Positions 1 through 41,717 of a DNA stretch of 41,717 nt are shown here, piece by piece. The first letter of the stretch is position 1. Each line of letters opens with the position of its first letter. The stretch is from positions 1 through 41,717 of IMG/VR virus record IMGVR_UViG_3300044999_000013. One strand, given 5' to 3'. The translations under genes and the position numbers were made by a program. The notes beneath the pieces are model-generated. The model was given only the letters and a program-made list of their open reading frames with translations. It was not told the origin of the DNA and searched no databases. The DNA is from a virus.

Positions 1-5
1 GCGCC

Positions 6-25
6 CGGCAGTCTTCGGACTGCCG
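6..25. terminator. UUCG-tetraloop hairpin at the left edge
   Basis: A perfect 8-bp stem (CGGCAGTC paired with GACTGCCG) closes the very stable C(UUCG)G tetraloop. It lies 136 bases before the first + gene. It has no T-run, as is usual for actinobacterial terminators, so it could end a gene lying to the left of the window. No attachment site or tRNA is recognisable beside it. Confidence 0.35.
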
Positions 26-113
26 CTCAACGCCTAGTCCAGCGCCTTCACGGTCCTGGGAGATTCGGCAGTAGATGCCCGCGCGTTGACTCATGTGTAT
101 AGTGTCGCACAGC

Positions 114-135
114 GGGTACCGCACACGCGGTACCC
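114..135. promoter_or_regulatory. Palindromic operator-like site upstream of the first gene
   Basis: Two perfect 9-bp arms, GGGTACCGC (114-122) and GCGGTACCC (127-135), are separated by ACAC. The site lies 25 bases before the start codon at 161. Just upstream is a TATAGT -10-like hexamer at 98-103, without a well-spaced -35 box. The position fits a repressor site, but the same sequence could form a hairpin in the 5' leader. No protein in the window can be assigned to it. Confidence 0.45.
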
Positions 136-160
136 CTGGAACGACATAACGGGGACCGCA

Positions 161-616
161 ATGAATACCGCCAGCCCACCGGCCGTCCACGAGCTCGACC
201 ACCACGTCACCGGCCTCGCCGGGTGGATCGATCCCTTCCTCGCCGCCGCTCTCATCGCCGGCCCCGTCGGCTTCGTGATCTTCACCGGCACCCAGGCCCT
301 CGCCGTGTCCGGTCACACCGCGTCCGCGTGCCTGTGGCTGGGCGCCGTCGTGATCGCTGGCCTGATGGTCGTGATGGCCGGCCAGGGCTGGCACCGACGG
401 CCACGACCGCGCCGGCAGTCAGCCAGCGTGCGCCGGATCAACCGTCAGGCAGCACGTCGGCTCATCCCGGCCGCTCTTCTGCTCGCCACCGTGGTGGCGC
501 TGGCCGCGACCAAGCCGGTCGTTCTAGCCATCCTCGGCGCCGTGCTCGTGCTGTACGTGGCGCCCGCGATCGCCGCGGCGTGGCTGACCCTCCGCATCAC
601 CCGGCGGTCAGCGTGA
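161..616 (+). CDS. Small multi-pass membrane protein, unknown function
   Basis: The protein has 151 residues. Hydrophobic segments lie at about residues 24-45, 55-78, 103-122 and 125-145, so up to four membrane passes are likely. An Arg-rich stretch at about 82-102 should lie in the cytoplasm. I chose ATG 161, not the in-frame GTG/ATG codons upstream, because it follows the leader AACGGGGACCGCA, which is nearly identical to the leader of the gene at 10366. The stop overlaps the next start (GTGA). I do not recognise a family. Small membrane proteins at a prophage edge are often lysogeny-expressed, but that is inference. Confidence 0.7.
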   Translation: MNTASPPAVHELDHHVTGLAGWIDPFLAAALIAGPVGFVIFTGTQALAVSGHTASACLWLGAVVIAGLMVVMAGQGWHRRPRPRRQSASVRRINRQAARRLIPAALLLATVVALAATKPVVLAILGAVLVLYVAPAIAAAWLTLRITRRSA

Positions 617-894
617 AGATCACCGACACCGAGATGACCAGCGACCTGACGCCCCACACCGCCCGGTTCGACCCGGACGCGGCTGCCGTCGGGAGCGGCG
701 CGTGGATCGTGTCCTGGCTGCCGCAGCGGCTGCTGACCCGCAATCAGGCCATCACCGCGATGACGCTGGCGGAGGCGGTCGCTGCCCATCCTGCCTCCCC
801 CGGTAGCCAGTGGTGGCCGTTCATTCAGGGTTGGGCGGCCGAGCTCGGCGTCGCCACCCAGCGGGCTATCGACCTGTCGGCGGTGCCGGCATGA
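613..894 (+). CDS. Conserved small actinobacterial protein, unknown function
   Basis: This is a 93-residue soluble protein. GTG 613 overlaps the previous stop (GTGA), which indicates translational coupling. A central block, WLPQRLLTRNQAITAMTLAE at about residues 34-53, looks like a conserved core that I associate with small proteins of actinobacterial mobile elements. A Trp-containing helix follows (WWPFIQGWAAELG). No catalytic motif is visible and no function can be given. Confidence 0.65.
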   Translation: MKITDTEMTSDLTPHTARFDPDAAAVGSGAWIVSWLPQRLLTRNQAITAMTLAEAVAAHPASPGSQWWPFIQGWAAELGVATQRAIDLSAVPA

Positions 895-1016
895 GGCGCC
901 GTCTCGCCACCGCCATCCTGCTCGCGGCCGCCGCCGTGGGTCTCCTGCTGCTCGGGATGCGGGACACCCTGGCCCCGCATACGCCAGCGCCGACCGTAGT
1001 CACGCACACCCAGTAA
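891..1016 (+). CDS. Very small single-pass membrane protein
   Basis: The protein has 41 residues and its ATG overlaps the previous stop (ATGA). It has the layout of a signal anchor: MRRR, then a 17-residue hydrophobic run, then a short Pro/Thr-rich tail outside the membrane. It is too small to assign. Its support is the tight coupling and the membrane-protein context of the genes on both sides. Confidence 0.55.
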   Translation: MRRRLATAILLAAAAVGLLLLGMRDTLAPHTPAPTVVTHTQ

Positions 1017-1042
1017 CCCCACCCCGCCAGGAGGCGATAGCG

Positions 1043-1603
1043 ATGCAGCATCCCAGCACGCATGCGGAGCGCCCGATGACCGAGTCCCAGCACGCCCAGT
1101 TACCCAGTCCACGACCGAAGCGCAGGTGGCCGTGGATGGTCGGCTGCGCTGCCGCAGCCGTGACCATCGGCGTCCTGGCGTTCATCGCGATCGATGCCAG
1201 AACGCCCCGGCCGATCCCGGCCTCCCCCCCGACGGCGAAGGCGACCGTAGCCGTCGCCGTGCCGACCTTCACCATGTCGGGCAATTTCGACGTCTTCGTC
1301 AACCCGGCGTCCACCGCGCTCGCCGATGGCGCATCATGCCAGGGCTCTGGGGCCAGCGCGGATATCGCCAACGGCACCGCGGTCAGCGTGTTCGACGGCC
1401 AGGGCAAGCTGATCGCCGTCGGCAGTCTGACCAACGGCACTTTCGCCCGGACGCCGATCGGCTCCGCGTGCGTCTTCGTGCTTACCGTCGACGGCGTGCC
1501 GGATGGCCTGACGAGCTACTCGGTGGAGGTTGGGCAGCGCGGCGAGCGGCCGGTCAGTTCGGTCGCGGCGCACGGGCACGTGTTCCTGACGGATGGCTCC
1601 TGA
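1043..1603 (+). CDS. Membrane-anchored exported protein, unknown function
   Basis: This 186-residue protein starts at ATG 1043 behind a strong AGGAGG site at 1029-1034. A Pro/Lys/Arg N-terminus is followed by one transmembrane segment (about 31-52), a Pro/Thr linker and a roughly 125-residue extracytoplasmic domain. That domain contains two Cys residues (in ASCQGSG and SACVFVL) that could form a disulfide. The domain looks beta-rich (repeated short strands ending in NGT). It is the last gene of the left + cluster and ends at a convergent terminator. The family is not recognised. Confidence 0.7.
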   Translation: MQHPSTHAERPMTESQHAQLPSPRPKRRWPWMVGCAAAAVTIGVLAFIAIDARTPRPIPASPPTAKATVAVAVPTFTMSGNFDVFVNPASTALADGASCQGSGASADIANGTAVSVFDGQGKLIAVGSLTNGTFARTPIGSACVFVLTVDGVPDGLTSYSVEVGQRGERPVSSVAAHGHVFLTDGS

Positions 1604-1607
1604 CAAC

Positions 1608-1645
1608 GAACCGCCCCCGACACCACAAGGCATCGGGGACGGTTC
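1608..1645. terminator. Bidirectional terminator between convergent genes
   Basis: GAACCG (1608-1613) pairs with CGGTTC (1640-1645), and CCCCGA (1615-1620) pairs with TCGGGG (1633-1638), with one C/A mismatch and a 12-base loop. It fills the short gap between the + gene ending at 1603 and the - gene ending at 1658, where a terminator for both strands is expected. Confidence 0.6.
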
Positions 1646-1657
1646 AGTTACTTCAGT

Positions 1658-1846
1658 TCAGCGGCTGAAGCGGTCAGCCTTCACCGCGGCCACGAGCGCG
1701 TTGGCATTCACGGCCAGCGTCGGCCCGGTCGGGCACTTCGAGTCGCGCAGGGCGTCGAGGTTGCGATGCACCTCCACGCAGGTGTCGTTCCCGTCGCTGA
1801 GGCTCGCCTTCCGCCAGGCGTCGGTTCGGATTGGTACCGTCCTCAT
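1658..1846 (-). CDS. DUF397 domain protein
   Basis: The protein has 62 residues and the whole chain matches the DUF397 pattern: an early WRKASLSDGND, then CVEV, a DSKCPTGP turn, and a C-terminal VAAVKADRF. DUF397 proteins are short actinomycete proteins usually encoded beside an XRE/DUF5753 regulator; the WhiJ/BldB-type developmental loci of Streptomyces are examples. Here the gene directly follows such a regulator, with an ATGA overlap. It probably acts with that regulator, but its biochemical role is not established. Confidence 0.9.
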   Translation of the reverse strand: MRTVPIRTDAWRKASLSDGNDTCVEVHRNLDALRDSKCPTGPTLAVNANALVAAVKADRFSR

Positions 1847-2688
1847 GTCGTCTCCATCCCATGGACGATCTTCGCGATGACCCTGGCCGTCTCCGCCGGG
1901 GTCATCGCCACGTTGTGGATCTTCTCGACCGCGGCCTGGAAGCCGTGGACGTCTGTTGCCTCCCAGATGAACGCTGATGCCTGATAGTGCTCCACGTGCA
2001 CGATCGGCGAAGCGGTCGGAAATTCGATCATGATGAACGGGCCGGCCAGCATCGGGTTGTAGCCCGGTGAGGCACTGGACACCAACTGGATCGTGACGTT
2101 GGGCAGTTCGGCCATCTTCAGCAGGTGTCGCAACTGGTCGGCCATGACCTGCGGCGGTGCGACCGGCCGCACCAGCACTTCGGAGTCGATGAACGCGACG
2201 AGCTCGGCTGGCTGCCGGGTGCGGGTCAGCACGTCCCGGCGGCCGACGCGCAGAGCGATCCGAGTATCGATGTCCCGATGCGCTCCCAGTGTGGCCCGTG
2301 CGTAGTCGCTGGTCTGCAACAGGCCGGGGATGAGCAGCGGTGCGACAGTGGTGATGCGGCGCGCTACCTGCTCGTGCTCGATGAGCCGGGCGAGCTGCTC
2401 GCCGATGCTCGGGGCGCCAGACACGAGCTGGCCCGGACCCTCGGCCTGCCGGCGCAGACCCTGTAGACGCTCGCGCTCGTCGTCGCTGGCGCCAAGGGCG
2501 TCGAGCAGTTGGGTCAGCCGCTGCTCGGACGGTAGGCGGTCGCGTTCCCAGTTGGAGATGGCCGCCGCGGACGTGTTGGCCGCTTCGCCGAGGGCCCGGG
2601 TAGAGAGTCCGGCGCGTTCACGCAGCGCACGGAGGCCGGCCGCGAGTTCGCGTGCCGCGCCGCCGCCGTCACCTCTGTTCACGGTCAT
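1843..2688 (-). CDS. XRE-family transcriptional regulator with DUF5753 domain
   Basis: The protein has 281 residues. An XRE helix-turn-helix occupies about residues 12-65 (LAAGLRALRERAG through AISNWERDRL). It is followed by a DUF5753 domain (about 95-275) containing the typical LLIPGLLQTSDYARA and HVEHYQASAFIWE segments. I chose ATG 2688 because homologues begin close to the HTH and no Shine-Dalgarno site precedes it. A TACTCT hexamer ends seven bases upstream, so the mRNA may be leaderless. A GTCATGTGAC palindrome overlaps the start, suggesting autorepression. It is paired with the DUF397 gene downstream. It could be a phage immunity regulator or a captured host-type regulator. Confidence 0.9.
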   Translation of the reverse strand: MTVNRGDGGGAARELAAGLRALRERAGLSTRALGEAANTSAAAISNWERDRLPSEQRLTQLLDALGASDDERERLQGLRRQAEGPGQLVSGAPSIGEQLARLIEHEQVARRITTVAPLLIPGLLQTSDYARATLGAHRDIDTRIALRVGRRDVLTRTRQPAELVAFIDSEVLVRPVAPPQVMADQLRHLLKMAELPNVTIQLVSSASPGYNPMLAGPFIMIEFPTASPIVHVEHYQASAFIWEATDVHGFQAAVEKIHNVAMTPAETARVIAKIVHGMETT

Positions 2689-2792
2689 GTGACAAGAGTA
2701 GCCGCTGGTCGAGTCGTTTACGCGTTCCCCCGTTTGGGGCATTGCCTCACTGTCACGTGACGTTCATGCTGTCACGTGACAGTTGTGACAGC
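2684..2792. promoter_or_regulatory. Divergent control region with repeated TGTCACGTGAC operators
   Basis: Perfect palindromes GTCACGTGAC lie at 2752-2761 and 2771-2780, 19 bp centre to centre, so nearly on the same DNA face. A one-mismatch copy, GTCATGTGAC, lies at 2684-2693 over the start of the XRE gene, and a half-site TTGTGACAG lies at 2784-2792 before the + gene. The layout suits a repressor controlling both divergent transcripts. The adjacent XRE protein is the obvious candidate ligand, by inference. Confidence 0.65.
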
Positions 2793-2807
2793 GCACCGGA
2801 GGCCATC

Positions 2808-2990
2808 GTGGGCGAGTGGAGCGTAGACCGGAACGGCACGCGGTGGACCGTGTGGGCCGAACCGGGCAGCGGTGAGGTCTCCACCCTGATCACGCCCCCC
2901 GGGCCGTTCGTGGTTGACGTCGACACCGCGCAGGAGATGCGGCTGTTGCTCTTCGCGGCCATCAACACGGCGCAGGACCAGAAGCAATGA
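2808..2990 (+). CDS. Small protein of unknown function, divergent from the regulator
   Basis: The protein has 60 residues. I chose GTG 2808 because a GGAGG site lies five bases upstream; longer in-frame starts would run through the operator palindromes. The chain is acidic and beta-rich (VDRNGTRWTVWAEPGSGEVS) with a C-terminal helix. Its stop overlaps the next ATG. As the first gene after the operator region it is probably repressed by the XRE regulator. The family is not recognised. Confidence 0.7.
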   Translation: MGEWSVDRNGTRWTVWAEPGSGEVSTLITPPGPFVVDVDTAQEMRLLLFAAINTAQDQKQ

Positions 2991-3832
2991 CCGCCGGGCA
3001 GCCATCGCTCGACGGTCCTGATCGCGCGGCGGGTGCTGCTGCACCGGAGGCGGGCGCCTCCAGCCCGTCCGCGCGGCCGACCGGGACCCCAGGGACGCCT
3101 GCGGTTCCGGTCGCGCCCCAACCCCCGGCGGGGGCGATTGGCCCCGACACCGCTCCCGCCGGGTCTCATCCCGACGAGTGGACGATCCCCTGCGTCGACT
3201 GGCACAGCCGGGCAGGCGAGATCCGCCTGTACCCGACCCGAAGCGGCCGGTACGGGCTCGCTGTCCTACCGGATGGCGAGCCCGTCACCGTCGACCGCGC
3301 CGGGCTGCTCGACCTGATCCGGGCCGCGCAGGCATTGGCCTCCCTGGCCAACCCGGGCTGGGCGGCCGCGCCGGCCGGATTCCGTGCCCACTACGTCGCC
3401 GCCGGCGCCTCGCGCAGCCGGGTCGGGGATCGCGCGACCGCAGTGTCGGTGTGCGGGGCGCTCGCCTACATCGACGAGGACAGCCTCAGTGAGGCCGAGA
3501 TCACGCAGCGCTGCCACGCGTGTGAGCGGCGGCTGATGATCGAGAGGACTCTGGTGGACGGTGCCCGCGTCGACTGGGACATGTGGAACGTCCACGACGC
3601 CTGCCGACCCGGTTATGAGCGATTCGTGATCCTGAAGGCCTTGGGTGTCGGCCCGGTCGAGGGGATGACGCTGCGGCAGATCCGCGAGGCGCCGCCGTCG
3701 GCGGACGCGGTGGCGGACGAGCGGCTGCTGGAACTGGTCTACGAGGGTTTCGTGGTCAGGCCGGGCCCGCACTACCTGTGGCAGCTCGACAAAACGGGCG
3801 CGACGCGCTGGTACGACCGGAGACGGCCGTGA
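2987..3832 (+). CDS. Hypothetical protein with Pro/Ala-rich N-terminus and CxxC-type segment
   Basis: This 281-residue protein has a low-complexity Pro/Ala/Gly N-terminus (about 1-62) and then a folded region. A Cys-containing stretch, SVCGALAYIDEDSLSEAEIT then CHACERR, at about residues 155-185 could bind zinc. The C-terminal 60 residues resemble a winged-helix layout (ADERLLELVYEGFVVRPG, then a strand ending in RWYDRR). ATG overlaps the preceding stop and GTGA couples it to the next gene. A DNA-binding or adaptor role is possible but unproven. Confidence 0.7.
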   Translation: MTAGQPSLDGPDRAAGAAAPEAGASSPSARPTGTPGTPAVPVAPQPPAGAIGPDTAPAGSHPDEWTIPCVDWHSRAGEIRLYPTRSGRYGLAVLPDGEPVTVDRAGLLDLIRAAQALASLANPGWAAAPAGFRAHYVAAGASRSRVGDRATAVSVCGALAYIDEDSLSEAEITQRCHACERRLMIERTLVDGARVDWDMWNVHDACRPGYERFVILKALGVGPVEGMTLRQIREAPPSADAVADERLLELVYEGFVVRPGPHYLWQLDKTGATRWYDRRRP

Positions 3833-4053
3833 TCACCGCTGATCGGCCTGCCGCCCCACCTCGGCCGTGGATGCCCGCGGTATGGCAGCACGACGCCCAG
3901 GGTCGCTCCATCCGACACCGACCTGGGCGCCCGCACGGCGACCTGTGGGAGTCCCAGTGTCCGGCTCGGGTGTGGCTGTTCGACTTCGAGGTGCGGCGGG
4001 CCGTCATGGAGCTCACACCGTGCCGCGCATGCGAGGGGTCCGACGATGGGTGA
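3829..4053 (+). CDS. Small protein with C-terminal CxxC, unknown function
   Basis: The protein has 74 residues and starts at GTG 3829, overlapping the previous stop. It is Pro- and Trp-rich with one upstream Cys (SQCPARVW) and a terminal CRACEG, which could hold a metal. It overlaps the next gene by eight bases. No family is recognised; the tight packing argues that it is real. Confidence 0.6.
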   Translation: MITADRPAAPPRPWMPAVWQHDAQGRSIRHRPGRPHGDLWESQCPARVWLFDFEVRRAVMELTPCRACEGSDDG

Positions 4054-4330
4054 TGCCGACGGCACCTTCACGCACGGCACCACGAATGGCTACAACCAGC
4101 ATGGCTGCCACTGCGAGGAATGCACGCGGGCAGCGGTCGACTACAAGCGTCGCCTGCGCGCGGCACTGCGTGCACGTCGCGTCCTGATCGACGGTCGGTG
4201 GATCGCCACCGAAGCGTCGTCGCATGGTGCGAGCACGCGTGCGCTCTGGGGTTGCCAGTGCGAGACCTGCCGGGCAGCGCATCGGGTCGCGGCCGTCGAG
4301 CGGCGGGCATCGAAGAGGGCCGGGACGTGA
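4046..4330 (+). CDS. Phage-type Cys/His repeat protein
   Basis: The protein has 94 residues with two copies of one motif: HGTTNGYNQHGCHCEECTRA (about 10-29) and HGASTRALWGCQCETCRAAH (about 60-79). The pattern HG-x(5-8)-GCxCxxC is familiar from small actinophage proteins and probably binds zinc. Between the copies lies a basic helical stretch rich in Arg and Lys. A nucleic-acid-binding or host-takeover role is plausible, but nothing in the sequence shows a reaction. Confidence 0.75.
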   Translation: MGDADGTFTHGTTNGYNQHGCHCEECTRAAVDYKRRLRAALRARRVLIDGRWIATEASSHGASTRALWGCQCETCRAAHRVAAVERRASKRAGT

Positions 4331-4428
4331 TCCAGGTGTCCGGTCCGACCGGCGTGGTGTTGCTGGCCGCGGCGATGGCGGGAGTCGCCGCGGCCAGCGT
4401 GGTCGGCGTCCGCGAGGTGTGGCCATGA
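4327..4428 (+). CDS. 33-residue single-pass membrane peptide
   Basis: GTG 4327 overlaps the previous stop and the end overlaps the next ATG by one codon position, so the frame tiles exactly between its neighbours. The product is almost entirely one hydrophobic Gly/Ala/Val segment with a short charged end. It could be a small regulatory membrane peptide. It is too short for family assignment. Confidence 0.5.
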   Translation: MIQVSGPTGVVLLAAAMAGVAAASVVGVREVWP

Positions 4429-4637
4429 AGGCCACGCCCGCGCAGATCGCGGCGGATCCGCGGCCGGCACCGGGCACACCGATCATCTGGCGGCAGGACG
4501 GGAAGCTCCACACCGGGGTGGTCTGCGGCTACTCGCGTGGCAACGGGCACAAGACGTTTGAGGCTCAGGAGGATCTGGCGCCCTACGCGTACGTAGACCT
4601 GATGGTCGGCGACGCGCGCATTGTCGAACTGGGCTGA
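4425..4637 (+). CDS. Small hypothetical protein
   Basis: The protein has 70 residues and its ATG 4425 overlaps the previous stop. The sequence (GTPIIWRQDGKLHTGVVCGY, then an acidic YVDLMVGDARIVEL end) looks like a small all-beta SH3-like fold. No catalytic residues are visible and no family is recognised. Confidence 0.6.
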   Translation: MKATPAQIAADPRPAPGTPIIWRQDGKLHTGVVCGYSRGNGHKTFEAQEDLAPYAYVDLMVGDARIVELG

Positions 4638-4669
4638 GTACGGAAATCTCGAAACCGAGGAAAGGTCCC

Positions 4670-4819
4670 ATGGCGGAGACGCCAGCACAGCGCAAGGCAC
4701 GCGAGACAGCGGAGCGGGCGGCTGAGGCAGAGGAAGCGGCGGAATCGGCTCGGCGTAGTGGCCACAAGGAGGCTGCCGACACGTACGAGGCGATCGCCAA
4801 GTGGGTTGAGGAGACCTGA
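4670..4819 (+). CDS. Short Ala/Glu/Arg-rich helical protein A
   Basis: The protein has 49 residues, with ATG 4670 behind GAGGAAAGG. It is almost wholly alpha-helical and highly charged (RKARETAERAAEAEEAAESA), ending in a Trp-containing helix. It resembles the following gene in composition and length, and the two may be diverged duplicates. A coiled-coil or nucleic-acid-mimic role is possible but speculative. Confidence 0.55.
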   Translation: MAETPAQRKARETAERAAEAEEAAESARRSGHKEAADTYEAIAKWVEET

Positions 4820-4821
4820 TC

Positions 4822-4974
4822 ATGAGCGCACAGGAGGACGCGCACGCAGCGCAGCAGGCGCAGATCAGGCGGGACGCGGAAACGTCGGCGGCGGCGCAGA
4901 GGGAGCACGCCCGCGTTTCCGCCGAGATCGAGCGGCAGGCCGAGGCTGCCAGGCGGGCCGCTGAAGGCAAGTAG
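4822..4974 (+). CDS. Short Ala/Glu/Arg-rich helical protein B
   Basis: The protein has 50 residues and ATG 4822 begins two bases after the previous stop. It consists of heptad-like charged helices (RRDAETSAAAQREHARVSAE) and ends in AAEGK. Its size and composition match the gene before it. It probably forms a coiled coil. No family is recognised. Confidence 0.55.
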   Translation: MSAQEDAHAAQQAQIRRDAETSAAAQREHARVSAEIERQAEAARRAAEGK

Positions 4975-5015
4975 CCCGGACACGCCGGACAGGCGCACTC
5001 GGTGCGACGCCCGTA

Positions 5016-5231
5016 GTGGACATGGACATGGACAGAACCCGAGACAAATACCACCACGGACGTCACGGCATGCTCGAAGCGTTCGTCGAGTTGTCCGACC
5101 TGGCCCGACAGGCTGGCGTCGACGAGGATGCGATCACCGCTCTACATGGCCGGTTCTTCGACGGTAACGTGCAGGTCAAGGAAGCGTTCCGGGTGGCCGT
5201 CCTGCTGGCCGAAATCCGACGCATCCCGTAG
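5016..5231 (+). CDS. Small helical protein at the end of the left + cluster
   Basis: The protein has 71 residues from GTG 5016; ATG 5022 or 5028 are equally possible because the start contains three Met/Val-Asp repeats. After a His-rich segment (YHHGRHGML) it is helical and acidic (LAEIRRIP end). It is the last gene before the terminator at 5242. Function unknown. Confidence 0.55.
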   Translation: MDMDMDRTRDKYHHGRHGMLEAFVELSDLARQAGVDEDAITALHGRFFDGNVQVKEAFRVAVLLAEIRRIP

Positions 5232-5241
5232 ACACGCCAAA

Positions 5242-5283
5242 ACGCCCCCAGCGCGACCGCTGTAGCGGAAGCACTGGGGGCGT
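5242..5283. terminator. Strong bidirectional terminator between early + and late - genes
   Basis: Perfect 10-bp arms ACGCCCCCAG (5242-5251) and CTGGGGGCGT (5274-5283) enclose a second small hairpin, CCGC-TGTA-GCGG (5257-5268). It sits between the + cluster ending at 5231 and the late - operon ending at 5326, so it can stop transcription from both sides. Confidence 0.75.
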
Positions 5284-5325
5284 CGGCCGCTGTCGGGGGA
5301 GCAGCGGCCGTCTCGGGGGATGCGG

Positions 5326-5715
5326 TCAGGCAGCGTGAGCGGCCGGTGTGTCGGGAACCTCCGGTCGGCGCCCGGCCTTCGGGGTCAGGCTCGCCCGGAA
5401 CACCAGCCCCAGCACCGCGGACAGCACCGTCACCGCGGTCGCGATCACCGCGGCCGACAGGTGCAGACCGAACGCGGCGCTGGCGGTTGCGATCGTGGCC
5501 ACCGCACCGGTCAGCAGCGACACCGACACCGGATGCGCCCGGATCGCCGTGTAGACCGCGGACAGCACCGTGGTGATCGTGGTGACCGCCGCGACCTGGA
5601 CCGGGGACAGGTGCGCCACGAACGCCAGCCCGGTGGCGATGCCGCCGTTGACGGCCCAGGCCAGCACGGCCGGTTCGTAGGCCAGCAGGGCCTTCAACCT
5701 CTGCCAGATGTTCAC
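5326..5715 (-). CDS. Putative holin
   Basis: The protein has 129 residues. GTG 5715 follows an AGGAGGC site. Three hydrophobic segments (about 15-35, 38-55 and 62-105, the last long enough to be two) precede a polar Pro/Arg/Ala tail, the usual layout of a small phage holin. It is the last gene of the late operon, immediately downstream of the endolysin gene, which is the main functional argument. It would form membrane lesions that release the endolysin. Other small late membrane proteins in this cassette could share or hold the holin role. Confidence 0.65.
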   Translation of the reverse strand: MNIWQRLKALLAYEPAVLAWAVNGGIATGLAFVAHLSPVQVAAVTTITTVLSAVYTAIRAHPVSVSLLTGAVATIATASAAFGLHLSAAVIATAVTVLSAVLGLVFRASLTPKAGRRPEVPDTPAAHAA

Positions 5716-5725
5716 GGGGTGCCTC

Positions 5726-6727
5726 CTACTTGGCGAGCTGAGCGGCGAACGCCGCGATGGTCTGGGCCGGGGTGGCCTGCGCCGGCAGGTCCGCGGCGAT
5801 ACCGGCCGCCAGTGCTGCCACGTCGATCGCCTTACCGGGCGCGGCGAGGACGGCGAGGAGCTGGGCGATGCCGACCTTGGTGTCGTTGTCCGCGCCCTGA
5901 ACAGCACCGACGATTGCGGCCTCGTCGGCGGAGAGTGCACCCGAGAGCGTTGAGAGCTGGGCCAGGATCGGCGCGTTGGCGGTGGTCATCTGCTGCTGGA
6001 ACCAGCCGAGGTCACCGCCGCCGCGCCAGTCCGGGACCTTCGTCAGATCCGCCGGAAGTGCCTTGGACCCGTAGAAGTACATCGACTGGAGAATCCGACA
6101 CGCGGCCTCCAGTTGCGCGGCCTGGTCTCCGGTCAATCCGCTGGGAGTGGTCACATTGCCTCCTTGGTCTGCGGCCGGGGTCCAGCCGTTCTGGTACTGG
6201 TCGGCGTCCACCGAGCCGAGGATGCCGGGGATGGTCGCTGCGCTGGTGTTCTGCCACAGCACCAGCTGCGGGTGGTTCCAGCCGATCGTGGCGGCATAGT
6301 GCGCGGCCCAGATCGTCGACGCCGCGTCGATCCAGTTGGCTGGATTCAGCTGGCTGGCCAGGTACCCCGTCGAGGCGTAGAGCCGGAAGCGTGCCTTGCC
6401 GGTGCGCGCCCGGAACTGGGCCCGGAACGCCCGCACCCAGAGGGCGCCGACCGCTGGGACCTCCGCGTCGAGCACCGGGTCGAGTTGCCACGCCGCGCGC
6501 AGGTACTGGTCGGCGAAGTGGTTGGCCTCCGCGACCGGATCCGCGCCGTCGGCGAAGTGGTAGGCACCGACCGGCTTCCCGCCAGCGACCGCACCGGCGT
6601 GGTCGGCCGGCCAGTACGGGTCGGTGTAGCCGGTGCCCTCGGTGACCTTGACGTAGGCGCCGTCGATCGCCGGATCGGTCTGCGCCCAGTTGATAGTGCC
6701 CTGGTGGTTCGAGACGTCGATCAGCAT
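5726..6727 (-). CDS. Endolysin, GH25 family muramidase
   Basis: The protein has 333 residues and starts at ATG 6727, overlapping the preceding stop (TGATG). The N-terminal 190 residues are a GH25 lysozyme domain that cleaves the MurNAc-GlcNAc bond of peptidoglycan. The sequence opens with DVSNHQGTINW (Asp4), VKVTEG follows at 27-31, and the catalytic DxE is Asp87-Ala-Glu89. The C-terminal 130 residues are Ala-rich helices with no binding module I recognise; they may target the cell wall. No signal peptide is present, so export depends on a holin. Confidence 0.9.
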   Translation of the reverse strand: MLIDVSNHQGTINWAQTDPAIDGAYVKVTEGTGYTDPYWPADHAGAVAGGKPVGAYHFADGADPVAEANHFADQYLRAAWQLDPVLDAEVPAVGALWVRAFRAQFRARTGKARFRLYASTGYLASQLNPANWIDAASTIWAAHYAATIGWNHPQLVLWQNTSAATIPGILGSVDADQYQNGWTPAADQGGNVTTPSGLTGDQAAQLEAACRILQSMYFYGSKALPADLTKVPDWRGGGDLGWFQQQMTTANAPILAQLSTLSGALSADEAAIVGAVQGADNDTKVGIAQLLAVLAAPGKAIDVAALAAGIAADLPAQATPAQTIAAFAAQLAK

Positions 6728-7137
6728 CAGAGCCACCTCACCGATGCGTAATTGATGGTCAGGTGCAAGGTGTTGTCGGCAATGATCATCAGCCAGACCG
6801 CCAGCCATGCGGGCCGGTCCTGGTGATAGCCCGTCGCCGAACACTCCGTCCACGGATGGCGGTAACGGGCCGGCGCAAGCAGATTCTTCGCCCAGACGAC
6901 ATGCCGAGCCAGCCGGTACCGATCAATCACGGCGTGCGTGACGATGATGGCGCCGAGTGCCAGCGGCGAGTGCGTGACGAGCGCGAACGGAGCTCCATAG
7001 GTGACTGCGTGCACGATCGCTGGCCACCAGCGTTTCGTCTTCTCCTGCGCCATCCAGTCCGACTGGATCACGTAGTCGCCGAACAGGTGGGCCAGCAGCA
7101 GGCCATACGCGACGGACGCTGTCACCACGTCCGCCAT
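6727..7137 (-). CDS. DUF3307 membrane protein
   Basis: The protein has 136 residues. The N-terminal half matches DUF3307: LLAHLFGDYVIQSDWMAQEK (about residues 12-31), then a Trp/His-rich WWPAIVHAVTYG and further hydrophobic helices. Three to four membrane passes are likely. ATG 7137 was chosen as the first start before this motif. It overlaps the previous gene slightly and couples by TGATG to the endolysin gene. DUF3307 proteins also occur outside phages and their role is unknown; the position suggests a lysis accessory. Confidence 0.8.
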   Translation of the reverse strand: MADVVTASVAYGLLLAHLFGDYVIQSDWMAQEKTKRWWPAIVHAVTYGAPFALVTHSPLALGAIIVTHAVIDRYRLARHVVWAKNLLAPARYRHPWTECSATGYHQDRPAWLAVWLMIIADNTLHLTINYASVRWL

Positions 7138-7301
7138 CCGCTGACCCACCGGAACACGTAGTGCCAGTGGTAGCCGTAGGTCAGGTAGGTGCCGCACGCC
7201 CCGCAGACGCTCTGGTTCTCGATAGCGTTGCGGCGCATCAACCGGCGCGTTCGTACCCATTCGGCCGGGGTCAGCCAGCGGCGCTGGTACGTCGTGGCCA
7301 T
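7122..7301 (-). CDS. Small protein with CxxC, unknown function
   Basis: The protein has 59 residues. ATG 7301 overlaps the stop of the previous gene and the end overlaps the DUF3307 start. It is basic and aromatic-rich, with a CGACGTYLTYGYHWHYVF segment that could bind one metal ion. No family is recognised. Confidence 0.55.
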   Translation of the reverse strand: MATTYQRRWLTPAEWVRTRRLMRRNAIENQSVCGACGTYLTYGYHWHYVFRWVSGWRTW

Positions 7302-7633
7302 CACACGCACACTGCTGCGGCGACCCGCGCTGTCGGTTCGACACCGGAATCGTCGAGGACACAACGGTTCTCGTCGAAGTTCCAGATCGTTCCCGGCAGT
7401 CCACACTCGCCATCGAAGGGATGCTCCATGACGAAGGAGCCAGGAGCCGCGCGTGCCATGTCGGCGTGCCGCTGGCAAGCCTGGAGGCCGATGTAACCCT
7501 CGAACTGGCCATCCGTCCCGATGATGTGCACGACAGCACTCTGGAGGCATTCCAATTCTCCGGGCCGGCTGCCGGTATACATGCAGATCGCGCGGTGCTC
7601 GTCGTCGAGCTCCGGTCCCACGTAGCTGGCCAT
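7301..7633 (-). CDS. Cys/His-containing hypothetical protein
   Basis: The protein has 110 residues and ATG 7633 overlaps the previous stop (TGATG) behind a GGAGGGG site. Conserved-looking pairs (LECLQSAVVHIIG, LQACQRHADMA, ECGLPGTIW) suggest a small metal-binding fold of a kind common among actinomycete hypothetical proteins. It lies between the papain-like gene and the DUF3307 gene in the lysis/accessory cassette. No function can be assigned. Confidence 0.65.
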   Translation of the reverse strand: MASYVGPELDDEHRAICMYTGSRPGELECLQSAVVHIIGTDGQFEGYIGLQACQRHADMARAAPGSFVMEHPFDGECGLPGTIWNFDENRCVLDDSGVEPTARVAAAVCV

Positions 7634-8616
7634 CACAGCCCCTCCGATTCCATCCAGTGCTTCGCCGCGACCGCGACGTGGTGGTTCTCGCCGATGTGCC
7701 GCTCCGTGATCCACTTGTGCAGGATCGCCGCGAACGCCTCGCTCGCTGGGGACGGTCCGGGCGTCGGCACGGGTGCAGGCGGCACCGGGGTTGGCGTGGG
7801 GACGGGCGGTGGCGTCGGTTCGGGAGACGGCGACGGGATCGGCGCGGGTGCCCACGGCGCCGGCTCACCGGTCAGCGCGGTGAAGTCCGCCGCCAGTCCG
7901 GCGAGGTCCACACCGGACGGTGCGTGCCCGGTCGCGTCCAGCCACTCCCGGGTCACCACCACCCACACCTCATCCACGTACTGCGCCCACCACGCGGTGT
8001 CGCCGTCCTGGACCTTGCCCCACGTCACCGCGCGGAAGGTGCCGATGTCGTCGTAGCCGGCGTGCACCGCGTGACCGCCCTCGATCGGCGAGGCCGCGAC
8101 GACGGTCCACGGCTGGCCGGCGTTGAACTGATCCATCGCGCTGGACGGGAACCGCACGCCGATCGCCAGCGACCCGAACGCGTTCATCGCCGCCTGGATC
8201 TTCGACGGGTCCTTCACCTGTGCGTAGGCCAGGATCTGGTGGCCGGCGATCCCGGTGGTGCGCCAGTACTCCAGCGCGTCCGCGATCACCGTGCCCTGAT
8301 CCGTGCTGGGATCGCTCGGGTTGAACCCCGTCACCGCGCTGTACGCGGCGAGCAGCTGGTCCACAGTGACCTCGACCGCGGTACCGGACGCGTACCGGGT
8401 CCACGCCTCGATCTGGTGGCCGATCATCGCCCACACACAGTCGCCGTACTGGTCGTTGCCGTAGACCGGCCAGTCAGTGACCTGCGACAGCCAGTCCACC
8501 ACGGCCGGGACCGGTGCGGCGTCGACCGCGAGGTGGTTGTCCAGCACCAGCGTGTCGCGGTTCGGGTCGAGCGGCAGGCGGCCGAGCTTGCCGGCCACGC
8601 GAACTGGGTCAGTCAT
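7633..8616 (-). CDS. Papain-like (C1-type) protein with Pro-rich linker
   Basis: The protein has 327 residues. Residues 25-225 look like a papain fold: YGNDQYGDCVWAMIG gives the candidate nucleophile Cys60, and EGGHAVHAGYDD gives His182. Where papain has NSWG this protein has VTWG (197-200), so the usual Asn is absent. A Pro/Thr/Val linker of PTP repeats (about 255-295) leads to a 35-residue C-terminal domain (AFAAILHKWITERHIGE). In a phage this may be an amidase/endopeptidase acting on wall peptides or a tail-associated protein. Loss of the Asn leaves activity open. Confidence 0.7.
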   Translation of the reverse strand: MTDPVRVAGKLGRLPLDPNRDTLVLDNHLAVDAAPVPAVVDWLSQVTDWPVYGNDQYGDCVWAMIGHQIEAWTRYASGTAVEVTVDQLLAAYSAVTGFNPSDPSTDQGTVIADALEYWRTTGIAGHQILAYAQVKDPSKIQAAMNAFGSLAIGVRFPSSAMDQFNAGQPWTVVAASPIEGGHAVHAGYDDIGTFRAVTWGKVQDGDTAWWAQYVDEVWVVVTREWLDATGHAPSGVDLAGLAADFTALTGEPAPWAPAPIPSPSPEPTPPPVPTPTPVPPAPVPTPGPSPASEAFAAILHKWITERHIGENHHVAVAAKHWMESEGL

Positions 8617-8959
8617 CGACGGTCTCCTTGGGCTCGTTCACAATTCGCCGACCAGCGTGGGACCGCTGCCCCCGGCTCTTCCACACGTGACGCTCACGAA
8701 CGAACATCGTCGCCAGATACGCCAACACCACAGCGAGGTAGGCGTTGATGCCCACGCCGACCCACGGAATGCTGGGCCACCCGAACAGGCGCTTCAGGGT
8801 GGCGTAGCCGATGATCAGGCCGATGCAGCTACCCAAGCCCACCAGTGCGCGGCCCACACGGCTGGACCACCAACGGTTCCCGGACGTGTAAGCCCACAGA
8901 AAGACCGCACAGGCACCGGTATCGATCAACGGCAGCAGGGTCTGGACCACCGTGACCAT
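8609..8959 (-). CDS. Small multi-pass membrane protein of the lysis cassette
   Basis: The protein has 116 residues with three or four hydrophobic segments (about 5-22, 35-57 and 62-86) and a basic, polar C-terminal tail. ATG 8959 overlaps the previous stop (TAATG). Its size and position would also suit a holin or holin-like partner, so the cassette has two candidates (this gene and 5326-5715). Sequence alone does not decide between them. Confidence 0.65.
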   Translation of the reverse strand: MVTVVQTLLPLIDTGACAVFLWAYTSGNRWWSSRVGRALVGLGSCIGLIIGYATLKRLFGWPSIPWVGVGINAYLAVVLAYLATMFVRERHVWKSRGQRSHAGRRIVNEPKETVDD

Positions 8960-9141
8960 TACCGAATCACCTTGAACACTCTCGTCACCGCGTCCTCGAA
9001 GTGATTACGTGCCACGTTTTCCCCCAGTCGTCGTAGCTTGGGCTCCAGGGATGCCTGTTGCTTCTTTATTTCCGCCAGCCGCGCAGCCGACCCACTCAAT
9101 GCTTCCTCGACTTCCGGGTTCTTCTGCCACGGCCACCGCAT
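8959..9141 (-). CDS. Small DUF7620-like phage protein
   Basis: The protein has 60 residues. The start MRWPWQKNPEVEEAL, a charged helix, and the end ENVARNHFEDAVTRVFKV follow the pattern of short mycobacteriophage/actinophage proteins that I associate with DUF7620. ATG 9141 overlaps the previous stop. It is probably a soluble helical protein. The family name is from memory and should be confirmed by a profile search. Confidence 0.6.
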   Translation of the reverse strand: MRWPWQKNPEVEEALSGSAARLAEIKKQQASLEPKLRRLGENVARNHFEDAVTRVFKVIR

Positions 9142-9383
9142 CACTGGCCGCCCTTCTCGGACTTGGCGGCCATCCGCTGCATCGTCTCCGCGAACTTGTT
9201 CGCGATATCCGTAGCCAGCTCGGCGCGTTCGGCGATCCTGTCCTGCCGGTCGGCGCGTTCCCGTTCTCTCTCGTAGGATACCTTCCATCCCCGCGATTCC
9301 CCCTTTTCCTTCCACCACGCGCCGGTCACAGTTCCCAGGCCGGCAAGCAAAACGCCGATGATCGTCAGGTACAGCGCTGCCAT
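9141..9383 (-). CDS. Membrane-anchored coiled-coil protein
   Basis: The protein has 80 residues. ATG 9383 is preferred over GTG 9395 because a GGGAGG site precedes the ATG. One transmembrane helix (about 3-24) is followed by a long charged helix (YERERERADRQDRIAERAEL) that should form a coiled coil in the cytoplasm. The layout resembles i-spanin or holin-associated proteins, but actinophages generally lack classical spanins, so the role is open. Confidence 0.6.
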   Translation of the reverse strand: MAALYLTIIGVLLAGLGTVTGAWWKEKGESRGWKVSYERERERADRQDRIAERAELATDIANKFAETMQRMAAKSEKGGQ

Positions 9384-9396
9384 CCGACCTCCCACA

Positions 9397-9744
9397 TCAC
9401 TTGTGCACAGCCAAATAGATCGACACGACTACGGTGGCGATAGCGACGATGACCCCCAGCACCGCCAGCAGCTTCGACACAGGCGACCACCGCGACTCCG
9501 ACGTGGCACGCCGCACCTCCTCCGCGTCCTTCAATGCCGCTGCGGTCGTGACGACGGTGGCGTCCCGGGCGATCGCCTGATCGGCCAGGCGCTGCACCGC
9601 CAGTTTCAATCCGTGCATCTCGTCGGCGATCCGCGCCAGTGATCCGTTGATGGCCTCGAAGTGCCGGTCGTGGCCCGCCAGTCGCGCGTCGATACCGCCA
9701 GCTGCGTGCCCCCGGTCATACGCCGCGTCGGGCTGCTCGGTCAC
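9397..9744 (-). CDS. Coiled-coil protein with C-terminal membrane anchor (DUF2746/XhlA-like)
   Basis: The protein has 115 residues. A helical N-terminal two-thirds (GHDRHFEAINGSLARIADEM) is followed by a C-terminal transmembrane helix (about 88-111) and a short HK tail. This matches XhlA/DUF2746-type proteins found beside phage lysis genes, which are thought to help holins or endolysins. GTG 9744 is a weak start just after the previous stop; I chose it because longer starts run into the preceding gene. Confidence 0.6.
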   Translation of the reverse strand: MTEQPDAAYDRGHAAGGIDARLAGHDRHFEAINGSLARIADEMHGLKLAVQRLADQAIARDATVVTTAAALKDAEEVRRATSESRWSPVSKLLAVLGVIVAIATVVVSIYLAVHK

Positions 9745-9745
9745 G

Positions 9746-10279
9746 TCACTTCGCCGCAGCGACCTGGACCATGTGGGCATGGATTGCATCCACGCGGGCC
9801 CGCGCGCGAACCGCGTCTCGCAGGTCGCGGCGCACGGTCAGTTCGTTGTCCTGCAACGATTCCCCGGACGGCGACCAGTTCGTCGAGCCGGTCACCAGGT
9901 CCATGCCGTCCACGATCAACGTCTTCATATGCATTATTTGGCCGCGCTCGGAACGGCCGATGGCGATCAGGTTGGCCGGCAGGTTCGCCTTGGCCAGCAG
10001 CGCCTTCTCGTGCACACCGCCGGCCTGCGAGGAATCCAGCGTGAGCTGCACGACGCAGTGCGCGTTGTCGAGCTTCGTGTGGATAGCCCCGACCAGTTCG
10101 TCGTCGTCGAGGCCGTACATCGCCAGCACGAGCGACGTTGTGGCCGAGTTGATCAGTTCCAGCAGTACGCCGTGAACGTCGTCGATCGGCGACCAGAACG
10201 TTCGCAGGTCCGGTGTCGTGCCAGGCGGGAACGGGATCGCGGAGTACTTGTCCAGCGCGGACAGGTCATCGAGTGCCAT
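9746..10279 (-). CDS. Phospholipase D-like (HKD) protein
   Basis: The protein has 177 residues. ATG 10279 follows GGAGGG. It has one complete HKD motif: His117-x-Lys119-x4-Asp124, then Gly-Ser-x-Asn at 131-134 and a downstream Glu at 146. Single-motif PLD proteins such as the Nuc-type nucleases dimerise to build the active site and cleave phosphodiester bonds. Residues 55-80 (MYGLDDDELVGAI) fit the first half of the fold. Its place between tail and lysis genes is unusual. It could be a nuclease or a lipid-acting enzyme, and no signal peptide is seen. Confidence 0.8.
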   Translation of the reverse strand: MALDDLSALDKYSAIPFPPGTTPDLRTFWSPIDDVHGVLLELINSATTSLVLAMYGLDDDELVGAIHTKLDNAHCVVQLTLDSSQAGGVHEKALLAKANLPANLIAIGRSERGQIMHMKTLIVDGMDLVTGSTNWSPSGESLQDNELTVRRDLRDAVRARARVDAIHAHMVQVAAAK

Positions 10280-10351
10280 GGTGGCGCCCTCCAGTCGAAT
10301 AGCCCGTAACGAGACGCCAGGGTCGATACGATGTAGGTATTGCACTGACCG

Positions 10352-10370
10352 AACGGGGGACCGAAATGAA
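10352..10370 (+). promoter_or_regulatory. Leader and ribosome-binding site shared with the gene at 161
   Basis: AACGGGGGACCGAAATGAA here matches AACGGGGACCGCAATGAA at 150-167 with only two differences (one missing G, one A/C change). Both lie directly on the start codon of a small + strand gene for a membrane or exported protein. No other gene in the window has this leader. The likely promoter lies in 10310-10350, but no clear -35/-10 pair can be called. Confidence 0.5.
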
Positions 10371-10599
10371 CGTATCCGCCAAACCGCCCATGGTCGTCGG
10401 GCGATTCCTTCGCCGCCACCTCGTCGCGACCATCCTGATCGGCGCCCTCGCCGTCGTCGGCCTGGTCCTGTGGCCCCACGCATACGGCACCAGCGCGACC
10501 CACAACCAGGGCATCGTCGTCAACCTTCCGTGGTGCTCGGGCGCCGGTACCGGCTACGAGATGCGCGGCGACCAGGGCTGGTTCTACTGCAACAACTGA
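10366..10599 (+). CDS. Moron: small exported or membrane-anchored protein
   Basis: The protein has 77 residues on the strand opposite to all surrounding late genes. A basic N-terminus (RFLRRHL) leads into a hydrophobic signal/anchor segment (about 19-37), then a roughly 40-residue exported part with two Cys residues (PWCSGAG and FYCNN) that could pair. The N-termini of this protein (MNVSAKPPMV) and of the protein from 161 (MNTASPPAV) also look related. Its stop is directly adjacent to the stop of the minor tail gene on the other strand (TGATCA). The arrangement suits lysogeny-expressed cargo such as superinfection exclusion, by inference. Confidence 0.75.
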   Translation: MNVSAKPPMVVGRFLRRHLVATILIGALAVVGLVLWPHAYGTSATHNQGIVVNLPWCSGAGTGYEMRGDQGWFYCNN

Positions 10600-11268
10600 T
10601 CAACTGCCGCGCAGCACCATCTGCGCGAAGTCGCACGCCAAGAGGTCCGCTGGCCCTTGCAACTGTGTGCTGTGCGCGAACACGTTGACCTGGATCGCCT
10701 GCTGGCCGAGATAGGTGTGCACGTCATACGGCCCGGACACTGACGGCGCTGTCTGCGGCAGGATCAGTGCGCCGCTGCTGATGGTTGCCACCGTGACCCC
10801 GTTGAACTGGATCGTCACCGTGATGGTGTTCGGGTTGGTCGTGTAGCCGAACCACCCGTAGATGCTGAACTTCGGGTAGAGCATCTCTGGGATCGTGCCC
10901 TCCCAGACAAGCTGATCGGTGACGATCTGTGCCTGCCGGAGTTCGATGGCGCCGTAGAAGCCATTCGTGACCCGTCCGCCGCCGCCGTCGTCGAATAGTG
11001 GCCGCAACGGCACGCAGGACCAGGGACGGGAAATGCCCCCCAGCACATCTGCCTGCACAAGAGTGTGACCACTGTTGTCGATGATTGAGCCACCGGGCGG
11101 CAGGACAATACCTCCGCTGCCGCTGATCGTGATCGAGCCACCGTTGACCGTGATACCGCCGGACCCGATTGTGGCAGAGTCCAGAGTTTTGTTGGCAAGC
11201 GCCGCCACGATTTGCTCCAGGCGCGTCAGCCGCTCCAGCGGGTCCAGCGGATTCGGGCTCGCGACCAT
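10600..11268 (-). CDS. Minor tail protein, probable fibre or receptor-binding protein
   Basis: The protein has 222 residues and ATG 11268 overlaps the previous stop (TGATG). A short coiled coil (PLERLTRLEQIVAALANK) starts the chain. Glycine-rich beta turns follow (GSGGITVNGGSITISGSGG, about 32-50), then a C-terminal beta domain with pseudo-symmetric strands (TITVTIQFNGVTVATIS). This trimeric-fibre-like layout and its place as the most distal tail gene suggest host recognition. No receptor-binding family is recognised. Confidence 0.65.
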   Translation of the reverse strand: MVASPNPLDPLERLTRLEQIVAALANKTLDSATIGSGGITVNGGSITISGSGGIVLPPGGSIIDNSGHTLVQADVLGGISRPWSCVPLRPLFDDGGGGRVTNGFYGAIELRQAQIVTDQLVWEGTIPEMLYPKFSIYGWFGYTTNPNTITVTIQFNGVTVATISSGALILPQTAPSVSGPYDVHTYLGQQAIQVNVFAHSTQLQGPADLLACDFAQMVLRGS

Positions 11269-12386
11269 CAGATGACCCCCTGCGTAGCGTGCAACACATG
11301 CTGGATGGTGTTCGCGTCGTCGCCCTGACTCCGCGCCATACCGAGAATGCGCTGCCGGTAGCGGCCCGGCGGGATTAACGGATGCGTCGTGAAGTTGTAG
11401 GTCGCGAACAGGCCCGGCCCGTAGGAGCCCAGCGGATGGCGCCCATCGGTGCGCACCCAGGAAGACCACGTCTCGACGGACTTGCCATACAGCGCCAACG
11501 CTCCGGATGCCACCGCGCCCAGCGCCGTGAGGTCGGTCAGGTTCACCTGGCTAGAGTCCACATAGTCCAGTGCGGGCCACCCGTTCGCGGACAGCGTCGG
11601 GTCTGTCGCGGTCGCGAACAGGGTGCCCGCCTCAACACCGTTGCCCTTGGCCCATGTGGTTCCGGCCAGTTTGCTGGAGTCCACTACTGGCCGCACCTCG
11701 ATCAGGTTCGAGCTCTGATCGAACAACAGCGGCACGCCGCCAGCGCCCTGCGTGATGTACGGATTGCCGATCACGGCCTGCCAGCGCAGATGACTGGCAT
11801 CGCTGAAGTAGGGCCGGAAGTAGATGTCCGGGCCAAGGCTGGCCTGCGTGAGTGCCTGGAGCAGCGCGCCAGCGTAGGCGAAATCCCACCAGTTGTAGGT
11901 CCGGGTCGCGGTGCCGCTGATCGCCGCCGGGACATCGATCGGCAGCGGGTTTCGAGCCAGCGCGGCGTTGAGGATCGCGACGGCGATGCCCTGCATGGAA
12001 CTGGTGTAGGTGACGACAGAGCCGGAGGATGGGCTGATCAGCAGCGTGCCGTTGAGGAAGTCCCAGGGGTCGCCGCCGGACAGTTGGTAGACGGGCGGCG
12101 ATTCCTGAAGGAGCTGCGCGTTCGTGATCGGGCCGGCCTGGAAGATGTAGTCCGATGCGGTCCGGGTCCCGTAACAGACGGCGATGCCGAAACGGTGGCC
12201 CTTCGTGTTGATACGCAACGTGTCCCGCTGGAGTCCGCCTGCTACGCCGATCTCGGTCGCGACCGTCCAGTTGCCCTGCGCGTTGATCTGTTGCAGGGCG
12301 CCAGGAGTCTTGTCCAGTGGCACGTCCCCCAGCATGAGACCCGTGGTGCACTGGAAAAGCTTGGCGTACCAGGTCGGCGCTTCCAT
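11268..12386 (-). CDS. Minor tail protein (hub or baseplate component)
   Basis: The protein has 372 residues and couples to its neighbours by TAATG and TGATG overlaps. It is a mixed alpha/beta protein with no low-complexity sequence. It starts with strands (LFQCTTGLMLGDVPLDKT) and has a central region with NPLPIDVPAAISGTATRTY. Position after the distal tail gene and its length are consistent with a ReqiPepy6-Gp37-like siphovirus hub protein, but I cannot confirm that from motifs. Confidence 0.7.
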   Translation of the reverse strand: MEAPTWYAKLFQCTTGLMLGDVPLDKTPGALQQINAQGNWTVATEIGVAGGLQRDTLRINTKGHRFGIAVCYGTRTASDYIFQAGPITNAQLLQESPPVYQLSGGDPWDFLNGTLLISPSSGSVVTYTSSMQGIAVAILNAALARNPLPIDVPAAISGTATRTYNWWDFAYAGALLQALTQASLGPDIYFRPYFSDASHLRWQAVIGNPYITQGAGGVPLLFDQSSNLIEVRPVVDSSKLAGTTWAKGNGVEAGTLFATATDPTLSANGWPALDYVDSSQVNLTDLTALGAVASGALALYGKSVETWSSWVRTDGRHPLGSYGPGLFATYNFTTHPLIPPGRYRQRILGMARSQGDDANTIQHVLHATQGVI

Positions 12387-13543
12387 TATGCCGGAATCAA
12401 TTTCACGTTCAGGTACGACTGCTGCGATGTGTAGCCGGCGTAACTGGCGCCCTGTGTGCCACCTCCGAGAGAGGTGACAGACTGTGCACTTAAAATCACA
12501 GTCTGTGCGCCCGTCACAACGGCCGTTTGACGAGGGGGCAATACGTTGATGAAGCTCGCCCCGGCCGCCGTGTAGTTACCCCCCCACTGCGCACTGCTTA
12601 ACACAGTCCCGACAGTCGAAGTAAGAGTGATCTGCGTGTTTGTCAGGGGTGGAAGGCCGGCAGTCCATGCGGATATTGAGAACGAAATCATTTGCGCATC
12701 GGCTTCAATAAGGTACGGGAAGCCAGGGTCTGCAATCGAGACTTGAATAACTGGTGTGAACGTGGACGTGTTCAATGTGACGTTGGACGTGCCGCCCTGC
12801 CAGGACTGCGCAAACCCCCCGATCTCCTTGGTGCCTCGCCACAAACCGCCGGCCGCGTCCCAGTAGTCATTCAGCCAGCCGTAGGTGGAGTGGAATCGCC
12901 AGCGCTCTTCGCACACCACGAAACCGGGATCTGCCAGGGCGTCGCCTGGTAGTAGTACGCGTGCCCCGCCCCGCAGTCCTGCTGATTTCCTGGCGTCTGT
13001 CCACATGCCCGTGGTGAGCGTGGTGGTAGTGGCCGGGATCGTCCAGTATCCCAGGAGGATGGTTGCCCCCGGCACGACCGGCGGCCCAGGGAGCCCTGAT
13101 CCCGGAGTTCCCGGCGTGACGTGCACGCGGGTCAGCGATGTGGACGAGTTGTCACCCAGCACGCCGTCGAACACTTGGAGGTCCAGCCGGTCCACGCGCG
13201 TCTGGCTCGGATCCGCCGTGCCCACCGCTCCAGTGCCCACCGCCGTGGACTCCACCAGATAGGTCCCCGACAGCGTGTTGCGTTCGAGGACTGCGGCACC
13301 GGGCTGCACGCTCCAGCCCAGTCCGCTGGTCGGATTGACCGACAGTTGGCCGGGGAAATTCGAGCCGGCCGAGATGGCAGGGCCGACAAGCACCCCCGGG
13401 CGGCACTGCTTGAACGCATTGCCCGACCCAGACACGCCGTCCATCAGGAAGGCGAGGTCGTGATAGCGCCCGACCGTGGCATTGTCCGTCAATTGAATCG
13501 TCCACGTGCCCCCATTCGGCGAGGCAATCGTGTAGTCGGTCAC
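12386..13543 (-). CDS. Minor tail protein, beta-rich
   Basis: The protein has 385 residues from GTG 13543 behind GAGGA. It contains a collagen-like Pro/Gly patch (TPGTPGSGLPGPPVVPGA, about 143-160) between an N-terminal domain with the Arg/Asp-rich RVDRLDLQVFDG and a C-terminal beta domain. Similar N-terminal domains open actinophage baseplate or appendage proteins. It probably sits at the tail tip with the adjacent gene products. Confidence 0.7.
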   Translation of the reverse strand: MTDYTIASPNGGTWTIQLTDNATVGRYHDLAFLMDGVSGSGNAFKQCRPGVLVGPAISAGSNFPGQLSVNPTSGLGWSVQPGAAVLERNTLSGTYLVESTAVGTGAVGTADPSQTRVDRLDLQVFDGVLGDNSSTSLTRVHVTPGTPGSGLPGPPVVPGATILLGYWTIPATTTTLTTGMWTDARKSAGLRGGARVLLPGDALADPGFVVCEERWRFHSTYGWLNDYWDAAGGLWRGTKEIGGFAQSWQGGTSNVTLNTSTFTPVIQVSIADPGFPYLIEADAQMISFSISAWTAGLPPLTNTQITLTSTVGTVLSSAQWGGNYTAAGASFINVLPPRQTAVVTGAQTVILSAQSVTSLGGGTQGASYAGYTSQQSYLNVKLIPA

Positions 13544-13553
13544 GGCACCATCC

Positions 13554-14474
13554 TCAGAAGTAAGTGCTGGCCGCGGTGACGGTCAGCAGCGGCGTGGTAC
13601 TGGTGGACGTGCCGACGAACTGGGTCTTGAGCTGACCGGGGACGGTGATGCCACCCAGAGTCGCGCCGGGGACGGTGAACCACTGCGAGATGGACAGGCT
13701 CGTCCAGGCGTCGTTTCCGTTGAGCAGGGCCGATCTGGACGCGGACCGGGTGTCGATGACGAGGACGTCGTTGAGGTTCAACGTCCCACTGAACGCGATG
13801 ATCTGACCCGTGGCCGAATCGACCACCTGGATGTTCGACAGCGTCCCGGAGTCGGTGGGGCCGGCGATGGTGAAGATCGGCGATGCGGGCGCAGGACCGG
13901 AATTGAGGATCGTGCACGTGCCGTCCGATCCGCCGCTGCCCCAGTTCAGGCCGCCGCCCGTCGACCAGTCCAATCCACCACCTGTCGACCAGTCCAATCC
14001 GGACGCCGCGACCGGGAGCAGGGTGGACGCCGTGTTCAGGTTCGGGTCGTACCGGAACGGATCGGGCGCGGTCAGCGCGAGCGTGAATGCCGCCGACAGG
14101 GAGGATTGCGGCGTGAAAAGGACGGCATCGGATCGCTGGACCTGCGCGGTCAGAGTGCCGGCATCGTCGGTCACCTGGAACGTGTAGAGCTGCGATGGAT
14201 CGGGGCAGATCGCGTCCAGTGCCCGCTGGGCCAACAGAAATGCCGAGGACGTGGCCTGGACCATCGTCCCAGTGATGCCGATGAGCCGGATGTCCGCGTA
14301 GGCCAACGGCGAGAAGTAGGACCCGGCGTTGGCGGGGCGCGGCGTGTAGCTCGCCTTCGTCTTGGGCGTGCCGTACCAGCCGACCAGTCCGGTCTCGTCG
14401 ATCTCGTAGCCGGTGCCGTCGGCGTTCGGTGGGTGCAGCGTGATCCCGTTCAGGGTCACCGTGGGGTCCGCCAT
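13554..14474 (-). CDS. Distal tail protein (Dit-like)
   Basis: The protein has 306 residues. ATG 14474 overlaps the tape-measure stop (TGATG) and is preferred over the in-frame GTG one codon earlier. The N-terminal half (about 1-145) has the siphovirus Dit pattern, including ITGTMVQATSSAFLLAQRAL and the APDPFRYDP strand before the linker. Three near-copies of LDWSTGGG (about 156-178) then separate it from a C-terminal galectin-like beta domain. Dit forms the ring linking tail tube to tail tip. Confidence 0.75.
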   Translation of the reverse strand: MADPTVTLNGITLHPPNADGTGYEIDETGLVGWYGTPKTKASYTPRPANAGSYFSPLAYADIRLIGITGTMVQATSSAFLLAQRALDAICPDPSQLYTFQVTDDAGTLTAQVQRSDAVLFTPQSSLSAAFTLALTAPDPFRYDPNLNTASTLLPVAASGLDWSTGGGLDWSTGGGLNWGSGGSDGTCTILNSGPAPASPIFTIAGPTDSGTLSNIQVVDSATGQIIAFSGTLNLNDVLVIDTRSASRSALLNGNDAWTSLSISQWFTVPGATLGGITVPGQLKTQFVGTSTSTTPLLTVTAASTYF

Positions 14475-17400
14475 CACCGTCCCCTGTGGAAATTGAGGCG
14501 CCGGACGACGTCATCCGCGAGTTGGCTCTCCGACATGCCCGGTCCCGCGTTCACTGTCACGGGCGCCATTGACTTGATGTCCCGGCGCAGGGACCTCAGT
14601 TCCGCCAGCAGCGCGTCTTCCTGTGTCCCACTGCGGGAGGTCTCGGCGCGTCCCGTGCCGTTATAGATCATGTTCCAGCCGGGATCGATCGGGCCGCCGT
14701 TGTCGCGCACCTTCGGCGCCCGGAGCGCGTCGATCACACCGCCATCGCGATACCAGTTGAATGCCTGCTCATGCGCCCAGGCAGCGGCTGGCGACCCGTA
14801 GCGGACACCGATATAGGGCAGGCCCCAGTTAATCTGGGCGACATCGTCGCCGAGGTCGTATGGATGGCCATGGCCGAGGCTCTGCGGAATGCCATAGGCA
14901 CCGGAAGACGGATTGACCGCCCAGGGGTTCCAGCCGCTCTCCTGGTTCCAGAGCTTGATCAACGGGGTCATCTGGTCGGGACCCCAGCCGAAAACGCCGA
15001 GCCGGCTCATCGCGTAGGCCTGGGCGTGCGCCGCGCTGGCGCTGGACGCGGCCATTGAGCCACCGCCGGTCGGCAACGCGGGCGGCACATAGACCGGAAG
15101 TCCCGGTGGCGCAGGGAATCCGAGCGCGGTCAGGGTGTCCACGCCGGTCTGGTAGATGCCGCCGGTCGCGGCCAGCGAGATCGCCTGGACAATGGGATCG
15201 ATCAGGCCACCGCTGGCGAATCCCTTGCCCGAGTTGATGGCTTCGAGCAGGCGGAGGTTTTTGCGGGTCCCGATCGCGTTGACGATGTACTCGCCATCGG
15301 ATACGCGCAGCAGGCCACCGCTGTTGGTGATCGCGGGGATGCTGTCGGACGTCCCCGTGCCAGGGCCCCGGATCATGCCGCCGTCGGCGAAGGGCAACGC
15401 CGCCATTCCCCTCGCGGCGTGCCCGAGGGACGTGTTGTAGTCCTTGTTCAGTTCGTCGAGGTTCGCGCCCGCGACAGCTGTGAGGCTGAACTTGAAGTTC
15501 GCCGGAATCAGGCCGAGCTTAGTGAGATAGTCCTGCGCTTTCTGGGTCGTGATCTGGAACAACTGGGCCGTGTTGTTGATGAGATCGTTGCCGGCCTGCT
15601 GCGGGTTCTCGTTGGCGAACAATTGCTCCGCCATTTTCTGCATCATCGCGATGTTCCGCTGGCCAGCCTGCGTGTTGATGTCCATCGACCGGGAGGCGTT
15701 GTCCTGGGCGACGGAGAGTGCCTGCTGGGCGTTGCCGACCGCCTGCATGGCTTTTTGCTTGTTGTACAACGCGTCCTTGACCGCGTCGTGCGCCTTCCCC
15801 TCGGCGTACAGGGCGTCCTTGACGGCCTGCTCGGATTTGAGGACGTTGGCCTGTGCGTCAGTTACCGCCTGGCGTGCCTTGACGGTCGCCTGCGTCGCCG
15901 AGACCACCTGATCCTGCGCGGATGCCAACGCCTGCTGCGCGGAGATCACGCTGGGCGCGCCGTCTACGCCGGCCTTGTCGGCCGCGTTGACTTGTGCTCG
16001 CAGGTTTTCCCCGGTGTTGAGCACGTTGTTCAACGCGTCCTGTGCCTTGACTAGCGCGATCGCCGCATTGATCTTCGACTCGTTGGTGGCCGTCACGCCA
16101 CCAGGCGTGTTGGCGATGGCGGCGATGGCGGCGGCATTGTCCGGGGTGACACCGAGGCCGGCCGAAGTGCGCGTCTGGTCGATCAACGCGATCCGCGCGG
16201 ATTCCTCGCTGGTGACCTGGTCGGCCAGTTGCAGGTGCAGGCTCTTGAGTTGCTCGATCTCAGTCTGGCGTGCCGCATTCAGATTGACCTGCGCTTGCTG
16301 CGCCGCGACGACGGCCTTGGTCTCGTTGTTCTGCGCGATGACCACGTTCGCCATCGCGTCGCCCACGGCCCGCTCGGCCAGGACGACACCCTGCCGTGCG
16401 GTGACGACGGCCAAGTCTGATTGCGCCGCCGCGTGGTTCGCGTCTGCAACAGCCGTGATCGACTGTGCGACCGAATGGTTCGCGTCTGCCACGGACTGCG
16501 CCGCCTGGCTGGCCGCCTGGTCGGCCTGCTTGAAGTAGTTGGTCACAGTGTTGTTCGCGGAATCCACGGCCAACGTCGCCGTGAGGACGCCGTCGGACCA
16601 CTTCTGCATCTCGGACATCGCATATGTCGTGCCGGCAGCCTGGTTGCGGAAGGCGGTCGTCACCGAGCCGAGGTCGATGCCCAGGGCACTGGCCATCTGG
16701 GCCGCCTGGTCGGTCACGGCAGTCGACTGCGCCGTGGTCTCGGACATGGCGGCCTGCGCCTGGGTTGTGGCGTCAAGCTGAGCCTTCGCGTCCCTATAGG
16801 TTTGGTTCGCCTGCTCGCGTGCCTGCTTGTCCGCGTTGACCTTGTCAGTGGCCTCGACGATGGCGCCAGCGTTCTGCTTGGATGACTGGGCCGCCTTACC
16901 GGAGGAGGCGTCCTGGCTATGCAGTGCATCTAGCTGCTTCTGGTCCGCGTCCGTCTTGGCGTTGATCGCGTCACTGGCCTGCTTCGCCGCGTCGGCGATC
17001 TTCTGCTGCGCCCGGATATCGCCGTTCTGCGCGTCCGCCAGATCCCGCAGCGTTACGCCGTACTTCTGGAGCAGGTTCAGTTGGCTCTGGGCGTTAGGGT
17101 CGGTCTGGAACAGGTGCGCGAGCGATGACGCGCTCGTCGCCGCCTGTTGCAGGTTGCCCAGTTCGCCGGTCAGCTTGCTTGCCGCGTCAGTCGATGACGT
17201 CAGGCTCCCGATGAACGGCAGCGCCAGCAGGGCCAGACCACCCAAGGCAATACCCAGTGGCCCGAAGCTGAACGAGGCGGCTTCGGTCGTCGCGGCCAGC
17301 GCCTCCTCGGCGGCCGCAGCCGCTTTGGCCGACACCGCTTCGGCGTCCTGGGCGGCGATCAGGGCCAGTGAGTTCTTGGCCGACGCGTCCGCCGCGAACG

Positions 17401-18550
17401 CTGCCTCAGCCTCGGCGACGGCCTGCTGCCTGGTCACCTTGATCAGTTCGGCCTTGGTCAGCGCGCTGGCCGCCTCGGCTGCAGCCGCCTGGTTGGTGGC
17501 CTTGCTGGTGATGCCGATGGTCTGGCCCAGCGAATCCAGCGTGCCCCGGAAGTCGGTCACCAGCGGCTTGGCCTTACCGAGTAGGCCACTGAAGTCCACC
17601 CAGGAGCCGGTCATCAGCTTCGTGATGCCCATGACCGCGAGCAGCGGAGGTCCCAGGGTGGAGATATCCGGACCCAGGAAGGAGATCACCGCACCGGCTG
17701 CGTTGAGCAGGGGCGTGAGGATGCCGAGATCACTGGCCGTGTTGCGCAGCGCGGGACCGAGATCCGACAGGATCGCGTTCGCCAGCGGCATTACCTCCGA
17801 GACCAGCGAGCCCACGGCCGGCAGGATCTGCTGGAGGTCAGTGCCCAGGATGTTCAGACCACTTGCCGCGGCACCCACGTCAAGGTGAGACAGGAACCCT
17901 ATCGCGCCCTGCTCGGCTTTCCCGAAGTCATCGGCCAGCGCCTGGGCGACCGGGCCGAGGGTCTTCAGCAGTGGCAGCGTGCCGGTCACGCCGGCACTCG
18001 TGGCCTTCAGCAGGCCGGTGCTCACTACCTGGAGCAACGGGCCGGCGTCCGTAGCCGCCTGCGCGAATGCCGGCTCCAGGCCGACGATCGTGCTCTTGGC
18101 CTGGTCCGCGATGCCCACGATGGTCGGCACGAACGGGCTGAAGCCGTCCGTCACGCTGGACTTGGCGGCCGTCGTGAAGCCCTTGAACGCGGCCTGTACG
18201 TCCACGTTGGACTTCGTCGCAGCGATGCCGATGGCGGCGATCGCGGCCGGGATGGCCAGGAGGCCCGCGCCAGCGAGCGGCCCGAGGCCCAGCGCGACGG
18301 CGCCCGCGATCGCGGCACCCTGGCCTATCCCGGCACCGGCTCCGCCACCACTGCCGGCGGCCTTGATTTTTCGGTCCAACTCGTCGATCTTGGCCGTCGC
18401 CTCGGTGGTGTCGACGTTGACCTTCGGGTCGGCCCGCTTGACGTCGAGCTCGTCCAGCTTCTTGCCGACGCGCTCAACGGAATCGCCCAGGGCGACAATC
18501 TTGGTGAACGCATCCCCGAGGGCCGCGATGTTGAATGTCATGTCGACCAT
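14474..18550 (-). CDS. Tape measure protein with lytic transglycosylase domain
   Basis: At 1358 residues this is the largest protein in the window. It has an N-terminal helical region, a Gly/Ala hydrophobic stretch (about 65-115) and a second one near 430-455. A very long Ala/Gln/Val helical region follows, with repeated ADANHS/AQSI-type heptads (about 480-1000). Near the C-terminus is an SLT-like domain, ESGWNPWAVNPSSGAYGIPQ, with Glu1204 as candidate catalytic acid. Tape measure proteins set tail length, and the SLT domain would cut peptidoglycan during DNA entry. By the rough rule of 0.15 nm per residue the tail would be about 200 nm. Confidence 0.95.
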   Translation of the reverse strand: MVDMTFNIAALGDAFTKIVALGDSVERVGKKLDELDVKRADPKVNVDTTEATAKIDELDRKIKAAGSGGGAGAGIGQGAAIAGAVALGLGPLAGAGLLAIPAAIAAIGIAATKSNVDVQAAFKGFTTAAKSSVTDGFSPFVPTIVGIADQAKSTIVGLEPAFAQAATDAGPLLQVVSTGLLKATSAGVTGTLPLLKTLGPVAQALADDFGKAEQGAIGFLSHLDVGAAASGLNILGTDLQQILPAVGSLVSEVMPLANAILSDLGPALRNTASDLGILTPLLNAAGAVISFLGPDISTLGPPLLAVMGITKLMTGSWVDFSGLLGKAKPLVTDFRGTLDSLGQTIGITSKATNQAAAAEAASALTKAELIKVTRQQAVAEAEAAFAADASAKNSLALIAAQDAEAVSAKAAAAAEEALAATTEAASFSFGPLGIALGGLALLALPFIGSLTSSTDAASKLTGELGNLQQAATSASSLAHLFQTDPNAQSQLNLLQKYGVTLRDLADAQNGDIRAQQKIADAAKQASDAINAKTDADQKQLDALHSQDASSGKAAQSSKQNAGAIVEATDKVNADKQAREQANQTYRDAKAQLDATTQAQAAMSETTAQSTAVTDQAAQMASALGIDLGSVTTAFRNQAAGTTYAMSEMQKWSDGVLTATLAVDSANNTVTNYFKQADQAASQAAQSVADANHSVAQSITAVADANHAAAQSDLAVVTARQGVVLAERAVGDAMANVVIAQNNETKAVVAAQQAQVNLNAARQTEIEQLKSLHLQLADQVTSEESARIALIDQTRTSAGLGVTPDNAAAIAAIANTPGGVTATNESKINAAIALVKAQDALNNVLNTGENLRAQVNAADKAGVDGAPSVISAQQALASAQDQVVSATQATVKARQAVTDAQANVLKSEQAVKDALYAEGKAHDAVKDALYNKQKAMQAVGNAQQALSVAQDNASRSMDINTQAGQRNIAMMQKMAEQLFANENPQQAGNDLINNTAQLFQITTQKAQDYLTKLGLIPANFKFSLTAVAGANLDELNKDYNTSLGHAARGMAALPFADGGMIRGPGTGTSDSIPAITNSGGLLRVSDGEYIVNAIGTRKNLRLLEAINSGKGFASGGLIDPIVQAISLAATGGIYQTGVDTLTALGFPAPPGLPVYVPPALPTGGGSMAASSASAAHAQAYAMSRLGVFGWGPDQMTPLIKLWNQESGWNPWAVNPSSGAYGIPQSLGHGHPYDLGDDVAQINWGLPYIGVRYGSPAAAWAHEQAFNWYRDGGVIDALRAPKVRDNGGPIDPGWNMIYNGTGRAETSRSGTQEDALLAELRSLRRDIKSMAPVTVNAGPGMSESQLADDVVRRLNFHRGR

Positions 18551-18563
18551 CGCGTCACCCCCG

Positions 18564-19009
18564 TCAGCTATTCATTTTGTCGATCGCGTTGACGTAGTCG
18601 TCGAATTCGTAGATCGTCAGCGCCCGGATATCACACGGGCGGAAGTGGAAGTGGTAGGAGATCCCTACGTAGTGCGCGAGGTACCGGCCTTCCGGGTCCT
18701 CCCACTTCGCGAGGTAGGGTCCGGCGTCTCCGGGGCAGCTTCTGGCGTCTCTCCTTCGGCGGGTTCATCATGGGTGACAGTGAACGTGCGGACGTCAAGC
18801 TTCAACATGTCATCCCATCGGACGGCTTCACCGGCGCGCCGCTTCAGGATGAAGAACCATGCGGCGATGACATGTGGATTGCCTTCCAGGAGGAGCGCGG
18901 TATTGAACTTGACGATACCGACATGCGACTTGTCGAAGATGAACATCGCGTCCTCGACGGTGATTGTCCCGTCGTATTCGTATACTCTGCCCTCGATACC
19001 GAACTTCAC
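18564..19009 (-). CDS. Tail assembly chaperone, long form made by -1 frameshifting
   Basis: The second frame runs from about 18767 down to TGA at 18564-18566. It encodes WEDPEGRYLAHYVGISYHFH (partial) and ends EFDDYVNAIDKMNS, a pattern typical of downstream G-T chaperone extensions. It contains no ATG, GTG or TTG codon until the penultimate residues, so it can only be reached by frameshifting from the upstream gene. The shift must occur between 18665 and about 18767; C-runs in GCCCCGG and GGACCCT are the only candidate slip sites I see, and neither is a canonical heptamer. The protein would be about 147 residues. Confidence 0.75.
18665..19009 (-). CDS. Tail assembly chaperone, short form
   Basis: The protein has 114 residues from GTG 19009. 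The folded part (FGIEGRVYEYDGTITVEDAM, then WDDMLKLDVRTFTV) is followed by a Pro/Glu/Thr-rich tail in which the frameshift to the long form occurs. It lies between the major tail gene and the tape measure, the conserved place of the lambda G/GT genes. The two forms would bind tape measure protein and guide tail-tube polymerisation. Confidence 0.8.
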   Translation of the reverse strand: MKFGIEGRVYEYDGTITVEDAMFIFDKSHVGIVKFNTALLLEGNPHVIAAWFFILKRRAGEAVRWDDMLKLDVRTFTVTHDEPAEGETPEAAPETPDPTSRSGRTRKAGTSRTT

Positions 19010-19020
19010 GTCAGCCCCCG

Positions 19021-19635
19021 TTAGTTGTCGAGTTGCTTCTTGGTCTCTTCCATCGCCTCGACGATGGCCGCGCGGAAATCAGGTGCGCGCTTCTTGATGG
19101 TCTCGGCGAACCACGGGCCGCCCCGCTGGTGCACCCACACCTCGCGGTCGCCGAACACGGGGTGACGCCAGCCCTTGTCGCTATCCAGACGTCGCACGAG
19201 CGTCTTCTGCTTCTCGGGCAGACGGTCCGAACTTGCGATGATCCGGACGCCCTTCGCTGTGATCTGGAGCCGCACGCCGGCCGCGATCGTCTCCCGCAGT
19301 CCGGCGCCCCGACGAGCCGCGCGTTCCCGAGCCTTCTCCAGGCCGACCTTGGCGGTTGCCTTGGCTTGCGAGACGCGCTCCTTCCGGCGTTGGCCTGCGC
19401 CACCACCGTGCGTTCCCGCTGCCGCATGTCGCAATTTCTTGCCGCCCACCTTCGTCGAGGTGACCTGCAAGTCGCGGACGGCCTGTTTTACCTCTTCCAC
19501 GACCGGAGCGCCCGCGCTGGAGATCCTCTGCCGCAAGTTCTTGCGCAGGTCGACCTGGCCGGCCTTGCGGAGCTTCTTGGCCACGTCGCGCCATTGCTGT
19601 CCGGCCTGCCCAGCGGACAGCCGGATCTCGGCCAT
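19021..19635 (-). CDS. HK97 gp10-like tail completion protein
   Basis: The protein has 204 residues and overlaps the major tail gene by TGATG. The N-terminal WRDVAKKLRKAG, the central basic helices (KATAKVGLEKARERAARRGA) and the C-terminal HPVFGDREVWVHQRGGPWF segment resemble HK97-gp10-like minor tail/connector proteins, with the usual HPVFG signature. Its place after the major tail gene rather than before it is a variation seen in actinophages. It would help close the tail end that meets the head. Confidence 0.7.
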   Translation of the reverse strand: MAEIRLSAGQAGQQWRDVAKKLRKAGQVDLRKNLRQRISSAGAPVVEEVKQAVRDLQVTSTKVGGKKLRHAAAGTHGGGAGQRRKERVSQAKATAKVGLEKARERAARRGAGLRETIAAGVRLQITAKGVRIIASSDRLPEKQKTLVRRLDSDKGWRHPVFGDREVWVHQRGGPWFAETIKKRAPDFRAAIVEAMEETKKQLDN

Positions 19636-20669
19636 CAGAGCACAGTCTCGTCAGACACAATCTTGATCTGGAGGACCGGATTCACTTCATCCGAATAAAC
19701 CTCGAAGGTGGAGGACATCTGCACCACGCCGGGGCCGGATACGTTGGGGGGCGCGGTCTTCAGCTTCACGGCCGGCATGATGAGGCTGACCAAGAAGTTG
19801 TTGCCCGAACTGCCGACCACGCCACCGGTCAGGTCCATCTGCATGCACACCGTCGTGTTCGCCGCGAAGACGTCGTACAACTCTGTCTTGCCGAACTCGG
19901 CGGCCAACTTGCCGATGATGGTCGGGTTGGCATTCTGCAACTGCTGTGCCTTCTGGCCAGCGTTGCCCAGGCCGTAGCGGGTGATATCCATCGGGTTCGC
20001 ACCGGTCAGCGTGAAGTCCGTGACAATGGTGGACATCGCGATGCCGCCCGCGATCGTGGTCTCGCCGGACGCCGTGGTGGCCGTGCCGCCGAGCTTGAGG
20101 GTCGCCTGCGAGAAGTCGTACACAGTGGACCCGGTCAGGTAGCTCGCCGTGGCCAGCGCGGTGGCAGTCGTGGCTGCCTTGCCGTCCAGGGTGATCTTGA
20201 TCGTTGGGGTCGCGTTGTCCTTGACGTTGACTTCCCACCCGGTGCACTTGCACCCGGAATACGTGAATGCCCGCACGGTGCCGGTTCCCGGCTCGGGACG
20301 TCCTACCTGGACGGTCATGCCGAGCCCGTACAGGCCACCCGTGGTGTGGATCTGCTTGTAGGCGGTGGTGGTGCCGATCTGCACGGGCGTGGTCAGTGCC
20401 GAGCCCAGCATCTGCTTCACCAGCAGCCCGATGCCCTTGGTGGGCAGTTCCAGCATCACGTCGCCGGTCACCGTCTGGCGCGCGACGCGGACCCTGCTGG
20501 CGCGCTTGAACAGCGTGCCGACGCGGAGGCCGGTGGGCTCGATGAAACCCGGGCTGTAGACCAAGGTCTCGGAATTGAATTCCACGGTGTGGTCGGGCGT
20601 GACCGCGTTGGCCCACGTGCCTTCCGAGCCGAACATCAGTTGGGCATCGAGCCCGGTTGCGGTAGGCAT
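19635..20669 (-). CDS. Major tail (tube) protein
   Basis: The protein has 344 residues; ATG 20669 follows GAGGAGA. It is a beta-rich chain with the typical order of a siphovirus tube protein (VEFNSETLVYSPGFIEPTGL early, TGDVMLELPTKGIG, then a C-terminal FEVYSDEVNPVLQIKIVSD). Abundant Thr/Gly and its place upstream of the chaperone and tape-measure genes support the call. It is longer than many tube proteins, perhaps from an added surface domain in the 180-260 region. Confidence 0.8.
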   Translation of the reverse strand: MPTATGLDAQLMFGSEGTWANAVTPDHTVEFNSETLVYSPGFIEPTGLRVGTLFKRASRVRVARQTVTGDVMLELPTKGIGLLVKQMLGSALTTPVQIGTTTAYKQIHTTGGLYGLGMTVQVGRPEPGTGTVRAFTYSGCKCTGWEVNVKDNATPTIKITLDGKAATTATALATASYLTGSTVYDFSQATLKLGGTATTASGETTIAGGIAMSTIVTDFTLTGANPMDITRYGLGNAGQKAQQLQNANPTIIGKLAAEFGKTELYDVFAANTTVCMQMDLTGGVVGSSGNNFLVSLIMPAVKLKTAPPNVSGPGVVQMSSTFEVYSDEVNPVLQIKIVSDETVL

Positions 20670-20670
20670 C

Positions 20671-20928
20671 TCAGTTCTCCTCGCTGACCGGCGCGGTGTA
20701 CGGCGGCGTCACTGTGGACTTCGGGTCTTCGACGAGCTGCCACAGCGAGTGCGGCCACAGGCGTGCGTCGTCGCCCTCGCCGACCTGGTAGGCGTCGGCC
20801 GGCTGGTCGGCCGCGAGGTCCCCGTTGACGGTGATCTCCTGGCCCGGTTGGACGTGCAGCGAGTCGGCCTCGCCGGCCGGCGCGAACACGTCGAGCTCAT
20901 TCGGACTGGCGTTGCGCAGGCGCAGCAT
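20671..20928 (-). CDS. Small head-tail region protein
   Basis: The protein has 85 residues from ATG 20928. It is acidic and probably a small beta fold (NELDVFAPAGEADSLHVQPG) with a Pro/Thr C-terminal tail. It lies between the tail terminator-like gene and the major tail gene. No family is recognised; its position suggests a minor virion or assembly protein. Confidence 0.6.
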   Translation of the reverse strand: MLRLRNASPNELDVFAPAGEADSLHVQPGQEITVNGDLAADQPADAYQVGEGDDARLWPHSLWQLVEDPKSTVTPPYTAPVSEEN

Positions 20929-20939
20929 TGGACTCTCTC

Positions 20940-21392
20940 TCACACTCGGCTGATGCTGATATCGATCGTGAACACCCAGCGGCATTGCAGGCCGTTGCTT
21001 GTCGGTTCGGTGAAAAGCGCCACCGGCTTCAGTTCCGCCACGAACGGCGGCGTACCAAGGCCGAGCGACGGATCCGCGCGCAGCGTGGTTCCCACGATGT
21101 CCAGCAACGCGTACACCGCGTCCCGGCCCGGTTTCGTCGCCGTCCCGCCGGACAGGGCGACTGCGGCACAGATGACCGAGAAGGTCTCCGAGCGTCGTTT
21201 CGCGCCCAGCGCGGCCCAGTCCTGAGTTCCCGTGACCGCCTCGAAGGTGCCGTCCGGGTTACCGTCGTAGCCGACGAACACCGCTGGCGCGAAGTCGTCC
21301 GTCACGACCGGGCCGTCCCACACCTTCAGGCCGGCGGCCGTGAAGGAGGCGATCAGCGCGTCAACGGCGGCCGGGATGCGGGAGGTGGTCAC
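20940..21392 (-). CDS. Tail terminator / connector-like protein
   Basis: The protein has 150 residues; GTG 21392 overlaps the previous stop (GTGA). The fold pattern is an N-terminal helix (PAAVDALIASFTAAGLKVWDG), a strand with VFVGYDG, a central helix (RDAVYALLDIVGTTLRAD), and a C-terminal strand ending VFTIDISISRV. This matches gpU/gp17-like tail terminators that stop tube growth and join the head. Its position just before the tail tube gene agrees. Confidence 0.65.
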   Translation of the reverse strand: MTTSRIPAAVDALIASFTAAGLKVWDGPVVTDDFAPAVFVGYDGNPDGTFEAVTGTQDWAALGAKRRSETFSVICAAVALSGGTATKPGRDAVYALLDIVGTTLRADPSLGLGTPPFVAELKPVALFTEPTSNGLQCRWVFTIDISISRV

Positions 21393-22258
21393 GCGAACCC
21401 CGGCATCCCGCCGCCGAGCAGCTCCAGCGCCCGGTTGGGTATCGCGAAGCCGAAGCCGGGGATCGCGGTGGTGTCAGACATTCCGCCACCGACCCGAGGT
21501 CCGCCCCTGGTGCCGCGCTGTGTCTGCCACAGATGATTGATGATCATCGACGCGGCTAGCTGGAATGTGGCCGGAATGATGACATATCCAGCGACATAGA
21601 CGACAGCGATATGCCCGACCAGAGTCGGTCCGAACATGACGTCGATGATGCCGCTCGGGTCGAGGTGCAGGTTCGTCACGTCCCAGGTCATCGTGTTGTC
21701 CACGCGGGCCACACTGGTCAGCGAGAGTGCAGGGGAGTGCGCCAGGGCGACCCTGAACCGCGCGGTGTCGATCCCGTAGGGCATCGCCGAATTGGCAACC
21801 TGGCCGATGCCACGGAAATACTCAGGCAAGTAGATCTCATCGGTGAAGGTGCGCTTGACAACCGCCTCGTTGCGCACCCGCTCAACGACGCTCGTAGTCG
21901 ATTCGAGGTAAATCCGCAGCTCGTCATCGACCGACGTATCGGTGATGTTGAGCTGCTGCTTTGCATCGGCCAGCGAGACGATATAGGGAGGAATGGCATC
22001 CAGCACGTCGAAGACCTCGACGTACGCGCCCGGATTGGCACCCGTGCCGACCCACCGCGCGACGTGCCTGCCGGACTGGATGGTCTGGTAGTCGTACTGG
22101 TAGATGCCCGTGGTGACAGGCGTAACGGGCGTGATGACTGTGGTCGTACTATCCGGCAGCGTGATCGTCAGGGTCATCGTGGTGGCGTTGACCAAGCCGC
22201 CCGAGGGCGACGTCAACGTCATCGAGGTGCGATACAGATCGCCAATGTCGGTGGCCAT
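21389..22258 (-). CDS. Head-tail connector (gp6-like) with N-terminal Ig-like domain
   Basis: The protein has 289 residues. Residues 95-289 resemble gp6/gp15-type connectors: SLADAKQQLNITDTSVDDEL then a long helix (YLESTTSVVERVRNE) and a C-terminal helical part (QLAASMIINHLWQTQRG). The first 90 residues form a separate beta domain (MTLTITLPDSTTTVITPVTP, then GIYQYDYQT) of Ig-like type, which plain gp6 proteins lack. A small Ig-like protein gene lies directly upstream. The connector seals the portal; the extra domain may be exposed on the capsid neck. Confidence 0.75.
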   Translation of the reverse strand: MATDIGDLYRTSMTLTSPSGGLVNATTMTLTITLPDSTTTVITPVTPVTTGIYQYDYQTIQSGRHVARWVGTGANPGAYVEVFDVLDAIPPYIVSLADAKQQLNITDTSVDDELRIYLESTTSVVERVRNEAVVKRTFTDEIYLPEYFRGIGQVANSAMPYGIDTARFRVALAHSPALSLTSVARVDNTMTWDVTNLHLDPSGIIDVMFGPTLVGHIAVVYVAGYVIIPATFQLAASMIINHLWQTQRGTRGGPRVGGGMSDTTAIPGFGFAIPNRALELLGGGMPGFA

Positions 22259-22605
22259 CAGAGATTCGTCACCGTCAGCGCGCCATAGACGGCGGTCTTG
22301 CGCAGGCCGCCGTTGACGGTGTCACACCTCCACCAACCCTGAGTCAGAGTCACAGCAGACGCCGGGACGGAAATAGTGGCCTTCCCGTTCGGCGCGTCGG
22401 TGACGGTGATCTGGCCACCGCCTGTAGTGCCTTTCCACGCCGCCGGGTCAGTGTCCGCACTGTTCGCGGTCGGCTTCAGGAACGCCTCCAGCGACATTCC
22501 GGTGATGTCCAGCGTGGTACCTGCGACGGGGACGTTCGTGGTGATCACCACCTTGATCGCCTCGTCGTTGGCCTCGTTCAGCGTGATGTCCACCTTGTTG
22601 GCCAT
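22258..22605 (-). CDS. Small Ig-like (BppU_N-like) virion protein
   Basis: The protein has 115 residues; ATG 22605 follows GGGAGGTGAC. The sequence is one beta-sandwich domain (LDITGMSLEAFLKPTANS, ITVTDAPNGKATISVPAS) like the N-terminal Ig-like domain of baseplate BppU proteins. It lies upstream of the connector that carries a similar N-terminal domain, so the two may interact or share ancestry. It is probably a neck or capsid decoration protein. Confidence 0.6.
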   Translation of the reverse strand: MANKVDITLNEANDEAIKVVITTNVPVAGTTLDITGMSLEAFLKPTANSADTDPAAWKGTTGGGQITVTDAPNGKATISVPASAVTLTQGWWRCDTVNGGLRKTAVYGALTVTNL

Positions 22606-22606
22606 G

Positions 22607-24049
22607 TCACCTCCCGCAGTTCGTTGCTGTGCCGCCGTAGGAGTCGACGGTGACCGTGGCGCTGTAGGCATCCACCGACGCCGTGGTGGCGTAGGCAGTG
22701 ATCGAGACAGTTCCCGCGTAGGCCGTGATCGAGACCGTGGTGGCGAAGTCCTGACAGACGAAGCCCGGACGTGCGGCCGTCCAGTTGCTGAGCACCTTCC
22801 CCCGGCGTGCCAAGGGGATACCGGGGCGTCGAGACCTCAGCCGATCCACGACCGGCTGCGCGGGGACAATCGGCGCGACGGGGGTGAGAACCCAGTACCG
22901 GCCACGTCGCGTCAGTGCGCCGCGCTTGGTGCGGCTCGGGTTGACCTGGTCGGGAATCCACTGCGGAGCGACCGCGAGCGCGACGGTCGGCGTCCACTGG
23001 AATGGTCGCCGGGTCCGCAACCCTGGGCGTATCCGCGAGGGGTTGATCTGGTCCGGCACGATCGAGATGACCGGAGGCATCGGCCAGAACCGGCCGTGCT
23101 CCGTTGTCGCCCATCGCGCTCGGCGTCCGGAAAGGAACGTCGGCGGCACGACCGGTGGTGCTGGTGCGACGCCGGACAGCGGCGGTCGTTGGAACGTCAA
23201 CCGCCGTACCGCATAGGTCCGTGCCCGAGGACCGGCGGGTTCGGTCAGCGCCGGGACCAGCGGTCCGGGACCGGCCGGCGCGACGCTGGCCGGTGGTACC
23301 GGCAGGAAGCGCCCGCGGCGCGGCACCTGAAGACGTCCGCGTGATCCTGGCTCGATCGATCCTGGCGTCGATGACTGAACAGCCGGCAGCGGTAGGAACC
23401 GGCCCCGGCGGGTAGCCGGGTAACGCGGCCGTGGACCGCTCGGTTCGATGAACGCACCGACCACGGTCGCGGCCGTGAGCGGTACCGACTGGTACTGGCC
23501 GCGTCGCACCGCGGCGAACCGAGGTCGCGGACCGCCGGGCTCCATGAACGGCGGCACCAGCGGACCGAGTCCGGGGCCGACCTGCGCAGGCGGGACCGAC
23601 AGGAACCGTCCCCGCCGTTGCACCTGCGGCCTAGCGCGCGGACCGGCCGGATCGATCAGGCCCGGCAGTCCTGGCGATGCCGATGGGACGGCGAGGAACC
23701 GGCCGCGGCGGACGGTGAGACCCCGCAGGCGTGTCGCCGCGCGGCCCACGACTCCTGGACCGCCCAGCGCCCCGGGCGGCAGCGCGGTGAAGGTTCCGTG
23801 CGTCGCCCGGACGAGGCGGCGTCGGATCGGATTGAGGTAGCCCGGAATCCAGACGGACACCTGAACGACAGGAGGCGGTGGAACGGCCTGGAACCGGCCA
23901 CGCCGGGCCAGCGGATTCCACCGTGGACGCCAGCCTGCGGGACCATGCGCTGATGGGACGGACGGCGGCGGACTGGAGACCGTGATCGTCCACGGAGGAT
24001 CCTGCCGACGCCTGCGCGGGAGGATCAGGTTGCGCCAGCGGCGATTCAC
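22607..24049 (-). CDS. Arg/Pro-rich repeat protein of the head operon, unknown function
   Basis: The protein has 480 residues; GTG 24049 follows GGGAGG. From about residue 46 to 430 it consists of roughly twelve imperfect repeats of 30-38 residues. Each opens with RRGRF-like residues, continues with a short hydrophobic/VPP segment and ends with an I-(D/E/N)-P-x-GPR-x-R stretch. The C-terminus switches to four 9-residue beta-type repeats around TVSITAYA and TVTVDSYGG, then TATNCGR. The chain is extremely basic and Pro-rich, so it is probably extended. It could bind DNA inside the head or decorate the capsid; I know no characterised homologue. Confidence 0.75.
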   Translation of the reverse strand: MNRRWRNLILPRRRRQDPPWTITVSSPPPSVPSAHGPAGWRPRWNPLARRGRFQAVPPPPVVQVSVWIPGYLNPIRRRLVRATHGTFTALPPGALGGPGVVGRAATRLRGLTVRRGRFLAVPSASPGLPGLIDPAGPRARPQVQRRGRFLSVPPAQVGPGLGPLVPPFMEPGGPRPRFAAVRRGQYQSVPLTAATVVGAFIEPSGPRPRYPATRRGRFLPLPAVQSSTPGSIEPGSRGRLQVPRRGRFLPVPPASVAPAGPGPLVPALTEPAGPRARTYAVRRLTFQRPPLSGVAPAPPVVPPTFLSGRRARWATTEHGRFWPMPPVISIVPDQINPSRIRPGLRTRRPFQWTPTVALAVAPQWIPDQVNPSRTKRGALTRRGRYWVLTPVAPIVPAQPVVDRLRSRRPGIPLARRGKVLSNWTAARPGFVCQDFATTVSITAYAGTVSITAYATTASVDAYSATVTVDSYGGTATNCGR

Positions 24050-24070
24050 TGCGCCTCCCGATCACCCCAA

Positions 24071-24107
24071 CGTCCCTGGCACGTCACCGCACGTGCCAAG
24101 CGGGACG
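24071..24107. terminator. Strong hairpin between head genes
   Basis: TGGCACGT (24077-24084) pairs with ACGTGCCA (24091-24098) around a 6-base loop. The stem extends through CGTCCC (24071-24076) and GGGACG (24102-24107) after a 3-base bulge. It lies in the 80-base gap upstream of the repeat-protein gene, so it could attenuate transcription of that gene and everything downstream, or be an RNA-processing site. Confidence 0.6.
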
Positions 24108-24129
24108 CGGGTTCACTTGTGACGCAGGG

Positions 24130-24597
24130 TCACTCCTCCCATTCCACACTCACCGTGTACGCGTGTGATGCCGGCAACGCATTGTCGCGGTTGATGAACA
24201 CGAGGCCGTTCGTGGTACCGGCCGATACGAGGAACTCCTCCAACAATTCCCACGGCAGGTCCACACCGGACTGCGAGTTGAAGGACACCCGGTACTGGTC
24301 GTTCGCGGTCAGCGTCGGAGGCGTCGCGAACGCGGTGTCCCAGATCATGCCGGCGGCGGCCGAGTTCGGGTCCAGTTTGGCCGGTGTCATGCCGGCGGTC
24401 GGCGTGGTGCCAGCCGTGGTGACGCGGTTGATCCCGACGGTCACCTGCTGCGACGTGGGCGTGGTCGCGCCGGCCACGACGCCGAGAGTGACGCGGCGCA
24501 GTTTGCAGCCGTTGCCGGCGGGCGCCATCAGCCATGCGAAGCCAGTGTCCACGGCGAGCGCCGTCGACGACTTGGCCTGAGCGGAGTACCGAGCCAT
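24130..24597 (-). CDS. Virion structural protein, unknown
   Basis: The protein has 155 residues. It is a Thr/Ala/Gly-rich beta protein (VTTAGTTPTAGMTPAKLDPN) ending in an acidic SVEWEE. It starts with ATG 24597 behind GAAAGG. Its composition and its position in the head operon suggest a capsid accessory or decoration protein. No family is recognised. Confidence 0.6.
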   Translation of the reverse strand: MARYSAQAKSSTALAVDTGFAWLMAPAGNGCKLRRVTLGVVAGATTPTSQQVTVGINRVTTAGTTPTAGMTPAKLDPNSAAAGMIWDTAFATPPTLTANDQYRVSFNSQSGVDLPWELLEEFLVSAGTTNGLVFINRDNALPASHAYTVSVEWEE

Positions 24598-24608
24598 GTC
24601 AGTGCCTT

Positions 24609-25286
24609 TCAGTGGAAACTGGAGTATTGCGAAATCGACGGGGGCGAAGGGATGAGCGGTCCCGCTTGGACCTCAACGCCGATCAGCGTCCAGGTCTGGC
24701 CGGCGGGTGCCGTAAGGCCCATGGTTTGCGAGCCGGCGGCCGCCGCTGATTGCCAGGCGTAGTAGGCCACGTAGTCCGCCGTGGAATGGTCGTCCAGCGC
24801 TTCCTGTGTGGCGCTGGATCGGTAGGCCGGTGTTCCAGGCGCGTTTGCCGCCCAGTCGCCATTCGCCCAACTCACGACCGAGTTGGCGGCCACGGTGGTC
24901 AGAGTGGTTGACGGTGCGCCGGAGCCGGTCTGGGTTCCGTTCGTAGCCGGCGTCGCGGCCAACTTGGCGCCGCTCCACCGTTCTGTCGTCGCGCTGTGGA
25001 AACCACCGGTGCCCGACCACGGACTGGTGACCGTGATCGAGGCCGAGGCTGCGATGACGGCCGTCCAGATTCCCACCCAGCAGTTGTTCGCCGCCGAGCT
25101 CTCGGCCAGCAAGGTGAAGGTGAGGCCGCTCGACGTAGGCGTGCCACCCACCGTCGTGTTGCCCTCGCTCGCGACCTTGACCACGAGTACGTCCCCGGCA
25201 CCGACCACGAACGAGCTCGTAGTCAGGCTGGAGGTATCCTTCGCCCCGGCCGCGACCGTGAACGACGCGGCCAGTACGGGAGCCAC
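24609..25286 (-). CDS. Beta-sandwich virion protein, probable decoration protein
   Basis: The protein has 225 residues from GTG 25286. It has the sequence character of a secreted-type beta sandwich: Ser/Thr/Ala-rich strands (VVGAGDVLVVKVASEGNTTV), Trp/Gly turns (SPWSGTGGFHSATTERWSG) and a C-terminal PAGQTWTLIGVEVQ. Similar domains are appended to phage capsid surfaces and bacterial surface proteins, where some bind carbohydrates. It may decorate the head; no binding residues can be named. Confidence 0.6.
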   Translation of the reverse strand: MAPVLAASFTVAAGAKDTSSLTTSSFVVGAGDVLVVKVASEGNTTVGGTPTSSGLTFTLLAESSAANNCWVGIWTAVIAASASITVTSPWSGTGGFHSATTERWSGAKLAATPATNGTQTGSGAPSTTLTTVAANSVVSWANGDWAANAPGTPAYRSSATQEALDDHSTADYVAYYAWQSAAAAGSQTMGLTAPAGQTWTLIGVEVQAGPLIPSPPSISQYSSFH

Positions 25287-25289
25287 GGG

Positions 25290-25535
25290 TTATCCGTCGC
25301 TCACCTGTGATGCGGAGCCAGTGGAAGCGGCGGACTTGGCTCGCGAGCGGGACTTTGTGCTGGTCGTCTCCGATGAACCGGATTCAGGCGTTTCCACGGT
25401 CTGCCCGCGGACGAGTTCGGCGCGGATGCCGTCCGTCCACTTCGACGCCTCCTCGCCGGGGAGGTCGATCTCGTCGCCGGGATTCCACGAGAAGTCAGGG
25501 CCGGCGACGGCCTGCAAGATGCGAATGCGAGGCAT
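25290..25535 (-). CDS. Small head protein downstream of the capsid gene
   Basis: The protein has 81 residues; ATG 25535 follows AAGGAGGG. The first 45 residues (RIRILQAVAGPDFSWNPGDE then LPGEEASKW) match a short domain commonly encoded just after the actinophage capsid gene. The rest is a Ser/Thr/Arg/Lys-rich disordered tail. The role is unknown; it is probably a head-completion or assembly protein. Confidence 0.7.
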   Translation of the reverse strand: MPRIRILQAVAGPDFSWNPGDEIDLPGEEASKWTDGIRAELVRGQTVETPESGSSETTSTKSRSRAKSAASTGSASQVSDG

Positions 25536-25560
25536 GTGTGTTCCCTCCTTTCGTGGTGGC

Positions 25561-25596
25561 CGCCGGGTGGCATGTCGGGGGAAATGCCACCCGGCG
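25561..25596. terminator. Hairpin directly downstream of the capsid gene
   Basis: A perfect 13-bp stem, CGCCGGGTGGCAT (25561-25573) with ATGCCACCCGGCG (25584-25596), has a 10-base loop. It is the longest perfect hairpin in the window and lies 37 bases after the capsid stop. It probably trims or partly terminates the late transcript so that capsid mRNA is more abundant or more stable than the genes beyond it. Confidence 0.7.
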
Positions 25597-25633
25597 ACGA
25601 ATGGGGGTTGGGCGTCCTATCGGAACCGTCCAG

Positions 25634-26899
25634 TCACGTCGCGCTGTTGGCGTACACCCGGAACGCGGCCGTGTCGTTGGGCTTGGCGTCCAGCCGCAGG
25701 AAGCCCAGGTAGCCGACCTGGAGGAAGTCGGCGTAGCGCTCCGAGAGCCGCAGCAGCTGGCCGCCGGCGACCTGCCGGACGATGTATGCCTCGCGCAGAG
25801 CGCCGAAGCCGATTGGGGTCGCGTTGGCCGCCATGTTCGCGCAGCCCTGGTCCACCGTGTACTGGTAGCCCAGCAGCGACGATGGGACACCGACCTGGAG
25901 CGATGGCTCCCACAGCGGGTGGCCCTGGGTGTCCTTCAGCTTCCGGATCGCCTTCAAGCTGGAGTCGTTCATGACCCAGCGGCAGTCATCCGCCTGGCGG
26001 TAGGCCGGGTCCACGGAGTGGATCAGGTCCACGAGGTCGTCGTAGATGACCGAGGTGGTCTGGCCGACGAGACCGGTCTTGCCGACCGTGGCGCCGTTGA
26101 ACAAACCCTTCGGCTGCCCCGTACCGGTGCCGGTCGCCAGGTGTGGCGCGACGGCGCGGCCGATGCGGATGCCGATCTGCCGGGCGACGAATGCGTCCAG
26201 GTCGAATGCCGAGTCCTGCATCAGTTGCAGCGACACCTGGATGATGCGGCTGGAGTAGGTGAAGGCGCCCAACGCATTGGTGCCGAACGCCATGTCCAGC
26301 GCGGTTTCCTGCGTGTTCTCCGACAGGATCTGGCCAGACTGCGCCGTACCGTCGAAGCTCGGCCACTGGATCGGGTTGCCGGTCTCCGTCATGATGACCT
26401 CGGCCACATTCAGGATGCCACCGAACGCCTTCAGCACCTCCGTGATCCGCACCAGGAAGCCCGGCGGGATCAGGTAGCCACCGGCGGTGGTCGTGGTGCC
26501 CTGCGCACGGGACTCGCCAGCGGCGGCGAAGTTCTCCTGCATGAGCATCCGCTGCTCGGGGTTCAACCCGTCCAGGCCGCGGCGCATCAGGGTGGAGAAC
26601 GCCTTCTCGTAGGTCTTCGCGCGCTGGACCTCGGCAGCCGAGCGGGTTTCGTCGGTCTCTGCGGCCTTCTCCTGGACGAGCTGGTCGTAGTCGACGCTCG
26701 CGAGCTTCGCGGCCCGCTCGTTGCGCTCGATGTCGCCGGACAGTTCACCGACGCGCGTCTCGGCCGCGTCCCAGTTCGTGCGCTCCTCGGCGGTGAGGTC
26801 GCGGTTCTCGTCCTCCGCGACCTTCATGATCTCCTGGCAACGATCCCAGGCTTTCTTCCGCTCCTCCTGGAGCGTCCGGATCTTCTCGATGGTGGACAT
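25634..26899 (-). CDS. Major capsid protein, HK97 fold
   Basis: The protein has 421 residues from ATG 26899, preceded by GAGAGGA. The first 100 residues are a charged coiled coil (EKIRTLQEERKKAWDRCQEI), the delta/scaffolding domain normally removed by the prohead protease. The mature part then shows the HK97 signature segments: TTTTAGGYLIPPGFLVRITE, the GTGTGQPKGLF loop near residue 270 and a C-terminal GFLRLDAKPNDTAAFRVY. The protease gene lies directly upstream, matching processing during assembly. Confidence 0.95.
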   Translation of the reverse strand: MSTIEKIRTLQEERKKAWDRCQEIMKVAEDENRDLTAEERTNWDAAETRVGELSGDIERNERAAKLASVDYDQLVQEKAAETDETRSAAEVQRAKTYEKAFSTLMRRGLDGLNPEQRMLMQENFAAAGESRAQGTTTTAGGYLIPPGFLVRITEVLKAFGGILNVAEVIMTETGNPIQWPSFDGTAQSGQILSENTQETALDMAFGTNALGAFTYSSRIIQVSLQLMQDSAFDLDAFVARQIGIRIGRAVAPHLATGTGTGQPKGLFNGATVGKTGLVGQTTSVIYDDLVDLIHSVDPAYRQADDCRWVMNDSSLKAIRKLKDTQGHPLWEPSLQVGVPSSLLGYQYTVDQGCANMAANATPIGFGALREAYIVRQVAGGQLLRLSERYADFLQVGYLGFLRLDAKPNDTAAFRVYANSAT

Positions 26900-26926
26900 A
26901 GCGTTGCGTCCTCTCAGGCACGCCAA

Positions 26927-26947
26927 AGATCCCGACGTGTCGGGTCT
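26927..26947. promoter_or_regulatory. Small hairpin in the protease-capsid gap
   Basis: CCCGA (26931-26935) pairs with TCGGG (26940-26944) around CGTG, with AGA/TCT extending the stem past a T. It is the only structure in the 64-base gap before the capsid gene. It could be a processing or attenuation site helping to set capsid mRNA levels together with the hairpin at 25561. The stem is short, so confidence is low. Confidence 0.3.
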
Positions 26948-26963
26948 CCAGTGGATGGATCGA

Positions 26964-27761
26964 TCAGATGCGCGTCAGGTCCGGGAATCGGGCCAGCAGC
27001 GCCTTCCTGCGCATGGCGATCGATGCGACGGTCAGCCGAGTGGACGCAGCCGGCTCGGGTTCTTCGTCTACGCGAGTGGTCTCTCCCGGCTCGCGGTCGA
27101 TGTCAGCGAGAAGCTTGGACATGGCGGGCATGAACCGAACGCGCTTCTCGATGGCAGCGCGGTCGTGCCGGTACGCCAGCGCCCGCAGGCCGGCGTCCGT
27201 CTCCTCATACGCGGGGAAAGTCACCGCGGACACTTCGAGCAGTTTCACTTCGAGGATTGTGCGGACCTCGACCTCGGTCGAGTTGCCGTCGGACAGCTCG
27301 ACGGTCTCGGAGTCCCACTGGTCCTTGACCGTGTAGAACCCGAAGGACATCCCGGTGATGTTCTTGTTCCGCAGGTTGGTCTTCAGGTCGCCTACGTAGG
27401 ACAGATCCGGGTCCAGGTCGGAATCCACCGCAAGGCCAATCGCATCCTGCGCCAACCGGAGCGATCCGGCGGACACGCGGGACACGACCATGAACGACTC
27501 GTGGTCGATGAGCATCCGCGAATCACCCTCCATGAGGGTCTTCGTGAACATGCCCGGCGCGCACTGCTCGTAGAACCCCCAAGTCAAGGGGTTCCCGATC
27601 GCGGTCCGGACGTTGAACACACAGGCGTGTCCGGTGAACAGCGACGGCGGGACAGCAGCATCCGCCGCTGCGTCGGGATCGGCCGCGCGGACCTGGATAC
27701 CGGCGTCCGCCACTCCGAGGTCGCGGCGTTCCTCGGTGGCCTGGAGGCTTCGAAGAGCCAT
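26964..27761 (-). CDS. Prohead (HK97-family) protease
   Basis: The protein has 265 residues. The candidate catalytic pair is His87 (in MLIDHESF) and Ser139 (in NITGMSFGF), the order seen in the HK97/U35 prohead protease family. A C-terminal charged region (about 190-265) follows. ATG 27761 has a GGAGGG site. It would cut the N-terminal delta domain from the capsid protein and then itself during maturation. Portal, protease and capsid genes are consecutive, as usual. Confidence 0.9.
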   Translation of the reverse strand: MALRSLQATEERRDLGVADAGIQVRAADPDAAADAAVPPSLFTGHACVFNVRTAIGNPLTWGFYEQCAPGMFTKTLMEGDSRMLIDHESFMVVSRVSAGSLRLAQDAIGLAVDSDLDPDLSYVGDLKTNLRNKNITGMSFGFYTVKDQWDSETVELSDGNSTEVEVRTILEVKLLEVSAVTFPAYEETDAGLRALAYRHDRAAIEKRVRFMPAMSKLLADIDREPGETTRVDEEPEPAASTRLTVASIAMRRKALLARFPDLTRI

Positions 27762-27763
27762 CG

Positions 27764-28990
27764 TTACGTCCCTCCGTTGCTTCCATCTGTTGCCGGGCTG
27801 GGAGATCCCAGGGCCTGCATGTTCACCGGTTGCAAGTAGCTCTGCCCCTTGCCGTCGGCGATCGGTGGCATGTCCTCGCGCTCGCGGATGTCATCGGCGT
27901 TGAACGCGCCGACCTGCCGCATCACGTTGTAGAACGCTGCCCGCGCCGCGGAGTCGCCACGCAGCAGGGAGGTCATGTCGTAGCGGACCTCGGTGTTCAT
28001 CGCGACGATGTCCCGCGTCACGCGCTGTTCCGTCGGAACGAGCCATTGTGGATGCAGGTCGAACGTCACGAACCCCGTGGCCTGCTGCTCAAGCCCTGTA
28101 CCCCACGAGGTGGACTTCTCGGTCTCCATCATCAGGAACGGCGGCACACCCCAGAACCGGCCGATCTCCAGCACGCCGAACTCCCGCGAGGCGAGCATCT
28201 CCGCGTCCTTGGACGGCATCGTCAGCGGTTGGAACTTCGCCCCGGAGTCCAGTACCACCGTGTCGTGCGCGTGATCCAGGCCAGCATGCTTCGCCTTCCA
28301 CCGCTTCTGGATCGCCTCGGCCTGAACGTTCTCCAGACGCTGGTCGGTCTGCAACACACCGGACATCAGATTGCCCGAGCCGAACAGCTTCCCCGAGTAC
28401 CGCTCCGCCGCGATGGCCGTACCGATGCCCTGCGCGGCCAGTCGAACGCGCGAGACACCGGTGATCCCGTCGTAGCCGAAGCCCGGGAGGTGCAGGATCT
28501 CGTTCGGTGTCCGCACCACCGTGCCGTCGCCCGTCGTGATCTCGAAGACCTTGCCCGACGGGTTCGCCTCAATCGGCTTCGCCTTGCCGACACGGACATT
28601 CGCCGGCTGAATCGGATAGAGCCACGTCAACTGACCCGCGCCGTTGCGGACCTTCTGCATGTACGAGTTGCCCCACAGGCACCGGTGCGCGTAGGAGAGC
28701 TGCCACAGTTCGAACGGCGTCAGGTCCGGATGCGGATTGATGAGGATCGCCGACGTCGTGGGGTTCTTCGTTCCCCTCTTGTACGGCACCAGTGGCATCG
28801 ATGCGGCCAGTGAGGACACCAGCGTGGTCGCCCGGAACACCGCGGACATCTGGAGCGACGTCTCGGGCGTGACCGGGACACCGGCCTCGACCGCGGTGCC
28901 GCCCAGCAGGCTCACCAGCGACGCCGCCGTGAGCGGGACCAGCGGGCTCTGGACGTTGTCGCGGGATTCGAACAGGCGGAACAAGGTCAC
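27764..28990 (-). CDS. Portal protein, HK97 family
   Basis: The protein has 408 residues; GTG 28990 overlaps the previous stop. Typical HK97-portal segments are present: SLQMSAVFRATTLVSSLAASMPLVPYK near residue 50 (in part), ELWQLSYAHRCLWGNSYMQK, SREFGVLEIGRFWGVPPFLM near 265 and a C-terminal Asn/Ala-rich RQVGAFNADDIREREDMPPI. The portal forms the dodecameric DNA channel at the capsid vertex and docks terminase. It lies between terminase and protease genes. Confidence 0.95.
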   Translation of the reverse strand: MTLFRLFESRDNVQSPLVPLTAASLVSLLGGTAVEAGVPVTPETSLQMSAVFRATTLVSSLAASMPLVPYKRGTKNPTTSAILINPHPDLTPFELWQLSYAHRCLWGNSYMQKVRNGAGQLTWLYPIQPANVRVGKAKPIEANPSGKVFEITTGDGTVVRTPNEILHLPGFGYDGITGVSRVRLAAQGIGTAIAAERYSGKLFGSGNLMSGVLQTDQRLENVQAEAIQKRWKAKHAGLDHAHDTVVLDSGAKFQPLTMPSKDAEMLASREFGVLEIGRFWGVPPFLMMETEKSTSWGTGLEQQATGFVTFDLHPQWLVPTEQRVTRDIVAMNTEVRYDMTSLLRGDSAARAAFYNVMRQVGAFNADDIREREDMPPIADGKGQSYLQPVNMQALGSPSPATDGSNGGT

Positions 28991-29127
28991 TTCGACCTCC
29001 GTTCCAGCGCAAGAACCCCCAGAACACCAGCGACCATCAGGCCGGCGGGCAAGTAGATCAGCGCCACGCCTCCCACGAACACCGCGGCGAACACGGCTTC
29101 GAGGAGCGTCGGCAGCATCTTGCGCAC
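28987..29127 (-). CDS. Tiny two-pass membrane protein between terminase and portal
   Basis: The protein has 46 residues from GTG 29127, behind a TGAGGAG site formed by the terminase stop; ATG 29118 is an alternative. Almost the whole chain is hydrophobic (EAVFAAVFVGGVALIYLPAG), probably two helices, ending in LERRSK. It couples by GTGA to the portal gene. Small membrane proteins occur here in some actinophages, but the function is unknown. Confidence 0.6.
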   Translation of the reverse strand: MRKMLPTLLEAVFAAVFVGGVALIYLPAGLMVAGVLGVLALERRSK

Positions 29128-29137
29128 GCGCTGCTCC

Positions 29138-30625
29138 TCACCAGATGTTGAAGGCCTCATCGATCTTGTCGATGAGGTGCGCCCTTGCCTCGAACGCCCA
29201 CCGCGCCAGGGACACGGAGACCAGGGGTGAGATATCAGCGTTCGCGTCCTTCCTGGACCAGGCCACGCTGTCACCCGTCTCCCGCGTCTTCGCGCCGGCC
29301 ACCGCAGCGTCAAGAGGTGGCTGGCCGATGTGCTTCGTCGTGCCCTGCCGCACCGTGTCCAGCGCGTGCCCGGTCGCCGCGGTCATCTCCGCGGCCGACG
29401 TCACCGCCAGATCCCCGCGCACCGGCTTGTCTGGATCTTCTGGCCGGTGGATGCCGAGCTTCTCTAACTCGACCTCTAGGGAGGCAGCAGTAGCCCGGCC
29501 CATGGCGATCGCCACCGGGTCCAGGCCCTCCCGTAGTTCCACGATCCGGTCGATCAGCCACTCGGTGCCCGGCCGGTAGTCCGCGAGCTGCCAGTGACCC
29601 AAGCCGTCCGCCCGCGGCCCGTACATGCCGATGGCCGCGTAGTCGCGTTGCGGGGCGATGTCCACGCCCAGCGCCAGCGCGCCGTCGCGGTGGGAGTCCT
29701 TGTCCAACAGCTTCGACCACTGGACCACGTCGATCGCCCCCGAGCCCGACACGGGAATCTCGTGCCAGCCAAGACGTTCCCGGCCGAACTCGGTGGCCGG
29801 GAGTGCACGACGTTCGGCGCGCACATAGTCAATGGTGATCCGCGTGCCGAGCGCGTGGTTGGCCGGCGGCCACATCTGCTCGTCGTCCAGCGCACAACCC
29901 GGTGCGCCCGGCGTGTGTGCGCACCTCGAGCCCGTCTCGCACGGCGGGTCCACCCAGCCGCCAGGAGCGCAGAACTCGATCCAGATCAGGTAGGGGTCGT
30001 TCCCGGCCCGCCCGCGGTCCTTCAGCCGGTGCAGGTGGTCCGATGTAGCCAACGCTGCCGACGAGCCGTAGTTGATCTGCGGATCAGGTCGGGCCGACAG
30101 CACCGGCATCAACGCGCCCATCGCGGCCGCCGACAGGAACAGTGCCTCGTCCATGACGACCCGCTTGCCGCCCAGCCCCCGGCCGCCACCCTTACTCCTG
30201 GCCAGGAACTCCAGCTTCGCCCCGGTGGTGAGTTCGATGAACTCCTCGCCGTTGCCATAGGAGATCCGCTTGACCCTCCGCGACAGTTCCGGCGCCGTCT
30301 CTATGCAGGTGCAGAAGTCGTCGAAGGCGTCCCGTGCTGTCCGGAACAGGTGCGCGGTCCACACGATCCGGTCCGGCGGGAGCAGGAACAGATCGAACAG
30401 CGTCACCGGCAGCAGAACGCCGCCTGTCTTGCCGTTCTGCCTCGCCTCGATGATGACCGTTTCCAGGGCCACCCAGGATCCACCAGGCCCGTAGGACAGC
30501 ATCGCGTCGACCGCGAGCCGCTGTTCCTCGTCGAGTACCCGGCCGGCGCGCTCAGCCAGGTCCGCGGCCTCGTCGCCGTACGAGCCGACCCGCGGCGGAA
30601 TCCACAGATGGGCTGGGCTGATCAC
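29138..30625 (-). CDS. Terminase large subunit
   Basis: The protein has 495 residues; GTG 30625 overlaps the small terminase stop. The ATPase part has a Walker A of the terminase type, ARQNGKT (residues 61-67), and a Walker B, VVMDEA with Asp159-Glu160. The C-terminal nuclease begins at GVDIAPQRDYAAIG (Asp322). An inserted Cys cluster near 229-244 (CETGSRCAHTPGAPGC) is unusual and may bind zinc. It pumps DNA through the portal and cuts the concatemer. Confidence 0.95.
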   Translation of the reverse strand: MISPAHLWIPPRVGSYGDEAADLAERAGRVLDEEQRLAVDAMLSYGPGGSWVALETVIIEARQNGKTGGVLLPVTLFDLFLLPPDRIVWTAHLFRTARDAFDDFCTCIETAPELSRRVKRISYGNGEEFIELTTGAKLEFLARSKGGGRGLGGKRVVMDEALFLSAAAMGALMPVLSARPDPQINYGSSAALATSDHLHRLKDRGRAGNDPYLIWIEFCAPGGWVDPPCETGSRCAHTPGAPGCALDDEQMWPPANHALGTRITIDYVRAERRALPATEFGRERLGWHEIPVSGSGAIDVVQWSKLLDKDSHRDGALALGVDIAPQRDYAAIGMYGPRADGLGHWQLADYRPGTEWLIDRIVELREGLDPVAIAMGRATAASLEVELEKLGIHRPEDPDKPVRGDLAVTSAAEMTAATGHALDTVRQGTTKHIGQPPLDAAVAGAKTRETGDSVAWSRKDANADISPLVSVSLARWAFEARAHLIDKIDEAFNIW

Positions 30626-31023
30626 GCGCCGGCGGCCTTCCGACGTCGGCGCTCGTCGAGCTCGTCGAGGAAGTCATCCCGCCGCGGAGCACCGCGCAGA
30701 GCCATCTCCATCGCGGCCCGCAGCTCCTTGGACAGCGATGCCGCGCCGGCCGCTGTATGGCCACCGGCGGCGAACAGATCCGCCAGGAACACCACGTGCG
30801 CGCCTTCGGGAGTTTCCAGCCGGTTGGCGTCGACCAACTGCTGCCGGTACGCATCGACTAGCGATGGCGTGGCTGTTGGCGCCTGATCGGGCATCTGGAT
30901 GACGCGCGGGTTCGGTCGGTTGCGCGGAGGTCGGCAGGTAACGCAGAATTTTCGGGGCCGGGCCGACCCCTTCTGAGCAGGGATGATGGCACCGCATCCA
31001 GGAGTTCCACAGGTTCGCGGCAT
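30622..31023 (-). CDS. Probable small terminase subunit with N-terminal zinc ribbon
   Basis: The protein has 133 residues. It opens with a CGTPGCGAIIP...CVTC zinc-ribbon-like knuckle (Cys5, Cys10, Cys27, Cys30). A basic linker and a helical domain follow (SLVDAYRQQLVDANRLETPE, then LSKELRAAMEMALRG). It directly precedes and couples to the large terminase gene, which is the main argument. Zinc-ribbon-headed small terminase-like proteins are common in actinophages. It would recognise the packaging site. Confidence 0.75.
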   Translation of the reverse strand: MPRTCGTPGCGAIIPAQKGSARPRKFCVTCRPPRNRPNPRVIQMPDQAPTATPSLVDAYRQQLVDANRLETPEGAHVVFLADLFAAGGHTAAGAASLSKELRAAMEMALRGAPRRDDFLDELDERRRRKAAGA

Positions 31024-31310
31024 AGTGCCACCCCCCCTGGATGGGCTTAAATCTTTGTCAGAGAGAGAAAAAAGGGAGGCGTGGGAGCGAGGTCACGGAG
31101 CATGATCGCCAACTTTTGACCCCCCCTACCCTCCTGATGATCTATGGTGATCACCGGTGAGCCACATCTGATCACTTAGGATCCACCAGCAGTTACCACC
31201 CCGGCCCTCCACCATCCAGCATGGTCACCGGTCGATCAGCAGACCGCAGCAGTCACCAGCCGCACTCGTCGGCAGTGGTCATGCCTGCCCTCATACGGGA
31301 TGGCTACGGG
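31024..31310. promoter_or_regulatory. Repeat-rich non-coding stretch, candidate packaging (cos/pac) region
   Basis: These 287 bases hold no convincing gene. They contain a poly-purine run (GAGAGAGAAAAAAGGGAGG near 31063-31081) and a poly-C run. A set of short repeats with GATCAC/TCACC cores is also present (TGGTGATCACCGGTGAG near 31145-31161, TCTGATCACTTAGG, TGGTCACCGGTCGATCAG near 31222-31239), plus CAGCAGTTACCACC and GCAGCAGTCACCAGC. The position just upstream of the small terminase gene is where siphoviruses often carry cos or pac. A late promoter could also lie here. Confidence 0.4.
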
Positions 31311-31670
31311 TCACAGGCTGCCCAGGTCCAGCGCCACGTAGCCGCGCTTGGCCGCAGGGTTGAGCATCTCGCACGGCAGTCCCATGGAGCAGCAGCAGGC
31401 TTCGACTGGGAGGCAGCGCAGGGCGTTGGAGCGGGCCGTGTTGCAGGCCATGTGCGCCAGCCGCAGGTTGGCCCGCTCGGTCGGTCGGCCGCCGTGGCAG
31501 AGCTGGACGAGGTGGTCCGCGGTCCTGGCCATCCGGTCACGCGGGTGCAGGCTCGGGTCTACCCAGTGGCCACAGAGCCAGCAGTGGGTCTCTTCGCGGT
31601 AGCACCGGGCGCTGACCTCGCGCCAGGCGCGGCCTACTCTGCCGGGTCGGCTGGCTTGGGTGCGGGACAT
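31311..31670 (-). CDS. HNH endonuclease
   Basis: The protein has 119 residues. It shows the zinc-supported HNH layout: CWLC (Cys30, Cys33), ADHL (Asp52-His53), a His at 59, Asn68 in RANLRLAH, then His73 and Cys76 in HMACNTARS. It would nick or cut DNA. HNH proteins encoded next to terminase genes are often needed for packaging of HK97-like phages, so a role with the terminase is likely. The upstream side overlaps a small gene whose frame is uncertain. Confidence 0.85.
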   Translation of the reverse strand: MSRTQASRPGRVGRAWREVSARCYREETHCWLCGHWVDPSLHPRDRMARTADHLVQLCHGGRPTERANLRLAHMACNTARSNALRCLPVEACCCSMGLPCEMLNPAAKRGYVALDLGSL

Positions 31671-31768
31671 AGGGCATCGCGGAGCTGGAGGATGCCGGTG
31701 GGGTCGCCACGTGTCGACGTTCGGGCCGAACAGTGCGTACTCCAGTTCGTGTGCACGGCGCCGCTCAT
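31634..31768 (-). CDS. Small reading frame of uncertain integrity
   Basis: ATG 31768 opens a 44-residue frame ending DPTGILQLRDALCPAPKPAD. The first half in this frame looks non-coding, while the neighbouring frame reads ERRRAHELEYALFGPNVDT over the same bases, which looks like protein. The two halves would join if one base were lost or gained near 31705-31715, so the gene may be frame-broken or contain a sequence error. Function unknown. Confidence 0.4.
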   Translation of the reverse strand: MSGAVHTNWSTHCSARTSTRGDPTGILQLRDALCPAPKPADPAE

Positions 31769-31772
31769 CGGA

Positions 31773-32246
31773 TCACCGACAGCAGGTATTCGCGCGTCTG
31801 GTCGTAGTCGAGCACGCGGCTTCGCTTCGGTAGGTGTTGACGGCTGACGGTAGATCACCACCGTTGTCGTAGCACGGCATCGGGCTCACCGGATCACCAT
31901 CGGCACGTTCGGTCCGCAGGACGCTGACCTTCGCGGTCTCCGGGATGACGAGCAGGTGGTGCTCGTCGATCTGGTCGCCGAGGATGCTCAGGATGCGTTC
32001 GCGCGCCACGGCCGCTTCCTGACTGGTCGCATTGCCCGCCAGGGTGACCACGAGGATGTCCCCGGGCTTCAGGTCGAGGCGAGCGATGTCCTTGAGCGGG
32101 ACGGTGTCGTCGATGCGCTTGCCTCCGCTGTCCCACGCAGCGCCGCACTCGCAGAGGAAGCCAGTGTCGTCGCGGATTACTTCCTGGCCGCAGCCGACAT
32201 GGCGGGTGTCGCTGCCGCTGTAGTTGGTGACGAAGTCCTCGGTCAC
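31773..32246 (-). CDS. Hypothetical protein with Cys pairs
   Basis: The protein has 157 residues; GTG 32246 overlaps the previous stop. N-terminal HVGCGQEVIRDDTGFLCECG looks like a small zinc knuckle. The middle has LKPGDILVVTLAGNATSQEA, a phrase I associate with phage proteins having a short beta-strand 'GDILVV' element, followed by a helix and strand. The C-terminus from about residue 118 on (DPVSPMPCYDNGG) may be a later extension. No function can be given. Confidence 0.6.
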   Translation of the reverse strand: MTEDFVTNYSGSDTRHVGCGQEVIRDDTGFLCECGAAWDSGGKRIDDTVPLKDIARLDLKPGDILVVTLAGNATSQEAAVARERILSILGDQIDEHHLLVIPETAKVSVLRTERADGDPVSPMPCYDNGGDLPSAVNTYRSEAACSTTTRRANTCCR

Positions 32247-32482
32247 CGGACACGCTCGCAGACCACGACGCGGCCCTGATCGGCGAAGCGAACTGGGCGG
32301 TAGACGTACTCGCCAGCGGTGTCCACGACGATGTAGCCCGCATCCGAGAGTGTCAGGATGCCTTCGTCGAGCAGGGCCTTCGAGACGCCGATGACCTCGT
32401 CGGCGCGAAGCACGGTGATCGCGGTGACGGTGCCGTCCAGGCCGTAGTGGCTTTGCAGGACGATCTCGCCGTAGTCGCTCAC
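32243..32482 (-). CDS. Small beta-rich hypothetical protein
   Basis: The protein has 79 residues. GTG 32482 is chosen because it overlaps the previous stop (GTGA). Residues alternate as in a small sheet-helix fold (VTAITVLRADEVIGVSKALL, then GYIVVDTAGEYVYRPVRF). No family is recognised. Confidence 0.6.
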   Translation of the reverse strand: MSDYGEIVLQSHYGLDGTVTAITVLRADEVIGVSKALLDEGILTLSDAGYIVVDTAGEYVYRPVRFADQGRVVVCERVR

Positions 32483-32844
32483 TGGATCACCAATGGCCAC
32501 GGACGACCGTCGATGCGCGGTATGCCCTCGCGAATGACCCAAGTCGGCCGCAGCCCATCTGGCAGCTTGGGCCGGACGTCAGCCGCCTTGATCCATCCGT
32601 TGGGTGGCGAACTGAAGACCTGCGTGGTCCCGCCCACGGTGGCGCGTTCTATGGTCTTTTCCCAGTCCCACGCAGGAGTATCTAGCAGGTCGAGCGGTTC
32701 ATCGGGACCGTCGGAGATGAAGCCATCTTCCGCGATCATCGCCGTGATGTCGGGCTTGCCCGAGTCTAGATAGCGCCCCTCGTACAAGGCTGCTATGGCG
32801 TGATGGATCGCAGCCTGGCGCGGATCCGCCAATGGCTTGCTCAT
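32479..32844 (-). CDS. Hypothetical early protein
   Basis: The protein has 121 residues from ATG 32844 behind a GGGGG site. An N-terminal helix (DPRQAAIHHAIAALYEGRYL) is followed by an acidic loop region (EDGFISDGPDEPLDLLDT) and a C-terminal half rich in Pro and Trp. No motif or family is recognised. Confidence 0.6.
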   Translation of the reverse strand: MSKPLADPRQAAIHHAIAALYEGRYLDSGKPDITAMIAEDGFISDGPDEPLDLLDTPAWDWEKTIERATVGGTTQVFSSPPNGWIKAADVRPKLPDGLRPTWVIREGIPRIDGRPWPLVIQ

Positions 32845-32854
32845 ATGACCCCCG

Positions 32855-33319
32855 TCAGTAGTCGTGCAGATGAGTGGAGCGTTCGTGCTCGTGTGGTTGA
32901 CGGTCCAGCGACCGCAGCAGGCGGCTCAGGCGGTCATCCAGCAGCCACCACGCCCGCTCCGGGCCATCCGGCGAGGCGATGGCGCCCACGTCGGTCAGCA
33001 GGTCGGGTTCAGCCGACTTCAGTTCCGAGCTGAACTTCGTGCAGCCCAGTCCGTCAATCAGCCAGCGGCCGGTGACCCAGTACGGGCTCGCGCACCACAG
33101 CTGGTCGCAGGCGAGCATGTCGCCCACCACGCCGGGTGCCGGGACGATGTCCTGCTCGACCACCACGAGGTCGCCCGGTCGGGTCCAGTGGTGGGCCAGC
33201 AGCCGCCAGTACGCCTCGTTGTCGCCCTTCGGCAGTTCGATCAGCGTGGCGCCGGCGTGACGGGCCCAGATCGCGGTCTCGGCGCGCAGCATCGGCGCGA
33301 CGTAGGGCACGACGATCAT
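32855..33319 (-). CDS. Glycosyltransferase-like protein
   Basis: The protein has 154 residues. The chain opens with VVPYVAPMLRAETAIWARHA, then GDLVVVEQDIVPAPGVVGDM, where EQD sits where GT-A glycosyltransferases carry their DxD metal motif. It continues with LWCASPYWVTGRWLIDGLGCTKFSS, a pattern I associate with small actinophage and Streptomyces glycosyltransferase-like proteins. It is shorter than a full GT-A enzyme, so it may be minimal or inactive. Possible targets are DNA bases, virion proteins or host sugars. Confidence 0.6.
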   Translation of the reverse strand: MIVVPYVAPMLRAETAIWARHAGATLIELPKGDNEAYWRLLAHHWTRPGDLVVVEQDIVPAPGVVGDMLACDQLWCASPYWVTGRWLIDGLGCTKFSSELKSAEPDLLTDVGAIASPDGPERAWWLLDDRLSRLLRSLDRQPHEHERSTHLHDY

Positions 33320-33358
33320 CTAGACCAATCTGCGGAAGTTCACTGGCCGGTACGGGTG

Positions 33359-33389
33359 CCAGCCCGACTGTCGGGCAGATATGGGCTGG
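33359..33389. promoter_or_regulatory. Nested alternative hairpins upstream of the glycosyltransferase-like gene end
   Basis: The 125-base gap 33320-33444 has no gene. It holds CCAGCCC (33359-33365) complementary to GGGCTGG (33383-33389), and a nested dyad GCCCGAC-T-GTCGGGC (33362-33376) that uses some of the same bases, so the two pairings exclude each other. GACCAATC occurs twice in the gap (about 33323 and 33389). The arrangement could be an attenuator or an operator. Confidence 0.4.
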
Positions 33390-33444
33390 ACCAATCGCTC
33401 TGTACCGTAAGCGGTGGCGCGGGATCAGCCGGTCGCATCTCAGG

Positions 33445-33948
33445 TCATCGCAGCGGGCCAGTAAGCACGCGGCGCAGCGAGCCGGGGGTGACGTAGCCGA
33501 ACCAGCGGCCATCGTCGAACATCTGGAGCTTGTTCTGGCTATAGCACCAGTCCGCATACTGGCTACAGATCATGTGCCCTGTCGAACCGATGTAGCCGCG
33601 CAACCCCGGCGCCGGGATGTGCAGCCGGTGAGCGAGCAGGGCCGCGTAGTCCAGCGCCGAGTAGGGCGTGCCGAGTTTCGAGTCAGCCGCAGCCACGATG
33701 CCGACGCGCTGCTCGTCGGACAGGTCCCAGGTGGAGAACAGGCAGCCAGCTGTCGCATAGTCGGCTAGGTGCCCGACATTGACGCCGCCGGGAGCGGCCT
33801 GGTAGATCCGGCCCTGCGTGCCGACGATGAACGCGTGCTCATAGTCGGCCCAGCCGTCGCCGTTGAGGAACTGCCCGAATCGGATGCCGATGCCGGGGAA
33901 CCCGGACAACCGTGTGATGCCGAAGTCGCCGGGCAGCGGAGTGTCCAC
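33445..33948 (-). CDS. Permuted papain-fold (NlpC/P60, YiiX-like) protein
   Basis: The protein has 167 residues from GTG 33948. The order His (in YEHAFIVG, about 37-43) before Cys (in HMICSQYADWCY, about 125-136) is that of the permuted NlpC/P60 group such as YiiX and LRAT-like proteins. An acidic/Thr segment (LGTPYSALDYAALLAHRL) precedes the Cys. These enzymes act on amide or ester bonds of peptides or lipids. In this phage it may cleave wall peptides or modify a lipid; there is no signal peptide. Confidence 0.65.
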   Translation of the reverse strand: MDTPLPGDFGITRLSGFPGIGIRFGQFLNGDGWADYEHAFIVGTQGRIYQAAPGGVNVGHLADYATAGCLFSTWDLSDEQRVGIVAAADSKLGTPYSALDYAALLAHRLHIPAPGLRGYIGSTGHMICSQYADWCYSQNKLQMFDDGRWFGYVTPGSLRRVLTGPLR

Positions 33949-33950
33949 TC

Positions 33951-34100
33951 TCAGCGTCCGGCCAGGACGAGCACGAGGTCCATGCCGGCCAGGATCGCAG
34001 CCGCGATGATCAGCACCTGCCCGATCTTGGCGCCGACCAGGACGCCCACGAAGCCGATCACCACCGCGAGCGGCAGCAGGATGGCCAGGAACGTGGTCAT
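33951..34100 (-). CDS. Tiny two-helix membrane protein
   Basis: The protein has 49 residues from ATG 34100 behind a GGGGG stretch. It is almost entirely hydrophobic, with two helices (FLAILLPLAVVIGFVGVLVG and a second ending LVLVLAGR). It lies directly before the permuted papain-fold gene, two bases from its start. It is too small for a family call. Confidence 0.55.
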   Translation of the reverse strand: MTTFLAILLPLAVVIGFVGVLVGAKIGQVLIIAAAILAGMDLVLVLAGR

Positions 34101-34124
34101 GTGGCTACCCCCTGGCATGACGAA

Positions 34125-34153
34125 GCCCCGGCCTGCTTGCACCAGGTCGGGGC
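34125..34153. terminator. Hairpin between the early gene run and the 34.1 kb genes
   Basis: GCCCCGGCCTG (34125-34135) pairs with CAGGTCGGGGC (34143-34153) over 11 positions with one G-U pair and a 7-base loop. It follows the early - strand gene ending at 34265, so it is placed to terminate or attenuate that transcript. A weak - strand promoter-like pair lies just upstream: TGGACA at 34211-34216 and CATACT at 34187-34192 (read on the - strand), 18 bases apart. Confidence 0.5.
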
Positions 34154-34264
34154 AGTGATCTGGGCATACCTCACCCAAGTCAGGCCAGTATGCATTTGAT
34201 CAGGCCACTGTGTCCAGTTGCCTCGTCACGGCGTGTCGGGCAGCGGTTAGGCTGTAGCCCTCAG

Positions 34265-34429
34265 CTACGGCGCGGTCCATTCGAAGTGCATGTCCGCCGG
34301 CAGTTCGCCGCTGGCGTGCATGGCGTCGGTGATCTCGCGGGCGAGTCGGGGCATCTTCCAGTCCAGCCACGCCCGGTACTCGTCCTCGGTCATCGCCGCC
34401 CGGTCGGGGATGTCGTCATTCGCACTCAA
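34265..34429 (-). CDS. Short acidic protein (TTG start)
   Basis: The 54-residue frame begins at TTG 34429, which overlaps the previous stop (TTGA); ATG 34393 would give 42 residues. The chain is helical and Trp-containing (DEYRAWLDWKMPRLAREITD), ending DMHFEWTAP. The start overlap and typical protein composition support it. No family is recognised. Confidence 0.55.
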   Translation of the reverse strand: MSANDDIPDRAAMTEDEYRAWLDWKMPRLAREITDAMHASGELPADMHFEWTAP

Positions 34430-34671
34430 TCGTCGACCACCACATCCTCGTGGTGCACGCCGAGCACGACGCCCACCGTGCGCCGGACCTCGTCCTCGCT
34501 CAGCTCGTGGGTCGGCATCGGGACGCCGTGCGCCAGCCAGTAGGTGATCCGCTCCGCCAGCCGATCGGCCTCGCGCTCACCCAAGCCGCAGATCCGGGAC
34601 TCGGCCCGCACGATCCGGGTGAGCACATCGACCTGCGCCCGTAGCCTCTCCAGCGCCGCCCCGTCGGTCAC
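34426..34671 (-). CDS. Small helical protein
   Basis: The protein has 81 residues; GTG 34671 overlaps the previous stop inside the junction GCATCGTGACCGAC. It is helical and charged (LERLRAQVDVLTRIVRAESR) with a CGLGEREADRLAERI segment. No motif is recognised. Confidence 0.6.
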   Translation of the reverse strand: MTDGAALERLRAQVDVLTRIVRAESRICGLGEREADRLAERITYWLAHGVPMPTHELSEDEVRRTVGVVLGVHHEDVVVDD

Positions 34672-34838
34672 GATGCGTCCTCTCGGTCTGCCCATGCGCG
34701 CAGAGCCGCTGCCCCTTCGACGTGGCCATCCTGCGCGAGCACGTCGGCATAGCGCCGCTTCTGGTCTGTGGTCGCCCCGTCCAGCACGCCGTGGATCAGC
34801 GCGCGCAGTTCGTCTGTCGTGAAGCAGGGGTCCGTCAC
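34668..34838 (-). CDS. Small early protein
   Basis: The protein has 56 residues; GTG 34838 overlaps the previous stop and starts in almost the same junction sequence as the next gene. It begins VTDPCFTTDELRALIHGVLD and contains two more helices. Function unknown. Confidence 0.6.
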   Translation of the reverse strand: MTDPCFTTDELRALIHGVLDGATTDQKRRYADVLAQDGHVEGAAALRAWADREDAS

Positions 34839-35470
34839 GATGCCTCCCCGATCGGTTCGCACCCGATCACGAGCGCCAAGTGTTCGTACTGCTGGGGCGT
34901 CCAGTGTGCCCCGCATTGCAGGCAGGTGCAGCCCGTATCACTCTCCACCGACAGCGCCGCGACCTGCACACGCTCCCGTGACGACGGATCCATCCGCCAG
35001 ACCATCCGGGCCTCGCAGTTCGGGCACGGCGCGGCGATGGACAGGTGGCGTGCCGGATCCAGCACTCCCAGGATCATCTTCCGCCAGACGATCAGATGGT
35101 CCACGATCCAGAGGACGACCTGCGGATCCTGCCAGCCACTGGCTAGGTCCGCGATCCGGCGGATGTGCTGCTCCGGGGTCAGCCGGCTGTGCATCAGCGC
35201 CCGGTCGTGCAGGTCCTCGGCTGAACCCTTGATCTCCAGCCAGACGTCGAGCTTGGCTGGGTCCAGCGGCAGCCGGTTGGGTGTGCCCCTCGACTTGCCG
35301 GTCTCACCGCCATGCTCGACGCCGGCGATCTGGTCCAGGAGGCTCGCCCCGGTGTGCTCGGTGGTCGTCAGGTCGTCCCGCAGCACCACGGTCTCGGTGG
35401 GGTCGCACAGGGCGTGCACCGCCTCGGCTAGGTCGGCCAGGGCCTGCGGGAGGGGCCTCTGCTCCGTCAT
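34835..35470 (-). CDS. DUF7341-like protein with zinc ribbon
   Basis: The protein has 211 residues. A helical N-terminal two-thirds (PLPQALADLAEAVHALCDPT; LDVWLEIKGSAEDLHDRALM; IADLASGWQDPQVVLWIVDH) precedes a zinc-ribbon-like end with CPNC (about 150) and CLQC (about 183). I recall this pattern as an actinophage early protein family (DUF7341), and the label needs checking. ATG 35470 overlaps the previous stop. Its role is unknown; similar proteins sit in DNA-metabolism regions. Confidence 0.65.
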   Translation of the reverse strand: MTEQRPLPQALADLAEAVHALCDPTETVVLRDDLTTTEHTGASLLDQIAGVEHGGETGKSRGTPNRLPLDPAKLDVWLEIKGSAEDLHDRALMHSRLTPEQHIRRIADLASGWQDPQVVLWIVDHLIVWRKMILGVLDPARHLSIAAPCPNCEARMVWRMDPSSRERVQVAALSVESDTGCTCLQCGAHWTPQQYEHLALVIGCEPIGEAS

Positions 35471-35802
35471 GGCGCCTCTTCGGTAGGCACGTCGTAGGCG
35501 TCGGCACGGTCCAGCAGGTCAGAGCAGGGCCAGGGTTTGCCGCAGTGAGCGCAGCCGTGCTGCTCCACTCCCTTGTCCACCACGATCGCGAAGGCGAGCT
35601 CCCGGTGGTGTCGTTCGACGGTGCGCTTGTCCGCCTCGCATCGACGCAGATCAGCGCTCGGGTCCGAACTGACAACGAGGGAACGGCCGTCCGAGGTCGA
35701 CAGGCCGATGCGCATCAAGGTGGGCCGTACAGCCTTGAGTTCCTCCGCGTTACGTCGGACCTCCTCGATCGCTGCGAGTATCCGGTCAGATAGGTCGGTC
35801 AT
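35467..35802 (-). CDS. DUF6221-like protein
   Basis: The protein has 111 residues from ATG 35802, in the GGAGACGACATGACC junction. The core ADLRRCEADKRTVERHH followed by GCAHCGKPWPCSDLLDRADAY follows the DUF6221 order (a helix with RxxEAKR-like residues, then C-x2-C, W-P-C and a final helix). DUF6221 proteins are common in actinomycete genomes and phages; the function is unknown. Confidence 0.65.
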   Translation of the reverse strand: MTDLSDRILAAIEEVRRNAEELKAVRPTLMRIGLSTSDGRSLVVSSDPSADLRRCEADKRTVERHHRELAFAIVVDKGVEQHGCAHCGKPWPCSDLLDRADAYDVPTEEAP

Positions 35803-35870
35803 GTCGTCTCCTTGCGCTTGGCCCGACTCGCACGGGCACGGCGGTCGTCGTTGGAGGAGTAGCCGCTCAC
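35799..35870 (-). CDS. Candidate 23-residue peptide tiled between two genes
   Basis: GTG 35870 overlaps the preceding stop (GTGA) and its own TGA overlaps the next ATG (ATGA). The 24 codons are therefore exactly framed by real genes on both sides. The product is basic and ends RKETT. It may be a true micro-gene or simply a spacer that keeps ribosomes coupled. No family can be assigned. Confidence 0.4.
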   Translation of the reverse strand: MSGYSSNDDRRARASRAKRKETT

Positions 35871-36218
35871 GGCGAGGGCTTCCAGCAGTCCGGGCCGCAC
35901 TCACCGGTGCCGTCATCGGTGTAGTGCGGCAGGCCGAACAGGTCCACCTTCTCGTCCAGATCGGCCAGCCCAAACCGTGCCGACAGCTTCGAGCAGCCAT
36001 CGGCCCTTGTCGGTGATCCAGGAGCCACCGACGGAACCGCCGTGCTCAAGGAGGTCGGCTTCGGTGAGCACGCCGAGCACGAAGCCATGGGCGCGACCGA
36101 GGATGCCCTCGACCTGCTTCCACCGGCCGTCCTCGTAGAACGGGGCCAGCGACAGGAGCTCGTGGATGAGCTTCCACGTCTCCTGTGGGCTGCCGCAGCC
36201 GCATTGGTGGAGGTCCAT
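35867..36218 (-). pseudogene. Frame-broken small early gene
   Basis: One frame from ATG 36218 encodes a plausible protein (CGCGSPQETWKLIHELLSLA through GGSWITDKGRWLLEA). Near 35985-35993 the plausible sequence continues one base over: KLSARFGLADLDEKVDLFGL through CGPDCWKPSP, ending at 35867. The second part has no start of its own. A second break may lie at the beginning, because ATG 36240 overlaps the upstream stop but is in a third frame (MTLYDDI). A single-base loss, a sequence error or a programmed shift would explain it. The intact protein would be near 115 residues. Confidence 0.6.
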
Positions 36219-36236
36219 GTATGTCGTCGTAGAGGG

Positions 36237-36527
36237 TCATGGCTGCTCCAGGATCGTGCGGGCGAAAGCCAGGGCGGCGTCGTATGCCTCACGCACCGCG
36301 TAGAGCGACACCTGAGCCTCGACTCGCTGGGCGGCTGGGATGTAGGACTCCAGGATCAGCGCGAGCGGCTCGGCCACGACCGGCTGTAGGACAACGATCC
36401 ATACGGCGTCCGCCTCGGGGCGATTGAACGTCCAGGGCTTCCACGGTCCAGGTGTCGTCTTCGCCGCCAGCTCCCGCAGGCGTACCGCTGCTGCCCGGAG
36501 GGTCTCGGAGGGGGTGGCGTCAGGCAC
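36237..36527 (-). CDS. Small helical early protein
   Basis: The protein has 96 residues; GTG 36527 follows GGAGGA. Its start (SETLRAAAVRLRELAAKTTP then GPW) matches short actinobacterial proteins that begin with the same helix-GPW pattern. The rest is helical with a Pro/Ala hinge. Function unknown. Confidence 0.65.
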   Translation of the reverse strand: MPDATPSETLRAAAVRLRELAAKTTPGPWKPWTFNRPEADAVWIVVLQPVVAEPLALILESYIPAAQRVEAQVSLYAVREAYDAALAFARTILEQP

Positions 36528-36702
36528 GCTGGTTCCTCCGTTCTTGCCCCCGGCACTCCGGCGCGTGACCCAGTGGGCCGTCCTCGTGGATCTCGTAGTG
36601 CCGTTCGTCGGCCAGCCAGCACGGCTCGCAGCAGTAGAGGGCGCTCCCCGCCAGTAGTCCGTCGCACAGCTCGTTCTTGCAGGGGCGCAATGCTTCAGTC
36701 AT
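36520..36702 (-). CDS. Small Cys-rich zinc-binding-type protein
   Basis: The protein has 60 residues; ATG 36702 follows GGAGATC. Three Cys pairs (CKNELCDG, CCEPC, and a late PECRGQ) make a compact zinc-binding fold likely. One of several Cys-rich small proteins in this region. Confidence 0.6.
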   Translation of the reverse strand: MTEALRPCKNELCDGLLAGSALYCCEPCWLADERHYEIHEDGPLGHAPECRGQERRNQRA

Positions 36703-37258
36703 TGGGGATCTCCTTCGGGTGGTAGCGGAGTGCCCAGCCGCAGCGTGGACACCAACTGGCGCCGGCCATGCCCATCCACTCCCCGCAGGGACGGCCAGGG
36801 CGGCCGCAGATGGCGCAGTCGGGGTTGGCGCACAGGCCCCGGTAGTCCTCGCCCCAGATCGGCACAGCGGGGATCGGGTCGGGCGGTTCGGGCACGGTCC
36901 AGTTCCCCTCGCGCTCCTGTCGGAACTGCGCCCTCGACTCAGGGCTGTCACCGGGGGGCGACACCTGCCAGGCATAGTCCAGGACGACCAGGGCATACCA
37001 GGAACCGTGATGAGGCGAGAAGTCGATCTCCTCGACGACGCCCGTGGTATCGATCGTCAAGGCTTCCTCGTAAGCCGCCCAGCCGTTGCCGGTCGGGATG
37101 GACTCGGCGATGACGACCCGGTCACCGACTCGGTAGTCGATGCCAATCTTGGCCATCGCCCATTCGCGGATCGCCTGGTACTTCTTCAGTTCCCACTGGA
37201 TCGTGCCGGTGTTCAGGTGTCCGAGGTATTGCAGCAGTTCATCGATCGAGTCCGTCAT
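36695..37258 (-). CDS. Hypothetical early protein with zinc knuckle
   Basis: The protein has 187 residues from ATG 37258 behind AAGGAGGGG. A helical N-terminus (DELLQYLGHLNTGTIQWELK) leads to an SH3-like middle (YRVGDRVVIAESIPTGNGWA; ALVVLDYAWQVSPPGD). The C-terminus has two Cys sets, CANPDCAICG and CPRCGW, with ALRYHP, a likely zinc knuckle. It shares the GQR-type junction with its downstream neighbour. No family recognised. Confidence 0.65.
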   Translation of the reverse strand: MTDSIDELLQYLGHLNTGTIQWELKKYQAIREWAMAKIGIDYRVGDRVVIAESIPTGNGWAAYEEALTIDTTGVVEEIDFSPHHGSWYALVVLDYAWQVSPPGDSPESRAQFRQEREGNWTVPEPPDPIPAVPIWGEDYRGLCANPDCAICGRPGRPCGEWMGMAGASWCPRCGWALRYHPKEIPND

Positions 37259-37578
37259 CGCTGCCCCTCCTTGTCTCGCTGGCTTGTCACGATCCACGTC
37301 AGGACCTCCTGATCGAGGCCCGCGATCGCCACGGCATGCCCGATGCACGAGCGGCACCACGTCCACGCCGGACGCGGGTCGCTCCCAGTGGGCTTCAGGT
37401 GCAGGCCCTCGGCGAGCGGGACGAGCAGGTTCCGGCGTTGCGACCCGTAGACCGAGTAGTTGCACAACGCCGCCGAGTCGCCTGTCGACCGGGGCTTGCC
37501 GCCCGGCTGGTAGCCGGGCGAGTGCAGGTGCAACATCAGGCCGTGACCATCCGGGATGGCCACGAAGAGGTCCTTCAT
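37255..37578 (-). CDS. Conserved actinobacterial-type protein with CxxC
   Basis: The protein has 107 residues; ATG 37578 overlaps the previous stop. The middle CNYSVYGSQRRNLLVPLAEG and LKPTGSDPRPAWTWCRSCIG with GHAVA look like a conserved domain found in Streptomyces phage and chromosomal hypotheticals, but I cannot name it. It starts in frame with the earlier gene (38070) without a stop between, which is probably chance in high-GC DNA. Confidence 0.65.
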   Translation of the reverse strand: MKDLFVAIPDGHGLMLHLHSPGYQPGGKPRSTGDSAALCNYSVYGSQRRNLLVPLAEGLHLKPTGSDPRPAWTWCRSCIGHAVAIAGLDQEVLTWIVTSQRDKEGQR

Positions 37579-38070
37579 CGCTGCCCAGAGGGACTGGGCC
37601 GCGGCCAGGTGACGTCGGGGTATCCGACGACGCGCCAGCCAGCCCAGCCCTTCAGGTGCGGCGTGGACTCCTCGTAGGTCTCCACGATGTGAATCGGCAC
37701 GCCGAACAGCGGGCTCACCGAGCCGCCGAAGTCCCAGCCCGGCGCCGGCTTTGTCTCCACCTGCGCCATAAGCCAGTCCCGCTGATCCCGGGTCAGTTTT
37801 GATCGGCTCGATTGGCCGGATGTCAGCCACCAGCGCATGGAGTCGCTCGATCAGCGTTGGGTCCACTTCGGTCGTATAGGCCGGATCAACCGGCTTCGCC
37901 ATCGTCTCCAGCCAGTCACCCTTCGCGCGCTTGCTGGCCGTGTACTCGGCGTAGATCCGGTCGGCCTCGATGGCCGCTTCCTGATCGACAGCGCGGGTGG
38001 GCTGGCGGCGCTGGGCGTAGCGCCATGGCCGCAGCTTCACCCACTTCGAGAGCATTCCTCGCGCCCTCAT
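37575..38070 (-). pseudogene. Early gene split by a single-base frame break
   Basis: From ATG 38070 (GGAGGGACAGCG upstream) the frame reads a plausible N-terminal half ending LHALVADIRPIEPIK. The plausible sequence then continues one base over as LTRDQRDWLMAQVETKPAPG to SPSGQR at 37575. Removing one A of the AAAA run at 37797-37800 (TTTT on +) would join them into a protein of about 164 residues. Unshifted, the first frame stays open to 37255 but looks non-coding after 37800. The second half could also start at ATG 37838, without a ribosome-binding site. Sequence error, real frameshift mutation or recoding are all possible. Confidence 0.6.
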
Positions 38071-38279
38071 CGCTGTCCCTCCGGTCGTGGGGTGGCCAGG
38101 ACGGCCTTCGCCCACCGCACGCAGTACGCGTAGTGGCCGATTACCACGACGGCGCCGATGCGGCACCGTGAGCCGTCCGTGTTGTCGTAGGCGTTCCAGC
38201 CGGGCCGGAAGCGGGCAGCGACTTGGTCGGCGACGCGGTAGCGGTAGAACCTCGGTCGAATCCAGGCGCGGCGGTTCAC
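38067..38279 (-). CDS. Small basic protein
   Basis: The protein has 70 residues; GTG 38279 follows GAGGAGACC. It is basic at the start (RRAWIRPRFYRYRVADQVAA) with a hydrophobic GAVVVIGHYAYCVRWAKAVL strand-helix. It ends GQR at the same junction type as two downstream genes. Possibly DNA-binding; not recognised. Confidence 0.6.
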   Translation of the reverse strand: MNRRAWIRPRFYRYRVADQVAARFRPGWNAYDNTDGSRCRIGAVVVIGHYAYCVRWAKAVLATPRPEGQR

Positions 38280-38315
38280 TTCGGGGTCTCCTCGATCTCG
38301 GGTCGTGGGGTGGCC

Positions 38316-38720
38316 TCAACGACAAAGCACGAGCCGCCGGGTGAAATCCGTGGGGCCCGGGTGGCGGATGGTCGGCATCCGCTCGGTCACATACCGCGCC
38401 GTGTCGTCGGGAACGACGATCCCCACGAGACCATCGACCGCTGCCTTCTGCGTGGCCATCAGGTTCGAGGCGTCGCGACGCAGGTGATCCCCTGGCGCGT
38501 AGTGCAGGCCCACGGTGATGTGGTCCTGCGGTGGGATGCGGTAGATGTGCCGGGCCCGCGCCGCCACTACCTCGCGGATGGTCTTCACGTACTCGGCCCT
38601 CCGACGCCAATGCAGCCGCGCGTTGGCCGTGAGCGGAGCGTTGCCCCGCTTGCCGGCGATCACCAGCGGGACGTCGATCAACCAGCGCGTGGGGTCCGCT
38701 TCGGACAGGTGGCGGGTCAC
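38316..38720 (-). CDS. RusA-like Holliday junction resolvase
   Basis: The protein has 134 residues; GTG 38720 overlaps the previous stop. It shows the RusA layout: NARLHWRRRAEYVK near 33-46, then RRDASNLMATQKAAVDGL (Asp83, Asn86, Lys92, Asp96) and VVPDDTARYV (Asp105-Asp106). RusA proteins dimerise and cut four-way junctions. In a phage it resolves recombination or replication intermediates before packaging. Confidence 0.85.
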   Translation of the reverse strand: MTRHLSEADPTRWLIDVPLVIAGKRGNAPLTANARLHWRRRAEYVKTIREVVAARARHIYRIPPQDHITVGLHYAPGDHLRRDASNLMATQKAAVDGLVGIVVPDDTARYVTERMPTIRHPGPTDFTRRLVLCR

Positions 38721-39358
38721 GGCCGGGCTGCCAGGGGCACCAGCATCAACGCGGTGCGTAGCTGCTCGTCGAGTTGCCGCACCGCAGCCGCGCCATCCTG
38801 CTCGGCCATGTCCCGCAGGATCGGCAAGCCGGTGTCGATCGACCCCATCACCTCGTCACGGGTCGCTGGACGGCCGTGCGCGAACCAGAGCGTCTCCAGT
38901 GGATCGCCGAGATGGAACAGCACACCTCCATCAGCCGGAACGATCCGGTAGTCGCGTGTCGACCACACCAGAGCGACACCCGGATTGCGGGGGATGCTGA
39001 TCCCGGCCGGCACGGCGGCATCCTCGGGAAGGTGCCGTTCGCGCCGTCGCATCGCGGGGTTGGCCAGGAACGGGCAGCGCTGGGCCGAGTAGATCGCACA
39101 GTCCCGGTGCGCCGGCGGCTCGGCGGACACCCGGTTGACTGCGCACATCGGGCCGATGACGAACGAGACGTTGCGTCCTCGGTGCTCGCCGCAGATCCAG
39201 CACAGATCGAACCGGACGGCGTCGCGAAGTTTGCGGCCGTCGGCGATGCGGAACTCCGGCTTCCCGTCGATCCACTCGACGAACCACGGGACCGGGTAAC
39301 CGCGATCGACTGGCAGTCGACCGATCCGCTCGGGCATCGAAATCTGCGACGTGCTCAC
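38717..39358 (-). CDS. Conserved actinophage Cys-rich protein
   Basis: The protein has 213 residues. GTG 39358 is favoured by its overlap with the previous stop. Near the N-terminus CWICGEHRGRNVSFVIGPMC is followed by AVNRVSAEPPAHRDCAIYSA and CPFLANPAMRRRE, a long conserved stretch I know as a hypothetical protein family of actinobacteria and their phages. The Cys pairs probably bind zinc. The remainder has helix-strand alternation (LETLWFAHGRPATRDEVMGS). Function unknown. Confidence 0.75.
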   Translation of the reverse strand: MSTSQISMPERIGRLPVDRGYPVPWFVEWIDGKPEFRIADGRKLRDAVRFDLCWICGEHRGRNVSFVIGPMCAVNRVSAEPPAHRDCAIYSAQRCPFLANPAMRRRERHLPEDAAVPAGISIPRNPGVALVWSTRDYRIVPADGGVLFHLGDPLETLWFAHGRPATRDEVMGSIDTGLPILRDMAEQDGAAAVRQLDEQLRTALMLVPLAARP

Positions 39359-39564
39359 TCCTGGCCTCCTTCGCCGCTGCTGGTCGGATGCCAGCGGCAC
39401 GACCGTCCGTCCGAGATCGCCAGACCGAGCAGCCAGTGGGCCACCTGGACGCGGAAGCAGTCCGGGCAGGGCGAGGGCCGGGCCAGGTGCTGGCCAGCGG
39501 GACACGGGGCGGACGGGTCGACGTGGTCACGGCTCAGTCCTCCCCGCAGTAACAGGCGTCGCAC
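39355..39564 (-). CDS. Small Cys-rich protein with uncertain start
   Basis: The reliable part (CPAGQHLARPSPCPDCFRVQ to SGEGGQE) is in a frame whose nearest start upstream is GTG 39564, overlapping the previous gene by 31 bases. GTG 39530 lies in a better place but one base out of frame (VTTSTRPP). A CTG after GGAGGA at about 39537 is another option. The gene may thus carry a small frame error at its start. It probably binds zinc. Confidence 0.5.
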   Translation of the reverse strand: MRRLLLRGGLSRDHVDPSAPCPAGQHLARPSPCPDCFRVQVAHWLLGLAISDGRSCRWHPTSSGEGGQE

Positions 39565-39737
39565 ACCGTGCAGACCCCACAGCCGGTACACCGCGAGCTT
39601 TCGAGGTCACCGCAGGGCAGGAACTTGCCGCTCTCGTCGGTCTCGTACCGGCCCTGCGGGCACGGCTGGATCAGCGACGCTTTGCAGTGGTCAGCCGTCA
39701 GGCAACCAAGCGGACAGCCGGTTTCCGTGGTGGTCAC
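39534..39737 (-). CDS. Cys-rich small protein
   Basis: The protein has 67 residues from GTG 39737, overlapping the previous stop. It contains ten Cys residues, the last six in SRCTGCGVCTVCDACYCGED, which could hold two zinc ions. It is one of a group of Cys-rich small proteins in this region. Function unknown. Confidence 0.6.
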   Translation of the reverse strand: MTTTETGCPLGCLTADHCKASLIQPCPQGRYETDESGKFLPCGDLESSRCTGCGVCTVCDACYCGED

Positions 39738-40027
39738 AGCCGGACACCGCCGTCGATGTTGCCGGCCTGGATCACGGTGCCCGTCACGTGCCCGGTGACG
39801 TGGGTCGGCACGTGGTCGAACGCCGTCGAGATCGCGGTGCGGATCCGGTGCACCGCAGCGGCCATGAGGTCCGAGCGGTCGAGCTCATCGCAGGCGTGCA
39901 GCACGTAGCGCAGCGCAACGAACGCCGCCGGGGCCATGTGCTCGCGGTCGTCGTTGAGGTCCCCGCGGTCGAAGTCGGTTTCGGCCGCGTAGTCGTTGAC
40001 CTTGGCGTGGATCGATTGGGTGGTCAT
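39734..40027 (-). CDS. Small early protein ending in a QAGxIxGGV-type tail
   Basis: The protein has 97 residues from ATG 40027 (GGAGACGACATGACC junction). A helical domain (about 1-70, DREHMAPAAFVALRYVLHAC) is followed by a tail, VTGHVTGTVIQAGNIDGGVR, that resembles the V-x-G-x-V-x-QA-x-x-I-x-GGV motif I recall in many Streptomyces proteins, often those with immunity or NTPase architectures. The tail may be a protein-interaction peptide; the link is inference. It overlaps neighbours on both ends. Confidence 0.6.
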   Translation of the reverse strand: MTTQSIHAKVNDYAAETDFDRGDLNDDREHMAPAAFVALRYVLHACDELDRSDLMAAAVHRIRTAISTAFDHVPTHVTGHVTGTVIQAGNIDGGVRL

Positions 40028-40245
40028 GTCGTCTCCTGGGCGTCGAGGATCTTGCATTCGCTGAACGGGAAGAGGCACGCACAACAGCGCCAGTGGGTGA
40101 GCCCGCACGGCTCGGGGCACGGCTCGTCGTCACGGAAGTGGTTGCCGTGGTGCGCGCACGGGGTCAGCACGGCGTCGGCGAATGCCTGCGGGTCCGGGTG
40201 TCCGCACAGGGCTCCGACCTCGCCGAGCACGTCTCGCTGGGTCAT
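40024..40245 (-). CDS. Small Cys/His-rich early protein
   Basis: The protein has 73 residues from ATG 40245 in the same junction sequence as the gene above. CAHHGNHFRDDEPCPEPCGL and HWRCCACLFPFSEC together hold Cys and His residues in the pattern of a double zinc knuckle. No family recognised. Confidence 0.6.
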   Translation of the reverse strand: MTQRDVLGEVGALCGHPDPQAFADAVLTPCAHHGNHFRDDEPCPEPCGLTHWRCCACLFPFSECKILDAQETT

Positions 40246-40463
40246 GTCGTCTCCGTTCGGGCGTGGACTGCTTCGGCTGGCCAGGGGATGCGATCGGTGC
40301 CGTCGTCGTAGCGCGGGATCTCGACCCACACCACCGGGAAGTCGTGGACCTTCCGGCCGTCGCGGAACCTTCCCTCGACATCGGACCGAGCGATCGCGGC
40401 ATGCTTGTTGCCGTCGACATCGATCACGATGACCGGCTGGCCGTCGGTGTAGCGCTCGGTCAC
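40242..40463 (-). CDS. Small beta-barrel-like early protein
   Basis: The protein has 73 residues; GTG 40463 follows GGAGGACCA and overlaps the previous stop. A strand-rich chain (GQPVIVIDVDGNKHAAIARS, VHDFPVVWVEIP) suggests an SH3-like fold. It ends ETT at a repeated junction. Function unknown. Confidence 0.6.
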   Translation of the reverse strand: MTERYTDGQPVIVIDVDGNKHAAIARSDVEGRFRDGRKVHDFPVVWVEIPRYDDGTDRIPWPAEAVHARTETT

Positions 40464-40666
40464 TGGTCCTCCGTTCGGGCGGCTTGGGCGGCAGCGAGGC
40501 GCTGCCAGTGGCTGATCCGGTTGTGCAGGTGCCGACCAGTGAGCGGGTTCGTGCAATACGCGTCCCGGGGCGCCTGGCACAGCGGGCACTGGACGGCGAG
40601 GGACTCGTCCTGCGCTGCCAGGTCCTCGGCTACCGGGGCGGTGACGGAATGCAGGCGGCGGGTCAC
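40460..40666 (-). CDS. Phage zinc-finger protein (CPxC...C...H)
   Basis: The protein has 68 residues; GTG 40666 follows GGAGGTGACC. CPLCQAPRDAYCTNPLTGRH then NRISHWQRLAAA matches the short mobile zinc finger often found in actinophage proteins (CPxCxAxPxxxC...GxxxHxxR). It precedes the replication-type gene. It may bind nucleic acid or a partner; no activity can be stated. Confidence 0.65.
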   Translation of the reverse strand: MTRRLHSVTAPVAEDLAAQDESLAVQCPLCQAPRDAYCTNPLTGRHLHNRISHWQRLAAAQAARTEDQ

Positions 40667-40669
40667 GGG

Positions 40670-41398
40670 TCACCTCCGGGTGGTCGGGGATCGGGAACGG
40701 CTGCGACGACGAGAGCCAGGACGCGGCGGAGATCGTTGTGAGTTGTCCACACTCGACTCGCTGCCCTCTGGTGGTTGCGTATGGAGTTCGGAAGGTTGGG
40801 TCGTCTGTGGGTGGTTGGTTATGTGGTTGGTAGTTGGAAATGCAGGGCTTCCGGTCAATCGCTGAAAACTTCCGGTCAATCGATCCGGCGCGTCGCCGAT
40901 TTCATGATCGTCCGGCGCGCGGCCATTGGATTGAGCGGAAGCTAGGGTTTCCAGTGGATCGGTGCCGTCCCCCGAGTTATCCACAGGGGAATCGACCGAT
41001 TGACTGGAAACCTGGGCTTCCGGTCGTTCCGGCAATCCGTTCGGCCCGAGCAACACGTGCCGATCCAGCAGATCGGTCGGGATCGTCAGTCGGTAGTCGG
41101 CCGCCCTGCCCGACCGACCACGGCCGCCGCCGCGCGTCATCTGCTCCAGCAACCCCCAGTCCCGGCACAGCGACCGCAACGCGTTGGCCGCGGTGCGCTC
41201 GCTGCGACCGATCGCCGCCGCCAGCAACTCCAGGCCCGGCCGCACCCGCGAACCGTCCGCGTCGGCCCACGTGGCCAGGAGCAGTGCCACGAGCTTGTGC
41301 TGTGGAGGCATGACGATCCGGCGAACAAGCCGCTCCCACTCGAAGCGGCCGATCGGCATCAGGACCGCATCGCGCGGCAGGTCGAGCACGTGGGTCAA
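40670..41398 (-). CDS. Winged-helix replication initiator-like protein
   Basis: The protein has 242 residues. TTG 41398 is preferred because GGGAGG lies seven bases upstream and the codon overlaps the previous stop (TTGA); GTG 41389 would have no site. Residues about 15-110 form a winged-helix/HTH domain of the phage replication-protein type: MPPQHKLVALLLATWADADG, LELLAAAIGRSERTAANALR, then DYRLTIPTD. The C-terminal half is low in complexity and encodes VDNS twice and RLTGS repeats because its DNA carries DnaA boxes and iterons. It would load replication at this internal origin, as lambda O does; this role is inference. Confidence 0.7.
   Translation of the reverse strand: MTHVLDLPRDAVLMPIGRFEWERLVRRIVMPPQHKLVALLLATWADADGSRVRPGLELLAAAIGRSERTAANALRSLCRDWGLLEQMTRGGGRGRSGRAADYRLTIPTDLLDRHVLLGPNGLPERPEAQVSSQSVDSPVDNSGDGTDPLETLASAQSNGRAPDDHEIGDAPDRLTGSFQRLTGSPAFPTTNHITNHPQTTQPSELHTQPPEGSESSVDNSQRSPPRPGSRRRSRSRSPTTRR
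40743..41039. other. Predicted replication origin (DnaA boxes and iterons)
   Basis: DnaA boxes TTGTCCACA (40743-40751) and TTATCCACA (40977-40985) match actinobacterial and general consensus. CTTCCGGTCAATCG occurs at 40848-40861 and 40869-40882, exactly 21 bp apart. Inverted variants lie at 40928-40941 and 40997-41010 (two mismatches each), a weaker copy at 40948-40961, and a partial one near 41017. A GC-poor stretch lies at 40801-40845. All are inside the coding sequence of the replication-type gene. Confidence 0.65.
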
Positions 41399-41664
41399 GA
41401 GGTCGCCTCCCGTCCAACACGGCGTGCCGTCAGCGCCTTCCGCTGGTGTCGGTCCAGGCCGCCCCAGATCCCCCACGGCTCATCAGCGGCCAGCGCGTAC
41501 CGCAGGCACTGAAGAGCGACCGGACACCGGCCGCACACCGCCTTGGCCGCATCGGTCTCGTTGGCTTCGGTGCGCGTGTGGGCGAACCAGCGGTCCTTGT
41601 CCGGCTCCGTCCGGCAGGCCCCGAACTGCTTCCACTCCTCCGACTGGCGGACCGGGCGCGGCAC
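41395..41664 (-). CDS. WhiB-family protein
   Basis: The protein has 89 residues from GTG 41664; an earlier start outside the window cannot be excluded. It has the four Cys ligands of the WhiB iron-sulfur cluster, Cys17, Cys44, Cys47 and Cys53 (CGRCPVALQC), then the GIWGG turn at 65-69 and a basic C-terminus (RRVGREA). WhiB-like proteins bind sigma factors and DNA to alter transcription in actinobacteria, and phage copies can repress host genes. It couples to the replication-type gene by a TTGA overlap. Confidence 0.9.
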   Translation of the reverse strand: MPRPVRQSEEWKQFGACRTEPDKDRWFAHTRTEANETDAAKAVCGRCPVALQCLRYALAADEPWGIWGGLDRHQRKALTARRVGREATS

Positions 41665-41717
41665 GCTCGGCTTGGGGTCGGTCCGCGGCCGACGGCGAGC
41701 CGCCCGGGCGCGGAGGG

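Follow-up and report, generated by a model that had tools for sequence, protein, structure and literature searches.

The contig analysed here, from an actinobacterial virus (41,717 nucleotides; hereafter the window), very probably carries its replication origin inside the gene for its own initiator, as an array of iterons behind the segment encoding the N-terminal winged helix of that protein. The initiator gene occupies positions 40670–41398 on the minus strand and has its likely start at TTG 41398, which overlaps the stop (TTGA) of a WhiB-like regulator gene lying directly upstream (41395–41715, minus strand); GGGAGG is its likely ribosome binding site. Downstream lies a small Cys/His-rich ORF (CPLCQAPRDAYC...H; 40460–40666, minus strand), and a different Cys-rich motif is found at the C-terminus of the initiator itself in the related loci L018, L019 and L021. 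The opposite end of the contig carries a gene for a DUF5753 helix-turn-helix regulator (1843–2742, minus strand).

The initiator comprises an N-terminal winged helix (residues ~12–113), a disordered linker encoded by the origin region, and a basic C-terminus. In the predicted structure only the winged helix is ordered, with pLDDT mostly above 90, and the remainder, including the part encoded by the repeats, is disordered. The protein matched replication-initiation PHROG families, as for the most part did its relatives; these included phrog_391, "replication initiation O-like", at E values of 1.5e-5 to 2e-5. This last family is broad and matches 10 of 14 control genomes as well. In a search of viral folds, replication protein O ranked second (E 2.6e-6). 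Matches to PDB structures were weak (best E 0.017), with plasmid initiators among the nearest, including entries titled initiator and Rep-DNA complex, and a profile search of the sequences of solved structures was non-specific. The Pfam domain HTH_36 (pfam13730) scored 22.9 bits in the window protein against a cut-off of 25 and matched 18 of 27 family members at E≤0.01, and the RepA_N domain (PF06970) was absent among the Pfam matches of the initiator.

Within the winged-helix ORF a 14-bp repeat occurs five times, in three direct and two inverted copies. Two are perfect copies of CTTCCGGTCAATCG (40848–40861 and 40869–40882, plus strand), starting 21 bp apart; two are inverted near-copies with 12/14 matching positions (40928–40941 and 40997–41010, minus strand); and one is a direct copy matching at 11/14 (41017–41030, plus strand) in a reading frame unlike that of the perfect copies. 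The array is the densest repeat segment of the contig, and all close copies of the iteron (≤3 mismatches) near the initiator gene are inside it, with none in front. The same ORF contains two DnaA boxes, box 1 (TTGTCCACA, 40743–40751, plus strand) and box 2 (TTATCCACA, 40977–40985, plus strand), the latter in the conserved context TCCCCTGTGGATAACTC (minus strand), and the contig has no other exact TTNTCCACA site. A sequence-only reading had placed boxes and repeats inside a winged-helix gene, with two perfect repeats 21 bp apart and at least two inverted near-copies, all of which is borne out. Its claim that the boxes bracket the repeats holds for three copies; the other two, at 40997 and 41017, lie outside.

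The array is constrained at the level of DNA. When synonymous codons were shuffled with the protein sequence preserved, the 15 pairs of repeated 9-mers in the array were not reached in any of 5000 shuffles (mean 1.4, maximum 12), and the five-copy motif score of 56/60 was likewise never attained (mean 47.5, maximum 51; 0/300). Two DnaA boxes arose by chance in 71 of 5000 codon shuffles. The same pipeline run on lambda recovered its four annotated iterons.

Directly behind the iterons, as the third element of the origin region, lies an A/C-rich tract of low GC content (40811–40831, minus strand) with two copies of ACCAACCAC (40811–40819 and 40823–40831), which is a candidate unwinding element. 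The GC-poor stretch noticed earlier is real: the lowest GC content over 60 bp is 0.467, at 40812, compared with 0.671 for the contig overall. The GC-skew profile suggested as a check gave no origin signal and was not informative. An unbiased search for enriched k-mers over 21 loci returned TGTGGATAA and ACCAACCAC, and the latter is strand-specific, occurring on the gene strand in 12 loci and nowhere else on that strand in 154 kb. Its G-rich complement, GGTTGGTTATGTGGTTGG, is similar to a G-quadruplex sequence of two tiers.

Searching directly with the window gene, at nucleotide and protein level, returned no phage match, and the sole database match of the window protein was to a linear Micromonospora plasmid. 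The family, assembled from this match and from small alignments, includes M. abscessus prophages, the M. smegmatis mc2 155 phage IdentityCrisis (gene 55) and Mycolicibacterium phages of 10.8 kb, together with some 35 more loci on viral contigs. The nearest relatives of the window are L018, L019 and L036, which are alignable with it through the origin region and group with it in the tree. Among the very small Mycolicibacterium phages, WillG (L010, 10.8 kb) has the same winged-helix gene with six ACGGGACAT repeats. In 40 of the 41 loci, the exception being L045, a five-copy 12-bp motif right behind the winged helix outscored every other segment of its own locus. The same was true of all 11 loci taken from bacterial genomes, among them Amycolatopsis, Nocardia, Arthrobacter and Paractinoplanes; some of these loci are apparently the same elements as the viral contigs. 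The array thus lies behind the winged helix in all 52 loci and is the top-scoring segment in 51, counts that are not independent because the loci share ancestry. Loss of the repeats in homologous genes was looked for and the opposite was found: the array is kept in essentially every relative, at the same position behind the winged helix, while the repeat sequence itself varies between loci and the repeats fall in more than one reading frame. In some relatives it lies outside any annotated gene, and in the Micromonospora element most repeats fall behind the annotated stop of the gene, between two TTATCCACA boxes.

Iteron spacings across loci show a periodicity of ~11.5 bp and none at 3 bp. Loci with more similar winged helices also have more similar iterons (Mantel r 0.33, 0/2000 permutations), and this holds among representatives of <60% identity (r 0.26, 0/2000 permutations). 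Such co-variation is as expected if the initiator reads the iterons. Together with the initiator PHROGs and the O-like folds, the retention of the array across relatives supports the lambda-like origin that had been suggested.

DnaA boxes, whose presence within the array had been singled out, recur at this site in about half of the loci. Across the 41 loci, the origin regions, 24.6 kb in total, contain 31 boxes and the remaining 299.8 kb contain 2; in the 11 loci of bacterial genomes, 6.6 kb of origin region has 8 boxes and the other 61.6 kb has 3. At least one exact box is present at 22 of the 41 loci, and over the 39 rows of the tree box presence switches at least eight times. TTGTCCACA is a documented DnaA box of Streptomyces (PMC3583192).

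We envisage that the N-terminal winged helix would bind the 14-bp iterons, which are set in helical phase, and that the iteron-bound initiator might wrap or bend the origin DNA, the origin occupying the part of the gene that encodes the predicted disordered linker. Host DnaA on the two boxes would then aid melting of the adjacent low-GC ACCAACCAC tract, recruitment of host DnaB, or both; we regard participation of DnaA at this origin as probable, at a lower level of confidence than the origin itself. Recruitment of the host DnaB helicase is proposed because no phage loader was recognised. Searches for DnaB_C, IstB/DnaC and D5_N gave no match over the cut-off in 39 records, three relatives having weak AAA_25 matches, and lambda loader P (PF06992) was found in 0 of 18 records, the window included; the absence of a helicase or loader is tentative, since records may be incomplete and the search was limited to the named families. 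That these elements mark a widespread type of origin in actinobacterial phages and plasmids, at which the iteron-bound initiator and host DnaA on nearby boxes act jointly, the strand-specific ACCAACCAC tract serves melting or loading, and host DnaB is used without a phage loader, we put forward as a tentative proposal that is slightly more doubtful than not.

A rather unlikely competitor is an origin opened by the phage initiator alone, with the DnaA boxes serving regulation (of transcription, copy number or coupling to the host cycle) or titration. In 19 of the 41 loci the 600 bp following the winged helix lack an exact TTNTCCACA box, so DnaA may be dispensable there, and in lambda, whose loader P is the phage's own, box-like sites close to the pO promoter are bound by DnaA (PMC3985674). 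Against this stand the conserved context of the boxes and the lack of a phage helicase or loader match, which makes host-assisted loading plausible. It is improbable that the repeats are operators and the winged-helix protein a transcription regulator with no role as replication initiator: winged helices are common in regulators, and the Pfam and PDB matches include ArsR, MarR and Crp types, but no close iteron copy (≤3 mismatches) was found nearby in front of the gene, the DnaA boxes are concentrated with the repeats, and the PHROG matches of the family are mostly to replication initiators. The initiator may nevertheless regulate its own expression alongside origin function. Plasmid centromeres are also marked by iteron-like arrays, but a partition site in place of an origin is very improbable given the PHROG and fold matches to replication initiators and the recurrence of DnaA boxes. 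Least credible of all is protein-level selection for peptide repeats (RLTGS, VDNS): RLTGS is indeed encoded by two copies in one frame, but we rejected such an origin of the array because the copies occupy three reading phases and both orientations with no 3-bp period in their spacings, the encoded region is predicted to be disordered, synonymous shuffles never reproduce the array, and the Micromonospora repeats lie behind the annotated stop.

Origins within initiator genes are already known from lambda O, pSK41 Rep and pSLA2, and the new part of the embedded origin described here is the combination of DnaA boxes with ACCAACCAC across actinophages. Searches of the open-licence literature on DnaA boxes in phage origins gave no description of such an arrangement, and a paper on mycobacteriophage origins in extrachromosomal prophages reports no repeats in RepA phages (PMC7157519). 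With such a three-part signature in one gene, origin prediction would become possible for many phages and prophages, among them those of Mycobacterium, Nocardia, Amycolatopsis and Micromonospora, and the borrowing of host DnaA by these phages becomes directly testable.

The N-terminal domain of the pSK41-type initiator binds to Rep boxes that lie within rep, and the middle of Rep in this RepA_N type, encoded by the origin, is a linker that can be dispensed with; in pPR9 Rep the N-terminus is an HTH_36 domain related to a phage protein (PMC5703833). The origin of these plasmids resembles the one proposed for the window in lying inside the initiator gene, behind the part for an N-terminal DNA-binding domain, and HTH_36 is matched by the 18 of 27 family members reported above. 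These plasmids differ in the DnaG primase interaction domain at the C-terminus of the pSK41 protein, for which no such partner is known here, and in that no DnaA boxes have so far been detected in staphylococcal plasmids (PMC5703833), whereas the window has two. The pSLA2-type origin of Streptomyces linear plasmids is described as phage-like and centrally located (Chang, Kim and Cohen 1996, cited in PMC1876496). A Streptomyces linear-plasmid locus among our set (L055) has no DnaA box by the pattern used here, unlike the window, and carries a winged-helix gene with a similar internal array (CAGGGGGGACTC, 3378–3472, 22-bp spacing). In pSLA2 the iterons lie inside rep1. Lambda, whose origin within the initiator gene O is established (PMC3985674), differs in having no exact DnaA box at 36.5–41.5 kb by the same pattern, in its own loader P, for which no counterpart was found here, and in its iteron sequences. 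It is like the window in that iterons (spaced 20–24 bp in lambda) lie inside the initiator gene behind the N-terminal DNA-binding domain, and the window protein itself has O-like PHROG and O-fold matches.
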